Assembly: GCA_003151335.1 (NCBI GenBank)
Contig: PLXE01000047.1
Location: 1-64,000, forward strand
DNA from: Acidobacteriaceae bacterium
Lineage (GTDB): Bacteria > Acidobacteriota > Terriglobia > Terriglobales > Acidobacteriaceae
Direction: 5' to 3'
Length of the DNA: 64,000 nt
Part shown: positions 1 through 64,000 of the stretch, one piece after another
How positions within the stretch are numbered: the stretch's first letter is position 1
Layout: every line of letters starts with the position of its first letter
Made by a program: the position numbers and the translations under genes
The notes under the pieces: model-generated
Seen by the model: the letters and a program-made list of their open reading frames with translations, nothing else
What the model was told of the DNA's origin: nothing
Database searches by the model: none

Positions 1-9
1 AACAGACAC

Positions 10-84
10 TCCTCAGTAGCTCAATGGCAGAGCATCCGGCTGTTAACCGGAGGGTTGTAGGTTCGAGGCCTACCTGAGGAGCCA
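10..84 (+). tRNA. tRNA-Asn (anticodon GTT), CCA encoded
   Basis: The 7-bp acceptor stem TCCTCAG/CTGAGGA pairs perfectly. The anticodon stem TCCGG/CCGGA encloses the loop CTGTTAA with anticodon GTT, and the T arm GTAGG/CCTAC encloses TTCGAGG. A discriminator G is followed by an encoded CCA. This is a complete asparagine tRNA. The asparaginyl-tRNA synthetase gene lies about 36 kb downstream in the same window. Confidence 0.96.
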
Positions 85-370
85 TTCTTTCAACAACTTA
101 CAAATTCCCAAAGCAAAACTTCACCGCATTTGCAGTAGAAGCGCGCTAAATCCTGTGCTTGCTTTTCTCTTCTGCCTAAACGGAACGTTCGTTATCCTTG
201 ATATAGGCGGCAGAATCGAGGCCATTGCGTCGGTGAAGCTGTGTGAGAGCGCCGGAGCAATACTAGTCGGCATCGCGTGCGCATCATAGGCGGTGGTTTG
301 ACAAGCGGGAATTCGGGTCAATAACATCTCGAAATCAAGTCTGGCCCCTGCCGACCACTGACGAACTTGT
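85..370. other. intergenic, left edge of accessory block
   Basis: No convincing gene is visible between the tRNA and the protease gene. The stretch contains the left copy of a 23-bp direct repeat (244-266). A short plus-strand frame around 196-290 reads like a remnant, but I cannot assign it to a family. Confidence 0.5.
244..266 (+). repeat. 23-bp direct repeat, left copy
   Basis: The core GAGAGCGCCGGAGCAATA and its flanks are identical over 23 bases to 8139-8161, in the same orientation. The two copies bracket the protease/phospholipase block (371-8002). It is not part of the tRNA 3' end, so it is not a classical tRNA att duplication. It could be an attL-like site or duplicated remnant DNA. 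Confidence 0.75.
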
Positions 371-3300
371 TCACGGCGTTGAACGCTTGCCGGCCTGCTT
401 TACTGCATGCAGCAAGGCAAACGGCTCGCGGGGGAAATAAGCGCCTGAGTCCTGCAACTGTTTCGTATAGTTGAGCTGACGGTCCTGCCGCTCTTTGTTA
501 TCGAGACTCTTCGTGATGCAGTAACGGATGTCGGAGCGCCGCAGATCCGCGACCAGCGTTGCTCCACCCCGGAACGGTAAGGATCTCGAAGGGTCGTCAC
601 CTGGCGCAGTCTCCAGCTGTTGCGTGATCGCAACGATGACCTGCGGCATCGAATCGCCATCCGGTGACACTTTCTGTGCTACCCGAAGACGAACAATCTC
701 GTAGTTCTCTACACTCCCGCTAAATCCAAGTGCGCTGGCTAGCTTGGCTGAGGCCGCCGGATCGTCGAGAATCCTGTCGAGTTTCTCGCGCAAGCCTTGC
801 TTGCATCGTTGTGTCTGCTGAAAAAGCTCTTCGCGGCTGCTGGCATAGCCATTCTGAGCTACAAAATCCGAGAGAAATCGAAACACGGAGCTCAACACGT
901 CCCGGTTGTCGAGCTGCGGAGGCTGCCACAGCAGCGTCTCTACCGAAAGTGTCGGCAGTTTGGGCGGATAGATACCCCACTTGCGGAATGATTCCACGAA
1001 GGCAATGCGATAGTGCCGATCGTCATCGGGAACGATATCGTGGTCGGCTGTGATAATCGCTCTCAGATAGTCTCCGAAGGTAATGTCCACCGGGGGGCAA
1101 TAGTCGAGCGCACGAATGCACATGCGAAGCACGTGTTCCGCCGACTTGCCAGCCTCGATGCATAGGCGATTGATGAGATCAGGATGGAGGGCACCGAGCG
1201 GCAGGACACCGGTGCCCGACGTTGCGATGCGTAGCAGGTCGGCCGTCCGATTGCGATAGATTTCTAGAAATGCGCCATACACCGCGGCAAGCAACACAGC
1301 GCCGCGTGCGTGCGGCTCGGTTAGACCCTGCAGAACTGTCGGCTGAGGGTTGACCTGGTGTGTCGTCGCATCCTTTTCGAAAGCCAGATACGCGCTGCGC
1401 AGCGCGCTGTGTCCTGTTGTCGCTTCACCAAACTGTTTGGCGAGGTTACCCAGCAGACTCTCCATGTAAAGGTCGCCGCGAACCGCCGCCAGTTGATTCC
1501 TGAGAACGTCGGGATTGGAAAACTGCTGGAAAAGCGCAACGATGTCAGCAAAGGCTTCGTGAAAGGCCAGAACATCCGGATTACTGGGTTCTCGGAAACC
1601 CTTGTGCAGTCCATCGAGCAGCGCGTGCGTGACCTCGTGTGCCACGATGTCGTGCGACAGGCAGGTATAAACAATTCCCCCCGGGTATTGTTTGGCTGGA
1701 TCCGGTGCCTGGGCATTGAAGTAGCCGAACAGAACTCCTTTGCGTTCTGGGCTGTAGAACGCATTTTGATCGTTCATGGCATGGGGATTAAGGGTCAGCC
1801 GACGGACAAAATTGCCGTCCTGATCGGCCCACAAGGCCCGCCGGCCCAGCGCCAGTTCAAAATGGCGGATAGTATTCATCGCTACGGTGTAGACCATCTG
1901 CTGATGGAACTTCGCATTTCCTTCTGAAAGAGGCAGACCGTCCTGGGCCAGAGCGGACTTGTCGTTCAAATCCACGGGCTCGTAGGTTGTGGCCCGGTTA
2001 TAGTCGTAGTCGACCACCTCGACGTACTCACCCTTGGGGCCAGGTTCGAGATCGGGTTCCCACGGAATCTGGTAGGTAGCCTGGCTGATACCGACGTTTT
2101 GCAATTCTGTCGCGAGACTCGGATCGAACACGTATCCCCGTAGCTTGCGGAATGCCGGTTGGGGCGAAATGGCAGCCAATGGCAAGCGCACCGGCGCGGG
2201 GCCCGGGACCATCGGCTTTTGCGGCAATGTCGGCGGGCCACCGGGTACAGCGTTACCCGCCTGGCTCGCTTGCAGAAAACTCTTCAGCATCCGCGAAGCC
2301 ATCGGCGATGCGAGCACCGCCTCCACAAATTGCTTGCGTTGCTTCTCGTCAATCTGAGTCGCGGGAACGTGCGGATCCGGAATGATTTCCTGAAGTTCTT
2401 TCGACTGTTGCGATAACTGAACCACCTCGAGTTCCAACATTTCGATGCGTTCGGGTGCGATTCCAGCGATTCCCAATCCAGTAATGACCCGCAGGAATGG
2501 GAAGGTGGCGCTATCGCGCGGCTGCATTGTAAGCGCAGCCTCTTGCGCAGGTGCGATTCCGAGGGCCGCTGCGGCGTTGATCGTGCCGTTGCCGAAGTAT
2601 TGATCGAACTCGCCCGGTGGCGTGTTTCTTCGCGCCGAGTCGAATAATGCCTTCCTGACTGCTTCTACCTTCATCCACGGCTGGCTGTAGTTTCCGATAC
2701 CGGCAAGGTTTTTCTGAATATAGAGAGCTGCGGCGGCCGCGGCCTGTGGCGTTGCTGCCGAAGTTCCTTGGCCGTTCCAACGATAAGCCTTAGGACAGCC
2801 CCATACGGCCCAGGGAATGTTCGGCGTATAAGTTGCGATGGCGGTCGCCATCTTGCTCGCCGGTCCCCAATTGCCCTCCATGACATCCAATGGAAGGTTG
2901 TAGTACGGCTTGCGATCGAACATGGCGCCACATACCGCCGTGACCCGGTTATAACGAGCAGGGTAGACAATGTTGTGCGTGGGTACGCCGGCGAAGTTAT
3001 TCCCGGCTGCCGCGAAGATGCAAATGCCCAGTTCGTAGGCGCGATTGACGATTTCCGTCCATGCGGCCGATGCCAGACCGCCCATGCTCATGGTAACTAC
3101 ATCGCAGGCGAAACCGTCCGGAGTACCGGTGGCTCCTGGAGCGGTGAGGTAGTCCAGTCCGGAGGCGAAGGCACTGGTATAGAAGAGAACTACAGACTTT
3201 GCGATGCGCACCGGAATGACTTCGGCCTCGGGTGCCCCACCCAGGAAGTCCCCCGTGTTTTCATCGTCGTAAGTCAGTCCCTCAAGCTTTGAACCTGCGA

Positions 3301-3976
3301 GTATGCAGATCGTTCCTGTTCCGTGGCCGGGTGACTTTAGCGGTCCTGTAACGAAAGGGTCAGCGGCGCTGCTGGGATTCTCGCCGTTGACGAAGTTGCG
3401 GGCCAAGTCACTGCGCAAGTTCAAGGGCAGCAGCTTGTGAGTGGGATCGTAACCGGTGTCGAGGTGGCCGATGCGCACCCGCCGACTTCCATTCAAATGA
3501 ACCGAATTGCGGGCTGTGCGAAGTCCCGAGCGATCGTCGTCCAAGTGCCAGTCCGGTCTGGCGCCATGAGGGATCGCCGCAGAGTCCATCCACCTTTGTT
3601 CGGTGCAGTCGGCAGCCCCAAACGGCGACACGAACTGTGTCGCAACCTTATCCTCAGGAATCCAACTCTGGGGCCAGTCCGGCTCGGCGTAACTGACACC
3701 GCTGGTAGCAGCCAGACCAAGGGCGGCGGTGAATTGATTGTGACACTCGTCCCACGCCGTGGCGGGATCGATCTCGGAAGAAGTTTCTGCAACAAACCAA
3801 TCCTGCTGACTCGATACTCCCAAAGCGGCTACCCGTTGGTCTGTCGTTATTCGCGCACTAGAGCGCGGAAGTAGAGGTGAGAGACGCACCGCCATGAGTC
3901 CTACCGGCGTCTTCGAGTCGGCAAGCGCATTACCAAGGACTGCGTTCGTTCTGACAAGGAATCGAAAGCCAGACAC
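371..3976 (-). CDS. bifunctional protease: S8 subtilisin domain + HEVTH metallopeptidase domain
   Basis: This 1201-residue protein carries two apparent proteolytic centres. Residues about 165-475 form an S8 domain with Asp173 (HLDTG), His218 (GHGTG), oxyanion Asn326 (AAAGNN) and Ser406 (GQGTSAATP). Residues about 690-950 carry His779-Glu-Val-Thr-His783 and a downstream EAFAD segment (806-810), the arrangement of M4/M36-like gluzincins, where the second Glu is a zinc ligand. A Pro-rich linker (about 575-605) separates the two. No signal peptide is visible. The GTG start is chosen because GGGGGAGG lies 5 bases upstream. It is divergent from the unknown/PLD/S8 gene set. Substrate and location are unknown, and the pairing of two protease classes in one chain is unusual. 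Confidence 0.88.
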   Translation of the reverse strand: MSGFRFLVRTNAVLGNALADSKTPVGLMAVRLSPLLPRSSARITTDQRVAALGVSSQQDWFVAETSSEIDPATAWDECHNQFTAALGLAATSGVSYAEPDWPQSWIPEDKVATQFVSPFGAADCTEQRWMDSAAIPHGARPDWHLDDDRSGLRTARNSVHLNGSRRVRIGHLDTGYDPTHKLLPLNLRSDLARNFVNGENPSSAADPFVTGPLKSPGHGTGTICILAGSKLEGLTYDDENTGDFLGGAPEAEVIPVRIAKSVVLFYTSAFASGLDYLTAPGATGTPDGFACDVVTMSMGGLASAAWTEIVNRAYELGICIFAAAGNNFAGVPTHNIVYPARYNRVTAVCGAMFDRKPYYNLPLDVMEGNWGPASKMATAIATYTPNIPWAVWGCPKAYRWNGQGTSAATPQAAAAAALYIQKNLAGIGNYSQPWMKVEAVRKALFDSARRNTPPGEFDQYFGNGTINAAAALGIAPAQEAALTMQPRDSATFPFLRVITGLGIAGIAPERIEMLELEVVQLSQQSKELQEIIPDPHVPATQIDEKQRKQFVEAVLASPMASRMLKSFLQASQAGNAVPGGPPTLPQKPMVPGPAPVRLPLAAISPQPAFRKLRGYVFDPSLATELQNVGISQATYQIPWEPDLEPGPKGEYVEVVDYDYNRATTYEPVDLNDKSALAQDGLPLSEGNAKFHQQMVYTVAMNTIRHFELALGRRALWADQDGNFVRRLTLNPHAMNDQNAFYSPERKGVLFGYFNAQAPDPAKQYPGGIVYTCLSHDIVAHEVTHALLDGLHKGFREPSNPDVLAFHEAFADIVALFQQFSNPDVLRNQLAAVRGDLYMESLLGNLAKQFGEATTGHSALRSAYLAFEKDATTHQVNPQPTVLQGLTEPHARGAVLLAAVYGAFLEIYRNRTADLLRIATSGTGVLPLGALHPDLINRLCIEAGKSAEHVLRMCIRALDYCPPVDITFGDYLRAIITADHDIVPDDDRHYRIAFVESFRKWGIYPPKLPTLSVETLLWQPPQLDNRDVLSSVFRFLSDFVAQNGYASSREELFQQTQRCKQGLREKLDRILDDPAASAKLASALGFSGSVENYEIVRLRVAQKVSPDGDSMPQVIVAITQQLETAPGDDPSRSLPFRGGATLVADLRRSDIRYCITKSLDNKERQDRQLNYTKQLQDSGAYFPREPFALLHAVKQAGKRSTP

Positions 3977-4170
3977 GGTAACCTCCCCCGAGAGTGTTGG
4001 ACCGCGAGTTTACACCCACGCAGCAGTGCAAGAATCACTAAGAATTAATGACACGAATATACTAAAAGATGCACTATTAGTTGGCGGTTTGGCTTCGGTC
4101 ATAAACTCAATCCGTTTCATTTTGGGAATGTCTACTGAGATGGGTCTCTGCATAAAGAGAGGAAATCGCC
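3977..4170. other. divergent promoter region
   Basis: This AT-richer 194-bp spacer lies between the divergent protease gene and the unknown/PLD/S8 set. It presumably carries both promoters. I do not see a clean -35/-10 pair. Confidence 0.4.
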
Positions 4171-4518
4171 ATGAATAAACTCGAGCAGCTTTTGCCGATC
4201 ATAGATGCCCACTTGCAGGAACTAAAATTACCGGGAGTTCTCTCCATTCGCCCGGGATATAAGTTGCAGAACGACTGGCCCACGAGCCAGCCGGCCATCG
4301 TTGTGATCACATCGAAAGATGCTGGTCCACTTCAACTGCCGCAGCAGGTCGACGGGGTGCCAGTCGATGTGCGTCCGGCTACAGAGGTAGAGCAAGTCCG
4401 TTTTCAGCAGCCGCAGCGGTATGCGATGCTGGCGGCGCAACGGACGGAACTGCGTTCTGACGCCTTTCCGGAGTTCGATCCAGTTGCCGAAGCCGAGGTG
4501 CTGCTGCCCCAGTGGTAA
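4171..4518 (+). CDS. hypothetical protein, 115 aa
   Basis: I do not recognise this family. The protein is soluble, has no signal peptide or membrane segment, and is rich in Gln, Pro and Val. The ATG is preceded by AGAGAGGAAATCGCC, which supplies a GAGG ribosome-binding site. Its TAA stop overlaps the ATG of the phospholipase-D-like gene (TAATG), implying translational coupling. It therefore belongs to the same operon as the PLD-like gene and probably the S8 protease. An immunity, chaperone or propeptide-like role would be speculation. Confidence 0.7.
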   Translation: MNKLEQLLPIIDAHLQELKLPGVLSIRPGYKLQNDWPTSQPAIVVITSKDAGPLQLPQQVDGVPVDVRPATEVEQVRFQQPQRYAMLAAQRTELRSDAFPEFDPVAEAEVLLPQW

Positions 4519-5719
4519 TGGCAGCCAAGCCGCAAATCCCGTACACGGGGCCAGGGATACCCCTGAAGCCGGTCACAGGCACAGTGTCAATACTGTGCCA
4601 TGCCAGCCCGGATGCCGGCTTTCCGAAATTGCGTGAGTTCCTTTTGAAGACGGAGTCCAAGCTCACGATAGGGCTATATGACTTTACGTCGAAGCACATT
4701 CTTGACTCAGTTGAGCAAGCTCTCGCCGGAGCCAAGAAACTTGAGATTACGTTGGATAATCCCGCCTTGAACCCCACGGCAGATCAGAGCGACTCTGACA
4801 CCGTACAGGCGCTCCAGGGTGAGCTGGGCGATTCACTGAGCGCGGCTTGGGCCCTTGTCCGATCCAACAAGGACATCAGCCGGTGGATCTTCCCCAATGC
4901 CTACCATATTAAAGTTGCGGTTCGCGACAGTAAGGTTGTATGGCTCTCCAGCGGCAACTGGAACAACTCCAATCAGCCTGACATCGATCCGATCGACAAC
5001 CCCGGCGTCGACGATCAAAAGACTGCACGTAAGAGTGACCGGGATTGGCACGTCATCATCGAAAACGGAGACCTGGCGCGGAACCTGGAAGCATTCTTGG
5101 CTCACGACTACGATGTCGCGAGTTCCGTGGCCGGCGGTGGGCCGGGGGTACTTGCGGCAGCGCCGGGTGAAGTGATTCCCGCGAGCTTCCAGGTAGAGGC
5201 GCGCGCGCTGTGGCATTTCTTTCCTCCGCAGCCCATCGAGGAAGAGATGACGATCACCCCTCTGCTAACCCGGATCCTGGCGTCTATTCGACCGCCATAC
5301 TGAATTTGCTGAATTCCGCCGAAAAGAAGCTCTACATTCAGTTGCAGTATATTCATCCAGCCAACGATGGGCAGGACGCTGATTTTGCGGCGCTGATCGA
5401 TGCGGTGTCAGCGAAGATTAACGCTGGCAAAGATGTGCGGATCATTCTGAGTCAATACCAGACGAGCAACGGCTGGTTGGAACGGCTTCAGGCTGCGGGC
5501 ATCGCGCTGGAAAACGTGAAGATTCAGAATGGCGTTCACAACGAGGGGTTCGTGGTGGACTCAAAGGTTGTTGCGATTGGTAGTCAGAATTGGTCGGGTG
5601 ATGGCGTACTCCGTAACCGCGATGCATCCGTCATTATCGAGAACGAGCGGGCCGCCAAATACTATGAGCAGATCTTCCTGCACGATTGGGACAACGTTGC
5701 GCGGCAGAGCGTTCGTTGA
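4518..5719 (+). pseudogene. phospholipase D-like protein, interrupted by a frameshift
   Basis: Two consecutive frames encode the two halves of a PLD-superfamily protein. The first (4518-5303) contains a canonical HxK(x)4D motif (HIKVAVRD) followed by a SSGNWN segment. The second, in the -1 frame and continuous to 5719, contains the matching second motif, but as HNEGFVVD, with Glu in place of the catalytic Lys. The frames must join near 5255-5275, where a CCCC run and adjacent bases could have lost one nucleotide. A degraded gene, a sequencing error or programmed slippage are all possible, and no classical slippery heptamer is visible. The start ATG at 4518 overlaps the upstream stop codon. 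PLD proteins hydrolyse phosphodiester bonds in lipids or nucleic acid. The Lys-to-Glu change argues that the second half-site is impaired. Confidence 0.8.
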
Positions 5720-5752
5720 TAGAGTTTTGCGCCTATACGAGAAGGAGGAGCG

Positions 5753-8002
5753 ATGGCAAAGCAGCGGGTAATAGCCTATTTCATGGATGAATCGGAGCGT
5801 AACGCCGCCGAGCAGGTGATGACTTCGGCCCAGGTCACGGATAGCTTCGCGATCGGCGAAATGGATGACGCTCAGGTAACAGAGTTGCGTAAGCAAGGGA
5901 TCATCGTCAATGTTGAGCCTTCCTTCGTGACCCCAGAGGAACCCCCGCCGCCACCCTCTCCGGGGACTGCTGCCTTCGGGTTCGGTCTCACGGCATCCGC
6001 GCAGAAAGCCTTCGATGACGCCGTTCCACAACCCATTGATTTCTACACAGTGCAGTTAGCCGGGCCTCTGATGGAGCCTTGGCGGCAACAACTTGAGGAA
6101 GCTGGAGTGAGGCTCCTGGAACGACAGCGGACTGGCGGATACAAAGCCCGCCTCACTGCTCAGCAAGTTGCTACGCTGAATGGCTTAAGCTTTGTAGAGA
6201 GCGTCAAATGGATAGCTCCTAAGCAATCGGCGCCAACGCAGGTTACCCAGTCAGTGTCTCTTGCTCCGGGAGCACAGCCGGCGGCGGGTCTTCAGATGCT
6301 GACCTTCGATGTCCGGCTCCATCTCCCTGAGGACAACCCCAAAATCGTCCAGTGGCTTCGCGATCACAACATCAGCATTGCGGGCGCAAGCGGCAGAAAG
6401 ATTCGCTTCTTCGCGCTTGAGAACTCGCAAGTTCTCAGCGACCTTGCCTTGCTTCCTGAAGTGGATGTCATTGCCGAATATGTGAAGCCTGTCCTCTACA
6501 ATGACGCGGCTCGGCGTATCTTAGGTGTCGACTCTGGCCAGGGCAATCCAAGTGTGTGTGTGCAGCAGGACGGCAATGCGCAGATCGTTGCCGTTGCGGA
6601 TACGGGCATCGATGACACGCACCCGGATTTTGCGGGCCGAATCGTGGCCAAGGTTGCTCGCGGCCGCGCCAACGATACCAGTGATCCCGCAGGTCATGGT
6701 ACGCACGTGGCCGGTTCGATCTTGGGTGACGGGTCCGCTTCAAACGGTCAGTACAAAGGGATTGCTCCCAAGGCGAACCTGTTCTTTCAATCTCTCCTCG
6801 ACGCCAACGGCGACCTTGGCGGCCTGCCGCTCGACCTCAATGACCTGTTCGACGAGGCCTATCAGGGTGGCGCAAGGATTCACAACAACAGCTGGGGAGC
6901 GAACACGCCATCTCTGTACACCATCAACAGCGAGGAAGTCGACGAATTTGTTCGCAAGAATCCAGACATGCTGATCGTTGTTGCGGCAGGAAACGCGGGC
7001 ACGGCGGCGAATCCGCGGAAAGCCACAACAGGATTTGTCGATTGGCTCTCCATCGGTTCGCCGGCATCCTGCAAGAACGCGTTGACGGTGGGTGCGAGTC
7101 GCAGCGATCGCACGAACGGCCCGCTGAGTGCAACTACTTGGGGTCAAGGCTGGCCAGCAGCGTTTCCGCAGCCTCCGATCTCCAACGAGACTATCTCAGG
7201 CGATCCGAACAGCCTCGCCGCGTTCAGCAGCCGGGGCCCTTGTGACGACCGTCGAATCAAACCGGATGTGGTCGCGCCCGGCACCGAGATTGCCTCCACC
7301 AAGTCGTCTCTCGCTCCGATTGCGAATTTTTGGGGACCAGTACAGATCAACCCTCAGTATGCCTATGACGGCGGAACCAGCATGGCAACACCTCTCGTAT
7401 CGGGGTGTGCGGCTTTGGTGCGTCAGTACTTTGTCGAACAGCGGCAACATCAGCCCAGCGCAGCACTGCTGAAAGCAACCCTGGTCAACAGTACGCAATG
7501 GTTAACCGGTGCAGACTCGACAGCGCCATCGCCAGGCAAGCCCAATTATCACCAGGGGCACGGCCGGATTGATATGCAGATGGCCATACCGAATCCGTGT
7601 CAGCCCGGTCTAGATCTGCAGTTTGTTGATAATTGGCAAGATAAGACGACGTTTTTCACGCGTACCGGCGAACGTAAACGGTATCAGTTTGTGCTTCCCG
7701 CTGGTACGCCGGAACTTCGAATCTGCATGGCCTATACGGACGCGCCCGCCAGGGCACTGCAAAACAACTTAAATCTCATCGTTCAGCACCTGGAAAGCAA
7801 TACTAAGTGGATGGGCAACCAGGATTTGCCGGACGCACTGATTATTCCAGATCCGGACAACAACGTGGAGGCGGTAAAGATTCAGGGCCCAGCCGCAGGG
7901 ACTTATTTTATCCAGGTCTTCGTGGGCAACATGCTCCAGCCCCCCCAGGATTTCGCCCTTGTGGTGACTGGAGTCGGCGTGCCTGTCCTAAACGAAGTTT
8001 AA
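5753..8002 (+). CDS. S8 family serine protease with C-terminal beta-rich domain
   Basis: This 749-residue subtilisin-like protease has Asp283 (VADTGIDD), His315 (GHGTHVAG), Asn414 (AAGNAG) and Ser543 (GTSMATP). Residues 1-250 form a long N-terminal region with two ferredoxin-like inhibitor-type stretches and a Pro-rich linker (62-70), likely a propeptide. Residues about 620-745 resemble the P/jelly-roll domains found after S8 catalytic domains. No signal peptide is seen, so it is either cytoplasmic or exported by another route. The start is fixed by AAGGAGGAGCGATG. It is 33 bp downstream of the PLD-like gene and probably co-transcribed. The catalytic set looks intact. Confidence 0.88.
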   Translation: MAKQRVIAYFMDESERNAAEQVMTSAQVTDSFAIGEMDDAQVTELRKQGIIVNVEPSFVTPEEPPPPPSPGTAAFGFGLTASAQKAFDDAVPQPIDFYTVQLAGPLMEPWRQQLEEAGVRLLERQRTGGYKARLTAQQVATLNGLSFVESVKWIAPKQSAPTQVTQSVSLAPGAQPAAGLQMLTFDVRLHLPEDNPKIVQWLRDHNISIAGASGRKIRFFALENSQVLSDLALLPEVDVIAEYVKPVLYNDAARRILGVDSGQGNPSVCVQQDGNAQIVAVADTGIDDTHPDFAGRIVAKVARGRANDTSDPAGHGTHVAGSILGDGSASNGQYKGIAPKANLFFQSLLDANGDLGGLPLDLNDLFDEAYQGGARIHNNSWGANTPSLYTINSEEVDEFVRKNPDMLIVVAAGNAGTAANPRKATTGFVDWLSIGSPASCKNALTVGASRSDRTNGPLSATTWGQGWPAAFPQPPISNETISGDPNSLAAFSSRGPCDDRRIKPDVVAPGTEIASTKSSLAPIANFWGPVQINPQYAYDGGTSMATPLVSGCAALVRQYFVEQRQHQPSAALLKATLVNSTQWLTGADSTAPSPGKPNYHQGHGRIDMQMAIPNPCQPGLDLQFVDNWQDKTTFFTRTGERKRYQFVLPAGTPELRICMAYTDAPARALQNNLNLIVQHLESNTKWMGNQDLPDALIIPDPDNNVEAVKIQGPAAGTYFIQVFVGNMLQPPQDFALVVTGVGVPVLNEV

Positions 8003-8138
8003 TCGCCCGCCGCGATGAGGTACGTATCCGGTGTTTCGCTTCGAGAGTTTAGTCTTTGGATCTCTCAGCACAGATGGAACGGCGCTAGGTCGAAAAAACC
8101 CCTTGAAGATGAGTGATCACGAACAGGGCAAGTAGGTT

Positions 8139-8161
8139 TGAGAGCGCCGGAGCAATACTAG
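8139..8161 (+). repeat. 23-bp direct repeat, right copy
   Basis: It is identical to 244-266 and in the same orientation. It lies between the S8 protease stop and a transaldolase remnant, about 7.9 kb from the left copy. Confidence 0.75.
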
Positions 8162-8220
8162 GCCGCTTTCCCACATTTCGCTGATCAACGCAGCCTCCGA
8201 GTTCACCAATACCAGCAGCC

Positions 8221-8400
8221 CCGGACAACAGCGCGCGCAGTCGAACCGCGAACAGCCCAATTGATGGTCTGGCCATCAACAAACCCGATTAAGCTCTTGA
8301 TCCGAAGCGTCTCGCTTGGGTCGCCACCGTCCACTAGAATTTTGGTTTCGGTTTGTTTGTTAGCATGCGGTTCACCTCGACAGGCTCTTCTCTACCGTTT
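8221..8400 (-). pseudogene. transaldolase N-terminal remnant
   Basis: One minus-strand frame reads TKILVDGGDPSETLRIKSL followed by a GFVDGQT segment and then IN. This matches the N-terminal strand and first loop of bacterial transaldolase/FSA-type proteins, where GF(L/V)DGQTTNP is typical. Similarity ends just after the DGQT segment and the frame is stopped further on. No in-frame start is seen and no other transaldolase part is present. It looks like about 40-50 surviving codons of a gene truncated at the right edge of the protease block. Confidence 0.6.
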
Positions 8401-8437
8401 GACCCAACCGCCATCTCGCTACTACGGGCGGCGCACT

Positions 8438-9181
8438 TCAGTACCCTGCAAACTCTTCCGTTCGGATGTCGTCCTCGTCAACCCTGGCGCCCACAAGCAT
8501 TTCCCTCATGGCGGTGACCATGGCGGGAGGTCCAGCGGCGTAATAGATGGATCCCTGCAGACTGGGCAGGTGCCTCGACAACATCTCTTTGTTGATGAAA
8601 CCCGTCTCTCCCGTCCATTCCTGCTTAGAAAGTGTCATTTCGGTCATGGTGCAGATCAGCCGGAAATTCGGGTTGCTCTTTTCCAGCATCTGCAGAGCTT
8701 CGAAGAAGGGCGTATCTTCAGGTCGCCGATTGGAGAAGAAGAGATACAACTTGTGCGGGAGTCGGTCGTGATCGGCTTGCCGCACGATGCTGATAAAAGG
8801 CGTGATTCCGATTCCCCCAGCCAGGAACACAGCCGGTTTGGCTGAATTCTTATGTAGCGTGAAGGACCCCATTGGCGAGTCGATCTTTACCTCTGTACCC
8901 AGGGGTATTTTCTTCAGTGAGCGTTTAAACGCCGTGTCGCGCATGCGGGTGGCAAACATCAACTGAGTTTCATATGGAGAGCTGGCGATCGAAAGAGTTC
9001 GCGTGTTCCCCTCAGAGTCAGTTTCCGGAGGACGGGTAAGTGTCACGTCAGCAGACTGCCCCGGTTTGAAATCGAATCGTGATGGCCTCTCGAAATGGAA
9101 GGCCATGGTGCCGTCTGCAACCTCGACACGGCTCACCAACCTGGATGCGTAACCAGCTATCGGAATTTCATTAGCATTCAT
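8438..9181 (-). CDS. FAD/NAD(P)-binding oxidoreductase (ferredoxin-NADP reductase-like)
   Basis: This 247-aa flavoprotein reductase has an N-terminal FAD-binding barrel with RTLSIASSP (the RxxS flavin motif) and a C-terminal NAD(P)-binding domain with the glycine-rich GGIGITPF and a late AAGPPAMV segment. It lacks an appended 2Fe-2S domain, so the electron partner must be separate. The ATG at 9181 is preferred over upstream in-frame codons because GGAGG lies 5 bases before it. It sits downstream of the ECF sigma-factor gene on the same strand (75-bp gap) and may belong to the same transcription unit. A redox-stress role is plausible but not shown. Confidence 0.85.
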   Translation of the reverse strand: MNANEIPIAGYASRLVSRVEVADGTMAFHFERPSRFDFKPGQSADVTLTRPPETDSEGNTRTLSIASSPYETQLMFATRMRDTAFKRSLKKIPLGTEVKIDSPMGSFTLHKNSAKPAVFLAGGIGITPFISIVRQADHDRLPHKLYLFFSNRRPEDTPFFEALQMLEKSNPNFRLICTMTEMTLSKQEWTGETGFINKEMLSRHLPSLQGSIYYAAGPPAMVTAMREMLVGARVDEDDIRTEEFAGY

Positions 9182-9256
9182 GCGTACCTCCATGCCTTTC
9201 GGTTGATGCCGGCTCTTAGTATTACGGTAGCCCGCCATTCCTGCGCTTGCAGACCG

Positions 9257-9973
9257 TCACTGCATCCCCGCAGCGGAGTTGCCCGTTTTGGAGACGTGCT
9301 TCTGAATTCTCTCAAACACGTTCTTGACGACTCGATCACACCGCACCGCATGAAAATTGAATGCTTCTTTCCTTTCTATTCCAGCGCGCGCGTAAAGACT
9401 CTTGCGTAACAGCACCCGCACTCGATGGAGGCGAACTTTGACGTTCTCTTCGGTGATTTCGAGGACATCCGCGGCATCGGCCGTGCTCATTTCCTCTACG
9501 TCGCACAGCATGAAAATGGTCCGGTAAGCGTCCGGCAGCTTTTCGACCGCTTCTTCCAGCAGCCTGCGAACCTCCGAGTTTGACGCTTGTTGTTCTGGAT
9601 TCAGTGCCAACGAGGCAAACCTATCCATGGGATCTCCCTCCCGTTCTGACGTTGGTTCCAACTGCTGATATCGGTTTCTGCGCTGCTGGCGCGCTAAAGC
9701 TTCATGCACCGCGATGCGTGTCAGCCAGGTGGAAAACTTTGCCCTCCCGGCAAACTGGTCGAGATGCTCGTACGCGCGCACGTAGGCGTCCTGCATTACG
9801 TCCTCAGCCTCGCCATCATTGCGCAGAATAGCCCGAGCCACGCGGTAGAGGCGCTGGTTGTGACGGCGCATGACGATTTCAAACATCCCCGTCTCACCCG
9901 CCAACACTCGGGCCACAACCTCTTCGTCACTCAAGGGCTCTTGCGAAGTAGCCACTTCCGCTGGGCTGACCAT
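9257..9973 (-). CDS. ECF-type RNA polymerase sigma factor
   Basis: This 238-aa sigma-70 family protein has region 2 (QDAYVRAYEHLDQF with a following FSTWLTRIA helix) and region 4 (LPDAYRTIFMLCDVEEMS, then a helix-turn-helix with ENVKVRLHRVR). There is no region 1.1 or 3, as expected for extracytoplasmic-function sigma factors. It would redirect RNA polymerase to stress promoters. The ATG at 9973 follows a TGGGGGG stretch, and the longer frame upstream lacks a ribosome-binding site. No anti-sigma factor with a zinc or membrane motif is adjacent. The C-terminal 40 residues beyond region 4 are unassigned and could be an autonomous regulatory tail. Confidence 0.9.
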   Translation of the reverse strand: MVSPAEVATSQEPLSDEEVVARVLAGETGMFEIVMRRHNQRLYRVARAILRNDGEAEDVMQDAYVRAYEHLDQFAGRAKFSTWLTRIAVHEALARQQRRNRYQQLEPTSEREGDPMDRFASLALNPEQQASNSEVRRLLEEAVEKLPDAYRTIFMLCDVEEMSTADAADVLEITEENVKVRLHRVRVLLRKSLYARAGIERKEAFNFHAVRCDRVVKNVFERIQKHVSKTGNSAAGMQ

Positions 9974-10110
9974 ACAAACCCCCCATATGATGGAGTCACG
10001 ACCGCAATAAAGGTTACAGATCAAACTGCAGCAGCTCAGTAAAAGAAATAGATGCGTCGCCCTGTAACCGATTCGCTCCCGCCAACTCTATTCTCGTGAA
10101 GGGAGTAAGC

Positions 10111-10551
10111 ATGCACAAGGGATTTGACTCACGATTGGACCAGGCTTGGTGGGTACTGCGGATCGGGCTTGGGGTCGGGCCGTTCCTGGCCGGCCTAGAC
10201 AAATACTTCAACCTGTTGACCAATTGGACCGCATACATCAGTCCGCTGGCCTTGAAAATACTGCCGTTCAGCGAACAAACCTTCATGCACATCGTAGGCG
10301 TCATTGAGATGATCGTGGGACTGGAGATCCTGACCAAGTGGACCCGCCTGGGCGCGTATGTTGCCTCAGCATGGCTGGTAGCCATCGCCATAAACCTGGT
10401 CTCGATGGGAATGTTCTTTGATGTCGCGGTGAGAGATGTGGAGATAGCCCTGGCAGCTTTCGTGCTTGCGCGCATCACTGAGGTCCGCAGAAATGCTCTG
10501 CCGAGCGACATTCCACACGAACGGACTGCAAACGCTGAGGTTGCAGCTTGA
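10111..10551 (+). CDS. DoxX-like integral membrane protein
   Basis: This 146-aa protein has four predicted membrane helices and an N-terminal RIGLGVGPFLAGLDKYF segment typical of DoxX/MauE-like proteins, which often accompany thiol or respiratory redox enzymes. The start ATG at 10111 follows AAGGGAGTAAGC. It is divergent from the ECF sigma/oxidoreductase pair (137-bp gap), so shared regulation by that sigma factor is a reasonable inference. No catalytic residues can be identified. Confidence 0.8.
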   Translation: MHKGFDSRLDQAWWVLRIGLGVGPFLAGLDKYFNLLTNWTAYISPLALKILPFSEQTFMHIVGVIEMIVGLEILTKWTRLGAYVASAWLVAIAINLVSMGMFFDVAVRDVEIALAAFVLARITEVRRNALPSDIPHERTANAEVAA

Positions 10552-10731
10552 TGGGAACGAATGCACGTGCCCTGCGCCTACTCTTCACTCGCCATGCTCT
10601 ACCGTCGACAGCGTCGCCAGGCGTCCACGTTGCCGACCGTATTCCCCTTCATTTGGCAGGCTGTGGCGGTTCACAGAGGCAAAGGGTCAGAGGGCGATTT
10701 CAGGCTCCGACAGCACCAGGCGTCTGTTGCA

Positions 10732-11682
10732 TCACACGGCACCGAGACTGCTGAAGATGGGCAAGATAATCAACAAATCCGCACCAGCGTGAAACAAGGC
10801 CGATCCCCACAAGCTCTCGGTCTTCTGCATCAGCCACCCCCAAGCGATCGAGAACCCGAATGTGACGAGCAGAAAAGCCCATAAGTTCGGCGCGTAGCTG
10901 ACCTGCATGTGCGCCAGGGTGAAGGCCAGGGCTGTCGAGAGAATGGCCAGCCATTTTCCGATCAGCGGCTGGTATCGTCCAAGAAACAATCCACGAAAGA
11001 GAAGTTCTTCCAGGAAGGCGTTGGATACCACAAAGAGGAGTACCCAGGGGGCCAATGACATGACCTTGGCCGTGCCGAGCGCCCTAACCGCTGGTTGCAA
11101 CAGGCCCAGAACCAAAAGTGCGCCAGCGGTGATGAAGCCCACGCTGAGGCCGAGTAGCAAACGACCTTTCCGGATGTAAAGTGACGCGAGGTCTTCACCG
11201 CAGAGCCTCGCCACGGCGAGAATCCCGATCACGATCAGCGACGCTTGCAAAAACTTCGCCATCGCGATTCCGACCGGCGTTTGCGTCGTCAGGCCAAAGA
11301 GCTTAAGCCCCCGGTCTGCGAAGAAGAACCCCAGCGAAAGGCCAAGAACCGCCGTGAAGTAGGCAAAGAAAACCGGCCGAAAGCGGCTCAGAGGGTGCCC
11401 ATCGCGTGCGACCCACCACAGAGTGCCGAAGATGGCAAGGAATCCAGCTCTGGCGGCGTAGTTGCCCCACATTGGCAAAACGGGCGCAAATGTCATGGTG
11501 AGGGCGAAGATGAGGAAACCACAGATGGTCAGGAGTGCGAACAGTCCGAATCTCACCGGTTCTCCGTTGGCATTTTCTGGGCCGTATCGATCCTTGGTGG
11601 CAGCCTTGCCACAGCTATCGCGCTGCCCAACTTCTTCTGGCAATGGCGGCACCAGTTTCCCATTTCTCCAGTTGATGCGCAA
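10732..11682 (-). CDS. CPBP family intramembrane metalloprotease
   Basis: This protein of about 316 aa has seven to eight hydrophobic helices and the CPBP (Rce1-like) motifs: Glu225-Glu226 in EELLFRG, a later FTLAHMQ segment with the conserved His, and a final FHAGADL. Such enzymes cleave within or near the membrane, and bacterial members act in bacteriocin immunity or protein maturation. The N-terminus is uncertain. The longest frame begins with TTG at 11682 without a clear ribosome-binding site, and the first 40 residues are polar, so the true start may be nearer the first helix (about residue 45). Confidence 0.82.
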   Translation of the reverse strand: MRINWRNGKLVPPLPEEVGQRDSCGKAATKDRYGPENANGEPVRFGLFALLTICGFLIFALTMTFAPVLPMWGNYAARAGFLAIFGTLWWVARDGHPLSRFRPVFFAYFTAVLGLSLGFFFADRGLKLFGLTTQTPVGIAMAKFLQASLIVIGILAVARLCGEDLASLYIRKGRLLLGLSVGFITAGALLVLGLLQPAVRALGTAKVMSLAPWVLLFVVSNAFLEELLFRGLFLGRYQPLIGKWLAILSTALAFTLAHMQVSYAPNLWAFLLVTFGFSIAWGWLMQKTESLWGSALFHAGADLLIILPIFSSLGAV

Positions 11683-12019
11683 TATCCGTCAGCATGGCCG
11701 CGCGATATCTCACTTCCACTGCATCCTGATCTCAAAGCTCAAGCCGAGATGCTCGGCTATCTCGCCGCAATCCTCGTCCTCTTCGCGTTGCTTTTTTCGC
11801 TCCCGGCTCAGGCAATCCAAAGGCCTCGTGGTGGCTCGCCGGCCCTAACGTTTGGCATGGATTTTCGGGATTGCTCGGCATCTTGGAGTAATCTTCAAGG
11901 TTTTTGTCCTGGTCATGCGCATCCAAATCCATCGGGAATGGAAACGCTAGCGGGTTCGGAGGCTTCGACGTGTCACGCGGGAGATTTTGGCGCTGGGCTT
12001 GGCCCGCCGCTGACCCGGC
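11683..12019. other. intergenic, no supported gene
   Basis: Several short overlapping frames occur on both strands, including a plus-strand frame with one hydrophobic run. None has a ribosome-binding site, a recognisable family or a clean end. I see nothing convincing here. Confidence 0.4.
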
Positions 12020-12820
12020 TTAATGCAAGGGTGCGTATCCCAGCGCACGAAGCTGGTCTGCGATCACCTTGTGGCCGGCATCGTTGGGATGCAAACCGTC
12101 AGTCGCGATCAGTCCCTGGGCGACAGGGTCCTGAGTGCCGTCGGCGCCGTTGAACGCCTGGTGCACGTTGGCGACTGGAATGCCGTTGGCCGCGGCCGTG
12201 GTGTGGATGTAGTTGTTCACCTCGTCCAGATACGGTTCAAGCGTGGTAAAGATACCTTTCTGCATGTCCGAGGCGACATAAGGATCGTAGATGTCCATGG
12301 TGCGGATGATGGTGTTGCTGGTGCCCCGCAGGGTCAGCAACTCGGTGATGATGGCGCTCCAGTTCTGCTCAAAAGTAGTGACCGCAGTGCGGACGCAATC
12401 CAGATTATCGGTACCGCCGCAGGTGCCCTGCGTGTAATGGTCATGCGCGTTGGCCACATCGTCGCCACCGATGTCCCAAGTCACCACTTGCGAATTGGCG
12501 ATGTGGTTGCGCAGAACCGGATCGGTTTGAATCGCGTTCAGCAGATCGCCGCTGTGCCAACCGGGCACGCCCAGGTTGATCGTGTTGATATTGGAGCCGG
12601 TGTCCTGGTTCGCGTAGCTGGCATAACGGGCCACGTAGCCTTCCTGCGCCAGCACACCGGAAGCCAGCGAGTCGCCCAGCGCCGTATAGTCCCAGGTTGT
12701 GGCGCCGGGGTTGTTACCCGTGGTGCCACTGCCGCAACTGGCCAGGCAGAACAACAGCCAGAGCGACAGGAATACGAGGAATAACTTTTTGCCGCAAAGA
12801 ACGGACTGTTTCTCTTTCAT
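12020..12820 (-). CDS. SGNH/GDSL hydrolase lipoprotein
   Basis: This 266-aa exported lipoprotein has a basic start, a hydrophobic core and a lipobox LASC with Cys about residue 29. The mature part is an SGNH hydrolase: GDSLASG with the nucleophilic Ser, NLGVPGW (block II Gly), DIGGDD in the block III position (usually GxND) and DGLHPNDAGH carrying the Asp and His of the catalytic pair. It is probably an envelope esterase or lipase on cell-wall or polysaccharide acyl groups. It lies downstream of the TonB-dependent receptor on the same strand, but a terminator separates the two. Confidence 0.9.
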   Translation of the reverse strand: MKEKQSVLCGKKLFLVFLSLWLLFCLASCGSGTTGNNPGATTWDYTALGDSLASGVLAQEGYVARYASYANQDTGSNINTINLGVPGWHSGDLLNAIQTDPVLRNHIANSQVVTWDIGGDDVANAHDHYTQGTCGGTDNLDCVRTAVTTFEQNWSAIITELLTLRGTSNTIIRTMDIYDPYVASDMQKGIFTTLEPYLDEVNNYIHTTAAANGIPVANVHQAFNGADGTQDPVAQGLIATDGLHPNDAGHKVIADQLRALGYAPLH

Positions 12821-12939
12821 TATTCAGTTTGATGCAATTTGACAGGTTTGCGCCTCAGATTCAGAGCTGCTCCCCACGATTGCTCCGCGCGGCCTGCCGC
12901 ATCCGGGATAGGTAAGCCGTTCTGCGGTTAGATAGAGAC

Positions 12940-12966
12940 AAAAAATGGGGAGCCCGAAGGCTCCCC
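12940..12966 (-). terminator. intrinsic terminator of the Oar-like receptor gene
   Basis: On the minus strand GGGGAGCC-TTCG-GGCTCCCC forms an 8-bp stem with a tetraloop, followed by ATTTTTTG. It lies 26 bp past the receptor stop codon. Confidence 0.88.
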
Positions 12967-12991
12967 CAGTCTTGCCACTTCAATCAGCCGA

Positions 12992-15900
12992 TTAGAAAAT
13001 CAGCTTCAGAGCCAACTGAATGTTGCGCCGCTCGTCATACGCCCCGCAGTACACGCATGCGGCGGAGGGTGTACCCCTCTCTGCCTGGATTTGTTGAGTA
13101 GTTCCCGGTTCGATGTCCAGATTGCTGCCGAGAACGTAATTGTTGTGGTGGTTGAACAGGTTGTAGAACTCGCCGCGGAACTGCAGGTTGAACCGTTCGG
13201 TCAGCTTGAAGTTCTTGGCGGCAACGAAATCCATGTTCCAGAAGCCCGGAGACTGGAAGCCGTTGCGCGGCGGAATCGAGACGCCGCTGTTGCTATACAC
13301 GCAGCCGACACCATAAAGTCCGCTGCAGTTCGGAACCGCCAGCGCGTTACCCGCGCCAGCGACCGTACCATCGGAAGCCATCGGCAGGTTCATATAGGCA
13401 AACAGGTTGGTGCCGATGTTCTGGAAACCTGCGTTTCCGCCTCCCGAAACTGGCGCACCCGGAATCCAACGCGGACAGGTGTAACCCGCCGTGCTGGTCA
13501 GGTTGGTGCAGTCATAAATCGAGAAGGGGTATCCCGAATGGACCTTGATGATCGGAGACATGCTCCAACCACCGACTAGTTGCCGAGCCACGGCATTGCT
13601 GGAGTTCTTCATCCACGGCAGTTCCCACGTGCCGGCGATGACCAACCGTTGCGGTGTGTTGAAGTCCGAGCTGCCATAATCCAACTTCGGATTGTAGGCG
13701 TTGAGATATCCCAGCCCGTAGTAGCTGGAGTATCCATCGCTAAACGTGGACGACAAGTTGTCTAAGGAGTGGGACCAAGTGTAGTTCGCGGTCAATTGCA
13801 AGCCCTTGTTAAAGAGATTGTTGGTCGAGAACTTCACGTTCAGAGCATTGTAGTTGCTATAGCCTTGGTCACCCCGGTAGTTGATGTTGCTGTACTGGTA
13901 ATTGATACGGTTCGTGGCACGAGCATCGCCCATGAAGGCCGCGCCATAGCCGACATCGTTGAGGTTGGCGATGTCATACAGGCCAGTGCCCTTCGATCCC
14001 GAATACTCGAAGGACAGCACTGAATTACGCATGACCTGACGGTCAACCGCCGCCGACCAGAACTGGGAATAGGCGGTCGGCATGTTCTGGTTCACGGCGC
14101 GCAGGCTGGTGGCGGGCAGGGCCTTGGTTCCGGTACCGGCCAACGGACCAGCGTTGTCGGTGTAAACGGGCATCGACGGAATATCCGACGGGGCGGAGAT
14201 ACTAACCACAGCATAGTTTGGCGGGTTCTGAATCACGTTGAAGGTGACGTTGCCAAAGTTACGCTCATAGCCCCAACCATAGCCCGCGCGCAAACTGGTG
14301 GTTCCATCCCCGAAGATGTCCCAGGCGAAGCCGACGCGCGGAGCGAAGTTATCCTTGTCCTGGGCCCACAGTCCACCCACCGGGCTTTGGCCGGCAATTT
14401 GCACCGTGCCATTGCGGACCTGTTGGTAAAGATTGGCCCCGGAACCCAGATAAAAGTTCGAGTCGAGGGCCCCATTGGCGTTGTGCTGGACACCGTAGTA
14501 CTCCCAGCGCAGGCCGAGGTTTACGGTCAACCGCGGTGTGACTTTCCAGGAGTCCTGGGCGTAAAATGCCATATCGTTGTAGCGGTTGTTGCGGCCGAAC
14601 GCCGGCTCACCTACGGGCAGGTTCAAAGTACAGGCGGGAGTCACAATGGTGTGCCCATGGGAGTCCTTGATGCAGGGATACTTGCCTTGCGGGTAGCTGG
14701 CTCCCTGGAACTGGAAGATCTGACCGATCAGCAGGTTCTGGATCGCGGTGGGTATGTCGGACGGTCCCAGCGATTCGACGGCATTCTCATAAGCCCCAAA
14801 GACGCGGTTGTCGCGCGTCTGAATGTAGTCGCCGCCAAACTTGAATTGGTGCTTGCCCTTGGTCCAGTTGAGGTCCTCATAGATCTGATACAGGTTCTGG
14901 GGACCGCCGAACGGAATGGCATTGCCGGGGGTGAATTCATTGTAGCCCGGATAGATCAGCGAGCCATTGGTGGTAGGCAGAGCGGGAACGGCACTGCTGG
15001 AGGTATAAAGCGTTGGACCCACAGGGTTCGTCCCCAGCGGTTGAATATTGAAGAGCCGGTTGTAAACCAGCTTGGTCGAACTGACGAACGTCGGGGTAAA
15101 GACGTGAGTCAGGTTAAGGGTCAAATTCTGGTTGCGGGTATTCTGGCCGGTATCATATCCGACGTACGGGCTGTTGTTGACCGTACCCGCGAAGTCAATC
15201 TCGTTATAAAGCGCGTAGCGGCCATACAAGGTGGTCTTGTCGGAGAAGTTGTAATCAATGCGATCCACCGTGCTGTAGGTGTTCTGCGGATAGCCAGCGC
15301 CGGAGTCTGTCGGCGTACTGTACTGCCCGGCCAAGGCAAAGGGAGCGGTACACAATAGCGGAGCGCAAGCCGGGTCGTTGGGGGCGGGGTTTGTTAACCC
15401 GAGCGCGGTGCCCCAGTTGACATGGGAGGTGGTCTGGAAGTTGGAGCCGATCTTGCCAAACTTGTTGAAGAAGGTGGTCGTAGCGGGGTCAACCTGCGGC
15501 AATGCCAACCAGGCCGGATCGACAATATCCGCTGTGGTTTGAGAGTTGCTGCGAATCCTGGTCCATTCCGTGCTGCTGAAGAAGAACAGCTTATTCTTTA
15601 TGATTGGACCGCCAATCGAATAGCCGAACTGGTTTCGGGTGAAGCCGAAGTCACCCACACTGCAGGGCGTCCCGACGACGCAGGTGCCGTTTTGGAAGGC
15701 AGCAAATTTCTGGGCATTGTTGTTGTAGGTGTTGGCCGCAAGCGCCGATACGCGGTTGAATTCATACAGCGTTCCGTGAAAGGCGTTGGTTCCGGACTTG
15801 GTGGCAACGTTCACCACGCCGCCGCCGGCGCGGCCATATTCGGCCGTGAAGTTGTTAGTCAGGACGCTGAATTCCTGCACCGAGTCCAGCGGAACGCTCT

Positions 15901-16516
15901 GGCCTACCGTAGCGGTAAACAAATCGACGTTCTCGCCCCCGTCCAGCAGGATGTCAGTATCCGACGAGCGCATGCCGTTGATCGAATAGCCGGCTCCGCG
16001 ACCGCTGTTGCTGTCCTCGGTCACATTGCCAGAAGTGCCAACCAAGTCATACGGGTTGCGAGTCAGGGTGGGCATATTTTCGAGCTGATTGGAGCCGATG
16101 ACCTGCGATAAGGTCTGGTTTTCGGTATTGACGGTGGCCATTTCCGAAGAGCCGGTCACTTCCACCGTGGTGGAGGCGGCGGTCACACCAAGCTTTGCCG
16201 AAACGTCATTCATCGAGCCGACACCCACCTTGACACGCTGGGTAAATTTCCGGAAGCCTTGAGCTTCGACGGTCAAGTCGTAGGTTTTCGGCGGCAGGTT
16301 GGTGATGGTGTATTCACCGGCCGACTTCGTGGTCGTGGCACGAACCAGTCCGGTATCGATCGAAGTCGCCGTGACCGTGGCTCCTACTACGACTGCACCG
16401 GTGTTATCGGTAACCGTGCCGTTGATTGCCCCGGTTTCGGCTTGGCCAAAGGCCCAGACCGAGAACAGGGTCAAAATCGCAAGCAGAGAAAGGAACTTTA
16501 ATGTGTTTCGTTTCAT
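12992..16516 (-). CDS. Oar-like TonB-dependent outer-membrane receptor
   Basis: This protein of 1174 aa has a signal peptide (MKRNTLKFLSLLAILTLF, then FGQ). It is followed by a carboxypeptidase-regulatory-like beta-sandwich (about residues 26-110, starting GAINGTVTDNTGAVV), a plug domain (about 125-250, including SINGMRSSDTDILLDGG) and a long beta-barrel ending in the aromatic Phe typical of outer-membrane proteins (ALKLIF). This architecture is abundant in Acidobacteriota and probably imports oligosaccharides or peptides. The ATG at 16516 is chosen because the signal peptide starts there and GGAGAG lies 5 bases upstream. The longer upstream frame is spurious. No partner SusD or TonB gene is adjacent. 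Confidence 0.93.
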   Translation of the reverse strand: MKRNTLKFLSLLAILTLFSVWAFGQAETGAINGTVTDNTGAVVVGATVTATSIDTGLVRATTTKSAGEYTITNLPPKTYDLTVEAQGFRKFTQRVKVGVGSMNDVSAKLGVTAASTTVEVTGSSEMATVNTENQTLSQVIGSNQLENMPTLTRNPYDLVGTSGNVTEDSNSGRGAGYSINGMRSSDTDILLDGGENVDLFTATVGQSVPLDSVQEFSVLTNNFTAEYGRAGGGVVNVATKSGTNAFHGTLYEFNRVSALAANTYNNNAQKFAAFQNGTCVVGTPCSVGDFGFTRNQFGYSIGGPIIKNKLFFFSSTEWTRIRSNSQTTADIVDPAWLALPQVDPATTTFFNKFGKIGSNFQTTSHVNWGTALGLTNPAPNDPACAPLLCTAPFALAGQYSTPTDSGAGYPQNTYSTVDRIDYNFSDKTTLYGRYALYNEIDFAGTVNNSPYVGYDTGQNTRNQNLTLNLTHVFTPTFVSSTKLVYNRLFNIQPLGTNPVGPTLYTSSSAVPALPTTNGSLIYPGYNEFTPGNAIPFGGPQNLYQIYEDLNWTKGKHQFKFGGDYIQTRDNRVFGAYENAVESLGPSDIPTAIQNLLIGQIFQFQGASYPQGKYPCIKDSHGHTIVTPACTLNLPVGEPAFGRNNRYNDMAFYAQDSWKVTPRLTVNLGLRWEYYGVQHNANGALDSNFYLGSGANLYQQVRNGTVQIAGQSPVGGLWAQDKDNFAPRVGFAWDIFGDGTTSLRAGYGWGYERNFGNVTFNVIQNPPNYAVVSISAPSDIPSMPVYTDNAGPLAGTGTKALPATSLRAVNQNMPTAYSQFWSAAVDRQVMRNSVLSFEYSGSKGTGLYDIANLNDVGYGAAFMGDARATNRINYQYSNINYRGDQGYSNYNALNVKFSTNNLFNKGLQLTANYTWSHSLDNLSSTFSDGYSSYYGLGYLNAYNPKLDYGSSDFNTPQRLVIAGTWELPWMKNSSNAVARQLVGGWSMSPIIKVHSGYPFSIYDCTNLTSTAGYTCPRWIPGAPVSGGGNAGFQNIGTNLFAYMNLPMASDGTVAGAGNALAVPNCSGLYGVGCVYSNSGVSIPPRNGFQSPGFWNMDFVAAKNFKLTERFNLQFRGEFYNLFNHHNNYVLGSNLDIEPGTTQQIQAERGTPSAACVYCGAYDERRNIQLALKLIF

Positions 16517-16721
16517 CGCACTCTCCGCACCAAAATTGTTTAGAAAAGGGGAATATGGAGATTCTCCCCGTATTCCTTTATGCACGAGAGTGGCCACGGC
16601 ATCCATATTGATTACAAGCAAGTTACATCTATCCAACCCTTGCGCCTATTCTATTTGGTAGAAATATCCGGCCCGGCATTCTGGATTCCGTAGAATTGGT
16701 GCGGATGGGATCGCACTTTCG

Positions 16722-16737
16722 TACAACTAAAGTTGTA
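16722..16737. promoter_or_regulatory. TACAACT-AA-AGTTGTA palindrome (repressor-type operator)
   Basis: These are perfect 7-bp half-sites around two bases, 206 bp upstream of the receptor start. The TACA/TGTA core is of the kind bound by BlaI/MecI-type winged-helix repressors. The assignment is an inference from symmetry and position only. Confidence 0.5.
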
Positions 16738-16742
16738 GAGAA

Positions 16743-16822
16743 CTGGTTTGGCGACTCGTTTCTTGTGTTTATATATGAGTTATCTATCGTCTAGATATAT
16801 AACTCAGTAGTAAACAAACCAG
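16743..16822. repeat. nested inverted repeats (possible structured element)
   Basis: Outer arms CTGGTTTG (16743-16750) and CAAACCAG (16815-16822) enclose inner arms TGAGTTAT (16776-16783) and ATAACTCA (16799-16806). Both pairs match perfectly. The element could be a folded leader RNA, a binding-site array or a tiny mobile-element relic. Confidence 0.5.
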
Positions 16823-16928
16823 GTCCCGGTCGCTGATGTCTTCGCGGGTAGCGTGGTCGCTGACAGAGAGGACTGGCACTCGCCGGAAGGGGCCCGCGGC
16901 AAGTCAAGGTCGATTGTCAGGTGCGAGC

Positions 16929-19550
16929 TTACTCTCCCCTGCCTAACGCCAGCGTGAGAAGGGTCTTTTGTTCCAGTTCGTGGGCCTTGGCTGAACCCGT
17001 TGCGGGGGTCGCATTGGCCGCTCGCTTGATGCTTCGTAACTTGGGGCCAACCACTCGCTTCAGGCGAGGAGCAACGAAAGTAAGCGCTCCCATGTTCGCC
17101 GGCTCTTCCTGCACCCAGATAAACTCGGCTGCATTCTTGTAGCGGCTCAGTAACGCACGAAGCTCGTCTTCCGGGAAGGGATACATCTGCTCCAGCGAAA
17201 TGATCGCCGGTCCCTGCATCTTCAACCTTCTGCGCTCCATCCTCAATTCGTGGCCGATCTTTCCGGTGCAGAGCAACACGCGTTTGGCTTCCACAGCGGT
17301 CTCATCGGGAATGACGCTCAGGAAACGCGGACGCTCTAATTCGCTCAAGGGCGACACGGCTTCAGGATGGCGCAACATGCTCTTCGGGGTGAAGCAGATC
17401 AGCGGCTTGCGCCATTTGCGTAACACCTGCCGGCGCAGCACATGGAAGTACTGTGCGGCCGTCGAGGGCTGGCAGACCTGCATGTTGTCGCGCGCGCACA
17501 GTTGCAGATAGCGCTCGACGCGCGCGCTGGAGTGCTCCGGCCCCTGGCCTTCGTGACCATGCGGCAATAGCAATACCAAGCCACTTAGCAGGTCCCACTT
17601 GTCTTCACCCGAGACGACGAATTGATCGATGATGGTCTGCGCCCCATTGGCAAAGTCACCGAACTGCGCTTCCCAAGCGACCAGGGTTTCCGGATAATCG
17701 CGCGCATATCCATATTCGAAACCCATGACCGCAGCCTCGGAAAGTTCCGAATTGTAGATCTCAACCCGGGCCTGCTGCGGAGCCAGATGGCACAAAGGTA
17801 CGTATTCCTTCTCGTCAATAATGTCGATCAACACGGAATGACGCTGATTGAAGGTGCCGCGGCGGCTGTCCTGACCGCTGAGGCGGATCGGCACATTTTC
17901 CAGCGCCAGCGACCCGAACGCCAATGCCTCGGCCATGCCAAAATCCAGCGGCCGCTTGCCATAGCCCATCTCGCGGCGCTGCTCCAGCAGCTTTTGCACC
18001 TTGGGATGGATGTGGAAGTCCTCGGGGTACTTCACCAGGGCATCGGTGATCTGGTGCACGCGATCGGCGGTTAGCCCGGTGTCGACTTCATCGGCGGGAT
18101 TGTACGGGCCGCCGTGAAATGGCGACCAGTAGCTGGGCAATTGACGCATCGTCGGTTTCTTGACCATGCTCTTGCCGGCCTTCTCGGCGGCATCAAGTTC
18201 GGCCTGAAATTTCTCCACGTGCGGTTGCGCATCCAGACCGACGTTGCTGGCGTAGATCTGATACAGCAAAGGATGATCTTTGATCTTGCGATACAGGATC
18301 GGCTGGGTGATGGTCGGGTCGTCCACCTCGGAGTGGCCGTGGCGACGGAAGCCGATGAGATCAACCACCACGTCCGTACCGAAGTCGTAGCGATACTCGA
18401 GCGCCATGCGGCCGACGCGCGCCACCGCATCGGGGTCCTCGCCGTTGACGTGGAAGATTGGAATCGGCAGCCGCTTGGCAAGATCGGACGAGAAGCGGCC
18501 CGAATAGGCGTCGTTCGGGTTGGTGGTGAAACCGATAAGATTGTTGACGATGATATGGACCGTGCCGCCGACGGTGTAGCCGCGCAGGTTGGCAAGATTC
18601 AAGGTCTCCGCCGTGATTCCCTGCCCCGCGAAAGCGGCGTCTCCGTGCATCAGGACCGGCAGAATCTTGGTCTTGCCTTCGCGCCCGATTCGCGTCTGTT
18701 TGGCGCGCGCGCGCCCCACAGCCACGGGATCGACGGCTTCCAGATGGCTGGGATTGGAGACCAGGTGAATGCGCACCTGACCGCCACTGGCGCCGGTGAA
18801 GATCCCGGTCGCGCCAATGTGATATTTCACGTCGCCGCCGCCCAGCACGCTTCGCGGATCGACATCCTCGAATCCGGCGAAAATCTCCGCCGCCGGACGG
18901 CTCACGATGTTGATGATGACGTTGAGGCGCCCGCGATGGCTCATCCCCAGCACAGCTTGCTCAGCGCCTTGCACCGAGGCTGTGTTCAGAATCTCGTCCA
19001 GCAGCGGGATGAGCGCCGTGTTGCCCTCCAGCGAGTAGCGCTTGGTACCGATGTAGCGGGAGTGAATGGTCTGCTCGAAGATGTCGGCGCGCACCAGTTG
19101 ATCGAGAATTCTGGAGCGGTCCACCGGCTCCGGCTGCGGCGACTCCATGCGCTCCTGAATCCACTGGCGCCGCTCCGGATCAGGGATGTGCATGAACTCG
19201 ACACCGATGCTGCCGCAGTAGATACGGCGCGCCAGATCGACGCCCTCGCCGGAGATGTCCAACTCAGGATGCGAGAGCGGGCCGAAGTACCCCAGGGGAT
19301 CGAGATTGGCTTGCAAGTAGCCCCAGCGGCGGAAGGCGTCCATGACGCGCTCCAGCTTCTCGCTGTCAACGCTGGTGGTCTGGCTCGATATCGTTAGGGT
19401 GGACAAGGATGACAAACTCTCTGGCCGGGCTCCCGCGACCTGTAGCCTCGGCCTTTGCGTGTCGGATGTATAAGTTATAGATTCCCTGGCGGCCGGGACG
19501 GATGCTACCGCCGGTTTCTCAGACCCGAAAACCGATGGCGACCGAACCAC
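16929..19550 (-). CDS. sucA: 2-oxoglutarate dehydrogenase E1 component
   Basis: This 873-aa thiamine-diphosphate enzyme decarboxylates 2-oxoglutarate and passes the succinyl group to the lipoyl E2 component. Visible motifs are GMSHRGRLNVIINI, GDAAFAGQG and the Mg/ThDP region NNLIGFTTNP, then RRHGHSEVDDP, AWEAQFGDFANGAQ and LPHGHEGQGPEHSSAR near the C-terminal half. Compared with the E. coli enzyme (933 aa) the N-terminal E2-binding extension is shortened or replaced. The first about 60 residues look disordered. The GTG start at 19550 has no ribosome-binding site, so the start is uncertain. No E2 or E3 gene is adjacent. The divergent neighbour is a sirtuin deacylase. Confidence 0.93.
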   Translation of the reverse strand: MVRSPSVFGSEKPAVASVPAARESITYTSDTQRPRLQVAGARPESLSSLSTLTISSQTTSVDSEKLERVMDAFRRWGYLQANLDPLGYFGPLSHPELDISGEGVDLARRIYCGSIGVEFMHIPDPERRQWIQERMESPQPEPVDRSRILDQLVRADIFEQTIHSRYIGTKRYSLEGNTALIPLLDEILNTASVQGAEQAVLGMSHRGRLNVIINIVSRPAAEIFAGFEDVDPRSVLGGGDVKYHIGATGIFTGASGGQVRIHLVSNPSHLEAVDPVAVGRARAKQTRIGREGKTKILPVLMHGDAAFAGQGITAETLNLANLRGYTVGGTVHIIVNNLIGFTTNPNDAYSGRFSSDLAKRLPIPIFHVNGEDPDAVARVGRMALEYRYDFGTDVVVDLIGFRRHGHSEVDDPTITQPILYRKIKDHPLLYQIYASNVGLDAQPHVEKFQAELDAAEKAGKSMVKKPTMRQLPSYWSPFHGGPYNPADEVDTGLTADRVHQITDALVKYPEDFHIHPKVQKLLEQRREMGYGKRPLDFGMAEALAFGSLALENVPIRLSGQDSRRGTFNQRHSVLIDIIDEKEYVPLCHLAPQQARVEIYNSELSEAAVMGFEYGYARDYPETLVAWEAQFGDFANGAQTIIDQFVVSGEDKWDLLSGLVLLLPHGHEGQGPEHSSARVERYLQLCARDNMQVCQPSTAAQYFHVLRRQVLRKWRKPLICFTPKSMLRHPEAVSPLSELERPRFLSVIPDETAVEAKRVLLCTGKIGHELRMERRRLKMQGPAIISLEQMYPFPEDELRALLSRYKNAAEFIWVQEEPANMGALTFVAPRLKRVVGPKLRSIKRAANATPATGSAKAHELEQKTLLTLALGRGE

Positions 19551-19681
19551 TCAGTATATAGAAACGAGATAGGATGATGTAACCAAGTGGGGCACATCGC
19601 AGCATCGTCGGGCACTGCTGCGATCATATTTTTCGACGAGTAGCTCAAGCGTGGCCAGCAACCGACACTTAAGTAAGGACG

Positions 19682-20419
19682 ATGACTCAACCGCTGACAT
19701 CGCAGGACCGCGTGTTCGTGCTGACCGGCGCCGGCGTCAGCGCCGAAAGCGGACTTCCGACCTTTCGCGGCGCCGATGGACTTTGGCGCGGACATCGCGT
19801 GGAAGAAGTAGCCACGCCCGAAGCTTTCCACGCCAATCCCGAACTGGTGTGGCAGTTTTATTCCGAGCGGCGCAAGCGGGCGGCAACGGTGGCTCCCAAT
19901 CCCGCTCACCGCGCGCTAGCGGAACTGGAGCGTGCCCTGGATGAGCGCTGCTTTCTTTGCACGCAGAACGTCGATTCCCTGCACGAACAAGCCGGCTCGC
20001 AGCGCCTCGTTCACATGCATGGCCGCCTGATGCAGACGCGCTGCTCGCGCGAAACCTGCCGCAGTTCGCCTTTTGACGACGAGCGTCTGTATCTGTCGCG
20101 AGCGGAAATTCCCAGCTGCCCGCAATGCGGCGCGCTGCTGCGACCACACATCTGCTGGTTCGGCGAGGTGCCCTTTGCCATGGATCGCATCTTCGAGCAG
20201 CTCAGGGTGTGCACCATGCTGTTGACCGTTGGGACCTCGGGCGTGGTCGAGCCGGCGGCCAGCTTCGTACGCATGGCCCGCATCAATCGCGCCCGCGCCC
20301 TCTACATCGGACCGGAAGAGCCGGCCAACGGCAAGTTCTTCGATGAGGTGGTGCTGGGCAAGGCAGGAGAAGTGTTGCCGGGGCTGGTGAAGGAACTTTC
20401 TAGCTTGCGGAGGTCATAA
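19682..20419 (+). CDS. cobB: Sir2-family NAD-dependent protein deacylase
   Basis: This 245-aa sirtuin removes acyl groups from lysine using NAD. It shows the NAD-binding GAGVSAESGLPTFRG, TQNVDSLHEQAG, the catalytic His113 in HMHG and a zinc site of Cys121, Cys126, Cys146 and Cys149. Tyr60 and Arg63 (FYSERR) match the YxxR pair of CobB/SIRT5-type enzymes that accept succinyl-lysine. It is divergent from sucA, the enzyme that produces succinyl groups, an attractive functional link that is inference only. The start follows AAGGACG. It converges with feoB, ending one base before that gene's stop codon. Confidence 0.93.
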   Translation: MTQPLTSQDRVFVLTGAGVSAESGLPTFRGADGLWRGHRVEEVATPEAFHANPELVWQFYSERRKRAATVAPNPAHRALAELERALDERCFLCTQNVDSLHEQAGSQRLVHMHGRLMQTRCSRETCRSSPFDDERLYLSRAEIPSCPQCGALLRPHICWFGEVPFAMDRIFEQLRVCTMLLTVGTSGVVEPAASFVRMARINRARALYIGPEEPANGKFFDEVVLGKAGEVLPGLVKELSSLRRS

Positions 20420-20420
20420 C

Positions 20421-22316
20421 TCAGTGAACGAAGTGCCCGACGATATTGTAGGCCGCGAACGCGGCAACATAGGCGACGACGGTCATATAGCCGAACTGCA
20501 GCACCGGCCACTTCCATCCGTTGGTTTCGCGACGCACCACGGCAATGGTGGACATGCATTGCATGGCGAACGCGAAGAAGACGAGCAGGGCGACGGCGCC
20601 CGCGGGTGTCAGCTCATGCTTCAGCGCCGCCTGCAAATCAACAGCGTGGGATTGGGGATCGATTCCGTTCAAGGTGCCGAGCGTGGCGATAATCACCTCG
20701 CGCGCAGCGATGGAGGTCAGCAGTCCAACTCCGATTTTCCAATCGAACCCCAGGGGACGGATGGCAGGTTCGATGGCGTGACCCACCCACGCAACCACGC
20801 TGTCTTGCACCGCGGGCGGTTGCCCATGATGCATGGGGAAGTTGGTCGCCGCCCACAGCAGCAGCGAAACCAGCATGATCACCGTGCCCGCGCGATAGAG
20901 GAATGCTTTGCCGCGATCCACCAGCCGCAATCCCAGGGACACAAGCGTGGGCCAGCGATAAGGCGGCATCTCCAGAATGAAGGGTGCGTCCTTGCTCTTC
21001 AGAACCGACGACTTCAGCAGCCGCGCCGTGAACACCGCCATCAGGAACCCGAGAACGTACAGCCCCAGCATCGCCAGCGCTCGCGTTCCCAGGAAGACGC
21101 CGAGCACGGGCCGGTTGGGCAGGAACGCCGCGATTACCATGGTGTAAACCGGCAAGCGCGCCGAGCAGGTCATGAACGGCGCGATCAGGATGGTTGCAAT
21201 GCGATCGCGCTTGTTCTCGATGGTGCGCGTCGCCATGATGGCCGGCACCGCGCAGGCATACGCGGACAGCAGCGGTATAAAGCTCTTGCCATTCAGGCCA
21301 ACCCGCGACATGGTGCGGTCGGCGATGACCGCGGCGCGCGAAAGATATCCGGAGTCTTCGAGAATGCCGATGACCAAAAACAGCAGCAGAATCTGCGGCA
21401 GGAAGACCAGCACTGAACCGGTCCCCTTCCACACGCCGTTCACGATCAGCGAGCTCAACATCCCGTGCGGCAGATGATTGCTAATTTGCAAGGCACTGGC
21501 ATCGAGGAAATGCTGCAGCAGGTTCGAGAGCGGCTGGCCAATCGCGAAGATGGTCTGAAAAACGCCGATGACGACCACGCCAAAGATAATCGCGCCCCAA
21601 GTGCGGTGCAGGAATATGGAGTCGAGCCGCTGCGTCCAAACCGGAGTTGCCGGACGGTGGTACTTGGCATTGGTGCCGACCTTCACTGCCCACTCGCGAT
21701 AACCGCGCGTGCTTCCCACTACGGGCAGTTCCAAGGGCTCGGGGCTGGCGGTTGCAGCGGACAGAAAATTCTGCACCGCGACAATGCCTTCGCCTGTAAT
21801 AGCGCTGACCAGCGCCACGGGCGTGCCCAACTGGCGCGCTAACGACAGCACGTCCACATGGCCGCCCTGCTTACGCAGTTCGTCGGCCATGTTCAGCAAC
21901 ACCAGCGTCGGCAAGCCCAGCGCGATGACGCGGCCCGCCAATACCAGATGGCTATGCAGGTTGGTGGAATTCAAAACCACGATGATCGCGTCCGGGCGTG
22001 GCGTGCCCGGCATCTGTCCGGTCAGGACATCGACCGCTACCTTTTCATCTTCGGACTTGGGAGTCAGACTGTAGACGCCGGGCAGATCGATCAGCGCGAC
22101 CTCATGGCCTTCCAGATCGCGCACGTATCCGGTGTGGTGTTCGACGGTGACGCCAGGGAAATTACCGACTTTCTGGCGCAGACGGGTGAGCCGGTTGAAG
22201 AGGGTGGTCTTGCCGGAATTGGGAGGGCCAACGACCGCCACCGTGCGATACGACGTGCTGAGGGATTCGTCCCTGGGCCGCGCCACCGCATGGCAGCTCA
22301 TGGTCGAGGCTCCCAT
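20421..22316 (-). CDS. feoB: ferrous iron transport GTPase FeoB
   Basis: This 631-aa inner-membrane Fe(II) importer has an N-terminal GTPase with G1 GPPNSGKTT (about 30-38), G3 DLPGVYSL and G4 NMAD. A transmembrane region follows with two gate domains that include the conserved RAAVIADRTMSRVGLNGKSF and ACAVPAIMATRTIENKRDR segments (written here up to ACAVPAIMATRT). It is slightly shorter than the E. coli protein (773 aa), mainly in the cytosolic spacer. It starts 4 bp after the feoA stop and the pair forms an operon under the Fur-like box. The G1 Pro in place of the usual Asn at position 2 is minor. Confidence 0.95.
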   Translation of the reverse strand: MGASTMSCHAVARPRDESLSTSYRTVAVVGPPNSGKTTLFNRLTRLRQKVGNFPGVTVEHHTGYVRDLEGHEVALIDLPGVYSLTPKSEDEKVAVDVLTGQMPGTPRPDAIIVVLNSTNLHSHLVLAGRVIALGLPTLVLLNMADELRKQGGHVDVLSLARQLGTPVALVSAITGEGIVAVQNFLSAATASPEPLELPVVGSTRGYREWAVKVGTNAKYHRPATPVWTQRLDSIFLHRTWGAIIFGVVVIGVFQTIFAIGQPLSNLLQHFLDASALQISNHLPHGMLSSLIVNGVWKGTGSVLVFLPQILLLFLVIGILEDSGYLSRAAVIADRTMSRVGLNGKSFIPLLSAYACAVPAIMATRTIENKRDRIATILIAPFMTCSARLPVYTMVIAAFLPNRPVLGVFLGTRALAMLGLYVLGFLMAVFTARLLKSSVLKSKDAPFILEMPPYRWPTLVSLGLRLVDRGKAFLYRAGTVIMLVSLLLWAATNFPMHHGQPPAVQDSVVAWVGHAIEPAIRPLGFDWKIGVGLLTSIAAREVIIATLGTLNGIDPQSHAVDLQAALKHELTPAGAVALLVFFAFAMQCMSTIAVVRRETNGWKWPVLQFGYMTVVAYVAAFAAYNIVGHFVH

Positions 22317-22320
22317 GCGT

Positions 22321-22620
22321 TTAGTCTCCGAACACGGGCGCCCCAGCCAGTTCTACGTGGATGTGGCGCGACAGATCGCGGCGCATGGCAACTTCGGTGC
22401 CTTCCACCCGGTACACTCGGGGATCGCCACCCGGGCTGCTGCGCGCCACCGTGACTTCCAGGCCGGGCACGAAACCCAGGTTCATGAGATGTTCGGCTAC
22501 CGGAGGAGAGAGTTCCAAATCGGCGAGAATGGCTTTCTCGCCGACGCGCAGATCGGCGAGGGCGCTGGCCGGGCGCTTAGGTTGTTTCTTATGACGGCCG
22601 AATATGAAGTTGAAAATCAT
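22321..22620 (-). CDS. feoA: FeoA, SH3-like partner of FeoB
   Basis: This protein of about 99 aa has an SH3-like FeoA fold: LADLRVGEKAILADLEL, HLMNLGFVPGLEVTV and a final DLSRHIHVEL. The N-terminal 20 residues (MIFNFIFGRHKKQPKR) are a basic extension. The start ATG at 22620 sits inside a perfect Fur-like palindrome, and the ribosome-binding site is weak (TTGGA). An alternative start 57 bases upstream adds 19 residues. It is translated just ahead of feoB and is needed for regulation of FeoB transport in other bacteria. Confidence 0.88.
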   Translation of the reverse strand: MIFNFIFGRHKKQPKRPASALADLRVGEKAILADLELSPPVAEHLMNLGFVPGLEVTVARSSPGGDPRVYRVEGTEVAMRRDLSRHIHVELAGAPVFGD

Positions 22621-22626
22621 TTTCAA
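22610..22626. promoter_or_regulatory. Fur-box-like palindrome over the feoA start
   Basis: TTGAAAATCATTTTCAA has perfect 7-bp arms around CAT/ATG. It resembles the 7-1-7 Fur recognition core and sits on the start codon of the iron-uptake operon, where bound repressor would block transcription or early elongation. Confidence 0.65.
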
Positions 22627-22725
22627 TTCCAACTCTATTCTAACTCTTTCCCGCAGATCGGCAACGACCAAAGTCACACTTGTTTGTGACGCGCGAACAT
22701 GGGGAAATCCGATGTCAGGGGCCCC

Positions 22726-22758
22726 GAAAATGGGCCGGCAAGCTCACTTGCCCGGCCC
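22726..22758 (-). terminator. terminator-like hairpin after the I42 inhibitor gene
   Basis: On the minus strand GGGCCGGGCAAG-TGAG-CTTGCCGGCCC (one bulged G) is followed by ATTTTC. It starts 9 bp past the stop codon. The U-tract is short. Confidence 0.65.
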
Positions 22759-22767
22759 GCTTCGGCT

Positions 22768-23193
22768 TCAGCGCGCCTTCACCCTGACCTGGAACGTCTT
22801 CACCGGAGCCACGTCGTGTTCCCATGGCCGGCGGTATTCCAAGGTGAGCGATGCCATCCCCGCGGAAACGGCCCTCAGCCGGAACTCCTGCGTGACCGGC
22901 GCGCCCACGACATGGCTGTTTTGGCCATTCTTCTTCGTGGAACTCTTCACCAGTCTGAGAGGCGAAGGATCGCCTTTGATCGCCCAACTGTACCCAGTTG
23001 ACGGGTTGCTGTTCAGCCGGATCACCAGGGTGCCGCCTGCGGGAAGGTCAATATCTTTTCCATTGTCCTGGTCCGTGATAACCACAACCGAGGAAGCGTT
23101 CTTCTGCTGGGCGCCTGGCGATTGCGGTGGTTGCGCGACGAGCATCAAAGAGAAAAGCAGCAAAACCGAGACGACGATCGCAATGCGAGTCAT
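22768..23193 (-). CDS. chagasin-family (I42) cysteine protease inhibitor, exported
   Basis: This 141-aa protein has a signal peptide (MTRIAIVVSVLLLFSLMLVA). The mature domain shows two of the three inhibitory loops of the I42 family: NPSTGYSW (residues 63-70, the NPTTGF/Y loop) and RRPWE (121-125, the RPW loop). The third, a Gly-rich loop, may be GAPVTQEF. These inhibitors plug the active site of papain-like proteases. No papain-like enzyme is visible in the window, so the target may be foreign. The start is set by the signal peptide, and the ribosome-binding site is a weak purine run. It is divergent from an anion transporter. Confidence 0.85.
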   Translation of the reverse strand: MTRIAIVVSVLLLFSLMLVAQPPQSPGAQQKNASSVVVITDQDNGKDIDLPAGGTLVIRLNSNPSTGYSWAIKGDPSPLRLVKSSTKKNGQNSHVVGAPVTQEFRLRAVSAGMASLTLEYRRPWEHDVAPVKTFQVRVKAR

Positions 23194-23367
23194 AGGAGGA
23201 CGTCTTCTTTCTGTTATAAAGTTTTGATCGCTGGCGGCATGAGAGTGACCGCTCACGAAAAAATTGTCAATCGAAACCACAATCGCGCCGCCGCTTCCAC
23301 CTTGCCTGAGAGCAACCCCGGCCGACAAGCCCGCCGCGATTGAACGGTTAATGAGGACCGCAGCCAG

Positions 23368-24624
23368 ATGATCGTGGCCATTACGCAGGCGCTCTCGCAC
23401 GGACACATGCTTATCGCGTGGACGATCCTCCTGATGAGCTACCTCGTGTTCGCGGTTGGCCGCCTGCCGGGCACCAAGATCGACCGGCCGGCGATGGCAA
23501 TCATCGGCGCGGTGCTCATGTTTGTCTTCCGCGTTTTTACGCCAGCGCAGGCCATCGCCAGCATCGATTTCTCGACCCTGGTGTTGCTCTTCTCCATGAT
23601 GCTGATTGTCGCCAGCCTGCACCTGGCCGGTTTTTTCCAGTGGGTGTCGTACCTGGTGATCGAGCATCTCTCACCGCAACACCTTCTGCCGGGCGTCATC
23701 TTCACCAGCGGCATCCTGTCGGCGTTTCTGGTGAATGACGTGGTCTGCCTGGTGATGGCTCCGCTGATCTTGGGTATTTGTAAACGCATGAAGCTCCAGC
23801 CGCTGCCTTATCTGCTCGGCTTGGCGACGGCCTCCAACATCGGCAGCGCGGCCACCATCACCGGCAATCCGCAAAACATCTTGATCGGGTCGGTGTCAGG
23901 CATTTCCTATCGCCACTTCGTGGCACATCTTGGACCCGTGGCGCTCATTGGCCTGTTCGTGGATTGGGCGCTGCTCCACTGGATCCACCTACGGAGCGAT
24001 ACCGCAGGCCCACAACCCTTACCTGACAAAACAGTGCTGCAGAATCAGCTACCCGAAACCCATCTGGCATGGCCGCTGACGGTGACGCTCGCTGTATTGG
24101 CCGGGTTTCTGTTGGGATTTTCGCCGCCACTGGTCGCCGCCGCTGGAGGCGCGCTGTTGCTGGTGCAGCGCCACCGGGAGCCAAAAGCGATCTACAGCGA
24201 TGTCGATTGGTCGCTGCTGATGCTGTTTCTGGGCCTGTTCTTGATTCTCGGCGGAGCCGAGCAAGCCGGAATAACGCAGGAACTACTCACTACTGCCGAG
24301 CGCCTGAACTTGCACAACACTGTGATCTTCGCGGCGGTCGTGACGTTGCTGTCGAACATCGTGAGCAACGTGCCGACCGTGATGTTGTTGAAGGGGCTGG
24401 TACCGCAGTTTCACGATGCGCGCAGTGCATGGCTCTTGCTGGCAATGTCCAGCACGCTGGCGGGTAATCTGACCATCACCGGTTCGGTGGCCAATATTAT
24501 CGTGGTGGAAAAAGCCCGGGCCGAAGCTCACATCAGCTTCGTTGAGTACATGAAAATCGGTGTGCCGGTGACCCTGATCACGCTGGCGATCGGTCTGCTG
24601 TGGCTGCACTTCGTGCATTACTGA
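23368..24624 (+). CDS. ArsB/NhaD/SLC13-superfamily anion transporter
   Basis: This 418-aa inner-membrane protein has about 11 hydrophobic helices. Conserved ion-transporter signatures occur twice: SAFLVNDVVCLVMAP and ATASNIGSAATITGNPQNI in the first half, SNIVSNVPTVMLL and GNLTITGSVANIIV in the second. This inverted-repeat layout fits the IT superfamily (ArsB, CitM, NhaD). The substrate cannot be told from sequence: arsenite, citrate, sulfate or Na+/H+ exchange are all possible. No arsenic genes are adjacent. The ATG at 23368 has only a weak ribosome-binding site. Confidence 0.85.
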   Translation: MIVAITQALSHGHMLIAWTILLMSYLVFAVGRLPGTKIDRPAMAIIGAVLMFVFRVFTPAQAIASIDFSTLVLLFSMMLIVASLHLAGFFQWVSYLVIEHLSPQHLLPGVIFTSGILSAFLVNDVVCLVMAPLILGICKRMKLQPLPYLLGLATASNIGSAATITGNPQNILIGSVSGISYRHFVAHLGPVALIGLFVDWALLHWIHLRSDTAGPQPLPDKTVLQNQLPETHLAWPLTVTLAVLAGFLLGFSPPLVAAAGGALLLVQRHREPKAIYSDVDWSLLMLFLGLFLILGGAEQAGITQELLTTAERLNLHNTVIFAAVVTLLSNIVSNVPTVMLLKGLVPQFHDARSAWLLLAMSSTLAGNLTITGSVANIIVVEKARAEAHISFVEYMKIGVPVTLITLAIGLLWLHFVHY

Positions 24625-24650
24625 GCGATCGCGCTTTGCCGAGGTAGGGA

Positions 24651-24681
24651 AATAAGAAAGGGAGGGCTGAATGCCCCTCCC
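24651..24681 (-). terminator. intrinsic terminator of the membrane-anchored unknown
   Basis: On the minus strand GGGAGGG and CCCTCCC pair across an 8-nt loop, followed by TTTCTTATTT. It lies 22 bp past the stop codon of the gene at 24704-25462. Confidence 0.78.
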
Positions 24682-24703
24682 TGCAAGAACATTCCGTCGC
24701 AGC

Positions 24704-25462
24704 CTACTCCACGTAGGGCTTCCAGGTGCCGTTATCTATTTCCATCAGAACAATGCTGGCCTTGGTTGGCGGCGCGCCATAAAAATCTGCGCCGTAGGTC
24801 TTGATGAGAGTGGCGCGGTCCCAACCGGAAAAGCTCTTTACCAGGCTGCCGGAAGCGTCAAACTCAGTCCCAAGGCGATTGGGGTCCCACTTCCAGGAAT
24901 ATTCTACCCGAGCCAGATGCGGTTTGATCATGGTGACCTTGGCCACGTCCACCAGCTTGCGCTCCGCCAGCGGAACCACGTACGTAACTGTCCCGTCGCG
25001 ATTGCTCGCCTTCTCCACACCCTTGATGGTGCTGAACAACTTCTCGCCCGCGGGTGTCAGGGCGACGATCAACGAACTGGAGCCCTTCGCCTTCGGCTTG
25101 GTCACAATGACGCCGGTCTTGGCCAGCAGCTTGTAGTGCGGATCCTGCGGCTTCTCGTTGACGGTGGAGACTACGGTCCCGGTGCTGAAGCGGATGGTCG
25201 CTGGACCCTGCTGGTCCAATATCCTGGTGACCGTGCTGGTTGCGAGCGGTACGGTAAGAACGTCGCGCGCGCCTTTCACAAAATAGAAAATGGTTCCGCC
25301 AACCACCAGGATCAATCCGGCAATCAACACTAGCGGCATGAAGCCGGAGCTCTTGCCCTCCATCGCGACTTCCGCGGCAAACAGCTCGGGTTCGTTGGAG
25401 ACGGGGGGAACGGGTTGCGCTTTTGCATCCTTGTTGGCTTTCGGTTCAATGACGGTCGGCAT
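24704..25462 (-). CDS. hypothetical protein with single N-terminal membrane anchor
   Basis: This 252-aa protein belongs to no family I recognise. Residues 1-40 are a polar, Pro-rich cytoplasmic tail. One strong membrane helix follows (GFMPLVLIAGLILVVGGTIF), then a periplasmic domain of about 190 residues with mixed beta strands ending in KPYVE. The ATG at 25462 is preferred over the upstream in-frame codon because GGAGG lies 8 bases before it. It is monocistronic, with its own terminator downstream. Confidence 0.75.
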   Translation of the reverse strand: MPTVIEPKANKDAKAQPVPPVSNEPELFAAEVAMEGKSSGFMPLVLIAGLILVVGGTIFYFVKGARDVLTVPLATSTVTRILDQQGPATIRFSTGTVVSTVNEKPQDPHYKLLAKTGVIVTKPKAKGSSSLIVALTPAGEKLFSTIKGVEKASNRDGTVTYVVPLAERKLVDVAKVTMIKPHLARVEYSWKWDPNRLGTEFDASGSLVKSFSGWDRATLIKTYGADFYGAPPTKASIVLMEIDNGTWKPYVE

Positions 25463-25733
25463 TGCTGACACCTCCGATGCGGACATGCTGCCAGCCGCAA
25501 GTGCCAAGGCGCAAGGCGCTGGGAAAGCTCGCCAATGGCCATCGCAAGCGGCACAGGTTTTGTTCCCATGCCGGGCTATGGGCAGCCATAAACAACTCCA
25601 GTATGGACCCTATAAACAAGGGCGCAGTGAGCCTCATCACTTCGCAATGTGAGGCGTGAACCTGCGGCGCAGGCGCGTAACTGTAGCGGTCCAGGGTTGG
25701 CGCCTCAGGTCGATGTTGAGGACGAACCAGTTC
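25463..25733. other. intergenic, no supported gene
   Basis: These 271 bp lie between the hydrogenase operon end and the membrane-anchored unknown. A 6-bp inverted repeat (GCCTCA/TGAGGC, about 25630-25655) is the only structure noticed. It lacks a U-tract in either direction. Confidence 0.4.
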
Positions 25734-26147
25734 TTATGACTTGTACGGACTGGGGCCGAGCTTCTGCACTTGCTCGGTAAAGCTGCTCACTACTTGGGCG
25801 AATCGTGGGCCTTCCGCCGCCGAAACCCATTCCAGGCGAAAGCGCTCTTCTTCGAGTCCGAAATCGGCCAGCATCAAGCGGAGAGCGTCGGCCCTTTTCT
25901 CGGCCTTCAGGTTGCCCTCCTGATAGTGGCAGTCGCCGGGATGACAGCCGCACATGAGAACGCCGTCGGCGCCCTTGGTCAGCGCCTCGATCACCAGGTT
26001 GGGATGGACCATACCCGAGCACATCACGCGAATCATGCGGATGCTGGGCGGGTACTGGATGCGCGAGACACCGGCCAAATCGGCGCCGGCATACGAGCAC
26101 CAGTTGCAGCAGAAAGCCAGGATCAAAGGTCGAAAGTTATCTTCCAT
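25734..26147 (-). CDS. mvhD: MvhD-type iron-sulfur subunit (hydrogenase/heterodisulfide reductase delta subunit)
   Basis: This 137-aa [2Fe-2S] protein passes electrons from the hydrogenase to HdrA-type flavoproteins. It shows the MvhD cysteine signatures CCNWCSYAGAD (about 13-23), RVMCSGMV (about 41-48) and MCGCHPGDCHYQEGN (about 65-79). The length matches stand-alone MvhD (about 130-145 aa). The ATG at 26147 overlaps the stop of the HdrA-GltD-HdrA gene by one base (TGATG), so translation is coupled. It is the last gene of the operon. In Qmo complexes the same domain is fused to QmoB. Confidence 0.93.
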   Translation of the reverse strand: MEDNFRPLILAFCCNWCSYAGADLAGVSRIQYPPSIRMIRVMCSGMVHPNLVIEALTKGADGVLMCGCHPGDCHYQEGNLKAEKRADALRLMLADFGLEEERFRLEWVSAAEGPRFAQVVSSFTEQVQKLGPSPYKS

Positions 26148-29100
26148 CACGCTACCTCCAGGGCCGCCTCAATCTGGGCTCGGATTTGATCGAGGGTGAA
26201 TCCCCGGACGAAGATGCCGTTCTTGGGACAGGTCGCCTGGCAGCATCCGCAGCCTTTGCAGGTGCTTTCGTTGGTCTCGACGACCTTCTTAACCGACCCC
26301 TGCCACATGTATTCGACCAGGGTGATCGCCTTGAAGGGACATGTGTCCACGCAGTAGGCGCAGCCATCGCAGCTCTCGTCCACCACCTGCGAGATGTTCG
26401 CCCCCAGTTCGAGGCTGTCCTGACCGAGGACGGCGGCTGCTCGCGCCGATGCCGCCTGGGCCTGCAGGATGCATTCATCAAGCCCCTTCGGAGAATGCGC
26501 CAGCCCACACAAAAAGACGCCGTCGGTCATGAAGTCCACCGGGCGCAGCTTCATGTGGGCTTCGAGGAAGAAGCCCTCGCTGTTCAACGGGACCTTGAGG
26601 AACTGTGCGAGGGTGCGATTCTCTTCATTGGGATGAATGCCCGCCGACAGAACCACCAGGTCGGCCCGGATCAACATCGGCATGCCCAGGGTTTGGTCGA
26701 AGACGGTGACCTCGAGCGCATGGGAGTTCCGCGATACCTCGGGTTTGCGGTCTTCGTCATAGCGCACAAAGACGACGCCCTGCTGGCGTGCCTTGGTGTA
26801 GTAGCTCTCTTTGAAGCCGTAGGTGCGGACGTCACGGTAAAGAACGTACACGTTCGTCTCGGGGGAGAGCGTCTTTATGCGCAGGGCATTCTTGATGGCG
26901 TCGGCGCAACATACCCGGGAACAGTAGGGATGATCGGCGTCTCGCGATCCCACGCACTGGATCATGACAATGGTTTTTGCTGGCCGATTCGCTGCCCCGG
27001 CCAGGAAGCCGTTCCCGAAGGCAAGGCGTGCTTCGAGCCGGCGCTGCGTGATGACACCATCGTCGTGTCCATACAAGTATTCTTTTGGCTGGTACTGCTT
27101 CGCGCCCGTGGCTACGATTACGACCCCGTGCTCGACTTCGGTGGTCTCGCCGCGAGTTGAGATTCTGGTTTTGAAATTGCCGATGGAGCCTTCGATGTTT
27201 TCGATGATTGCGCCAGTAAACAGACGGATTCTGCTGTTGTGTTGAACTTCGTCGCGCAGACGCGCTAATTCTTCCTGTGGTCTTTCTCCGTTGAGTAAGT
27301 AATGGAGGTGCCGCAGATTACCGCCAAGCTCATTCTCTTTCTCCACCAGATACACGTCGGAGCCTTGGCGGGCCAGCGTCAAAGCGGCAGTCATGCCCGA
27401 GATCCCGCCACCAATGACCAGCGCGGATTTTTGGATTCTGATCCGCTGTCGCTGCAGCGGCTGTAACAGGCGAGACTTGGCCACGGCCATTCTGAGTAGG
27501 TCCCTTGACTTCTGCGTGGCCATTTCCGGCTCATGCATGTGCACCCAGGAGCACTGGTCGCGGATGTTGGCCATCTCAAAGAGATAGGGATTGAGTCCAG
27601 CTTCGGCCATCGTGTTGCGGAAGAGCGGCTCGTGGGTTCGCGGGGTGCAGGAGGCCACCACTACCCGGTTCAGATCGTGTTCCGCGATCTTCTCCTTGAT
27701 CCGATCCTGGGCATCGTTGGAACAGGTATAGAGATTATTCTCCGCGTACACCACGTTGGACAGCGTTTTCGCATATTCCACGACGTTCGGGACATCGACC
27801 ACGCCGGCGATATTGGTCCCGCAGTGGCAGACAAAGACTCCGATGCGAGGCTCTTGTCCCTTCACATCTTTTTCGGGTGGGTAGAGCTTGGGCGTGATCA
27901 GCGTGCCTCTGGCATCCTTTAAAAGCGAGAGCACCTCGGCTGCCGCTGCCGAAGCCTGCATCACAGTTTCCGGAATGTCTTTGGGTTCGACAAACGGCCC
28001 GGCGACGTAAATTCCTTGACGAGACGATTCCGCAGGCTGGAATGCGGAGGTCCCGCAAAAATTGAATTCGTTGAGCGCAATTCCGAAGCGGTCGGCAAGG
28101 ACCTTAACATCCTTCGGAGGTTGCATGCCCACCGACAGGACGACCAGGTCGTACTCCTGGGACAGCTTTTTGTCGTTTTCACCCAGATATTGAACGATCA
28201 AATTTCGGCTGTCTGGGACTTCCTCGATTTTCGGCACGCGAGAACGGATATAGCGCACACCGAGATCTTGCGCCCGGTGGTAATACTGCTCGAAGCCCTT
28301 GCCGAAGGCGCGCAGGTCCATGAAGAAGATGTCGCATTGCAGACTTTCTCCAAGATGCTCTTTGGCGATGATGGCTTCTTTGGTGGCATACATACAGCAG
28401 ACGGACGAACAGTAGTCGTGCTCGAAATCGCGCGATCCAACGCACTGCAGGAAGGCGATCCGCTTCGGCTCCTGCCGGTCGAAGGGGCGGAAGACATGAC
28501 CGGAGTAGGGCCCCGAGGCGGACAGAATCCGCTCGAACTCCAGGGCCGTGAGCACATTCGGAAAGCGGCCATAACCCAGGTCTTTCTTCAACCGGGCATC
28601 GAAGATCTCGTATCCCGGCGCGAGGACGACAGCCCCTACGTTCAGCTCAAGATCCTTTTCTGTTTGCAGGTAGTCGATCGCGTGGGCCTCGCAGGCGGTC
28701 TCGCAGAGATGACAATCGCAGCAGACCCCGCAGGCAAGACAGCGTTTGGCCTCGGCAACCGCTTCTTCCACCGTGTAGCCGGCGTGTACCTCGGCAAACG
28801 TTCTTCCACGGGTCGCGGGGTCGAGGGCTTGTACTGGGACCGTGCGTTGCATCAGCACCCCAGTCGTGTCCACGGCGTATTCGGTTCGATAGGGCCCTTC
28901 CAACTCGCGACCGGCGCGCAGGTCCTGGTGATTGAGCCAGCGATCGATGGATATTGCAGCTTTCTTGCCGGCGAGCTTGGCGTTCACCACCACGTCGGGA
29001 CCGGTCACGCAGTCGCCACCGGCGAAGACACCCGGCAGTTTGGTTTCGAGCGTCATCGGATCGGCGGTGAGAGTTCCCCACTTCGTGGTTTCAAGACCCA

Positions 29101-30616
29101 GGCGCTCTCCTAAAGCGCCCACATCGGGGGACTGGCCGATAGTGACGATGACTGCGTCACACGGCAGAACAAATTCGGAGCCGGGAATCGCTTCGGGAGC
29201 AGGTCGTCCGCTGGCATCCGGTGGGCCGAGTTTCATCTTCAGGCACTCAAGACAGGCCACGCGGCCGCCCGCCCCGGCCTTGAAAGACTTGGGGGCGACG
29301 AGAAACATCAATTTGATACCTTCGCGCTCCGCGTCCTCGACCTCACGCGGATCGGCAGGCATCTCTGGGCGGGTACGGCGATATGCGATCGTAACGTCCC
29401 CTGCTCCGCAACGAAGCGCGGTGCGTGCCGCGTCGAGAGCGGAGTTTCCACCGCCAACCACGAGCACATGCTGGCCGGGCGCCACCGGCTGTCCGAGATT
29501 CACTCGGCGCAGGAACTCCACGCCCCCGGTCACGCCAGCCAGGTCTTCTCCGGGAACACGCAGTTTCCGTTCGACGTGAGCGCCGATGGCAATGAAGACG
29601 GCGGCAAAGTTCTTTCGTAGGTCGTCGAAGGCGAGGCTGCGGCCTACCGCCGTGTCCAGCCTGATCTCGATACCGATGGCACGGATCCTGTCCACTTCAG
29701 CATTCAGCAATCGGCGCGGCAAGCGGAACGAAGGGATTCCCACGGCTAGCATTCCGCCGGCGGTGGAGAGCGCCTCGAAGATGGTTGGGCGATAGCCTTG
29801 TTGCCGAAGCCGATAGGCACAGACCAATCCGGCCGGGCCGGAGCCAATGATGGCAACTCTTTCCGGACGGTCTGGAACGGTGGGTTCCGGTAGCTTGTAG
29901 TCGGGATGATAGTCCGTGATGAAGCGTTTCAACGCCGGCAGATTCAGCGGATCGTCCACCCCAGCGCGCGTACACGCGGCGGTACAGGGATGTGTGCAGA
30001 CCCGTCCACATATGGAGGGGAGCGGGTTATCGCGCAGAATGACCTGGAGCGCCTCGTCAAAGCGCTGTTGCGCGATCAGGGTCACGTATCCCTGTCCGTC
30101 CTGATGAACCGGGCATGCAGCCTGGCAGGGAGCGGCCCCGCGGCGAGAGATCGTGAAGATGTTAGGAACGGCCTGTGGGAAGGGCCGGTAGATTGCCTTC
30201 CGCTCTCCCAACCCATGATCGAACTCGGACGACAGCGTCACTGGACAAATTGTCGTGCAAGCGCCGCAGCCCGTGCATTTCGACGAGATCACAAAGCGTG
30301 GCTGCTGCTTAATCCGGATCGTGAAATTTCCCGGCATCCCATCGACGTGTTCCACCTCACTCAAGGTGAGGATTTCGATGTCCTTGTGCTTGCCGATCTC
30401 GACCAGGCGCGGCGCCATGGTGCACATCGCGCAATCGTTGGTGGGAAAAGTTTTGTCGAGCTGCGCCATGACCCCGCCAATGGCAGCGCCGCGCTCGGAC
30501 AAATACACCTTGATGCCCCCGTTGGCCAGATCGAGGGCGGCCTGCATGCCGCCGATACCGCCTCCTACAACCAGGGCAGCGCCCACGGGTGGGGTCTTGG
30601 GATCGTTAGACGGCAT
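26147..30616 (-). CDS. giant HdrA-GltD-HdrA fusion flavoprotein
   Basis: In this 1489-aa protein residues 13-125 begin an HdrA/QmoA unit: FAD Rossmann GGGIGGM, cysteines in DCAMCTMAP, and a CTGCGACTTICP cluster. A GltD-like module (about 160-645) is inserted, with PCQAACP and CGRVCTHPC, a second FAD site GSGPAGL (258-264), an NAD(P) site GGGNSALDAA, GVFAGGDCVTGP and the Cys-rich CLACGVCCDCHLC. The first HdrA unit then resumes with CVGSRD and CSSVCC (725-741). A second HdrA unit runs 925-1489: FVCHCGTNIAGVVDVP, Rossmann GGGISGM (1068-1074), CVGSRD/CSRVCC, and two C-terminal 4Fe-4S motifs CDGCAYCVDTCP and CKGCGCCQATCP. It is likely the bifurcating hub between hydrogenase, NAD(P)H and the quinone-linked subunit. 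It overlaps the upstream gene by 11 bp, with GGAGG ahead of the ATG. Confidence 0.93.
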   Translation of the reverse strand: MPSNDPKTPPVGAALVVGGGIGGMQAALDLANGGIKVYLSERGAAIGGVMAQLDKTFPTNDCAMCTMAPRLVEIGKHKDIEILTLSEVEHVDGMPGNFTIRIKQQPRFVISSKCTGCGACTTICPVTLSSEFDHGLGERKAIYRPFPQAVPNIFTISRRGAAPCQAACPVHQDGQGYVTLIAQQRFDEALQVILRDNPLPSICGRVCTHPCTAACTRAGVDDPLNLPALKRFITDYHPDYKLPEPTVPDRPERVAIIGSGPAGLVCAYRLRQQGYRPTIFEALSTAGGMLAVGIPSFRLPRRLLNAEVDRIRAIGIEIRLDTAVGRSLAFDDLRKNFAAVFIAIGAHVERKLRVPGEDLAGVTGGVEFLRRVNLGQPVAPGQHVLVVGGGNSALDAARTALRCGAGDVTIAYRRTRPEMPADPREVEDAEREGIKLMFLVAPKSFKAGAGGRVACLECLKMKLGPPDASGRPAPEAIPGSEFVLPCDAVIVTIGQSPDVGALGERLGLETTKWGTLTADPMTLETKLPGVFAGGDCVTGPDVVVNAKLAGKKAAISIDRWLNHQDLRAGRELEGPYRTEYAVDTTGVLMQRTVPVQALDPATRGRTFAEVHAGYTVEEAVAEAKRCLACGVCCDCHLCETACEAHAIDYLQTEKDLELNVGAVVLAPGYEIFDARLKKDLGYGRFPNVLTALEFERILSASGPYSGHVFRPFDRQEPKRIAFLQCVGSRDFEHDYCSSVCCMYATKEAIIAKEHLGESLQCDIFFMDLRAFGKGFEQYYHRAQDLGVRYIRSRVPKIEEVPDSRNLIVQYLGENDKKLSQEYDLVVLSVGMQPPKDVKVLADRFGIALNEFNFCGTSAFQPAESSRQGIYVAGPFVEPKDIPETVMQASAAAAEVLSLLKDARGTLITPKLYPPEKDVKGQEPRIGVFVCHCGTNIAGVVDVPNVVEYAKTLSNVVYAENNLYTCSNDAQDRIKEKIAEHDLNRVVVASCTPRTHEPLFRNTMAEAGLNPYLFEMANIRDQCSWVHMHEPEMATQKSRDLLRMAVAKSRLLQPLQRQRIRIQKSALVIGGGISGMTAALTLARQGSDVYLVEKENELGGNLRHLHYLLNGERPQEELARLRDEVQHNSRIRLFTGAIIENIEGSIGNFKTRISTRGETTEVEHGVVIVATGAKQYQPKEYLYGHDDGVITQRRLEARLAFGNGFLAGAANRPAKTIVMIQCVGSRDADHPYCSRVCCADAIKNALRIKTLSPETNVYVLYRDVRTYGFKESYYTKARQQGVVFVRYDEDRKPEVSRNSHALEVTVFDQTLGMPMLIRADLVVLSAGIHPNEENRTLAQFLKVPLNSEGFFLEAHMKLRPVDFMTDGVFLCGLAHSPKGLDECILQAQAASARAAAVLGQDSLELGANISQVVDESCDGCAYCVDTCPFKAITLVEYMWQGSVKKVVETNESTCKGCGCCQATCPKNGIFVRGFTLDQIRAQIEAALEVA

Positions 30617-31772
30617 GGGGGACCACCTCCGCTGCCGGCGCTTGCCGCCCGGCTCTCTGCCTGACCGCCAGGAAATACAGGGCTAGCGGTCGATAAACCA
30701 TGTGGGCCCACTTGCCAAACGACATCTCCACCAGCAGCATGGGCGTGGCGATGACAATGTGCAGGGCGTACAGCAAATGACAGGTGAGCCCAAAGCCGGC
30801 ATAGCGGAAAATGTGTGCCGCCAGACCGCTGAGCACCGTCAACACCAGCAAGATGGGAAAGGCCAGGTCCTGAAACCGAGTCTCTTTGTAGATCTCCTTC
30901 TGTGCCCGCAGCCGGCCTAGAAAAATCTCTCCCATGCCGTAGAGGATGAGACCCGTCGCCAGGTATCCGAGCCACCGCTGGGGATTGTAGAAGGGATATA
31001 GGTTGTCGGTTTGAAACCACTTCAGTCCGAACACCTTGATGGTGAGCATCATCACCGTGCCCAGGGCCAGTCCCCAATGGCCGAGCCACCGGCCCCGGTC
31101 TGGGCACTTCCGCATCAGGGAGTGCGTCACCGACTGGTCCACGTAGGTCCCGAACTCGGCCACATAGGCAGAGAATGGAATATGCGCCCGCTCTTCTGCA
31201 CTCATGGTGAGTCGCCAGATACGCAGGACACGCGATAGCAATAACAATAGTGGAACCAAGATCACCGTCAACGTGTAGTAGGTCATCAGCGGGAACATGT
31301 GCTCCAAGCCAAGCGGCGTGGTGACAAGCTGCGTGGCCGGCATCTTCACGTACCACAGGTGATAGCCGAGGATCAGCAGAAAGGTGAGTGCGGCGACGAA
31401 GATCAAGGAACCCACGTACCACGCCGTGGACTGGAGCAGCGTGGGAGCGATGCCCGTCCAGTCGTACTGCGCGCTCAGGAAGCGCCGCAGCGTGAGCATG
31501 GAAATTCTGGGTTCTGCTTGACGCGGACAGGCAATAGAGCACTCGCCACAGTCATGGCAGACCCATGGATCCAGGCTTTGGACCAGCGGCTGTCTCAGTC
31601 CCAGCAGGGCATAGCGAATGCTCCTGCGGGGAAAGGTCACAGTATCGTCGACCAGATCGCAGGTGAGCGTGCAACTCCCGCATTGGTAGCAGCCCGTAGG
31701 ATCGAACTTTCCATACCTCCGGATGTCGGCCAACAACGTGGGATCGCAAACCGAAAGTGTTTCCACTGCCAT
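30606..31772 (-). CDS. QmoC/HdrCE-like iron-sulfur membrane subunit
   Basis: This 388-aa protein has two 4Fe-4S motifs in the soluble N-terminus: Cys28/31/34/38 (CYQCGSCTLTC) and Cys72/75/78/82 (CHDCGECSIACP). About five to six membrane helices follow (from residue 115) with several His residues that could bind heme b, as in NarI/HdrE. HdrC fused to an HdrE-like membrane part is the QmoC architecture, known to exchange electrons with menaquinone. It lies in the hydrogenase operon, 26 bp after the 66-aa gene, and overlaps the HdrA fusion. No HdrB (CCG-domain) gene is present, so a heterodisulfide is not the expected acceptor. Confidence 0.88.
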   Translation of the reverse strand: MAVETLSVCDPTLLADIRRYGKFDPTGCYQCGSCTLTCDLVDDTVTFPRRSIRYALLGLRQPLVQSLDPWVCHDCGECSIACPRQAEPRISMLTLRRFLSAQYDWTGIAPTLLQSTAWYVGSLIFVAALTFLLILGYHLWYVKMPATQLVTTPLGLEHMFPLMTYYTLTVILVPLLLLLSRVLRIWRLTMSAEERAHIPFSAYVAEFGTYVDQSVTHSLMRKCPDRGRWLGHWGLALGTVMMLTIKVFGLKWFQTDNLYPFYNPQRWLGYLATGLILYGMGEIFLGRLRAQKEIYKETRFQDLAFPILLVLTVLSGLAAHIFRYAGFGLTCHLLYALHIVIATPMLLVEMSFGKWAHMVYRPLALYFLAVRQRAGRQAPAAEVVPHAV

Positions 31773-31798
31773 AGATCACCTTGCTTGCGGAGGTGCAG

Positions 31799-31999
31799 CT
31801 ATTGCGTCGTCACCGCAACTGCGTTCACTACTCTCCGCGCGTAAACCAGAAATTGTCCTTCTTCTTCCACTACGCAGACCTCAAACTTGTCGTTTCGATA
31901 CGCCTCTCCCGCGTGGAGGGCTTCCTCCGAGCTGGCGTAGGGGCGCCCGTCCCACATGAACTTCTTTCCATCGCGGATAACGGAGAGATTTGGGCTCAT
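31799..31999 (-). CDS. small hydrogenase-operon protein, 66 aa
   Basis: This short soluble protein of unknown family begins MSPNLSVIRDGKKFMWDGRP and is rich in charged and aromatic residues. It has no cysteines except one in EVCVVEEE. The ATG at 31999 follows GGAG with 9 bases of spacing. It lies between the maturation protease and the QmoC-like subunit and is likely co-translated. The position suggests an assembly or accessory role for the hydrogenase complex, but nothing in the sequence proves it. Confidence 0.75.
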   Translation of the reverse strand: MSPNLSVIRDGKKFMWDGRPYASSEEALHAGEAYRNDKFEVCVVEEEGQFLVYARRVVNAVAVTTQ

Positions 32000-32021
32000 A
32001 GATTCAAACTCCGACGCAAAG

Positions 32022-32576
32022 TTACGCGCTGGCTTGGCATTGGCATAGCTCTCCTCGTGGGGCTGTGGCACGGGGAAAATACTCGCGCACCAGCCACTCC
32101 GCCGCTTGCGGCACGGCGTCGCTGACGGCTTTCGAGAAACCTTGGGAGATCTGCTCCGGCAGTGGCCCCGTCTGGCAGGCCAGCACACGTACCTCGACCC
32201 CGCAACTTTCTTGCAACTCGCGCAGCAGGTTGGAGGTGGGCAACTGGTGTAGCGAGAAATCGTCCAGTTTGACGAAGGGGATCTCGGCAGGATCGATCTC
32301 GAATATCTCGCCCTGAGTGCGCCCGGCATCGATTGCGTCCAGGATTAGCAATCGCTGTGGACGCGCGGAACTCAGGCAGAGAGTGAATAACAGCTTGCGC
32401 ACGCCCGTGCCCACGTCCAGCAAGCAAACCGCTTCGGGCACTGGGTAGTGTGACTCGAGATAGTCAACTACCGCGCACCCGAAGCCGTCATCTCCAAACA
32501 GAATATTCCCGCAGCCGAGCACCAGGGTCGGCTTCCGGCAGAACTCGGGAAGATCGCATGGATCGATCTCCCGCAT
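32022..32576 (-). CDS. [NiFe] hydrogenase maturation protease (M52)
   Basis: This 184-aa endopeptidase trims the C-terminus of the large subunit after nickel insertion. It carries the M52 signature LGCGNILFGDDGFG (about 19-32, the Asp/Glu-type metal ligand near the start), a later LLDVGTG and LDAIDAG segment, and LHQLPTSNLL with the conserved His. Length is normal for HycI/HyaD-like proteins. It lies 24 bp downstream of the large-subunit gene, which still encodes a 25-residue C-terminal extension for it to remove. Confidence 0.93.
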   Translation of the reverse strand: MREIDPCDLPEFCRKPTLVLGCGNILFGDDGFGCAVVDYLESHYPVPEAVCLLDVGTGVRKLLFTLCLSSARPQRLLILDAIDAGRTQGEIFEIDPAEIPFVKLDDFSLHQLPTSNLLRELQESCGVEVRVLACQTGPLPEQISQGFSKAVSDAVPQAAEWLVREYFPRATAPRGELCQCQASA

Positions 32577-32600
32577 GTGCTATCTCCTCTTTCGCTGCCT

Positions 32601-34046
32601 TCAGTTGGCAAGCGAGTCAAGCAATTTGCCGTCCGCGCTGAAGATATCCAGTTTGACCGACAGCTTTCCATCCAGCCGGTGGGTCGCGCAGGAGAAGCAT
32701 GGGTCGTAGGCGCGGATCGACATTTCCACTGTGTTCAGCACTCCCTGGTCGTACACGCCGTTATGGATCAAACTCTTGGCGGCTTGCGTGACCGACATAT
32801 TGATAGGAGCGTTGTTGTGGGTGGTGCCCACAATCAGGTTGACATTGGTGATCAAACCGTCGGCATCGGTGGTGTAGTCGTGGATGAGCGTGCCGCGCGG
32901 CGCTTCGGTGACGCCCACGCCTCGCGCTGCCCGCGGCGTAACCTTCACCCGCGTCTCGGTGCTGGTGATCTCGGGATCGTCCAGCAAACGGACGGTATTT
33001 TCGGCGTTGTAGAGCAACTCGATCAGCCGCGCCCAGTGATAGAGCAGGGTGAGCTGTGCGGGCCGCCCGAACTTGGCGCGAAACTCCTCCAGTTCGGTCT
33101 GCGCCAGCGGTGTGTCGATATAGTCGCAGGTGTTGATGCGCGCCAGCGTGTTGGCGCGATACACGCCCTTGGGGTTTTCCGCATCCATGGAGAAACCTTC
33201 GCCCCATTGTTTGGCATAGGGGAACTTCAAGTAGCTCCACGGCTCGATGTGCTCGGAGATGAACTCCGTATAGCGGTCATACGGAAAGTCCTGGTATGCG
33301 CCGGTTGGCGTCATCAGGCGAAGCTTTCCGTCGTAGAGGTTCAGCGCGCCATCTTCCTTGACAGTGCCGATGAAACCGGTAGTGATAACTCCCAGCGACT
33401 TCACCACGTCGAGGTATTTGGGGAAGACATTCTCCTTGGCAAAAGCAATGGAGAACTTGGCCAGTTCCAGCGCCTCATCGGCCTGCTTGCGCAACTGATC
33501 GCGCTCCCCAGCAGCCAACGGTTTGCTGAATCCGCCAGGAACCGCCGCCTGGGGATGAATCGCCTTGCCCGCCAGGACTTCCAGCATCTTGGCACACATG
33601 TGGCGTACCTTTACCACTTGTCGGGCAATATCCGGAGCTGCCTGCAACACTCCTATGACATTGCGGACCGAATAAGGCGCATCCGGTCCCAGCAGGAAAT
33701 CGGCTCCCGCCAGAAAGTAGAAGTGCAGGATGTGCTCTTCCATGAAGGCAATGCTGTTGCACAGCTCGCGCAACTTCTTGCCAGCCGGGGGCGGCTCGAC
33801 TCCGAAGACCGCGTCGCAAGCCTTGGCCGAGGCCAGGTGATGCGACCACGGACAGACCCCGCAAATGCGCGGCGTGATGCGCGGCATGTCTTCTACCGGA
33901 CGGCCCAGGCAGAATTTTTCGAAGCCGCGCAGTTCAATGACGTTCACCCGGGCGGTGTCCACGTTGCCGGCATCGTTGAGCTGAATGGTTATCTTGGCGT
34001 GGCCCTCGATGCGGGTGACAGGTTGTATGACCAGTGTCTTTGACAT
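32601..34046 (-). CDS. mvhA: group 3c-like [NiFe] hydrogenase large subunit
   Basis: This 481-aa catalytic subunit has nickel ligands Cys62 and Cys65 in RICGVCPWSHH and the C-terminal pair Cys450/Cys453 in DPCFSCATH. An N-terminal RIEGH (12-16) is also present. The overall pattern (DPCFSCATH, no membrane or Tat features) fits MvhA/group 3c rather than uptake group 1. A 25-residue tail after His456 is expected to be cleaved on maturation. A strong CGGAGG ribosome-binding site lies inside the end of the small-subunit gene, 3 bp upstream. It oxidises or evolves H2 in the cytoplasm. Confidence 0.95.
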   Translation of the reverse strand: MSKTLVIQPVTRIEGHAKITIQLNDAGNVDTARVNVIELRGFEKFCLGRPVEDMPRITPRICGVCPWSHHLASAKACDAVFGVEPPPAGKKLRELCNSIAFMEEHILHFYFLAGADFLLGPDAPYSVRNVIGVLQAAPDIARQVVKVRHMCAKMLEVLAGKAIHPQAAVPGGFSKPLAAGERDQLRKQADEALELAKFSIAFAKENVFPKYLDVVKSLGVITTGFIGTVKEDGALNLYDGKLRLMTPTGAYQDFPYDRYTEFISEHIEPWSYLKFPYAKQWGEGFSMDAENPKGVYRANTLARINTCDYIDTPLAQTELEEFRAKFGRPAQLTLLYHWARLIELLYNAENTVRLLDDPEITSTETRVKVTPRAARGVGVTEAPRGTLIHDYTTDADGLITNVNLIVGTTHNNAPINMSVTQAAKSLIHNGVYDQGVLNTVEMSIRAYDPCFSCATHRLDGKLSVKLDIFSADGKLLDSLAN

Positions 34047-34049
34047 GGA

Positions 34050-34976
34050 TCACCTCCGGGGCAGCGGCCGCAGACGGCCGGCGCCAGCAAAACGGTTGAA
34101 GGTTGCGGCCCGGTCCGGAATCTGCTTGGGGTCGAGACCGATAGAGGAGAGTGCTCCCATCATGTCCACCATGGGATTGGCTTTGTCCGATATCGGGCCA
34201 AAGCAACCCTCACAGGGCATGTAGGCGCGGATGCAGCGCGGGTTACCGTCACTGCCACCGCAGCCGGCGCGCGTCGCCGGCCCCAGGCACAGGATTCCTT
34301 GCTCCATCAGGCAGCGCATTTCGCTCAGCGGCGCTCCCGGCACGAAGTCCGGCGCTTCCAGTCGGCGCTTTAGCGTCGAGACCGCCTTCTTTTCGCGCTT
34401 GGTGGGACACTCATCGCAAACGCTCTTCGTCGCCAGCGCGGGCAACGGTTTGCCTTCCAGAAGTGCAACCAGCGCTCCCGCCACCATCTCCGGCGTGGTT
34501 GGACATCCCGGCAAATAGGCATCCACCGGCACCACCTCGTGGACGGCATACACCCGATCGGTAAGCGCGGGAATCTGCTCGTTGGGTATGCCATCTTTCT
34601 CGGTGGTAACGCTGTCGCGATACACCTTCTCCAGCAATTCTTGCGTGCTGAACTGGTTGGCGAGGGCGGGTATGCCGCCAAAGCAGGCACAAGAACCCAG
34701 AGAGATCAGGATCTTGCACTTCTTGCGCATCTCCTGCGCCAGTTTCTTGTGCTCCTCGCTGCGGATTCCTCCCGATATAAGTCCGACATCCGCGGCGGGA
34801 ATTTCCATCTCCGTACCTTCGCCAGTCTGACCAAAGAGCTTGTGGTCCATCAGGACTGGCATGTGCACGATTTCCACTTGCTTCAGTACGTCGAGGAGCG
34901 GTTCACCGATGTCGAGGATGGTTACCTCGCAACCTCCGCATATGGCGAACCATTCTTCGGCAAGTCGAGCTGCCAT
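34050..34976 (-). CDS. mvhG: [NiFe] hydrogenase small subunit, MvhG-type
   Basis: This 308-aa iron-sulfur subunit has an N-terminal AICGGCEVTILD (proximal cluster ligands), GSCACFGGIP (about 112-121), PGCPTTPE (about 156-163) and further cysteines in KSVCDECP, ILCLGPATRAGCGG and MPCEGCFGP for the medial and distal 4Fe-4S clusters. There is no Tat signal or membrane anchor, consistent with a cytoplasmic group 3 enzyme. GGGAGG sits 6 bases before the ATG. It is the first gene of the operon. Confidence 0.94.
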   Translation of the reverse strand: MAARLAEEWFAICGGCEVTILDIGEPLLDVLKQVEIVHMPVLMDHKLFGQTGEGTEMEIPAADVGLISGGIRSEEHKKLAQEMRKKCKILISLGSCACFGGIPALANQFSTQELLEKVYRDSVTTEKDGIPNEQIPALTDRVYAVHEVVPVDAYLPGCPTTPEMVAGALVALLEGKPLPALATKSVCDECPTKREKKAVSTLKRRLEAPDFVPGAPLSEMRCLMEQGILCLGPATRAGCGGSDGNPRCIRAYMPCEGCFGPISDKANPMVDMMGALSSIGLDPKQIPDRAATFNRFAGAGRLRPLPRR

Positions 34977-35361
34977 ACTGTGCCTCCCTTATAGCCTTGA
35001 ATTGGTTGCTGCTCCGTTTTCGTTTCCCACGATCTCTTATTACTGCGTTCGATATGGACTAGAACCAAGCTTCCTTGCCCTGCTTCACCATCCCTGTTGT
35101 CACTTGTGCCCAGCGCTGCGCTTCAAAAGCCAAGACCCTCCAGCCGAAAACGCTCCGCTTCCAATCCTGGAAGCAGGTCTCCGGCGATAACTTTTTCGCG
35201 TGGGCCAGATCTGGCAAGTTCTTGCAGACGGCGGTCAGGGGAACTTTCACAAGCCACTCTCGGCGTGTTTGACGTGCGTCAGCAAACGGAAGCCGTTGGG
35301 CCCGGCGCGCCGCAGTTGCAAACGTGCTGTTACTTATCCGTCGAACCCGCACACAGGGTCA

Positions 35362-35375
35362 GTGACCTAGGTCAC
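35362..35375. promoter_or_regulatory. Crp/Fnr-type palindrome GTGA-N6-TCAC
   Basis: GTGACCTAGGTCAC is a perfect 14-bp palindrome with the GTGA/TCAC half-sites and 6-bp spacing typical of Crp-family operators. It lies 386 bp upstream of mvhG and 258 bp upstream of hypC. Confidence 0.55.
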
Positions 35376-35388
35376 GTATCGTCGTGAG

Positions 35389-35402
35389 CGAACGTACGTT
35401 CG
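35389..35402. promoter_or_regulatory. palindrome CGAACGTACGTTCG
   Basis: This perfect 14-bp palindrome lies 13 bp beyond the Crp/Fnr-like site, in the same divergent region. The binding factor is unknown. The half-site CGAACGT does not match a family I can name. Confidence 0.4.
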
Positions 35403-35551
35403 AGGGCTGAGGCGGACTAAGGGCTCGGTCGCTTGTTTTCCTGAAACCCTTGCTGGGTGCGGATTTGGGCACAGTCTAACTCGCAGCAACGATCGTCACA
35501 GGTGGGTGTGCGCTGCACCTGAAAAAAGCCACCCCTTGAGCGGCGGGCCCA

Positions 35552-35562
35552 GTGATCATCAC
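35552..35562. promoter_or_regulatory. short palindrome GTGATCATCAC upstream of hypC
   Basis: The 5-bp arms GTGAT/ATCAC lie around one base, 70 bp upstream of the hypC start. It is a possible second operator in the hydrogenase control region, but weak on its own because of its short arms. Confidence 0.3.
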
Positions 35563-35632
35563 GTTGAGGTGTGTCGCTGGTCACAGCCTCCTGTAACAAG
35601 CGGTGTTTTACTGGTTGCCGAGGATAGCTGCT

Positions 35633-35887
35633 GTGTGCCTCGCCATACCCGGAAAAATCCTTGAAATCGAAATGCAGGGCGCCATGCGGGCCGCCCGTGT
35701 GCAGTTCGGCGGGATCGTGCGCCAAGTTTCCCTGGACTTTGTTCCCGAGGCCGGGCTGGGCGACTACGTGATGGTCCACGTCGGCTTCGCGCTAAGTCTC
35801 GTCGATCGGGTCGAAGCCGACCGCACTTACAAGCTCCTGCAAGAGATGGGAATGCTGGAGTCAGAGCTGGCGCCCACCGATTCGTAA
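35633..35887 (+). CDS. hypC: hydrogenase assembly chaperone HypC
   Basis: This 84-aa chaperone delivers the Fe(CN)2CO group to the large subunit with HypD. The GTG start gives the invariant N-terminus M-C-L-A-I-P-G-K with the essential Cys2. Starting further upstream would bury that cysteine. GAGG lies 9 bases before the GTG. The rest (VSLDFVPEAGLGDYVMVHVGFAL, cited here as GDYVMVHVGFAL) fits the HypC beta-barrel. It is divergent from the hydrogenase operon. HypA, B, D, E and F are not in the window. Confidence 0.94.
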   Translation: MCLAIPGKILEIEMQGAMRAARVQFGGIVRQVSLDFVPEAGLGDYVMVHVGFALSLVDRVEADRTYKLLQEMGMLESELAPTDS

Positions 35888-36083
35888 GATTCGCATCCTT
35901 TCTGCCCTTCCCTATTAGAAAATCTCCAGCCCTCAGCATCACCCGCGAAAAGACATTTCTCGGCGGACGAACTCGCCGCCTGCGGGCAGTCCAAGATAAG
36001 ATACAAGAGACCTGCTTTCCGGATTTCTAGGAGCTTGTCCTCGGGGCATGTATCTTCGAAATTACGTACGAGATTAGGGACTC

Positions 36084-37427
36084 ATGGAACTATCGGAAAA
36101 ACTGGAAACACCCGTAACCACGATCCGCGAAATCGGCCAGCACGAAGGCCAGACCGTCACCCTTCGTGGCTGGCTCTACAACTTGCGCGAGAGCGGCAAA
36201 CTACTGTTCCCCATCTTTCGCGACGGCAGCGGCGTCATCCAGGGCGTTGTCGCCAAGAATGCCGTCTCGCCTGAACTGTTCGACTCGATCAAGGGCCTGA
36301 CCCAGGAGTCCAGCGTGATCGTGACCGGCAAGGTGCGCGCCGACAAACGCGCCCCCGGCGGCTACGAACTCGACGTTAGCAACGCGCAGGTTTTGCAGCG
36401 CGTCAATCCGGACGATCCTTATCCCATTTCGCCGAAAGAGCATGGCGTCGATTTCCTCATGGAGCACCGCCATCTTTGGCTGCGCTCGCCCCGTCAGGCC
36501 GCAATCTTGCGGGTCCGCGCCGAGATCATCAAAGCGGCGCGCGACTATTTCGACGACCGCGGATTCACCCTCACCGATCCACCAATTCTCACGCCCGCAG
36601 CCTGCGAAGGCACCACCACGTTGTTTCCGGTGGATTACTTCGACGAGCAGGCTTACCTGACCCAGTCGGGACAGCTTTATATCGAAGCCACGGCTATGGC
36701 TCTCGGCAAGGTTTACAGCTTTGGCCCGACCTTCCGCGCGGAGAAATCGAAGACGCGCCGCCACCTCACCGAATTCTGGATGGTCGAACCCGAGGTTGCC
36801 TTCGCCACGCTCGACGATCTGATGACCCTGGCGGAAGAGTTCATCACTTTCATCGTCAAGCGATGTCTCGACAAACGTCGCCCTGAGTTGGAGACGATTG
36901 GGCGCGACCTCAGCAAGCTGGAGAAAATTGCCACGCCCTTCCCTCGCATCTCCTACGACGAGGCCGTGCAGATGTTGCAGGAAGGGCACACCAAGGGCCT
37001 GGTCGAGAACAAGTTCGAGTGGGGCGGCGACTTCGGCTCGCCGGATGAAACTTACATCTCGTCGCAATTCGACCGGCCGGTGATGGTGCATCGCTATCCG
37101 GCGGCCATCAAGGCGTTCTACATGGAGCCCGACCCGCAACGGCCGGAGTTTGCCCTGTGCGTGGATGTGCTGGCGCCGGAGGGTTACGGGGAAATCATCG
37201 GCGGATCGCAGCGCATTGGGTCCTACGACCTTCTGCTGAAGCGCATTCAAGAGCACCAGCTGCCGGAAGAGGCCTTCAAGTGGTATCTCGACCTGCGCAA
37301 GTTCGGCGGCGTTCCGCACGCCGGATTCGGCATGGGCATCGAGCGCGCTGTGGCCTGGATATGCGGCTTGGAGCATGTACGCGAGACCATTCCCTTTCCG
37401 CGCACGCTGCACCGCTTGTACCCCTAG
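36084..37427 (+). CDS. asnS: asparagine-tRNA ligase
   Basis: This 447-aa class IIb synthetase has an N-terminal OB-fold anticodon-binding domain ([18 protein letters not shown]) and a catalytic core with motif 2 [20 protein letters not shown] and motif 3 [15 protein letters not shown]. It ends in the typical [10 protein letters not shown]. Asn rather than Asp specificity is supported by similarity to AsnRS around the motif 2 region and by the terminal RLYP. The matching tRNA-Asn is at the start of the window. The next gene downstream is arginase, after a strong hairpin. Confidence 0.95.
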
Positions 37428-37440
37428 CTGCGAGTTTCGC

Positions 37441-37470
37441 ATCCCACATTGTGGTACTACAATGTGGGAT
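37441..37470. promoter_or_regulatory. perfect 12-bp inverted repeat between asnS and arginase
   Basis: ATCCCACATTGT and ACAATGTGGGAT pair perfectly across a 6-nt loop. The repeat begins 13 bp after the asnS stop and ends 23 bp before the arginase ATG. No U-tract follows, so an operator or an RNA element controlling arginase is more likely than a simple terminator. Confidence 0.55.
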
Positions 37471-37493
37471 TACAATATTGGCAGAGAATCTTT

Positions 37494-38444
37494 ATGGCAA
37501 CCAGTCCAATCACGAAGCCATTACAACACGTCCAAACCAAGCACATCCGGATTATCGGCGTGCCGCTCGACCTGGGCCAGTCGCGCCGCGGGGTTGACAT
37601 GGGTCCGTCGGCCATGCGCGTCGCCGGACTCGAATCCAAGCTCGAGGCCCTCGGCTACGAAGTCGAGGATGGCGGTAACATACCCGTCGCTTTGGCGGAA
37701 ACCAAGTCGGAAGGCGATCCCAACGCCAAGTACCTGAAGGAAATCACCGAGACTTGCTCGAAAGAAGCCGAACTCGTGGTTAAAACCTTGGAGGCCGGAA
37801 AGATTCCCGTGGTCCTCGGTGGCGACCATTCCATTGCCGCGGGCACGGTGTCTGGCGTGGCCGAGTTTTATCGCCACAAGAACCAGCGCATCGGTCTGTT
37901 GTGGATTGACGCGCACACCGATATCAACACCCCCGGCAGTTCACCCAGCGGCAACGTACACGGCATGCCATTGGGCGCCATCATGGGCCTGTTCGAGTCT
38001 CCGCTCACCGATCTGTATGGCTTCAGTCCGAAAGTACAGCCCGACAACTGTGTGCTGGTGGGCATCCGCGACGTCGACAATCACGAGCGCGAAAACATCA
38101 GGAGGTCAGGCGTCCACGTCTTTACCATGCGCGACATTGACGAACGCGGCATGCGCTCGGTGATGGAGGAGGCCCTCCGCCTTGCAGGACGCGGCACCGT
38201 CGGCTATCACGTTTCGCTCGATCTGGACTGGATCGATCCTGAAGATGCGCCGGGCGTCGGAACTCCGGTTTGGGGCGGCGCGACCTATCGCGAGGGACAC
38301 CTGGCGATGGAGATCATCGCCGACCACGGGCGCATGCTCAGCTTCGAACTGGTGGAAGTGAACCCGGTCCTCGATGAGCGCAACCAGACAGCGGAGCTGG
38401 CGGTGGAGCTGGCACTGTCGGCGTTCGGCAAAAAAATACTGTAG
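37494..38444 (+). CDS. rocF: arginase
   Basis: This 316-aa binuclear manganese enzyme hydrolyses arginine to ornithine and urea. Metal-ligand motifs are GGDHSIAAG, WIDAHTDIN and SLDLDWIDPEDAPGVGTP, with the C-terminal SFELVEVNPVLDERN. These favour arginase over agmatinase, since SxDxDxxDP followed by APGVGTP is the arginase form. The ATG at 37494 is chosen from the protein start, and a longer frame runs back through the hairpin. No ornithine-cycle genes are adjacent. Confidence 0.92.
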   Translation: MATSPITKPLQHVQTKHIRIIGVPLDLGQSRRGVDMGPSAMRVAGLESKLEALGYEVEDGGNIPVALAETKSEGDPNAKYLKEITETCSKEAELVVKTLEAGKIPVVLGGDHSIAAGTVSGVAEFYRHKNQRIGLLWIDAHTDINTPGSSPSGNVHGMPLGAIMGLFESPLTDLYGFSPKVQPDNCVLVGIRDVDNHERENIRRSGVHVFTMRDIDERGMRSVMEEALRLAGRGTVGYHVSLDLDWIDPEDAPGVGTPVWGGATYREGHLAMEIIADHGRMLSFELVEVNPVLDERNQTAELAVELALSAFGKKIL

Positions 38445-38506
38445 TCATCTGCACTTGCTGCGACCGTTAAACATGTTTAGCCTCTAAAATTGGTAGGAGT
38501 TGCGTG

Positions 38507-38743
38507 ATGTTAGGTATCCGACTAGATTCAGAGTTGGAGAAGCGCTTGGAACGGCTGGCGAAAGAGACTGGGCGTAGCAAGAGCTACTATGCGAAGCTCG
38601 CCATACGGCAGTATCTGGAGGATCGGGAGGACTATTTGCTAGGCATCGCCGCCCTCGAACGCAACGAGCCGAGAATTTCGCTGGAGGACTTGGAGCGCGA
38701 ACTTGGCTTGGACCGGTCCGGCTCCATCTTCGAGGCAAACTAG
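38507..38743 (+). CDS. ribbon-helix-helix antitoxin-like protein, no toxin partner
   Basis: This 78-aa protein begins MLGIRLDSELEKRLERLAKE, a beta strand and two helices typical of RelB/CopG-type ribbon-helix-helix antitoxins. The second half (ISLEDLERELGL) is the usual toxin-wrapping tail. AGGAG lies 7 bases before the ATG. No RelE/ParE-like toxin follows. The next 300 bp hold only a putative structured RNA. It is either an orphan antitoxin or a stand-alone regulator. Confidence 0.8.
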   Translation: MLGIRLDSELEKRLERLAKETGRSKSYYAKLAIRQYLEDREDYLLGIAALERNEPRISLEDLERELGLDRSGSIFEAN

Positions 38744-38782
38744 CCCACCATCCGCTGCAAAACCGTGCTATAGTTTCGCTCC

Positions 38783-38995
38783 AGATCTGCGCTGGGCGCT
38801 CCCTCGAAAAACCTTCCACCCATGTAAGACGGTTGGGGGATTGCCGCTGCACACCGGCGCCTCCTACAAGCCAAGCAACCTGAATCAGCACGCTGGAGTG
38901 TTGGCTCCCACCTACACCGTCGTTTCCGTGGTTGCGGAAGCCGGCGCCGGGGGCAGAGCCAATCTATGGCTGCCTCGGGGCTAGCGTTCGATATC
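38783..38995 (+). ncRNA. candidate structured RNA, 6S-like architecture
   Basis: This gene-free stretch of about 210 nt folds on paper into one long rod. A closing helix CGCT/AGCG (38790-38793 with 38983-38986) is followed by CCAT/ATGG (38820-38823 with 38966-38969), an internal bubble on the 5' side, then GATTG/CAATC (38839-38843 with 38960-38964), CTGC/GCAG, and a perfect 8-bp CCGGCGCC/GGCGCCGG (38854-38861 with 38943-38950) below an apical region. A closing stem, central bubble and long apical hairpin is the 6S RNA plan. A TATAGT box (38769-38774) is placed to start it, although no good -35 or terminator is seen. It could also be a ddl leader. Confidence 0.42.
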
Positions 38996-39053
38996 GTCGC
39001 GAGGTCTATCGCTGATTACTATTCACAAAACTTTCTGGAGTTAAGATCGAACC

Positions 39054-40247
39054 ATGACCAAACTCCGGGTAGGTGTCCTGTTTGGCGGGCGCAGTGGCGA
39101 GCATGAAGTCTCGCTGCTGTCGGCAGCCTCGGTCCTGAACGCCATCGATAAGAAGAAATACGACGTTGTGCCCATCGGTATCACCAAGGAAGGGCGATGG
39201 GTAACTGCGGCCCACGCCAAGCGCCTGTTGCGCGGCAACCTGCCGGAAGCAGCCGAGCCGCGTCATCTGCGAGCCGGCGATCCTGAGACCACCTCCGCCG
39301 CTGCAGTCCTGGCCAAAGGCGAAGCCGTGGTAGTACCGCCCATGCCGGGCGAAAACCATTCCGCGCTAATGCCCTTTGAGACGCACTCTACTGATCTGCA
39401 CGCGGCGCCCAATTCCATTGACGTGGACATCATCTTCCCCGTTCTGCATGGCACCTTCGGCGAAGACGGCACCATACAAGGCTTGCTGGAACTGGCGGAC
39501 ATTGCCTACGTCGGCGCAGGCGTACTGGGCTCTGCTGCCGGCATGGACAAGGACGTGATGAAGCGCCTCTTCCGCGACGCCGGACTGCCCATCGTGAAGC
39601 ACGTCACCGTTCTGCGCAGTGCATGGCGCGGGCAGCCAAGAAAAGTGCGCAAGCAAATCGAAGCCGCGCTGAAGTATCCCGTGTTCGTGAAGCCGGCGAA
39701 CCTGGGCTCGTCGGTCGGGATCAGCAAAGTGCACAACGGCGGCGAGCTCGCCGCGGCCATGGACGAGGCGGCGCGCTACGATCGCAAGCTGGTGATCGAG
39801 CAGGGCGTCGGCGGCTCCAAAGGCAAGGCCCGCGAGATCGAATGCTCGGTGCTGGGCAATGACAACCCTATCGCTTCCCTTCCCGGCGAGATCGTCCCCG
39901 TGAAAGAGTTCTACGACTACGACGCCAAATATCTGGTCGAAGGATCGGAGTCGATCATCCCGGCCAAGCTCCCTAAAGCCAAACAAAAGGAAGTGCAGCA
40001 ACTCGCGATCGCAGCCTTCAAGGCGGTGGACTGCGCCGGCATGGCGCGCGTGGACTTTCTCCTGGACCCACGCCGGGGCAAGGTGTACGTCAACGAAGTC
40101 AATACTATTCCTGGCTTCACCTCCATCAGCATGTATCCCAAGATGTGGGCCGCCACGGGAATCGATTATCCCGAACTGATGGACCGGCTGATCCAGCTCG
40201 GCCTGGAGCGCCACGCGGAGAAAAAGCAGAACCAATACAGCCGGTGA
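39054..40247 (+). CDS. ddl: D-alanine-D-alanine ligase
   Basis: This 397-aa ATP-grasp enzyme makes the D-Ala-D-Ala dipeptide of peptidoglycan. Visible motifs are VLFGGRSGEHEVSLLSA at the N-terminus, PVFVKPANLGSSVGISKV (ATP-grasp), EFYDYDAKY with the substrate-loop tyrosine, and DFLLDPRRGKVYVNEVNTIPG with the Mg ligands. It is longer than E. coli DdlB (306 aa), with an insertion around residues 85-120 as in DdlA-type enzymes. A GGAG lies upstream of the ATG at a rather long spacing. It is monocistronic. Confidence 0.95.
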   Translation: MTKLRVGVLFGGRSGEHEVSLLSAASVLNAIDKKKYDVVPIGITKEGRWVTAAHAKRLLRGNLPEAAEPRHLRAGDPETTSAAAVLAKGEAVVVPPMPGENHSALMPFETHSTDLHAAPNSIDVDIIFPVLHGTFGEDGTIQGLLELADIAYVGAGVLGSAAGMDKDVMKRLFRDAGLPIVKHVTVLRSAWRGQPRKVRKQIEAALKYPVFVKPANLGSSVGISKVHNGGELAAAMDEAARYDRKLVIEQGVGGSKGKAREIECSVLGNDNPIASLPGEIVPVKEFYDYDAKYLVEGSESIIPAKLPKAKQKEVQQLAIAAFKAVDCAGMARVDFLLDPRRGKVYVNEVNTIPGFTSISMYPKMWAATGIDYPELMDRLIQLGLERHAEKKQNQYSR

Positions 40248-40407
40248 CGCTAACCCTTTTCCCTCGCAAGCGTCTATTTCAGCAAGCAGGGAGCGATGCT
40301 CGTGAGGGGCGTGCGCGAAGTTCCACTCCGCTAGAACAGCGCATGCCCCGGGCACCGCAAACTGCCTTCCGTATCTCCTGATTCGCAACCACGGAACAAA
40401 AGCAGGG

Positions 40408-40435
40408 TCCTCCTCGTAACCATCAACGAGGAGGA
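40408..40435 (+). promoter_or_regulatory. hairpin over the ribosome-binding site of the DUF4097-like gene
   Basis: TCCTCCTCGT (40408-40417) and ACGAGGAGGA (40426-40435) form a perfect 10-bp stem with an 8-nt loop. The right arm contains the Shine-Dalgarno sequence of the GTG at 40441, so the fold would hide the ribosome-binding site. A thermometer, ligand-gated or protein-controlled switch is possible. Confidence 0.6.
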
Positions 40436-40440
40436 GTTCT

Positions 40441-41232
40441 GTGCGTAAAACCTTCCTAATTGTTCTCCTATGCCTGTCGGTCCTCGGTGTGTCCGCCTTC
40501 GCCGAGGAATGGAGCAAAACTTATCAGGTCGGCGACAAGCCCACCTTGCGTGTGGACACCAACGACGCCTCGGTTGAAATCACGCGCGGCGCCAGCCGCA
40601 CGGTTTCAGCCCGTGTGATCGCCGAGGGCTACAGCATGGGAGGGAGCGGCGTGCGCGTCACTGAGCGCCAGGACGCCGACAAGGTTGAGCTGCAAGTCCA
40701 CGTACCGAGCCGTTGGGGCATCCACATCGGCATGCACGAGGGGGTGCGCATCCAGGTGCAGGTTCCCTCGGAAGCCGCTCTGGACTTGCACTCTGGCGAC
40801 GGGCACATCGCAGTCGACGGCATCTCCGGGCAGGCCCGCATCGATACCGGCGACGGACACATCCAGGTCCGCAACTTCAATGGCGGACTGCACGCCCACA
40901 CTGGCGATGGGCACATGACCATTGACGGCGTGCTGACTGACGTTGACCTGCGCACCGGCGATGGACACATTGACCTCACGGTGCGGCCGGGTTCGAAGAT
41001 GAGCAATGGATGGCTGATTCATACCAGCGACGGCGGGGTGGAGGTTCGGCTTCCGCAAGACTTTGTCGCCGAGCTTTACGCCCATACCGGCGACGGCCAC
41101 ATCCAGTTGGACATGCCGGTAACGGTGAACGGATCTATCGAGCGGGCGCGCATTCGCGGCAAGCTAAATGGCGGCGGACCACTGCTGGAAATCACCACCG
41201 GCGATGGCAGCATCCACATCGGCAAGTTCTAA
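40441..41232 (+). CDS. exported DUF4097-like beta-repeat protein
   Basis: This 263-aa protein has a signal peptide (about residues 1-21, ending SAFAEE). The mature part is a series of short beta-helix-like repeats with the motif TGDGHI or close variants at about seven positions, for example SGDGHIAVDG, TGDGHIQVRN, TGDGHMTIDG and TGDGSIHIGK. This resembles DUF4097/GIN-type putative adhesin repeats. It was probably built by internal duplication. The GTG start is set by GAGGAG 4 bases upstream, which lies in a strong hairpin. It converges with the M28 gene, overlapping by 4 bp. Function is unknown, but it is likely envelope-associated. Confidence 0.8.
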   Translation: MRKTFLIVLLCLSVLGVSAFAEEWSKTYQVGDKPTLRVDTNDASVEITRGASRTVSARVIAEGYSMGGSGVRVTERQDADKVELQVHVPSRWGIHIGMHEGVRIQVQVPSEAALDLHSGDGHIAVDGISGQARIDTGDGHIQVRNFNGGLHAHTGDGHMTIDGVLTDVDLRTGDGHIDLTVRPGSKMSNGWLIHTSDGGVEVRLPQDFVAELYAHTGDGHIQLDMPVTVNGSIERARIRGKLNGGGPLLEITTGDGSIHIGKF

Positions 41233-42239
41233 CGCGCATTCACCAAGCGGATGGTTTCCAGCACCACATCGCCGCTGATCGCCAGCGATTGCGGACTGAG
41301 CTTGTCCACCGTGTCTTGTGGGCTGTGCCAGAAGACATTGTTGTAACCGTAGTCGAGGTCGATGATGTCAACTGCCGGCACGCCGATCTTCAGAAGCGGC
41401 ATGTGGTCGTCCTCAATGCCGGCCTTGTATTGGTAGAAGTGCGATTGGTAGCCCAAGTTGGTGGCCGCCTGGTAAACCAGTTCGCTCAACCACGGCGTCG
41501 AGTTGGTTTCCTGCTGAATGTCGAGGTCTGCGTCACCGATCATATCGACCAGGATGAACGCCTTGATCTTTTTCGCGGTCCCATCCTGCTGCCATTTCTG
41601 CGCCAGATGTCGAGTGCCGTACACGCTGTCGGTGTCGGTCCACTTCACGAAGGCCTCTTCCCCATCCGTCCACACCAGCCAGATGCTGTAACCGTCGAGG
41701 GGTTTGCCGCGGAACTGGTCGGCAAGCGCCAGCAGCAGCGCCGTGGATGACCCGCCGTCGTTGGCGCCCACAAAGTCTTTCAGGTGATAGACCGTATCGT
41801 AGTGGCCGGCAACCACAATGATGCCGTCTTTCTTCCCCGGAAACTTCGCGATGATGTTGTTCATCGGGAAATCTCCGACCGGAGTTTTCGTGGTAAAGGT
41901 GTCGTTCTCGACGTTGTCTCCCTTGAGCTTCGAGTGGATGTACTGCTCCAGCTTGGCATGTCCCTGACTGCCGGGCGGACGCGCACCGAACGCGACGATC
42001 TCCTTCACATACTGCATCACGTGGTTGCCGTTAATGTCCGGTTTGGCAGCGGCGCTGCCCGAGTCGGCGAGCGGAGTGACCGCTGGAGCAGCCGGCGGAG
42101 CATTCGTCGCCGCCGTGGGTTTGACTTCAGCGGATACCTCGGATGGTGCCTGCTGCTTGTTGCATCCTGAGCTGACCCCAGCGACGAGAACCAGCAGACA
42201 AAGAACGAATGGAGAGAAAGTCATTCGGCGGGGCTTCAT
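41229..42239 (-). CDS. M28-family zinc peptidase / glutaminyl-cyclase-like lipoprotein
   Basis: This 336-aa lipoprotein has a basic start, a hydrophobic segment and lipobox VSSGC with Cys26. After a Pro/Ala linker comes an M28 alpha/beta domain with His146 (GHYDT), Asp161 (GANDGGSS), Glu194-Glu195 (WTDGEEAF), an Asp in DMIGDADL and a final His in WHSPQDT. The W(T/D)GEEAF form is typical of bacterial glutaminyl-peptide cyclotransferases as well as aminopeptidases, so either activity is possible. The ATG at 42239 is chosen for the lipoprotein signal. Confidence 0.88.
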   Translation of the reverse strand: MKPRRMTFSPFVLCLLVLVAGVSSGCNKQQAPSEVSAEVKPTAATNAPPAAPAVTPLADSGSAAAKPDINGNHVMQYVKEIVAFGARPPGSQGHAKLEQYIHSKLKGDNVENDTFTTKTPVGDFPMNNIIAKFPGKKDGIIVVAGHYDTVYHLKDFVGANDGGSSTALLLALADQFRGKPLDGYSIWLVWTDGEEAFVKWTDTDSVYGTRHLAQKWQQDGTAKKIKAFILVDMIGDADLDIQQETNSTPWLSELVYQAATNLGYQSHFYQYKAGIEDDHMPLLKIGVPAVDIIDLDYGYNNVFWHSPQDTVDKLSPQSLAISGDVVLETIRLVNAR

Positions 42240-42279
42240 GCTGCCAACATTGTAAATGGCGCGGTGAATCACCGCGGGA

Positions 42280-42525
42280 GCAATTAGCAACTAGCCATTA
42301 GCAGTCCCGAGCCTACCTGTCAGAAATGCACCGGTGAGTAGCACCTTTAGAGGCAACCTTCTTGTGCGTTCCATGATTTTCGGATTTCGCCTTTCTCCGT
42401 GCGCCCCGTGCCTCCGTGGTGAAACGATTCTCTCTGTGTCTCTGTGGTGAACGCGCCCTCCAACAAAACGGCCGCCCCGAAGAGCGGCCCTGATGCCTTG
42501 GCTAATTGCTAATTGCTAATTGCTA
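42280..42525. repeat. intergenic repeat patch with GCTAATT tandem units
   Basis: GCTAATT occurs three times in tandem (42501-42521), followed by GCTAG. The inverted counterpart GCAATTAGC begins at 42280, with ACTAGCCATTAGC following. Between them (about 42400-42455) are two CC(T/G)GTGGTGAA-type units (GCCTCCGTGGTGAA and GTCTCTGTGGTGAA). The patch looks like intergenic repeat DNA rather than coding sequence, and the yebC terminator is embedded in it. Confidence 0.55.
42461..42489 (-). terminator. intrinsic terminator of yebC
   Basis: On the minus strand GGCCGCTC-TTCG-GGGCGGCC forms an 8-bp stem (one G-U pair) with a tetraloop, followed by GTTTTGTTG. It lies 45 bp past the yebC stop. Confidence 0.78.
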
Positions 42526-42533
42526 GCCGCTTC

Positions 42534-43280
42534 CTACCCCGCCACTTCCTCCAACTGTTTCTGATCGATATCGAAGTTGGAGTACACGTGCTGCACGTCG
42601 TCGGAATCTTCCAGCGCCTCCAGCAGGCGAATCATGGTGCCCGCCTGATGGCCCTCAAGCTTGGTGTAGGTCTGCGGGACCATGCCGATTTCAGCCACCT
42701 CGGGCTTGATGCCGGCCGCCTTCACCGCTTCCAGCACGGTTTCGTACGCGGCGGGATCGGTGAGGATCTCCCAATTGTCGCCATCGTCCTTCAAGTCGTC
42801 GGCGCCGGCTTCGAGGACGACGTTCATCAGGTCATCTTCCTTGGCCGCCGCCTTGGGGATGATGATGTCGCCCTTCTTATGGAACATCCACGCGACCGAG
42901 CCGGCCTCGCCCATGTTGCCGCCATTCTTGGAGAATGCATGGCGCAGTTCGCTGACCGTGCGGTTGCGATTGTCGGTCGACACTTCCACCAGGATGGCGA
43001 CGCCACCGGGGCCGTAGCCTTCGAAGGTGATTTCTTCGTAGGAGATGCCAGGCAATTCGCCAGTACCGCGCTGGATGGCGCGCTTGATGTTGTCGGCCGG
43101 CATGTTCTCCGCCTTGGCCGCCGCCACCGCGCCGCGCAGCCGGGGGTTCTTTTCAGCATCGCCACCGTTCTTGGCCGCGATGGTGATTTCCTTTATCAAG
43201 CGAGTGAAAATCTTGCCGCGCTTGGCATCCAGCGCGCCCTTCTTGTGTTTGATGGTTGCCCATTTGGAATGGCCGGACAT
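42534..43280 (-). CDS. yebC: YebC/PmpR-family DNA-binding/translation-associated protein
   Basis: This 248-aa protein matches the YebC family along its length. It has the signature start [20 protein letters not shown], then [14 protein letters not shown], a central [12 protein letters not shown] and a C-terminal [12 protein letters not shown]. The family binds DNA as a regulator and has more recently been linked to translation of proline stretches. GAGG lies 9 bases before the ATG. A TATAAT box is seen about 120 bp upstream. It has no operon partners. Confidence 0.95.
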
Positions 43281-43607
43281 GGAGAGACCTCAGATCTTGA
43301 ATATCTTCGGATGCGTACCGATGGATGCCGCGCCCCTTCCGCAGACCAAGCGATGCTTCCGCCTCAAATCGAGCGGAGAAAGAGCAGGCAAACTGAGATT
43401 ATACCACCGCCAACAGGGCCGTTTTCCGGGAGATATCGGGTTGGAGAATGCCTCGGGCTGAGTCTCAGCCGGTGGTCCCGGTCACATCCCCTTTTGTCTG
43501 AATTGCTGGCCTAATGAGCTATTATCGACAACTATTGTTCGGGAGGCCTCCCTGTTTGGGTGTAAAGTGCGGGGAATGCGAATGTCGCATTTGATGAAGG
43601 AGATCAC
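43281..43607. other. divergent upstream region of yebC and the GloVer gene
   Basis: There is no gene in these 327 bp. They hold the yebC -10 candidate (43398-43403) and a perfect 12-bp palindrome GGGAGGCCTCCC (43541-43552), 55 bp upstream of the GloVer start. The palindrome's role is unknown. Confidence 0.45.
43398..43403 (-). promoter_or_regulatory. -10 element candidate for yebC
   Basis: TATAAT occurs on the minus strand about 120 bp upstream of the yebC ATG. The -35 region (GAAAAC at 17 bp) is poor, so this is tentative. Confidence 0.35.
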
Positions 43608-44852
43608 ATGAGGCGCTCTGCGCAATATCGACGTTCGATCCGTGAAGTTACGCAGGTGATGACAGTTGGAGCGTTCGCGATCTTACTGATCATTCTCCCG
43701 ACGCAGATACAGGCGCAGACCTATCATGTCCTTTACGCGTTCAATGGCGGATTAGACGGGGCAGAGCCGTGGGCTGGAATAACCGTTGACGCAGCGGGAA
43801 ATCTCTATGGTGCGACGATGTACGGCGGCGGCAGCAACAACCGCGGCACAGTCTTCAAACTAAAGCATAATGGCTCCGGCTGGATAATCAATCCGCTTTA
43901 CAGTTTTATACCCAGCGATGGACAGTATCCCGAAGCCAGGGTAATTATCGGACCCAACGGCACCCTGTACGGCACCAACACCTTTGGAGGAGCATTCGAT
44001 CACGGGACGGTCTACAACGTGAGACCGCCGGCAAACCCCTGCAGAGCCACGCTCTGCCCGTGGGCCGAGATTGTGCTTTATAGCTTCACGGGCCTGGCTG
44101 ACGGAGGAGATCCCGGGTACGGCGATCTCAATTTCGACCATGCTGGCAATCTCTACGGCACGACCACCCAAGGGGGCGCCAACCGTGGTGGTGTTATTTA
44201 TGAGTTGCAACGGTCTGGTGGGAGTTGGATGGAAAGCGTTCTTTACAGCCTGGACGCGTATACATCGGGGATCTATCCGTACAGCGGCGTGATCTTCGAC
44301 AGCGCCGGAAATCTCTATGGCACGGCCACCGCAGCTGGTGGTGGCAGTGGTGCGGTTTTTCGGCTAACCCCCTCAGGGTCGGGCTGGGTTGAAAATACTC
44401 TCTACACTTTCCCTCGCGATGAAAGTACCGGAGCAGGCCCTTATGGCACTGTAGTCTTCGACCAGTCAGGTAATCTTTACGGCACAACCGCATTGGGAGG
44501 CGCGTACTATGCGGGTACGGTTTACGAACTGACACCGTCGGGTGGGAATTGGATAGAAAGTGTTCTTTACAGCTTTGCGGATTACGGACCGTATGTCGGC
44601 CTGACCATGGACGCAGCGGGTAACCTCTACGGCACGACGCGTTTCGGTGGTTCTTATCAACACGGTACTGTATTCAAGCTTTCACGCTCGGGCGGCGCAT
44701 GGACCTATACCGAGTTACATGCTTTCGGGGGCGACGATGACGGGGGAGATCCCCTTGACGGAGTAACCCTGGACGCGAACGGCAATCTCTACGGCACAGC
44801 ATCCAATGGGGGCGCGCATGGCCTAGGAGTCGTCTTCGAAATCACGCCGTAG
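43608..44852 (+). CDS. exported GloVer-type tandem-repeat protein
   Basis: This 414-aa protein has a signal peptide (hydrophobic core about 20-35, ending QIQAQ). It is followed by about eight to nine repeats of 40-45 residues built on GNLYGTT...GG...GTVFKL or VYEL and a spaced SVLYSF strand. This is the choice-of-anchor GloVer repeat seen in Acidobacteriota and related phyla, probably a beta-propeller. No anchor domain is visible, and the protein ends after the last repeat (VVFEITP). The start follows AAGGAGATCAC. Function unknown. Confidence 0.85.
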   Translation: MRRSAQYRRSIREVTQVMTVGAFAILLIILPTQIQAQTYHVLYAFNGGLDGAEPWAGITVDAAGNLYGATMYGGGSNNRGTVFKLKHNGSGWIINPLYSFIPSDGQYPEARVIIGPNGTLYGTNTFGGAFDHGTVYNVRPPANPCRATLCPWAEIVLYSFTGLADGGDPGYGDLNFDHAGNLYGTTTQGGANRGGVIYELQRSGGSWMESVLYSLDAYTSGIYPYSGVIFDSAGNLYGTATAAGGGSGAVFRLTPSGSGWVENTLYTFPRDESTGAGPYGTVVFDQSGNLYGTTALGGAYYAGTVYELTPSGGNWIESVLYSFADYGPYVGLTMDAAGNLYGTTRFGGSYQHGTVFKLSRSGGAWTYTELHAFGGDDDGGDPLDGVTLDANGNLYGTASNGGAHGLGVVFEITP

Positions 44853-45047
44853 CTGACACCATAGACTACACGGCAACCCGATATCCTGATTACTCGCGAA
44901 GAATCGCCATATCGCAACTACTTCTTCGCCGTCTGGATCGGTTGTGAAACGGGCTCCTTTGTAAAAGAGCCGCATCTGATTGCAGCACAAGACCCATGCC
45001 AACCAACCCGCTGCCCGGACTGACCTGCCATCGAAAAGCTCGTAAGC

Positions 45048-46316
45048 GTGTTCCCGTGCGAAGATAGAGTACGGGTCGCCAGAGACACGCGGAGGACATG
45101 CAGACTGTCAACCTTCCACAGGATCTTCAAAGCATTTCACTATCGTGATTTCCGTTTGATGTGGTTCGGCGCCTGCACCTCCAGCATTGGCACCTGGATG
45201 CAGATCGTGGCCCAGGGCTGGCTCATCTATCGGCTGAGCCATTCCGCGTTCCTGCTCGCGCTCGACCAGTTTCTCGGCGGCATCCCCATCTTCCTGTTCT
45301 CGCTGATCGGCGGAGTGGTGGCCGACCGGATTGAACGGCGCAAGGTCCTGCTCGCCTCCCAGTACGTGCAGATGGCAAGCGCGGCGATCCTCACCGTGCT
45401 GGTCGCCAACGGCCTGACTCACGTCTGGCCCATCCTCTGCCTGTCGTTTATGTCCGGCTTCGCGCAAGCTTTTGGCGGTCCAGCGTACTCGGCGCTGATT
45501 CCCACGCTGGTGGACCGGGAGGACATGCCGAACGCCATTGCGCTGAATTCGATTCAGTTCAACCTGGCGGTAACCATCGGTCCGGCGCTGGCCGGCATCG
45601 CTCTGGCGAAGTTGGGCGAGAAGTGGTGCTTCGGGTTGAACGCGCTTTCTTTCCTGGCGCCCATCGTTTCGCTGTTGCTGATCACAAGCCGCTTCTTGCC
45701 GGTAAGTACCACCGAGTCGATGTTCACCAGCTTGAAGGAGGGGATCAAGTTCGTTCGCAAGCAGGGCTCCATGGAAGCGCTTATCGTGCTGGCGTTCTGC
45801 ATGACCGCGTTAAGCATGCCCATGCGCACCTATATTCCGGTGTTCGTCAAAGACATCTTTAATCGCGGCCCTGGCACTTACGGCAATATGTTCTCGCTTA
45901 TGGGACTGGGTTCGATCTGCGGCTCGCTGGCGGTTGCCGCCATGGGCAACATGCGCCACAAAGGCCGCTTTGCCGTCACTATGCTTATTATCCTGGGCGC
46001 CGCGATCGCAGCGTTTTCTCTCTCGACATCGTTGCCCCTGAGCTATGGCATGCTGGTGATCGTGGGGGCTTCCATGATGGCTGTGTTCGCGACGGTGAAT
46101 TCGCTGGTGCAGTTGATTACCACCCACGAAATGCGCGGCCGCGTGATGAGCGTGTACAACTGCGCTTTCCGTGGAGGCATGCCCATGGGAAATCTGCTGA
46201 CGGGCTGGCTCGTCCCGGTATTTACGGCGCCCCTGGTGCTGAGCGTGAACGGATTGCTGCTGATTGTAATGGCGCTGTACTTTCTCCTGGTGCAACGGCG
46301 CGTGGCCGCGCTGTGA
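45048..46316 (+). CDS. MFS transporter, MFS_3/EntS-like exporter
   Basis: This protein of about 400 aa has 12 hydrophobic helices. It carries RDFRLMWFGACTSSIGTWMQ at the first helix, the loop 2-3 motif GGVVADRIERRKVL typical of MFS antiporters, and the NSLVQLITTHEMRGRVMSVY segment characteristic of the MFS_3 (enterobactin exporter-like) family. The substrate is unknown, with siderophore or drug export possible. The N-terminus is uncertain. The GTG at 45048 gives a basic 19-residue extension, and family resemblance begins near residue 20, where only a CTG codon with GGAGG upstream is available. Confidence 0.88.
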   Translation: MFPCEDRVRVARDTRRTCRLSTFHRIFKAFHYRDFRLMWFGACTSSIGTWMQIVAQGWLIYRLSHSAFLLALDQFLGGIPIFLFSLIGGVVADRIERRKVLLASQYVQMASAAILTVLVANGLTHVWPILCLSFMSGFAQAFGGPAYSALIPTLVDREDMPNAIALNSIQFNLAVTIGPALAGIALAKLGEKWCFGLNALSFLAPIVSLLLITSRFLPVSTTESMFTSLKEGIKFVRKQGSMEALIVLAFCMTALSMPMRTYIPVFVKDIFNRGPGTYGNMFSLMGLGSICGSLAVAAMGNMRHKGRFAVTMLIILGAAIAAFSLSTSLPLSYGMLVIVGASMMAVFATVNSLVQLITTHEMRGRVMSVYNCAFRGGMPMGNLLTGWLVPVFTAPLVLSVNGLLLIVMALYFLLVQRRVAAL

Positions 46317-46365
46317 GGGTCCAGTTCAACGTGCGCTCCCACCCTTCGCGCCAAGGGGTGCCGAA

Positions 46366-46830
46366 CTAGTTAGACTTCTCGGCTGCTCCGGCCTGCTTCT
46401 TCGCCATCTCGCTATAACGGCGCTCGATCTCATCCGGGGAGACGTCCTCGATGTGCGTCCCAACCCACCATTGATTCCCCAGAGAATCCTCGACGCCGCC
46501 GCTGCGGTCGCCATAGGCCTGGTTCGTCGGCTCCTGAATGGGCTTTCCCCCAGCTTCAACCGCGCGCTGGTACACCGCGTCCACGTCCTCCACGTACAGA
46601 TAGAACATGGCCGGTTTTGGTGTCCACTGGTCGCGGGCCTGGCCGATCATGAGCATCGAGTTGCCCACGCGCACCTCGGCATGGCTGACTCTGCCCTTGT
46701 CGTCTTTGTGACGAAAGGTTTCCTCGCCGCCAAAGGCGTTCTTCAAGAAATCGATCTGCGCCTCCGCGTCCGCCACCACCAAGTAGGGCGTGACCGTGTG
46801 GTAGCCGTCTGGAATTGTTTTGACTGCCAT
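46366..46830 (-). CDS. VOC-superfamily (glyoxalase/PhnB-like) protein
   Basis: This 154-aa protein folds as paired beta-alpha-beta-beta-beta modules. It has TVTPYLVVADAEAQIDFLKN, a central FYLYVEDVDAVYQRAVEAGG and a final DRSGGVEDSLGNQWW, typical of PhnB-like VOC proteins. The usual metal ligands of true glyoxalase I are not all evident, so catalytic activity is uncertain. The C-terminal 25 residues are a charged helix. It is divergent from folK. Confidence 0.85.
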   Translation of the reverse strand: MAVKTIPDGYHTVTPYLVVADAEAQIDFLKNAFGGEETFRHKDDKGRVSHAEVRVGNSMLMIGQARDQWTPKPAMFYLYVEDVDAVYQRAVEAGGKPIQEPTNQAYGDRSGGVEDSLGNQWWVGTHIEDVSPDEIERRYSEMAKKQAGAAEKSN

Positions 46831-46962
46831 GATTTTTGTCCTCCCCCAAAATCACCGTTGCCGGTTTCGAGCATTTTACACAAGGATAGGGCCGTTTTCT
46901 GCTTACGCTCACGAATTTGCCATGCAACTGCGCGGCCGGTTCAATCGCGCTAACATACAGGC

Positions 46963-47454
46963 GTGGAAAAGACCGTCTATCTTTCGCTGGGCTCTAACGT
47001 GGGCGACCGCGAGGCCAATCTAAGAACAGCGATTGAGCAGCTCGCCGAACTCGGCGAAGTGATTGCGGTGTCGTCGTTGTACGAAACGGAGCCGATGGAG
47101 TTCACGGCACAACCATGGTTCCTCAACTGCGCGGTGGCGCTGCGCACCGAATTGATGCCGAAGCTGTTGCTGTCGAAGGCGCTGGCCATTGAGCAGCAGA
47201 TGGGCCGCCGTCGCAGCCAGCCGAAGGGCCCTCGCGCTATCGATATCGACATTCTGCTCTTCGGAAATTCCGTGATCCACACGCCGCAGCTGGATGTGCC
47301 CCACGTCGCCATGCACGAACGGCGATTCGTTCTCGAGCCGCTGGCCGAGATCGCGCCTGAGGTGCGGCATCCTATCTTCAAGCGCACCGTCCGCGAGATG
47401 CTGCAGGCGCTCCCCCGCAATGTGGGACAGGTGAAAAAGTCGGCTCGGTGTTAG
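46963..47454 (+). CDS. folK: 2-amino-4-hydroxy-6-hydroxymethyldihydropteridine pyrophosphokinase
   Basis: This 163-aa enzyme transfers pyrophosphate from ATP to the pterin in folate synthesis. It shows SLGSNVGDREANL, the pterin-contact region PWFLNCAV, and the double motif GRRRSQPKGPRAIDIDILLF with the Mg-binding Asp pair. The length is normal. The GTG start at 46963 gives MEKTVYLSLGSN as expected. It is not clustered with other folate genes. It ends overlapping the convergent cupin gene by 4 bp. Confidence 0.93.
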   Translation: MEKTVYLSLGSNVGDREANLRTAIEQLAELGEVIAVSSLYETEPMEFTAQPWFLNCAVALRTELMPKLLLSKALAIEQQMGRRRSQPKGPRAIDIDILLFGNSVIHTPQLDVPHVAMHERRFVLEPLAEIAPEVRHPIFKRTVREMLQALPRNVGQVKKSARC

Positions 47455-47822
47455 ATTCGCTGCAACTCCGCCACCGTCCGTTCATTCGCTACGTTGCCGG
47501 TGTTGAGGGTGGTCTTCGGCTCCAACAGCATCACATGGGTTTCCTCGTCGGCGGAAGGGAAATGTTCGACGCCACGCGGAATAATGATGAATTCGCCAGG
47601 ATTCACCATGAACTCACGCTCCGCGCCATTCTCGCGCACCTTCATGCGCAGCGCCCCTTTCACCACGAAGAACAGCTCGTCTTCATGGTCGTGGTGATGC
47701 CACATGAAGTCGCCTTGCAGCTTCACCAGCTTTACGTAGGCGTCATTTACTTCGCCCACAATCTTAGGGCTGTAGTGATCGGTAAACAGCGACAGCTTCT
47801 GCGCCAGATTGACTTTGTCCAT
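47451..47822 (-). CDS. small cupin-domain protein
   Basis: This 123-aa single-domain cupin has metal-site residues in WHHHDHEDELFFVVKG (motif 1) and a PGEFIIIPRGVEHFP segment (motif 2), with three His and a Glu positioned for a metal. The cupin is preceded by a short N-terminal helix. A role in sugar or metal binding is possible, but the substrate is unknown. The ATG at 47822 is preferred over one four codons upstream, with GGGG before it. Confidence 0.85.
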   Translation of the reverse strand: MDKVNLAQKLSLFTDHYSPKIVGEVNDAYVKLVKLQGDFMWHHHDHEDELFFVVKGALRMKVRENGAEREFMVNPGEFIIIPRGVEHFPSADEETHVMLLEPKTTLNTGNVANERTVAELQRI

Positions 47823-47896
47823 AAGAAACCCCAACCCGCCGGGCCTTGATTTATGTCAGATTCTACTCGAATAGGAGGATTAGTTGCCGGCGTGAC

Positions 47897-47935
47897 AATT
47901 ATGATAATTATGACAGAATAGGAGTATTATGTCAC
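47897..47935 (+). promoter_or_regulatory. repeated ATTATG boxes upstream of the AbrB/PIN pair
   Basis: AATTATGA occurs twice 9 bp apart (47897-47904, 47906-47913) and a further ATTATG overlaps the first ATG. GTGACA (47892) and TGTCAC (47930) are inverted. It is a plausible autoregulatory operator for an AbrB-type antitoxin. Confidence 0.45.
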
Positions 47936-48204
47936 CTAAGAGGAGACATGACATGGACGAGGAAATCCGACAGCGGGTAAACGAGAACGGTCGCGTCGTC
48001 ATTCCCACGGCATTTCGCAAGGCGCTGGGCATTGAGATTGGGGATGAAGTCGTTCTGCGCATCCAGGACGACGAATTGCGAATCACCACCCAGCAGCGGC
48101 GCATTCAGCGGGCGCGGCGCCGCGCCCGGCAATATGTAAAACCGGGCACATCGCTGGTTAATGAACTGCTTGCCGAACGCCGCGAGGCGGCTAAGAATGA
48201 ATAA
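47929..48204 (+). CDS. AbrB/SpoVT-type antitoxin (VapB-like)
   Basis: This 91-aa protein (or 83 aa from the ATG at 47953) has a swapped-hairpin AbrB DNA-binding domain: VNENGRVVIPTAFRKALGI then GDEVVLRIQDDELRI. A basic Arg-rich segment (RRIQRARRRARQYV) and a toxin-binding tail follow. Both starts have an AGGAG, 5 and 7 bases ahead respectively. The C-terminus overlaps the PIN gene by 8 bp, the usual antitoxin-toxin arrangement. It should repress its own promoter, where ATTATG boxes occur. Confidence 0.9.
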   Translation: MSPKRRHDMDEEIRQRVNENGRVVIPTAFRKALGIEIGDEVVLRIQDDELRITTQQRRIQRARRRARQYVKPGTSLVNELLAERREAAKNE

Positions 48205-48583
48205 GATCGTGCTTGATGCTTCCGCCATTCTCGCGCTCATCAATGGCGAGCCGGGACACGAGAAACTGACCCCTGAGCTGCTCGCCAGCGCTGTCAGCAG
48301 CACCGTCAATCTTGCCGAAGTACAAGCCAAGCTGGTGCATCGAGGGTGGTCCCCCGACGAAGCTTGGGAAGATGCCACCAGTCCCATTCGGGAAGCCGTG
48401 CCTTTCAGCGCGGAGCATGCCAGGATCGCTGGAAGTCTGACCGCCCTGACGCGGCCCCTCGGCCTCTCGCTGGGAGACTGCGCGTGCCTGGCGCTGGGAA
48501 TCGCGCTCAAGTCTCCCGTCTACACCGCAGACAAAACCTGGAAAGGGCTCAAACTGAACGTCCGCATTCACGTCATTCGCTAG
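48197..48583 (+). CDS. PIN-domain ribonuclease toxin (VapC-like)
   Basis: This 128-aa toxin has acidic catalytic residues at VLDASAILALINGE (Asp near the start), NLAEVQAKL (Glu), SLGDCACLA (Asp) and YTADKTW (Asp). These form the four-residue metal site of PIN nucleases, which cut specific RNAs when released from the antitoxin. The ATG at 48197 overlaps the antitoxin stop. Catalytic residues look intact, so the pair is likely active. It is convergent with gyrA, 14 bp away. Confidence 0.9.
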   Translation: MNKIVLDASAILALINGEPGHEKLTPELLASAVSSTVNLAEVQAKLVHRGWSPDEAWEDATSPIREAVPFSAEHARIAGSLTALTRPLGLSLGDCACLALGIALKSPVYTADKTWKGLKLNVRIHVIR

Positions 48584-48597
48584 GAGTCCAGCCTCAT

Positions 48598-51228
48598 CTA
48601 CTGCAACAGCAACCCGCTCTCGCCGTTGCCATTCTCAGCCACTTCTTCCGGCGGAATGAGCGACGTGGCGGCCACACGGTCACCCTGCTCCAGATGCAGC
48701 AGGTGAACGCCCTGGGACGAGCGTCCGCACTCCCGGATGGTCTTGGTGCCGATGCGGATGATCTTGCCGAACTGGCTGATCACAACTATCTCGGACTCTT
48801 CATTCACCAGCATAATGGAGACCACCTTGCCATTGCGCGCGGTGGTCTTCACGTTGATGACGCCCCCGCCGCCGCGTGATTGCAGACGGTATTCATCGAC
48901 GTCGGTGCGCTTGCCGTAACCATTCTCGGTGACCGAGAGGATGAGATTGGCCTCCCGCTCGTCGCTGTCTTTGGTCTTCGCGCGTACCTTGGGAGTGACC
49001 GCCATGCCCACAACGTAATCGCCTTTGCGCAACCTCATGCCGCGAACGCCGTGGGCCGGGCGACCCATGGGTCGTACATCCTCTTCCTCGAATCGAATCG
49101 CTTTGCCGTCATGGGTCGCCAGGAAAACGATCTGGCTGCCGTCGGTACAACTGGCGGCCACGAGTTCGTCCTGCTTCTCGATGGCGATGGCGTTGATGCC
49201 ATTCGACCTCACGTTGCTGAAGTCCTTCAGCGGCGTTTTCTTCACCGTGCCGCTGCGCGTGGCGAAGAAAACGTACTTGCCCTCTTCTTCCAGATCGCGC
49301 ACGGCGAGTAGCGCGCGCACGCTCTCGCCCGCCTGGAGGGAGACGAGACTTGCAATCGCTTTGCCCTTGCCGGCGGCGCTCAACTCGGGAATCTCGTACA
49401 CCTTGAGCCAATACACGCGCCCGTTGTTGGTGAAGACCAGGATGTAGTCGTGGGTGGACGCCACGAAGAGATTTTCGACGAAATCCTCCTCGCGCGTGCT
49501 CATGCCCTTGCGGCCGGTGCCGCCACGGCGCTGCTGCCGATAGGTCGAAATCGGAGTGCGCTTCATGTAGCCGGAGTGGCTGACCGTGACCGCGACCTGC
49601 TCGTCGGCGATCAGGTCTTCCAGGCTGATCTCGACCGTTTCGTCCTGGATGACGGTGCGGCGCGCGTCTCCGTACTTCTTTTTGACTTCCTCGAGCTCCT
49701 TGACGATGACGCCACGTAGCTTTTTTTCGCTGGCCAGAATTGACTCGTACTCGGCGATGCGGCTGCGGACCTCGGCCAATTCCTTAAGGATTTCGTCGAT
49801 CGACAACCGGGTCAAACGATGCAACTGCAATTCCAGGATGGCGTCGGCTTGCACGGCGTCGAAGGGACGAGTGAGTTGCGACGGAAGCAGGCCCTTCAGC
49901 GAAGCCGTCTTACCCGACTTGCCTTCCGACACGTTTACCGTCTTGCCGGAAAAATATTCCACCAGGCTGGTTCGGGCTTCGGTGCGGTTCTCGCTGCCAC
50001 GAATGATGCGGATCACGTCATCCACACGGTCCAGTGCGACCTGATAGCCCTCGAGAACATGTTCGCGCTCGCGCGCCTTCATCAGCAGATAGGCGGTGCG
50101 CCGTCGCACTACGTCGATGCGGTGATCGACGAAGTACTGGATGGCCTGCACCAGACCCATTTCTTTGGGCTGGCCGTTGATCACGGCCAGAAAGATCATG
50201 CTGAAGCTCTCCTGCATCGAGGTGTGCTTGAAGAGCTGGTTGAGCACGATCTGGGCCTCGGCGCTGCGCTTCAGTTCGATGACGATGCGCATGCCGTCGC
50301 GGTCGCTCTCGTCGCGGACATCGCTGATATCGTCGATCACCTTGTTATTCACCAGTTCGGCGATGCGTTCGACCAGCTTTGCCTTGTTGACCTGGTAGGG
50401 GATCTCGGTGACGATGATCGCGTCCTTGTCCTTCGTGAGGTGCTCGATGGCGGCCTTGGCGCGCATGATGAAGCGCCCGCGTCCGTTACGATAGGCTTCG
50501 GTAATGCCGCTGCGCCCGTAGATGAATCCAGCCGTCGGGAAATCCGGGCCCTGCACGTGCTTCAACAAGTCGGCGAGCGTGGCGTGCGGATTGTTCACCA
50601 GGGTGATGCAGGCGTCCACGATCTCCGTCAGATTGTGCGGCGGAATGTTGGTCGCCATGCCGACGGCGATACCGTTCGATCCGTTCACCAGCAGGTTGGG
50701 AATTCTCGTCGGCAACACCATCGGCTCGACTGTGGTGTCGTCGAAGTTGGCGACGAAATCGACGGTGTCTTTGTCGATGTCAGACAGCAGCTCTTCCGCG
50801 AGCTCAGTGAGGCGCGATTCCGTATACCGGTAAGCTGCGGGGGGATCGCCATCCACAGAACCAAAGTTGCCTTGGCCGTCGATCAGCGGATAGCGCAGGC
50901 TCCAAGGTTGGGCCAGGCGCACCATCGCGTCATATACAGCACTGTCGCCATGAGGGTGGTACTTCTTCAGACACTCGCCGACGACGCCGGCGCACTTCAT
51001 GTGCTTGCGGTTGTGCAGCACGCCCATGTCGTGCATCGCGTAGAGAATGCGACGATGCACGGGCTTGAGGCCGTCGCGCACGTCGGGCAAAGCGCGTCCG
51101 ATGATGACGGACATGGAATAGTCGAGATACGAACGTCGCATCTCCTCTTCAATGTTGACGGGTTGTACGTTGCCCCCGGTGGGTCCCCCGGGGCCGAGCG
51201 GTAATTGCTGGTTGGGATCGTCTGCCAT
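48598..51228 (-). CDS. gyrA: DNA gyrase subunit A
   Basis: This 876-aa type II topoisomerase cuts and rejoins DNA. Its catalytic Tyr135 is in AAYRYTE. The quinolone-determining region reads [16 protein letters not shown] with Ser96 and Asp100, the sensitive-type residues. The C-terminal beta-pinwheel begins with the GyrA box [12 protein letters not shown], which distinguishes gyrase from topoisomerase IV. It starts 3.4 kb downstream of gyrB on the same strand, with two envelope-protein genes in between. The ribosome-binding site is weak. Confidence 0.96.
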
Positions 51229-51752
51229 GTCTAACTTTCAGTTGGTGGCCAGGAGCCTTTAGCTTGTTGCTTCCCGAATCTTGGCGTCATCGCTGCGGCA
51301 TCAGGGCCGCGATTTGCTCTGCTGGCGAACACAAAGGCAGTGCCGCTGTCCCCTGAGTTTGCCGTGCGGATTGCTCGTAAATCGCTGCGATTTCGGGAGA
51401 TTGTTGGCTGCGATGAGCACTTCAAATTATAACACTGCCGACCTGCTTTTGGACCATGTTAAGCCATGTATTTTCAGTGGATTAGCCCTGCGATTCAGCC
51501 AGTAAAAGCAACTTTGGTGTTGCGGGGCGAAAGGAACCGCAGTAATCAAGCCGCGCAGCGGCGGAATTGCTTTTAGCCCAGGGCGTGAGCCCTGGGTAAA
51601 GTGGAAAATCGATCCGAGTCCCTTCAGGGACGGCACAGCTCTGCACACCCCTCAGCCCACGAGAGGTCTGCTTTCCGCCATTTTCCGCAGCCTCTTGAGC
51701 CGCTCGTTCGGATATTTCACCGGATTACAACCTAGCACTTGAGGTGAACACC
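51229..51752. other. intergenic with REP-like hairpins
   Basis: These 524 bp hold no gene I can support. The main feature is the pair of hairpins at 51577-51631, listed separately. Short minus-strand frames here read through repeat DNA and have no ribosome-binding site. Confidence 0.5.
51577..51631. repeat. REP-like double hairpin
   Basis: CCCAGGGC-GTGA-GCCCTGGG (51577-51596) is a perfect 8-bp hairpin, and GTCCC-TTCA-GGGAC (51618-51631) is a perfect 5-bp hairpin 21 bp on. Closely similar paired hairpins recur between genes in acidobacterial genomes (from memory, not searched). No U-tract follows, so it does not look like a terminator. Confidence 0.55.
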
Positions 51753-52616
51753 TTATGGCAGTACCGACGCCACGTTAGCGGCCGGGGGCGGGTTCTGGTC
51801 TGCTGTGCCGTTCGGCTGCAAGTCAGAATTTCTTTTCTGTGCGGGATGCTGTACTGCAGGGACCTTGAACTCCATGCCGCGATCGTCATTGGCCTTGACG
51901 GTGGCGGGAACGTCGAGGTCGGCGAGAGAAATTTTCTGGGTGTGATCATCCAGGACGTAAACCGTTTGACCCATGATGGCGTAATTGCCGATTTCTTGCT
52001 GATGCCCATCGCGAAAAACCAGGACGGTTGGCTCGCGCGGCTGCGCATCCCGTGCTGTGGAGGGTTGCTCGTGTGCCGTCGGCGGAGGTGGCGCTACCTC
52101 CGCTCGCGTGTCATCGGCCGGCGGACGGTATGACTGCACTGGCGCCTGCTCCACAATGATGTGCAGCGTAGACTCGTTAGCACCCATTGGCAGGCCAGAG
52201 TACACATTGCGTGAGCCAGAATACATATCGGGCGGACCAGAGTACATATCGGGCGGGCCAGAATACATATCAGCCCCGCCTACGTAGTCATAGCCGTAGC
52301 CATAATCGCCGAGCGGAATGTAGTAGTAAGGGGTGGCGTAGCCATAGCCTCCCCTGTGATACCGGCCACCGTGATTGAAGCCTGCTCCGTTGTGAAAGCG
52401 GTTTCCAAAACTAGTGTTTGGGATCGACGAAACGCTAGGAAGTGGGTACCCGCCCATCGAGCTTACCGAGGGCAGCGGGTAACCACCACGTGTCTGTCCG
52501 AATCGTGTCTGTCCGAATGAGGACGCGGCAAGCAACAGGCACGACCCCAATATGAGCGCTAGAGACTTAAACGACTTGCAGCCCTTCGGACAACCGACTT
52601 GGCCTGCGTCCCTCAT
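51753..52616 (-). CDS. exported low-complexity protein with short tandem repeats
   Basis: This 287-aa protein has a signal peptide (about residues 15-36, ending SSFGQ). The mature N-terminus is Gly/Tyr-rich with two GGYPLPSVSS units (about 44-64) and three DMYSGPP-like units (about 116-135). The C-terminal half is a small globular part with REPTVLVFRDGHQQEIGNYA, resembling a short beta domain, and a Pro-rich tail. No family is recognised, and it is probably an envelope or surface protein. Confidence 0.75.
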   Translation of the reverse strand: MRDAGQVGCPKGCKSFKSLALILGSCLLLAASSFGQTRFGQTRGGYPLPSVSSMGGYPLPSVSSIPNTSFGNRFHNGAGFNHGGRYHRGGYGYATPYYYIPLGDYGYGYDYVGGADMYSGPPDMYSGPPDMYSGSRNVYSGLPMGANESTLHIIVEQAPVQSYRPPADDTRAEVAPPPPTAHEQPSTARDAQPREPTVLVFRDGHQQEIGNYAIMGQTVYVLDDHTQKISLADLDVPATVKANDDRGMEFKVPAVQHPAQKRNSDLQPNGTADQNPPPAANVASVLP

Positions 52617-52662
52617 TTACCCCTCAGTCTAAACCAACCCATTAGATGCTGGGAAGTTTCTA

Positions 52663-53811
52663 TCAGCTTCGAGATGTTAAATGCATCAGGCTGTAAACGT
52701 CGATCATGGCGTTGGCGATCAGCACGCCAACGATTACCGCATTGGCCAGCACTGCGTAGCGGCTTTGCAGCAAGTCCGCCGACACTCCGGCCATAAACAA
52801 AATCAGGAACGGCAGGGCGACGAACAGGAAGGTGAAGCCCGCAAAGTGTGGTCGCAAGGCCAGCGCTACCAGCGGGGCGCCTGTAAGCAACGGCGCTGCC
52901 GTGCCAAAGAACCGCGACCGCTTCCAAACGACGAACGTGACCAGCGTGACCAGCAGCAACAGGACCAGGCCAACCCCGTTTTGCAGGAAAAAACTCCCCA
53001 GCAGCGGAGCGATCGCGCTCCATGAGAAGGTCCGCGAGGAAATTTCCAGCCAGTCGGCGTTGACCAGGGCCTGACCGAAAACCAGTGGGCGGAAGCTGTA
53101 GAGGGCCCACAACAGGACCAGCCCAATGGCACATGCGGCGGCAAAGATCGCCAGGGCCGCGCCGCGCCGCACGTGGCCGACCCAGAGCATGAAGCCGAGC
53201 GCGGGGACCAGCAAAATCCAAAGTGAGAACTCAGCGCCGACGCAGATGGCCATGGACAGCCCCATCAGAAGAATCCGCCGCCAATTCCATAGCACGACTT
53301 CACGCGGCGCATACAGAGTGTGGGCCACCGCGATGGATGTAAAAATGAGACCGAAGGCCCCCCACGCTCCGATAATGACGGACCCCGCCTGGCTCGCCCA
53401 TCCCACCATCAGCGGCGAAAAGCAGTACAGCCCCAGCGCTACGTATCCGCCCATATTCCCGTAAAGACGGCGAGCAACATACCACAGCGAAGCCCCCAGC
53501 ATCAGTCCGGCAAATAAGAACGGCAGGCGTATCCAGAAGCGATAGTTGCCGAGCCACACGTAATGACTCTCGGCGCCGCTGATCCGCGCCGCAACTCCTG
53601 CCAGCAGCGGCGTCAATGGGGAGCGCTCGCTGGTGCCGGCATTGGACAGGCGTTCCAGATGAAGCAATCCGGCCGCCACGTAGTTGCCTTCCATGGCCGA
53701 TAACCGCACATGCGCGGAGAACCAAAGACACTGTGCGAGGAACATAAGCAGCAGGAACAACGCCATGATCTGCGGCATACCAACTCGCTGGCGGATAGCA
53801 GAAATGGACAT
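52663..53811 (-). CDS. polytopic membrane protein, GT39/PMT-like
   Basis: This 382-aa protein has about 10 hydrophobic helices. The first extracytoplasmic loop contains SAMEGNYVAAG, then WLGNYRFWIRLPFLFAGLM, resembling the acidic first loop and RLPF segment of GT-C/ArnT-like glycosyltransferases. The acidic DE pair of typical members is reduced to a single Glu. Function is uncertain, with lipid-linked sugar transfer only a suggestion. Two possible starts exist (53829 and 53811), and the ribosome-binding site is weak. Confidence 0.65.
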   Translation of the reverse strand: MSISAIRQRVGMPQIMALFLLLMFLAQCLWFSAHVRLSAMEGNYVAAGLLHLERLSNAGTSERSPLTPLLAGVAARISGAESHYVWLGNYRFWIRLPFLFAGLMLGASLWYVARRLYGNMGGYVALGLYCFSPLMVGWASQAGSVIIGAWGAFGLIFTSIAVAHTLYAPREVVLWNWRRILLMGLSMAICVGAEFSLWILLVPALGFMLWVGHVRRGAALAIFAAACAIGLVLLWALYSFRPLVFGQALVNADWLEISSRTFSWSAIAPLLGSFFLQNGVGLVLLLLVTLVTFVVWKRSRFFGTAAPLLTGAPLVALALRPHFAGFTFLFVALPFLILFMAGVSADLLQSRYAVLANAVIVGVLIANAMIDVYSLMHLTSRS

Positions 53812-54023
53812 GAGCTTTTGTTGTAACACGCCCGTGCTGCTGGTGGCGAAGAGTGGTTGGCGATGGGAAGAACGGCGGCCAATCGCGCAGAGGTTGACGA
53901 GCTAGAAAACTAAGAGCTGGGGGTACGGTGCGTCTCGCGCTGCGGACAGCGACGCGTGCGTTGCAGACGTTGTGACGACACTTGCGCCGCCACCGCGATG
54001 CAACGCGACTGCCGGCTGCGCGC

Positions 54024-54440
54024 TTATCGCGGCAGCAGGTCGGTCAGCGCGCCCTCAATTTGATCCACTTCTTCGCGTATCACCCGGATTGCCTGGTGAT
54101 TGGCGGGATGCGGTACCGGCGTGATGGCTTCCACCGCGTGACGAATCTTGTGGTTCCGGTCCCAGATCAGATTGATCCTCGCGGACGTTTCCATCCGGTG
54201 CTGATAGATCTTTCTGACCAGCTTCGTAATCATCCAGGCGAACGTTAGCCCGAACAACATTTCGATGGGAAGGCGGTCCGTTGCTCCATCGAAATCGAAG
54301 AAGGCGAGCCGATAGACGGCTTCGCCGGCGCCGAGAGAAGCGAATATCACTCCCATCCCAATCAAGCCCAGGGTCAGGCGGTCAAGGGGTCGAAGCTCCA
54401 AAGACGGTTGATTAGTGCCCCGGTTTTGCGCGAATGCCAT
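54024..54440 (-). CDS. hypothetical two-helix membrane protein
   Basis: This 138-aa protein belongs to no recognised family. It has a polar N-terminus, two membrane helices (about 22-42 and 60-76) and a C-terminal cytoplasmic helical region of about 60 residues containing RMETSARINLIWDRNHKIR. GGGGG lies just before the ATG at 54440. It sits between gyrB and the GT39-like gene and has no partner that reveals a role. Confidence 0.65.
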   Translation of the reverse strand: MAFAQNRGTNQPSLELRPLDRLTLGLIGMGVIFASLGAGEAVYRLAFFDFDGATDRLPIEMLFGLTFAWMITKLVRKIYQHRMETSARINLIWDRNHKIRHAVEAITPVPHPANHQAIRVIREEVDQIEGALTDLLPR

Positions 54441-54614
54441 GGTGCCCCCAAAGAACAAATGGTGGTGCGAAGCTCTATTGTGCTACAAACGCGGGGTTTG
54501 TGGACTATGTATTTGCGGCAAAAGTTGAGGGTTGTGGGTGATTCACCGGATCACCCCAGGAAATGGGACCCCAGAGAAGGCCGGACAGAAGGCCCGACCT
54601 CCCTGATAGCGCAC

Positions 54615-57317
<2,703 letters not shown>

Positions 57318-57411
57318 TCACACCGGACTCCGCAAAGGGTCCATTCACCTTCTCTGGCAACCCTTATCTACTATAAAAGTCAACAACTTAAGGGTTCGAC
57401 AGCACGGATTG

Positions 57412-57417
57412 ATTATA
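57412..57417 (-). promoter_or_regulatory. -10 element candidate for gyrB
   Basis: TATAAT occurs on the minus strand in an AT-rich context about 140 bp upstream of the gyrB ATG. The -35 region is weak (TCGTGG at 17 bp). The implied leader is about 130 nt. Confidence 0.4.
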
Positions 57418-57629
57418 GCACAGAATCCCTCCGTCCACGATCACTTTAATTGGCCGTAACTTGCTGGTTTTCAATAGCTTGCGAAGGCACAAAAAGAGAC
57501 TTTGGGGCCATGCCGCGCAACCCGGATTTGTAGGATTGGACTACCCGGTATTCGACACGGATCGGATTCTGTTCGACGTCTTCCCAGAGTTGGAATCAGT
57601 CGGACCACCGCGATGGTTTTCCGCTCGCC

Positions 57630-57658
57630 AAAAAATTTGGGGCGGACCGTTCCGCCCC
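57630..57658 (-). terminator. intrinsic terminator of gltA
   Basis: On the minus strand GGGGCGGA-ACGG-TCCGCCCC forms a perfect 8-bp stem, followed by AAATTTTTT. It lies 28 bp past the gltA stop codon. Confidence 0.9.
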
Positions 57659-57686
57659 AGGTCTTGCGAATCTACATCTCCAACTT

Positions 57687-58997
57687 CTAGCCCACTTTCA
57701 CCGCTGTCTTCTCTTCTTGCGTGGTCTGCAGTTTGCGATGCATTATTCCGGTGTAGAGCTGCCGCGGACGCGAGATCTTCTGCTCCGGGTCCTGGATCAT
57801 TTCGTTCCACTGCGCCAGCCAGCCAGCGGCCCGCGGAATGGCGAACAGCACGGTAAACATCTCCGGCTGGAAGCCCATGGCCTGGTAAATGATCCCCGAG
57901 TAGAAGTCGACGTTGGGATAAAGCTTGCGGGTGACGAAGTAATCGTCTGCCAGCGCGATGTGTTCGAGCTCCAGGGCAATGTCGAGCCTGGTGTTGCGTC
58001 CGGTCACCTCGAATACTTCGTCAGCGACGGCCTTAATGATGCGCGCGCGAGGATCGTAGTTCTTGTAAACCCGATGCCCGAAGCCCATCAGCTTAAGTTC
58101 GCCCGCTTTCACGCGCTTGATGTAAGCCGGAATGTTTTTCACCGAGCCGATCTCGTCCAGCATGGTCAGCACCGCTTCGTTGGCGCCGCCGTGCAGAGGG
58201 CCGGAGAGCGCCGACGCGGCTCCCGCCATCGACAGATAGGGGTCGGCCTGCGAGCTGCCCACCACCCGCATGGTAGCCGTGCTGCAGTTCTGCTCATGGT
58301 CGGCGTGCAGGATGAACAGCACATCCAGCGCGCGCGCGATCACCGGGCTGGCCACGTACTTCGGCTCGGTCATCTTCCACAGCATGTTCATGAAATTCTC
58401 GGGGTAGCTGAGATCGTTGTCGGGATAAACGTACGGTTGGCCCCGCCGGTGGCGATAGGAATACGCCGCCAGGGTCGCCATTTTGGCGATCAGCCGCACA
58501 ATCTGTTTGTGCCGGTTCTCCGGATCGTGGACGTTCTTGGCCTCCGGATACACGGTCGATAAGGCCGCCAGGGTGCTCACCAGGATCCCCATCGGATGGG
58601 CATCATAGCGGAAGCCATCGATGAAATGCTTGGTGGTCTCGTGCAGCATGGTGTGATGGGTGATTTCCCGGGTCCAGTCCTTGTCCTGCTGGGGCGTCGG
58701 CAACTCGCCGTTCAGCAGCAGGTACGCCACTTGCAGATAAGTGCAATGCTCGGCGAGGGTCTCGATATCGTATCCGCGGTAGCGGAGAATACCTTTGTCG
58801 CCGTCAATGAAAGTGATACTGCTCTTGCATGAAGCGGTGTTCATGAATGCGGGATCATAGGTCATGAGACCGAATTCCTCGGGACTGGTCTTGATCTTCC
58901 GCAGATCCATGGCGCGGATGGTGCTGTACTCGTCGATCGGCGCTTCATAAGTTTTATCGGTGCGTTGGTCCGTCAGGGTCAATACGTTCTTCGGCAT
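57687..58997 (-). CDS. gltA: citrate synthase
   Basis: This 436-aa type II citrate synthase starts the TCA cycle. Catalytic regions are LHADHEQNCSTATMR and GPLHGGANEAVL (His), MGFGHRVYKNYDPRA (His) and the C-terminal SGIIYQAMGF-type segment with the Asp-containing VDFYSGI. An N-terminal beta-domain (residues 1-50) is present, as in hexameric Gram-negative enzymes. AGGAGG lies upstream of the ATG and a perfect terminator lies downstream, so it is monocistronic. Confidence 0.95.
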   Translation of the reverse strand: MPKNVLTLTDQRTDKTYEAPIDEYSTIRAMDLRKIKTSPEEFGLMTYDPAFMNTASCKSSITFIDGDKGILRYRGYDIETLAEHCTYLQVAYLLLNGELPTPQQDKDWTREITHHTMLHETTKHFIDGFRYDAHPMGILVSTLAALSTVYPEAKNVHDPENRHKQIVRLIAKMATLAAYSYRHRRGQPYVYPDNDLSYPENFMNMLWKMTEPKYVASPVIARALDVLFILHADHEQNCSTATMRVVGSSQADPYLSMAGAASALSGPLHGGANEAVLTMLDEIGSVKNIPAYIKRVKAGELKLMGFGHRVYKNYDPRARIIKAVADEVFEVTGRNTRLDIALELEHIALADDYFVTRKLYPNVDFYSGIIYQAMGFQPEMFTVLFAIPRAAGWLAQWNEMIQDPEQKISRPRQLYTGIMHRKLQTTQEEKTAVKVG

Positions 58998-59174
58998 GAC
59001 CTGTTACCTCCTGTTAAATAAGCGGATGAGATTTATAGAGCGGTACTGCGAACGAGTGTTCGTCCGTAGCCATTTTAGCGCTGGGCTACCCGCGAAACTA
59101 CGATAAACACGCGCAATTGAGACGGAAATCACATAGGTCTGTGATTTTCAACGGCCCTGCCGGAGAAGCGAAGG

Positions 59175-59519
59175 CTACTTCTTGTCGAGCGTTTTGTCTC
59201 TCCCCGAGCCGGACGCGTCTTTGCGGGAACTGGACGCATCTTTGGCGGAGGCCGTCTCGCCGTGGGGGCTCTCGACCTTGCTTTCCGAGGTGGAGGACGA
59301 GGCGGAACCATTGCGCTTCGAAGAGCCGGCGCTGGGCGACTTCTTGGCGTAGTCGCTCACATACCACCCGGAACCCTTGAACTGGATGGCCGGGGCCGAG
59401 AGCAGTTGCTCCAGTTCACCTCCGCAATGAGGGCACACGGTCAAGGGCGAATCGGAAAACTTCTGGATCCGCTCCATCAGGCTATGGCACTTTTTGCACT
59501 GGTATTCGTAGAGAGGCAA
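59175..59519 (-). CDS. FmdB-family zinc-ribbon protein
   Basis: This 114-aa protein has an N-terminal FmdB zinc ribbon: MPLYEYQCKKCHSLMERIQ with Cys8/Cys11, and CPHCGGELEQLLSAPAIQF with Cys29/Cys32. The fixed GSGWYVSDYAKK segment of the family follows. Residues about 65-114 form a Ser/Lys/Asp-rich disordered tail of unusual length. The role of this regulator-like family is not established. Confidence 0.9.
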   Translation of the reverse strand: MPLYEYQCKKCHSLMERIQKFSDSPLTVCPHCGGELEQLLSAPAIQFKGSGWYVSDYAKKSPSAGSSKRNGSASSSTSESKVESPHGETASAKDASSSRKDASGSGRDKTLDKK

Positions 59520-59642
59520 TGCGGAGTCCCCAACGATCTCTGTCTCAGCTATTGATTCTATTTTTCGCCAAAGGGTGCGGTCAATTTTACCGTTTTGCAG
59601 CTTGCGCTTGCATCCTCCGGCCCTTCCCTTGAAACTAGCTGG

Positions 59643-60374
59643 GTGAAAGCAATCGCAATCATCCCGGCGCGACTGGCGTCCACTCGACTGCCGCGGAAGG
59701 TCCTCCGCGAGATCGGCGGCCGCCCGCTGCTCAGCTATGTCTATGCGGCCGCGCGAGCCTGCTCACAACTGCAAGATGTCATCGTGGCCACGGATTCAGA
59801 AGAGGTTGCCACCGTTTGCCGCCAGAATGGCTGGACGTGTCGCCTGACGTCGGCGCAGCATCGCAGCGGCACCGACCGCGTCCACGAAGTGGCACAGGCC
59901 ATTCAAGCTGACGTTTACGTGAACGTGCAAGGCGATGAGCCGCTGGCCCGGCCCGAGCATCTCGACGTCCTGCTCGGGCTGATGGAGAACAAAGGTGTCG
60001 AGGTAGGCACGCTCAAAACTCCGTGCTCAGCTGAGGATGTAACCAATCCCAATGCCGTGAAGGTGGTCACCGCGTTGGACGGCCGGGCCCTTTACTTTTC
60101 GCGGGCGGCCATTCCTTTCGATCGCGACCGCAACGGGAAGGTGCGCTACTACAAGCATCTCGGCTTCTATGCTTATCGCAAAGCCGCCCTCGACGCGTTC
60201 TGCGGGTGGCCCGAGTCGGAACTGGAGCGCAGCGAACGCCTAGAACAACTGCGCTTCCTCGATCATGGCATCGCAATCCACGTAGCGGAAACCCCGTTCG
60301 ACACGGTGGGCGTGGATACGGAAGAAGATTTGCGGCGAGTGGAACGGATTCTGCTCGAAAGGAAGCTCAGCTAA
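59643..60374 (+). CDS. kdsB: 3-deoxy-manno-octulosonate cytidylyltransferase (CMP-KDO synthetase)
   Basis: This 243-aa enzyme activates KDO for LPS core assembly. It shows KAIAIIPARLASTRLPRK at the N-terminus, VIVATDSEEV, VNVQGDEPLARPEHL, NPNAVKVV, RAAIPFDRD and the terminal TVGVDTEEDLRRVE. The GTG at 59643 gives the usual N-terminus, and an upstream ATG would add a 16-residue non-conserved extension. Its presence supports a Gram-negative envelope. It ends overlapping the convergent M48 gene by 8 bp. Confidence 0.94.
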   Translation: MKAIAIIPARLASTRLPRKVLREIGGRPLLSYVYAAARACSQLQDVIVATDSEEVATVCRQNGWTCRLTSAQHRSGTDRVHEVAQAIQADVYVNVQGDEPLARPEHLDVLLGLMENKGVEVGTLKTPCSAEDVTNPNAVKVVTALDGRALYFSRAAIPFDRDRNGKVRYYKHLGFYAYRKAALDAFCGWPESELERSERLEQLRFLDHGIAIHVAETPFDTVGVDTEEDLRRVERILLERKLS

Positions 60375-61539
60375 GCGGTTGGGTTTCAGTTTGCGGTTGT
60401 TTGTTCGCCCACGACTCGGCTGCGGCGATTCGCTTTCCAATCGACGGATGCGAGTGAAAAATGCATTCGATGAATTTCGAGGGCTCGCGCTCCGCCAGGT
60501 TCTGATTTGCCAGCTTCTGCATAGAGGTGATGAAGGGCGCGATGGCGGGAATACTCTCCCATGCGTAACGGTCCGCTTCCCGTTCATGACGGCGCGAGAT
60601 CGCATTCAAGGCCGGCATCAGCAGAAATCCCAGGAGTGTCGCGACCAGCACGATGAGCGGCAAGTTGGCAAAATCGTAGAGCCGGGGGCCGAGCGCCGCG
60701 AACCAGTCCTTCGCGATGACGAAGCGCAGCACCTGATTGATGAGCCAGAATCCGACAAACGTGATCGCCACCTGCGTCAAAATGCCTTTCAGAATGTGCC
60801 GGTGCACGTGGTGCCCGAGTTCGTGCGCCAGGACCGCTTCGATCTCGTCGTCGCTGTAATGCTGGAGCAGGGTGTCGGACAGAATGATGCGGCGCGTCGA
60901 GCCAAGTCCAGTGAGCGCAGCATTCGCTTTCTTCGACTTCTCCGACAGCTTCCATTCGTACACGCCACGCACGCGGGTGCCGGCGCGCTCGCCGAGTTTG
61001 GTCAAACGCTCGCGGAGGGCATCGTTGTCCAGCGGCTGGAACTTATAGAAGATGGGCATCAGCACCACCGGCGCAAGCTGCGCCAACAGCAGGAACAACC
61101 CGACAAAGACCGCCCACGCAATGATCCACCAGCGCTGCGGCGCAATCCTGATAATCGCGTACACGATTTCCACCATGCTGGCGCCCAGAAGCAGTCCGAC
61201 CAGCCATCCCTTGCATTCGTCCCAAAGCCAGCCCCGCAGCTTTTGATTGGAAAGATGGTATTGGTGCTCAAGCCGGAAGCCGATGAAGTCGAAGGGCGCA
61301 CTGATAACTTTGGCGATGATGGAGAACATCAGCACATACAGGAAGACCGCAAGAAAGTAATACTGGTGCGCGCCCAGGTAGGACCAGTCGCGGAGTTTGC
61401 CGGTCCATCCCGTGACCAGCAACACCACCAGCAAGGCGAAACCGATGACCGCGTCCGTCAGGCTTAGCCAGCGCTGAATGCGGTTATAGCGGCGTACCTC
61501 CGGCGAGTCGGCCGGTCGCGGAATTGAAGTGGTTGCCAT
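60367..61539 (-). CDS. M48-family (Ste24-like) membrane metalloprotease
   Basis: This 390-aa protein has four N-terminal membrane helices, then a zinc-protease core with His239-Glu240-Leu-Gly-His243 (AHELGHHVHRH) and a third ligand in HEREADRYAWE. Two more helices lie between them. The layout is that of eukaryotic-type Ste24/CAAX protease rather than HtpX. The substrate is unknown, with envelope quality control likely. The start ATG at 61539 has no clear ribosome-binding site. It converges with kdsB. Confidence 0.92.
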   Translation of the reverse strand: MATTSIPRPADSPEVRRYNRIQRWLSLTDAVIGFALLVVLLVTGWTGKLRDWSYLGAHQYYFLAVFLYVLMFSIIAKVISAPFDFIGFRLEHQYHLSNQKLRGWLWDECKGWLVGLLLGASMVEIVYAIIRIAPQRWWIIAWAVFVGLFLLLAQLAPVVLMPIFYKFQPLDNDALRERLTKLGERAGTRVRGVYEWKLSEKSKKANAALTGLGSTRRIILSDTLLQHYSDDEIEAVLAHELGHHVHRHILKGILTQVAITFVGFWLINQVLRFVIAKDWFAALGPRLYDFANLPLIVLVATLLGFLLMPALNAISRRHEREADRYAWESIPAIAPFITSMQKLANQNLAEREPSKFIECIFHSHPSIGKRIAAAESWANKQPQTETQPLS

Positions 61540-61658
61540 TCAGTCGGAGTTGGTTAAGAGAGCCGAATGCGCGCGCTTGTTCTCTCGATGCTTCATTCCA
61601 GTATGCCAGAAATGGAGCGGGAAACGCACTACAGCCGGAAGGTTGTGTTCGGCCCGCG

Positions 61659-63113
61659 CTACTTCTTACCTGCCTCTGACAAGACGGGCGTGGCGGCTTG
61701 AGCACCGGCCCCAACGAAGCTTTCGGTTTCCTTCAGGATCTGCGAGACCAACTCCGGCGAAGCAGCTTCACAATAGATGCGCAGCAACGGCTCGGTTCCT
61801 GACGCGCGCACCAGCACCCAGGCTTCGGCGCCGTTGCCGTAAGTCGGAGCGTCGAGGAAAAATTTCACCCCGTCGAGGGTTTCCACTTTCTGCACATTGA
61901 AACTTCCGATCATCGCCGGCTTCGCACTGGCGCGGCGCATCGCCTCATCTTTCACCTCGCTGCTGAGGTGCAGGTCGAGGCGCCCATAGTGATGCTCTCC
62001 GTATTCCTTTTGCAGGTCGCGCACCAGTTGGCCAAGCGCCTTGCCCTCTTCCGCCATGATGTTGGCCAGCAGCAGGGAATTCAGAAGGCCATCACGCTCC
62101 GGCAGGTGCTGGGTTATGCCGATTCCGCCCGATTCTTCCCCGCCGATGAGGATGTCGCGCTCCAGCATGAGATCGCAAATGTACTTGAAGCCGATACCGC
62201 ACTCGTTCACCTTGCGGCCATACCTCGCGGCAATGCGGTCGATCATGCGCGTGGTGTTGAATGCCCGAACGATCTCGCCGGGCCATTTCTTGCGCTTCAG
62301 CAGCCACTCCAGAATCAGGCAGAAACATTTGTGCGCATCCACGAAGCTGCCATCGTCGGCGACCGCACCCAATCTATCGGCGTCGCCGTCAGTGGCCAGG
62401 CCCGCTTGGCAGTGTTCGCGCACAACCGTTTCCTGCAGCATGGCAATGTGCGGCGGTATGGGCTCGGGATTGATTCCCGGGAACAGCGGATTGAGCTCCC
62501 CGCGAATCTCCAGGTGATCGGTCCCACTCTCGGCAAAGATTCCCTTCAAAATCCCGCGCCCCGCACCGTACATCACGTCAATCACAAATTTAAAACCGGC
62601 CTTGTGGATCAACTTCAAATCGACAAAATTCTTGATCGCGGAAATGTAGGGGGCCTTGAAGTCTGCGAGAGTCACGCTGCCACCGCTGCGCTCCAGACGG
62701 GGAGAATCAAGTTCCTCCTCAATTGACTTCATGATGGCCGGCGTTCCCGATCCGCCATAGCCCGCCTTGTACTTCACCCCATTCCAGTTAAACGGATTGT
62801 GGCTGGAGGTAATCATCACGCCACCCGCCGCACCCAGATTCTTGACCGCGTACGATAGCGCCGGAGTGGGCGTGTAATCGTCTGAGAGGCGCACCGCGAT
62901 GCCAGAGCCGGCCAGAACTTCGGAGACGACCTCAGCCGCGCGCTGGGATGCAAAGCGGGTGTCATAGCCGACGACCAGCCCCTTGCTGGCGTCCTCGTTC
63001 TTGTGGACGTAAGTCGCGATCGCATTGCCGACCCGGCGAACGTTCTCGAAAGTAAAGTCATCGGCAATGATGCCGCGCCATCCATCCGTGCCGAATTTGA
63101 TCTGTGCCGCCAT
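61659..63113 (-). CDS. phosphoglucomutase/phosphomannomutase family enzyme
   Basis: This 484-aa alpha-D-phosphohexomutase has the phosphorylated Ser104 in TSSHNPFNWNG, the Mg loop TDGDADR (241-247), a sugar-binding GGEESGG and a phosphate loop RASGTEPLLR. The order and lengths fit the four-domain family. Substrate preference (glucose, mannose or both) cannot be read with certainty. The next gene upstream is a mannose-1-phosphate guanylyltransferase, which favours phosphomannomutase activity feeding GDP-mannose. Confidence 0.92.
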   Translation of the reverse strand: MAAQIKFGTDGWRGIIADDFTFENVRRVGNAIATYVHKNEDASKGLVVGYDTRFASQRAAEVVSEVLAGSGIAVRLSDDYTPTPALSYAVKNLGAAGGVMITSSHNPFNWNGVKYKAGYGGSGTPAIMKSIEEELDSPRLERSGGSVTLADFKAPYISAIKNFVDLKLIHKAGFKFVIDVMYGAGRGILKGIFAESGTDHLEIRGELNPLFPGINPEPIPPHIAMLQETVVREHCQAGLATDGDADRLGAVADDGSFVDAHKCFCLILEWLLKRKKWPGEIVRAFNTTRMIDRIAARYGRKVNECGIGFKYICDLMLERDILIGGEESGGIGITQHLPERDGLLNSLLLANIMAEEGKALGQLVRDLQKEYGEHHYGRLDLHLSSEVKDEAMRRASAKPAMIGSFNVQKVETLDGVKFFLDAPTYGNGAEAWVLVRASGTEPLLRIYCEAASPELVSQILKETESFVGAGAQAATPVLSEAGKK

Positions 63114-63151
63114 CAGTATTTGCCTTTAACTGTGAGGAGCCGCTAGGAGCT

Positions 63152-64000
63152 CTAAACGAGACGTTTGAGTTTTTGTTCGTCAAGGTGTTTGACCACTTTG
63201 CCGACGTCCTGCGCATGCTCGCGCGTGGTGATCAGCAGCGCATCATCGGTTTCGACGACGATCAGGTTCTTCACTCCTACAACTGCGACGAACTTCCGCT
63301 TGGAGTGAACAAAGTTTCCCTCAGCATTCAGAGTAAAGTTCTGCTCAGAGACGATGACATTATCAGCCTCGTTCTTGCCCACGTTGCGATGCTCATAGAG
63401 CGCCGTCCACGAGCCAAGGTCGTTCCATCCGAAGTGTGCTTGGATGCAGTAAATGTGCGACTTGTCCTCGCCCTTGGCGGAGCGGGGCTCGAGTACGGCA
63501 TAATCCACGCTGATGTTTTCGCACTTAGGATAGAGTTTGGCGAAGGTCTTCTCGAAGCTGCGACTTCCGTAACTGGCCGCAATTTTTTCCAGCAGCGGCG
63601 CCGTGTTCGGCAGATGTTCACGCAGCGCATTGGCGAGGGTGCGCGCACTCCAAATGAACATTCCGCTGTTCCAGAAGAAATTTCCCGCCTTGATGAATTG
63701 CTCGGCGACCTCGGGCAGAGGCTTCTCGGTAAAGCGCCGTACCTGCAATACGCCTTTCCGCCACGGCTCGCCAACTTCGATGTAGCCGTAACCGGTCTCC
63801 GCGCGCGTGGGAGTAATGCCGATGACGACAATATTTTCGCCGGCAGCAGCGATCCGGGCGGCCCGCCCAATGTCAGCGCGAAAGCGCTTCTCGTCCACGA
63901 TCACGTGATCGGAGGGAAACATTCCGATGACTGCGGTGGGGTCGCTCCTCTCCAACAGAAAGGCAGCCAGTCCAATTGCCGGAGCCGTGTTCCGTCCGAC
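63152..64000 (-). CDS. mannose-1-phosphate guanylyltransferase (5' end beyond window)
   Basis: The frame is open to the window edge, where the residues VGRNTAPAIGLAAFL continue it upstream, so the N-terminal GTP-binding part lies outside. The visible part has MFPSDHVIVDEKRF, TGYGYIEVGE, RFTEKPLPEVAEQF, FFWNSGMFIWSARTL and FGWNDLGSWTALYE, typical of short ManC/RfbM-type enzymes without the isomerase domain. It makes GDP-mannose from mannose-1-phosphate. It is followed by the phosphohexomutase, a likely pathway partner. Confidence 0.92.
   Translation of the reverse strand, partial: VGRNTAPAIGLAAFLLERSDPTAVIGMFPSDHVIVDEKRFRADIGRAARIAAAGENIVVIGITPTRAETGYGYIEVGEPWRKGVLQVRRFTEKPLPEVAEQFIKAGNFFWNSGMFIWSARTLANALREHLPNTAPLLEKIAASYGSRSFEKTFAKLYPKCENISVDYAVLEPRSAKGEDKSHIYCIQAHFGWNDLGSWTALYEHRNVGKNEADNVIVSEQNFTLNAEGNFVHSKRKFVAVVGVKNLIVVETDDALLITTREHAQDVGKVVKHLDEQKLKRLV

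Follow-up and report, generated by a model that had tools for sequence, protein, structure and literature searches.

The window analysed here is a 64,000-nucleotide stretch of an Acidobacteriaceae contig (PLXE01000047.1), in which six genes form a cluster on the reverse strand: those for MvhG, MvhA, a protease, a QmoC-like protein, HdrL and MvhD. The MvhG-type hydrogenase small subunit (34050..34976) matches PF01058 with 109.2 bits, and the MvhA-type [NiFe] hydrogenase large subunit (32601..34046), which carries the motifs RICGVC and DPCFSCATH, matches PF00374 with 134.9 bits. The best NCBIfam model for MvhA is VhuA, whose score of 439.7 bits stays below the cut-off of 800, as does that of VhuG for the small subunit (239.9 bits, cut-off 450). 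These genes are followed by a HycI-type hydrogenase maturation protease (32022..32576; PF01750, 75.6 bits) and a QmoC-like membrane subunit (30606..31772; NF038018, 158.9 bits, under the cut-off of 300). The end of the QmoC-like gene overlaps by 11 bases the start of the HdrL gene, a 1489-aa open reading frame with an ATG start codon (26147..30616). The HdrL stop in turn overlaps the ATG of mvhD (TGATG), which lies directly downstream and encodes the MvhD (FlpD) subunit (25734..26147; PF02662, 186.6 bits).

The QmoC-like subunit combines an HdrC-like 2x[4Fe-4S] part with six hydrophobic stretches in the hydropathy profile and the histidines His232, His338 and His357. Its eight cysteines are kept in 53 or 54 of 54 rows and the three histidines in all 54, and the subunit is predicted to ligate haem. 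An MqnC menaquinone gene is present (482 bits, cut-off 428). None of the genome's 11 matches to CCG domains, by which HdrB was sought, lies on the window's contig.

Domain order and cofactor sites of HdrL

The 1489-residue fusion described in the earlier note is present as an open reading frame and conserved as a single chain; it was resolved through Pfam and NCBIfam matches and Fe–S cysteines into an HdrA unit 1, a GltD insert and an HdrA unit 2, all on the reverse strand. Comparison by phmmer with HdrA (5odc_A) aligns residues 13–158 and 632–846 as a single interrupted unit, and the GltD match spans residues 162–639, in agreement with the proposal that the first HdrA unit is split by GltD and then resumes. 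The first part (residues 10–160; 30137..30589; 5odc_A 145–290) carries the FAD motif GGGIGG and the first ferredoxin motif (C114/117/120/124), with these cysteines in 81/81 family members; this and the other conservation counts refer to 81 of 83 rows, L183 and L185 being left out. The resumed part (residues 632–905; 27902..28723; 5odc_A 293–510) contains the second ferredoxin motif (C632/635/638/642), E695, K746 and the cluster cysteines C725/736/740/741. The GltD insert thus sits inside the inserted ferredoxin of HdrA, between its two CxxCxxCxxxC motifs.

Unit 2 begins with an N-terminal domain (residues 920–1060; 27437..27859; 5odc_A 2–174; match extending over 921–1093) with C930/932/965/990, cysteines found in 81/81 members. 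It is followed by a TrxR core (residues 1062–1400; 26417..27433), delimited by its AF2 model and Foldseek, with an FAD motif, E1195, K1242 and C1221/1232/1236/1237. The AF2 model of unit 2 retrieves 5odc_A in Foldseek with an E-value of 5.5e-63. A C-terminal 2x[4Fe-4S] ferredoxin closes the chain (residues 1405–1489; 26150..26404; Fer4_7 match 1415–1466; cysteines in 80 or 81/81), so that a second HdrA unit with two C-terminal 4Fe-4S motifs, also claimed earlier, is borne out by the domain matches. Of the HdrA parts, the N-terminal domain is missing from unit 1 and the inserted ferredoxin from unit 2.

The GltD insert (residues 162–630; 28727..30133) exceeds the NCBIfam NF009410 cut-off (549.7 bits against 516) and reaches a VIA Z of 48.9 to 9bov_A. 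Its Fe–S domain comprises C164/168/207/211/215 with K230, and C626/C629 lie at its C-terminus. It has FAD and NAD(P) motifs of its own, as previously noted, at residues 254–266 and 384–420 (GGGNSA...YRRTR). A segment with EAxRCLxC (residues 590–631; 28724..28849) is C-terminal in the HdrL GltD, while its counterpart in canonical GltD is at the N-terminus. In 19 non-HdrL GltD-like proteins, a profile of HdrL 578–636 matches before the core in nine and after it in ten. The GltD module of HdrL is therefore, on sequence grounds, predicted to be of the circularly permuted kind. Such a permutation would bring both GltD ends together at the ferredoxin insertion point.

The GGGNSA...YRRTR motif of acidobacterial members resembles that of NADP enzymes. 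At the NAD(P) site the pattern is GxGxxA and not GxGxxG, with A in 80/81. As the YRR motif occurs in 54/81 members only (it is missing in L034, L035 and L093), NADP use is not general across the HdrL family. A lysine occupies the position of StnC K170 in 79/81. According to the accessible text on StnC, which has K170 at its cluster, this protein is non-bifurcating (PMC10482914).

Taken over the whole chain, the motifs indicate three putative FAD sites and one putative NAD(P) site, and cysteine sets conserved in 80 or 81/81 sequences indicate nine predicted [4Fe-4S] clusters. The earlier count of at least three FAD sites therefore holds, while its six to eight Fe–S clusters fall short. E695 and K746 of unit 1 are invariant (81/81); the corresponding pair of unit 2 is less strict, with E1195 in 73/81 and K1242 in 68/81 (absent in 13). 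The cysteines of the inserted ferredoxin are also kept in 80 or 81/81. AlphaFold models of both HdrL halves, themselves cofactor-free, are good and agree with solved structures of HdrA, Nfn and Stn. In the structure prediction that the earlier note had called for, the GltD and second HdrA segments have folds matching cofactor-bearing solved proteins, and no cofactor-incompetent fold was found in either half; cofactor-incompetent segments were thereby ruled out.

Spread of the family and gene linkage

Of eight genus relatives searched, two have full-length, stop-free HdrL matches, with 83% and 78% identity. Across the phylum, at least 12 of 297 genomes have a match spanning residues 10–1474 or more, with two candidates scored per genome. 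A relative was encoded in at least 576 candidate stretches, and the best 80 loci come from many phyla, with 45–83% identity over the best segment; these loci were chosen by their match to the window HdrL, so counts from them are biased. The HdrA-GltD-HdrA architecture suggested for a search is full-length in 69 of these 80 loci, again from many phyla, and 11 fail the full-length filter, several of them touching a contig end. Since the same chain recurs in genus relatives and in many phyla, both an assembly artefact and a one-off fusion were ruled out.

All six genes occur together in ten loci (the window, L200, L201, L028–L033 and L036), in three layouts. In the genus relative L200, MvhA is matched as two pieces with residues 78–107 missing, which is either an assembly error or a broken gene. 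Within 6 kb of HdrL, 83 loci contain a QmoC-like gene in 14 cases, HdrB in 35, neither in 34 and both in none, the HdrB profile having been built from HdrB genes of the same loci and many loci having short flanks. QmoC-like and HdrB genes near HdrL are thus mutually exclusive. Four of the 14 QmoC-linked loci (L034, L035, L041 and L093) have no MvhA/MvhG of the window type in the available DNA. L034, L035 and L041 are truncated by contig ends; in L093, which has about 10 kb of upstream and 5 kb of downstream sequence, neither MvhA/G nor MvhD is found.

Kinship with Qmo and other HdrA systems

In an 89-row tree, the two HdrL units each group with units of HdrA-HdrA (type II-like) proteins and of other HdrL proteins, in clades of 33 rows each (100/100, bootstrap not converged); the HdrA-HdrA rows are bacterial. 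HdrL and HdrA-HdrA units were also intermixed in a quick tree. Five presumed QmoA/QmoB rows, chosen by adjacency to QmoC genes above the curated cut-off, form a separate clade in the 89-row tree (100/100, bootstrap not converged). A fusion of Qmo proteins was therefore ruled out. The comparison with QmoA, QmoB and an NAD(P) oxidoreductase in one chain survives as an analogy and fails as kinship. Furthermore, the QmoC-like subunit falls outside the 22 true QmoC rows in a 54-row tree, built after removal of ten duplicated or fragmentary sequences and a weak hit. The presence of a QmoC-like subunit beside two HdrA units would be in line with a true Qmo complex feeding sulfate or sulfite reduction. 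Against it stand the separate clades of QmoA/B and QmoC, the absence of anything scoring above the QmoC cut-off, and DsrA, which has no match in the genome. This reading is extremely improbable, and a role in sulfate/sulfite reduction in this genome, as judged by DsrA, was rejected. QmoABC shares two HdrA-like units and a membrane QmoC-type subunit with the window system, which differs in its clades and adds an NADP(H) module and a hydrogenase.

The name HdrL rests on a described architecture, the protein of Desulfobacterium autotrophicum, a heterodisulfide reductase/glutamate synthase fusion reported in 2009, being compared by its description (PMC2702500). The accessible text gives it an HdrA/GltD fusion with an NADH-type site, followed by mvhD; the window protein likewise has HdrA and GltD in one chain and mvhD directly downstream. 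However, HdrL1 and MvhD of D. autotrophicum are succeeded by DsrABC genes, and a QmoC-like partner is not described in that text (PMC2702500).

HdrA types II and III of methane-metabolising archaea were delineated in 2025 (PMC12054007). In the portions consulted, type II has two TrxR units with a Lys/Glu pair in both; the window HdrL possesses E695, K746, E1195 and K1242, and its units come from two different clades (89-row tree, bacterial HdrA-HdrA rows). Type III has GltD inserted at the ferredoxin, with mvhADG in a Bathyarchaeota cluster, and in the window HdrL ferredoxin cysteine sets flank the insert on both sides. In contrast, GxGxxG (NAD) is reported for type III GltD, where the window HdrL has GxGxxA. 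HdrL of the window thus merges features of both types, with a QmoC-like partner in place of archaeal HdrBC (PMC12054007).

The methanogen HdrABC-MvhADG complex (5odc) shares MvhADG, recognised in the window at Pfam level and below the NCBIfam Vhu cut-offs, and HdrA units with conserved ligands. It differs in that no HdrB was found on the window's contig, a QmoC-like membrane protein replaces HdrC, and HdrL adds GltD and joins two HdrA units in one chain. StnABC and NfnABC (8oh5, 9bov) have the same kind of GltD, with a lysine at the StnC K170 ligand position, joined to NuoG-like parts instead of HdrA. Overall, the architecture is a predicted hybrid of known HdrL, type II and type III proteins, not a Qmo fusion. 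The apparent novelty lies in its partners, namely MvhADG hydrogenase, maturation protease and QmoC-like membrane subunit; no description of HdrL accompanied by both hydrogenase and QmoC-like subunit was found in the accessible parts of the open literature searched.

A proposed route from hydrogen to NADPH and menaquinol

From these genes, their architecture, conservation, predicted folds and linkage, we infer the assembly of a complex with its substrates, direction and bifurcation. There is about an even chance that HdrL is the core of an H2-driven bifurcating complex to NADP+ and menaquinone. Such a complex would comprise five subunits (MvhA, MvhG, MvhD, HdrL and the QmoC-like protein), the sixth gene encoding the maturation protease. 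HdrL itself would be an HdrA-HdrA fusion of the type-II-like kind, the ferredoxin of its unit 1 holding a permuted GltD of NADP(H) type. MvhAG would oxidise H2, MvhD would relay the electrons to the HdrL flavins, and the unit 1 FAD, with the invariant E695/K746, would be the bifurcation site. One electron would take the exergonic arm, reaching menaquinone by way of unit 2 and the QmoC-like subunit. The other would pass through the split ferredoxin, the GltD clusters and the GltD FAD to NADP+, uphill at low H2. The net reaction would be 2 H2 + NADP+ + MK -> NADPH + H+ + MKH2. Calculated with assumed potentials, the coupled reaction yields -26.7 to -17.0 kJ/mol at 1e-5 bar H2, where uncoupled NADP+ reduction costs +10.4 to +20.0 kJ/mol; at low H2, NADP+ reduction thus becomes exergonic through coupling. 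At 5.3e-7 bar, about the atmospheric level, the coupled reaction still yields -2.5 to -12.1 kJ/mol with these potentials. More tentatively, the system may be a membrane-anchored, hydrogenase-driven flavin-bifurcating complex that divides the electrons of H2 between menaquinone and NADP+, in which the QmoC-like subunit has taken the place of HdrBC and the ferredoxin of HdrA has received a permuted GltD.

Points that count for the proposed complex are the clustering of the six same-strand genes, with HdrL overlapping both the QmoC-like and MvhD genes, their recurrence in ten loci, the exclusion between QmoC-like and HdrB genes and the strict E695/K746 pair. Further points in its favour are the unit 2 pair E1195/K1242 in most members, the lysine at the StnC K170 position, the NADP-like GltD motif, the MqnC gene and the calculated gain from coupling at low H2. 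Against it count the 13 members without K1242, the possibility of reducing NADP+ by H2 without bifurcation at high H2, the loci without MvhA/G (L034, L035, L041 and L093) or YRR (L034, L035 and L093), the YRR count of 54/81 across the family, the two-piece MvhA of L200 and the QmoC-like score under the curated cut-off.

The same genes could instead form a hub, in effect a hydrogenase with two outlets, that brings H2, NADP(H) and menaquinone into equilibrium with no energetic coupling. Both outlets are downhill at 1e-3 bar H2 or above if E(NADPH) = -320 mV, and loss of the unit 2 lysine in some members would fit; the unit 1 E and K, unneeded by a simple relay, are nevertheless invariant, and we consider this reading doubtful. 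Related enzymes are reversible, which would also permit confurcation, with NADPH and menaquinol yielding H2 as a fermentative outlet in anoxic soil. As the forward coupled reaction remains exergonic by 17 to 27 kJ/mol at 1e-5 bar, confurcation would need very low H2 together with reduced pools or proton motive force, and it is improbable, even though the accessible text of Hausmann et al. (2018) terms the group 3 hydrogenases of the peatland Acidobacteria studied there bidirectional (PMC6018796). Finally, ferredoxin might stay the low-potential substrate, as in classic HdrA chemistry, with the GltD arm serving either as an additional outlet or as a branch from NADPH to ferredoxin. The conserved inserted and C-terminal ferredoxin cysteines would agree with this, but the insert is located at the HdrA domain used for ferredoxin reduction, and the 2025 archaeal study, as far as its text was available, suggests that a GltD insert could block that site (PMC12054007); this last reading is quite improbable.

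Returning to the H2-driven bifurcating complex, the encoding of HdrL alongside a hydrogenase and a membrane subunit of quinone type suggests a machine making NADPH and reduced quinone from hydrogen. It also suggests a re-tooling of the HdrA core, in which the disulfide arm (HdrBC) gave way to a quinone arm (QmoC-like) and GltD was plugged into the ferredoxin. HdrL is a known but little-studied family of many phyla, and HdrL and HdrA are rarely named together in the open literature searched. If the proposal is true, bifurcation in some Acidobacteriota of soil and peat would tie H2 oxidation directly to both respiration and the supply of NADPH, and some soil Acidobacteriota could still produce NADPH when H2 is close to its atmospheric level.

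Domain layout and cofactor sites of HdrL

HdrL is encoded on the minus strand (26147-30616) by an open reading frame of 1489 residues with an ATG start. The top-ranking NCBIfam family is HdrA2 (1017.7 bits in four stretches, under the cut-off of 1100), and the GltD-type family NF009410 is matched over its cut-off (549.7 versus 516; best stretch 160-662). Alignment to the solved HdrA 5odc_A falls into four pieces: HdrL 13-158 corresponds to HdrA 145-290, 632-846 to 293-510, 921-1093 to 2-174 and 1340-1484 to 508-648. Judging by this alignment, unit 1 is an HdrA lacking the N-terminal domain and the C-terminal ferredoxin, interrupted by the insert past residue ~160, and unit 2 is an HdrA that has both but lacks the inserted ferredoxin. 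The claimed layout, a first HdrA unit split by a GltD module and followed by a second, matches this domain order.

AlphaFold models of residues 1-918 and 905-1489 are confident (pLDDT 88.9 and 86.6, respectively). The first superposes on HdrA 8rvu_a over HdrL 10-902 (418 residues, 1.6 Å, Z 48.1) and on the Nfn/Stn-type structure 9bov_A over 157-642 (475 residues, 1.9 Å, Z 48.9), while the second matches 5odc_A (E 5.5e-63), which upholds the predicted folds of the GltD and second HdrA segments. The motif count is three for FAD and one for NAD(P); the flavin estimate of the earlier note stands, but its six to eight Fe-S clusters give way to nine [4Fe-4S] sets, whose cysteines are conserved in 80 or 81 of 81 HdrL sequences. 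Unit 1 residues E695 and K746 are invariant (81/81) and correspond, counted on the 5odc_A alignment, to HdrA E356 and K409, the roles of which are taken from the available text of PMC12054007. Their unit 2 counterparts, E1195 and K1242, occur in 73 and 68 of the 81 sequences.

HdrL 162-639 is matched most closely by the NfnA and StnC GltD modules, with NfnL and GltD next, and the insert is flanked by the HdrA ferredoxin motifs C114/117/120/124 and C632/635/638/642. Because the C626/C629 segment aligns weakly (13.1 bits) to the N-terminus of NfnL (residues 7-47), and a profile of HdrL 578-636 falls before the core in nine and after it in ten of 19 non-HdrL GltD-like proteins (top scores 28.5-55.8 bits), the insert is of the circularly permuted kind. 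Both ends of such a module should meet at its own cluster. The ligand pattern of dihydropyrimidine dehydrogenase, which we take to apply here, would assign C626, C629, C164 and C215 to one GltD cluster and C168, C207, C211 and K230 to the other. Lysine occupies the K230 position in 79/81 HdrL sequences and aligns with K170 of StnC, a cluster ligand in a GltD whose flavin is described as non-bifurcating in the available text of PMC10482914.

The QmoC-like subunit and hydrogenase linkage

The minus-strand operon comprises, in this order, the genes for MvhG and MvhA (hydrogenase small and large subunits), the HycI protease, the QmoC-like membrane subunit (30606-31772), HdrL and MvhD, with HdrL overlapping both of its neighbours, the QmoC-like gene (11 bases) and the MvhD gene (at TGATG). 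The QmoC-like protein has six hydrophobic stretches, eight cysteines for two [4Fe-4S] clusters (present in 53 or 54 of 54 rows) and His232/338/357 (54/54). His138, 158, 320 and 332 are found in all 14 HdrL-linked rows; at these positions histidine is rare in the 22 true QmoC (1, 0, 0 and 1) and mixed in the 18 remaining rows (3, 2, 8 and 2), and from this pattern they are possible extra haem ligands. The 14 HdrL-linked rows and L173 form one clade (100/100) separate from true QmoC. L173 (5658-10022) holds a QmoC-like gene, then an HdrA unit (first part matched only) and a protein NuoF-like by eye.

A search of the window's own genome gave no match above the QmoC cut-off, no DsrA match and no CCG match on the window's contig; MqnC is present. 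A second hydrogenase locus in this genome (L125, G000:C71, 3475-13677) is a hydrogenase-Hdr cluster with an electron-transfer flavoprotein: HdrC-HdrB fusion, EtfB, EtfA, CCG/HdrD-like protein, ordinary HdrA, MvhD, MvhG and MvhA. Elsewhere in the window lie a gyrA/gyrB pair, close together on the minus strand (48598-51228 and 54615-57296), and a 299-residue protein whose C-terminal domain is a peptidase inhibitor of the chagasin family (I42) (22768-23667).

All six operon genes are co-located in ten loci, in three layouts: the hydrogenase genes lie upstream in the window, L200, L028 and L030, downstream in L201, L029, L031, L032 and L033, and on the opposite strand in L036. L200 and L201 belong to one genus and differ in gene order; the L200 MvhA was matched as two pieces, without residues 78-107. 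Four loci count against the linkage, since L034, L035, L041 and L093 carry QmoC-like and HdrL genes and no MvhA/G of this type in the available sequence. Three are cut short; the exception, L093, extends for about 10 kb on the upstream side and 5 kb on the downstream side and has neither MvhA/G nor MvhD. L035 (4963-7619) comes from a Bacteroidetes MAG; upstream of its QmoC-like and HdrL genes lies a [NiFe] hydrogenase pair of another kind, recognized by eye.

Within 6 kb of HdrL in 83 loci, a QmoC-like gene occurs in 14, HdrB in 35, neither in 34 and both in none. For loci flanked by at least 3 kb on each side, the HdrB count was 23/30 without QmoC-like and 0/4 with it. The actinobacterial L084 combines an HdrC-like gene, HdrB, HdrL, MvhD, MvhG, MvhA and HycI; the quinone-type and HdrB arms therefore look interchangeable on one hydrogenase-HdrL base.

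Distribution and relatives

The best 80 HdrL loci of the genome contig scan (69 passing the full-length filter) come, going by record titles, from Acidobacteria, Deltaproteobacteria, Peptococcaceae, Chloroflexi, Planctomycetes and others, so the HdrA-GltD-HdrA architecture, whose phylogenetic spread had been in question, is widespread. In the window's genus, HdrL is complete in 3/9 genomes, this one counted. HdrA-HdrA fusions lacking GltD adjoin some HdrL loci; in an 89-row tree their two units group with the corresponding HdrL units (100/100 each). Five QmoA/QmoB sequences fall apart from the HdrL units (100/100), against the proposed QmoA+QmoB equivalence. The nine QmoC-linked HdrL in this tree form a single clade (unit 1, 100/100; unit 2, 97/93).

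Split systems (L162, 719-7220; L169, 1610-7644) encode HdrA-GltD (932/952 residues), a separate HdrA' (592/580) and QmoC-like, with small neighbours DsrE-like by eye. L170 (2569-10718) links MvhD-MvhG-MvhA to QmoC-like and an HdrA unit lacking GltD, that is, without an NAD(P) module. HdrL-like matches with in-frame TGA occur at G081:C95:7539-11627, G106:C315:635-4726 and G105:C5:273593-276292, the first two also carrying in-frame TAG. The TGA might encode selenocysteine, which the available text of PMC2702500 reports for D. autotrophicum HdrL1 and HdrL3.

Proposed electron route and novelty

From the gene and domain anatomy, we infer H2-driven electron splitting. Electrons would pass from H2 through MvhAG and MvhD to HdrL, where the unit 1 FAD would divide them: one share would go by way of unit 2 and the QmoC-like subunit to quinone, the other by way of the ferredoxin and GltD to NADP. 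GGGNSA...YRRTR is kept in the acidobacterial QmoC-linked HdrL of the alignment, as in Nfn/Stn modules; ACLE stands where YRR would be in L034, L035 and L093, which perhaps use NAD. Since YRR occurs in 54/81 family members, cofactor preference probably differs across the family. With potentials of -320 or -370 mV for NADPH and -74 mV for menaquinone, direct NADP+ reduction at 1e-5 bar H2 is calculated at +10.4 to +20.0 kJ/mol and the coupled reaction at -26.7 to -17.0 kJ/mol; at 1 bar, coupling would be unneeded for NADP+ reduction.

HdrL was named in 2009 as an HdrA/glutamate synthase fusion (PMC2702500) and mentioned again in 2025 (PMC12142623). Going by the available texts, archaea are already known to carry both fused HdrA pairs (PMC12054007; PMC11237513) and GltD inserts in HdrA, one of these with mvhADG nearby (PMC12054007). 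Open-literature searches, within the text available, found no description of HdrL with HdrBC replaced by a QmoC-like subunit. The system is thus a variant, in which the HdrA/GltD fusion and the HdrA pairs were already known and the element that looks new is the pairing with a QmoC-like subunit.
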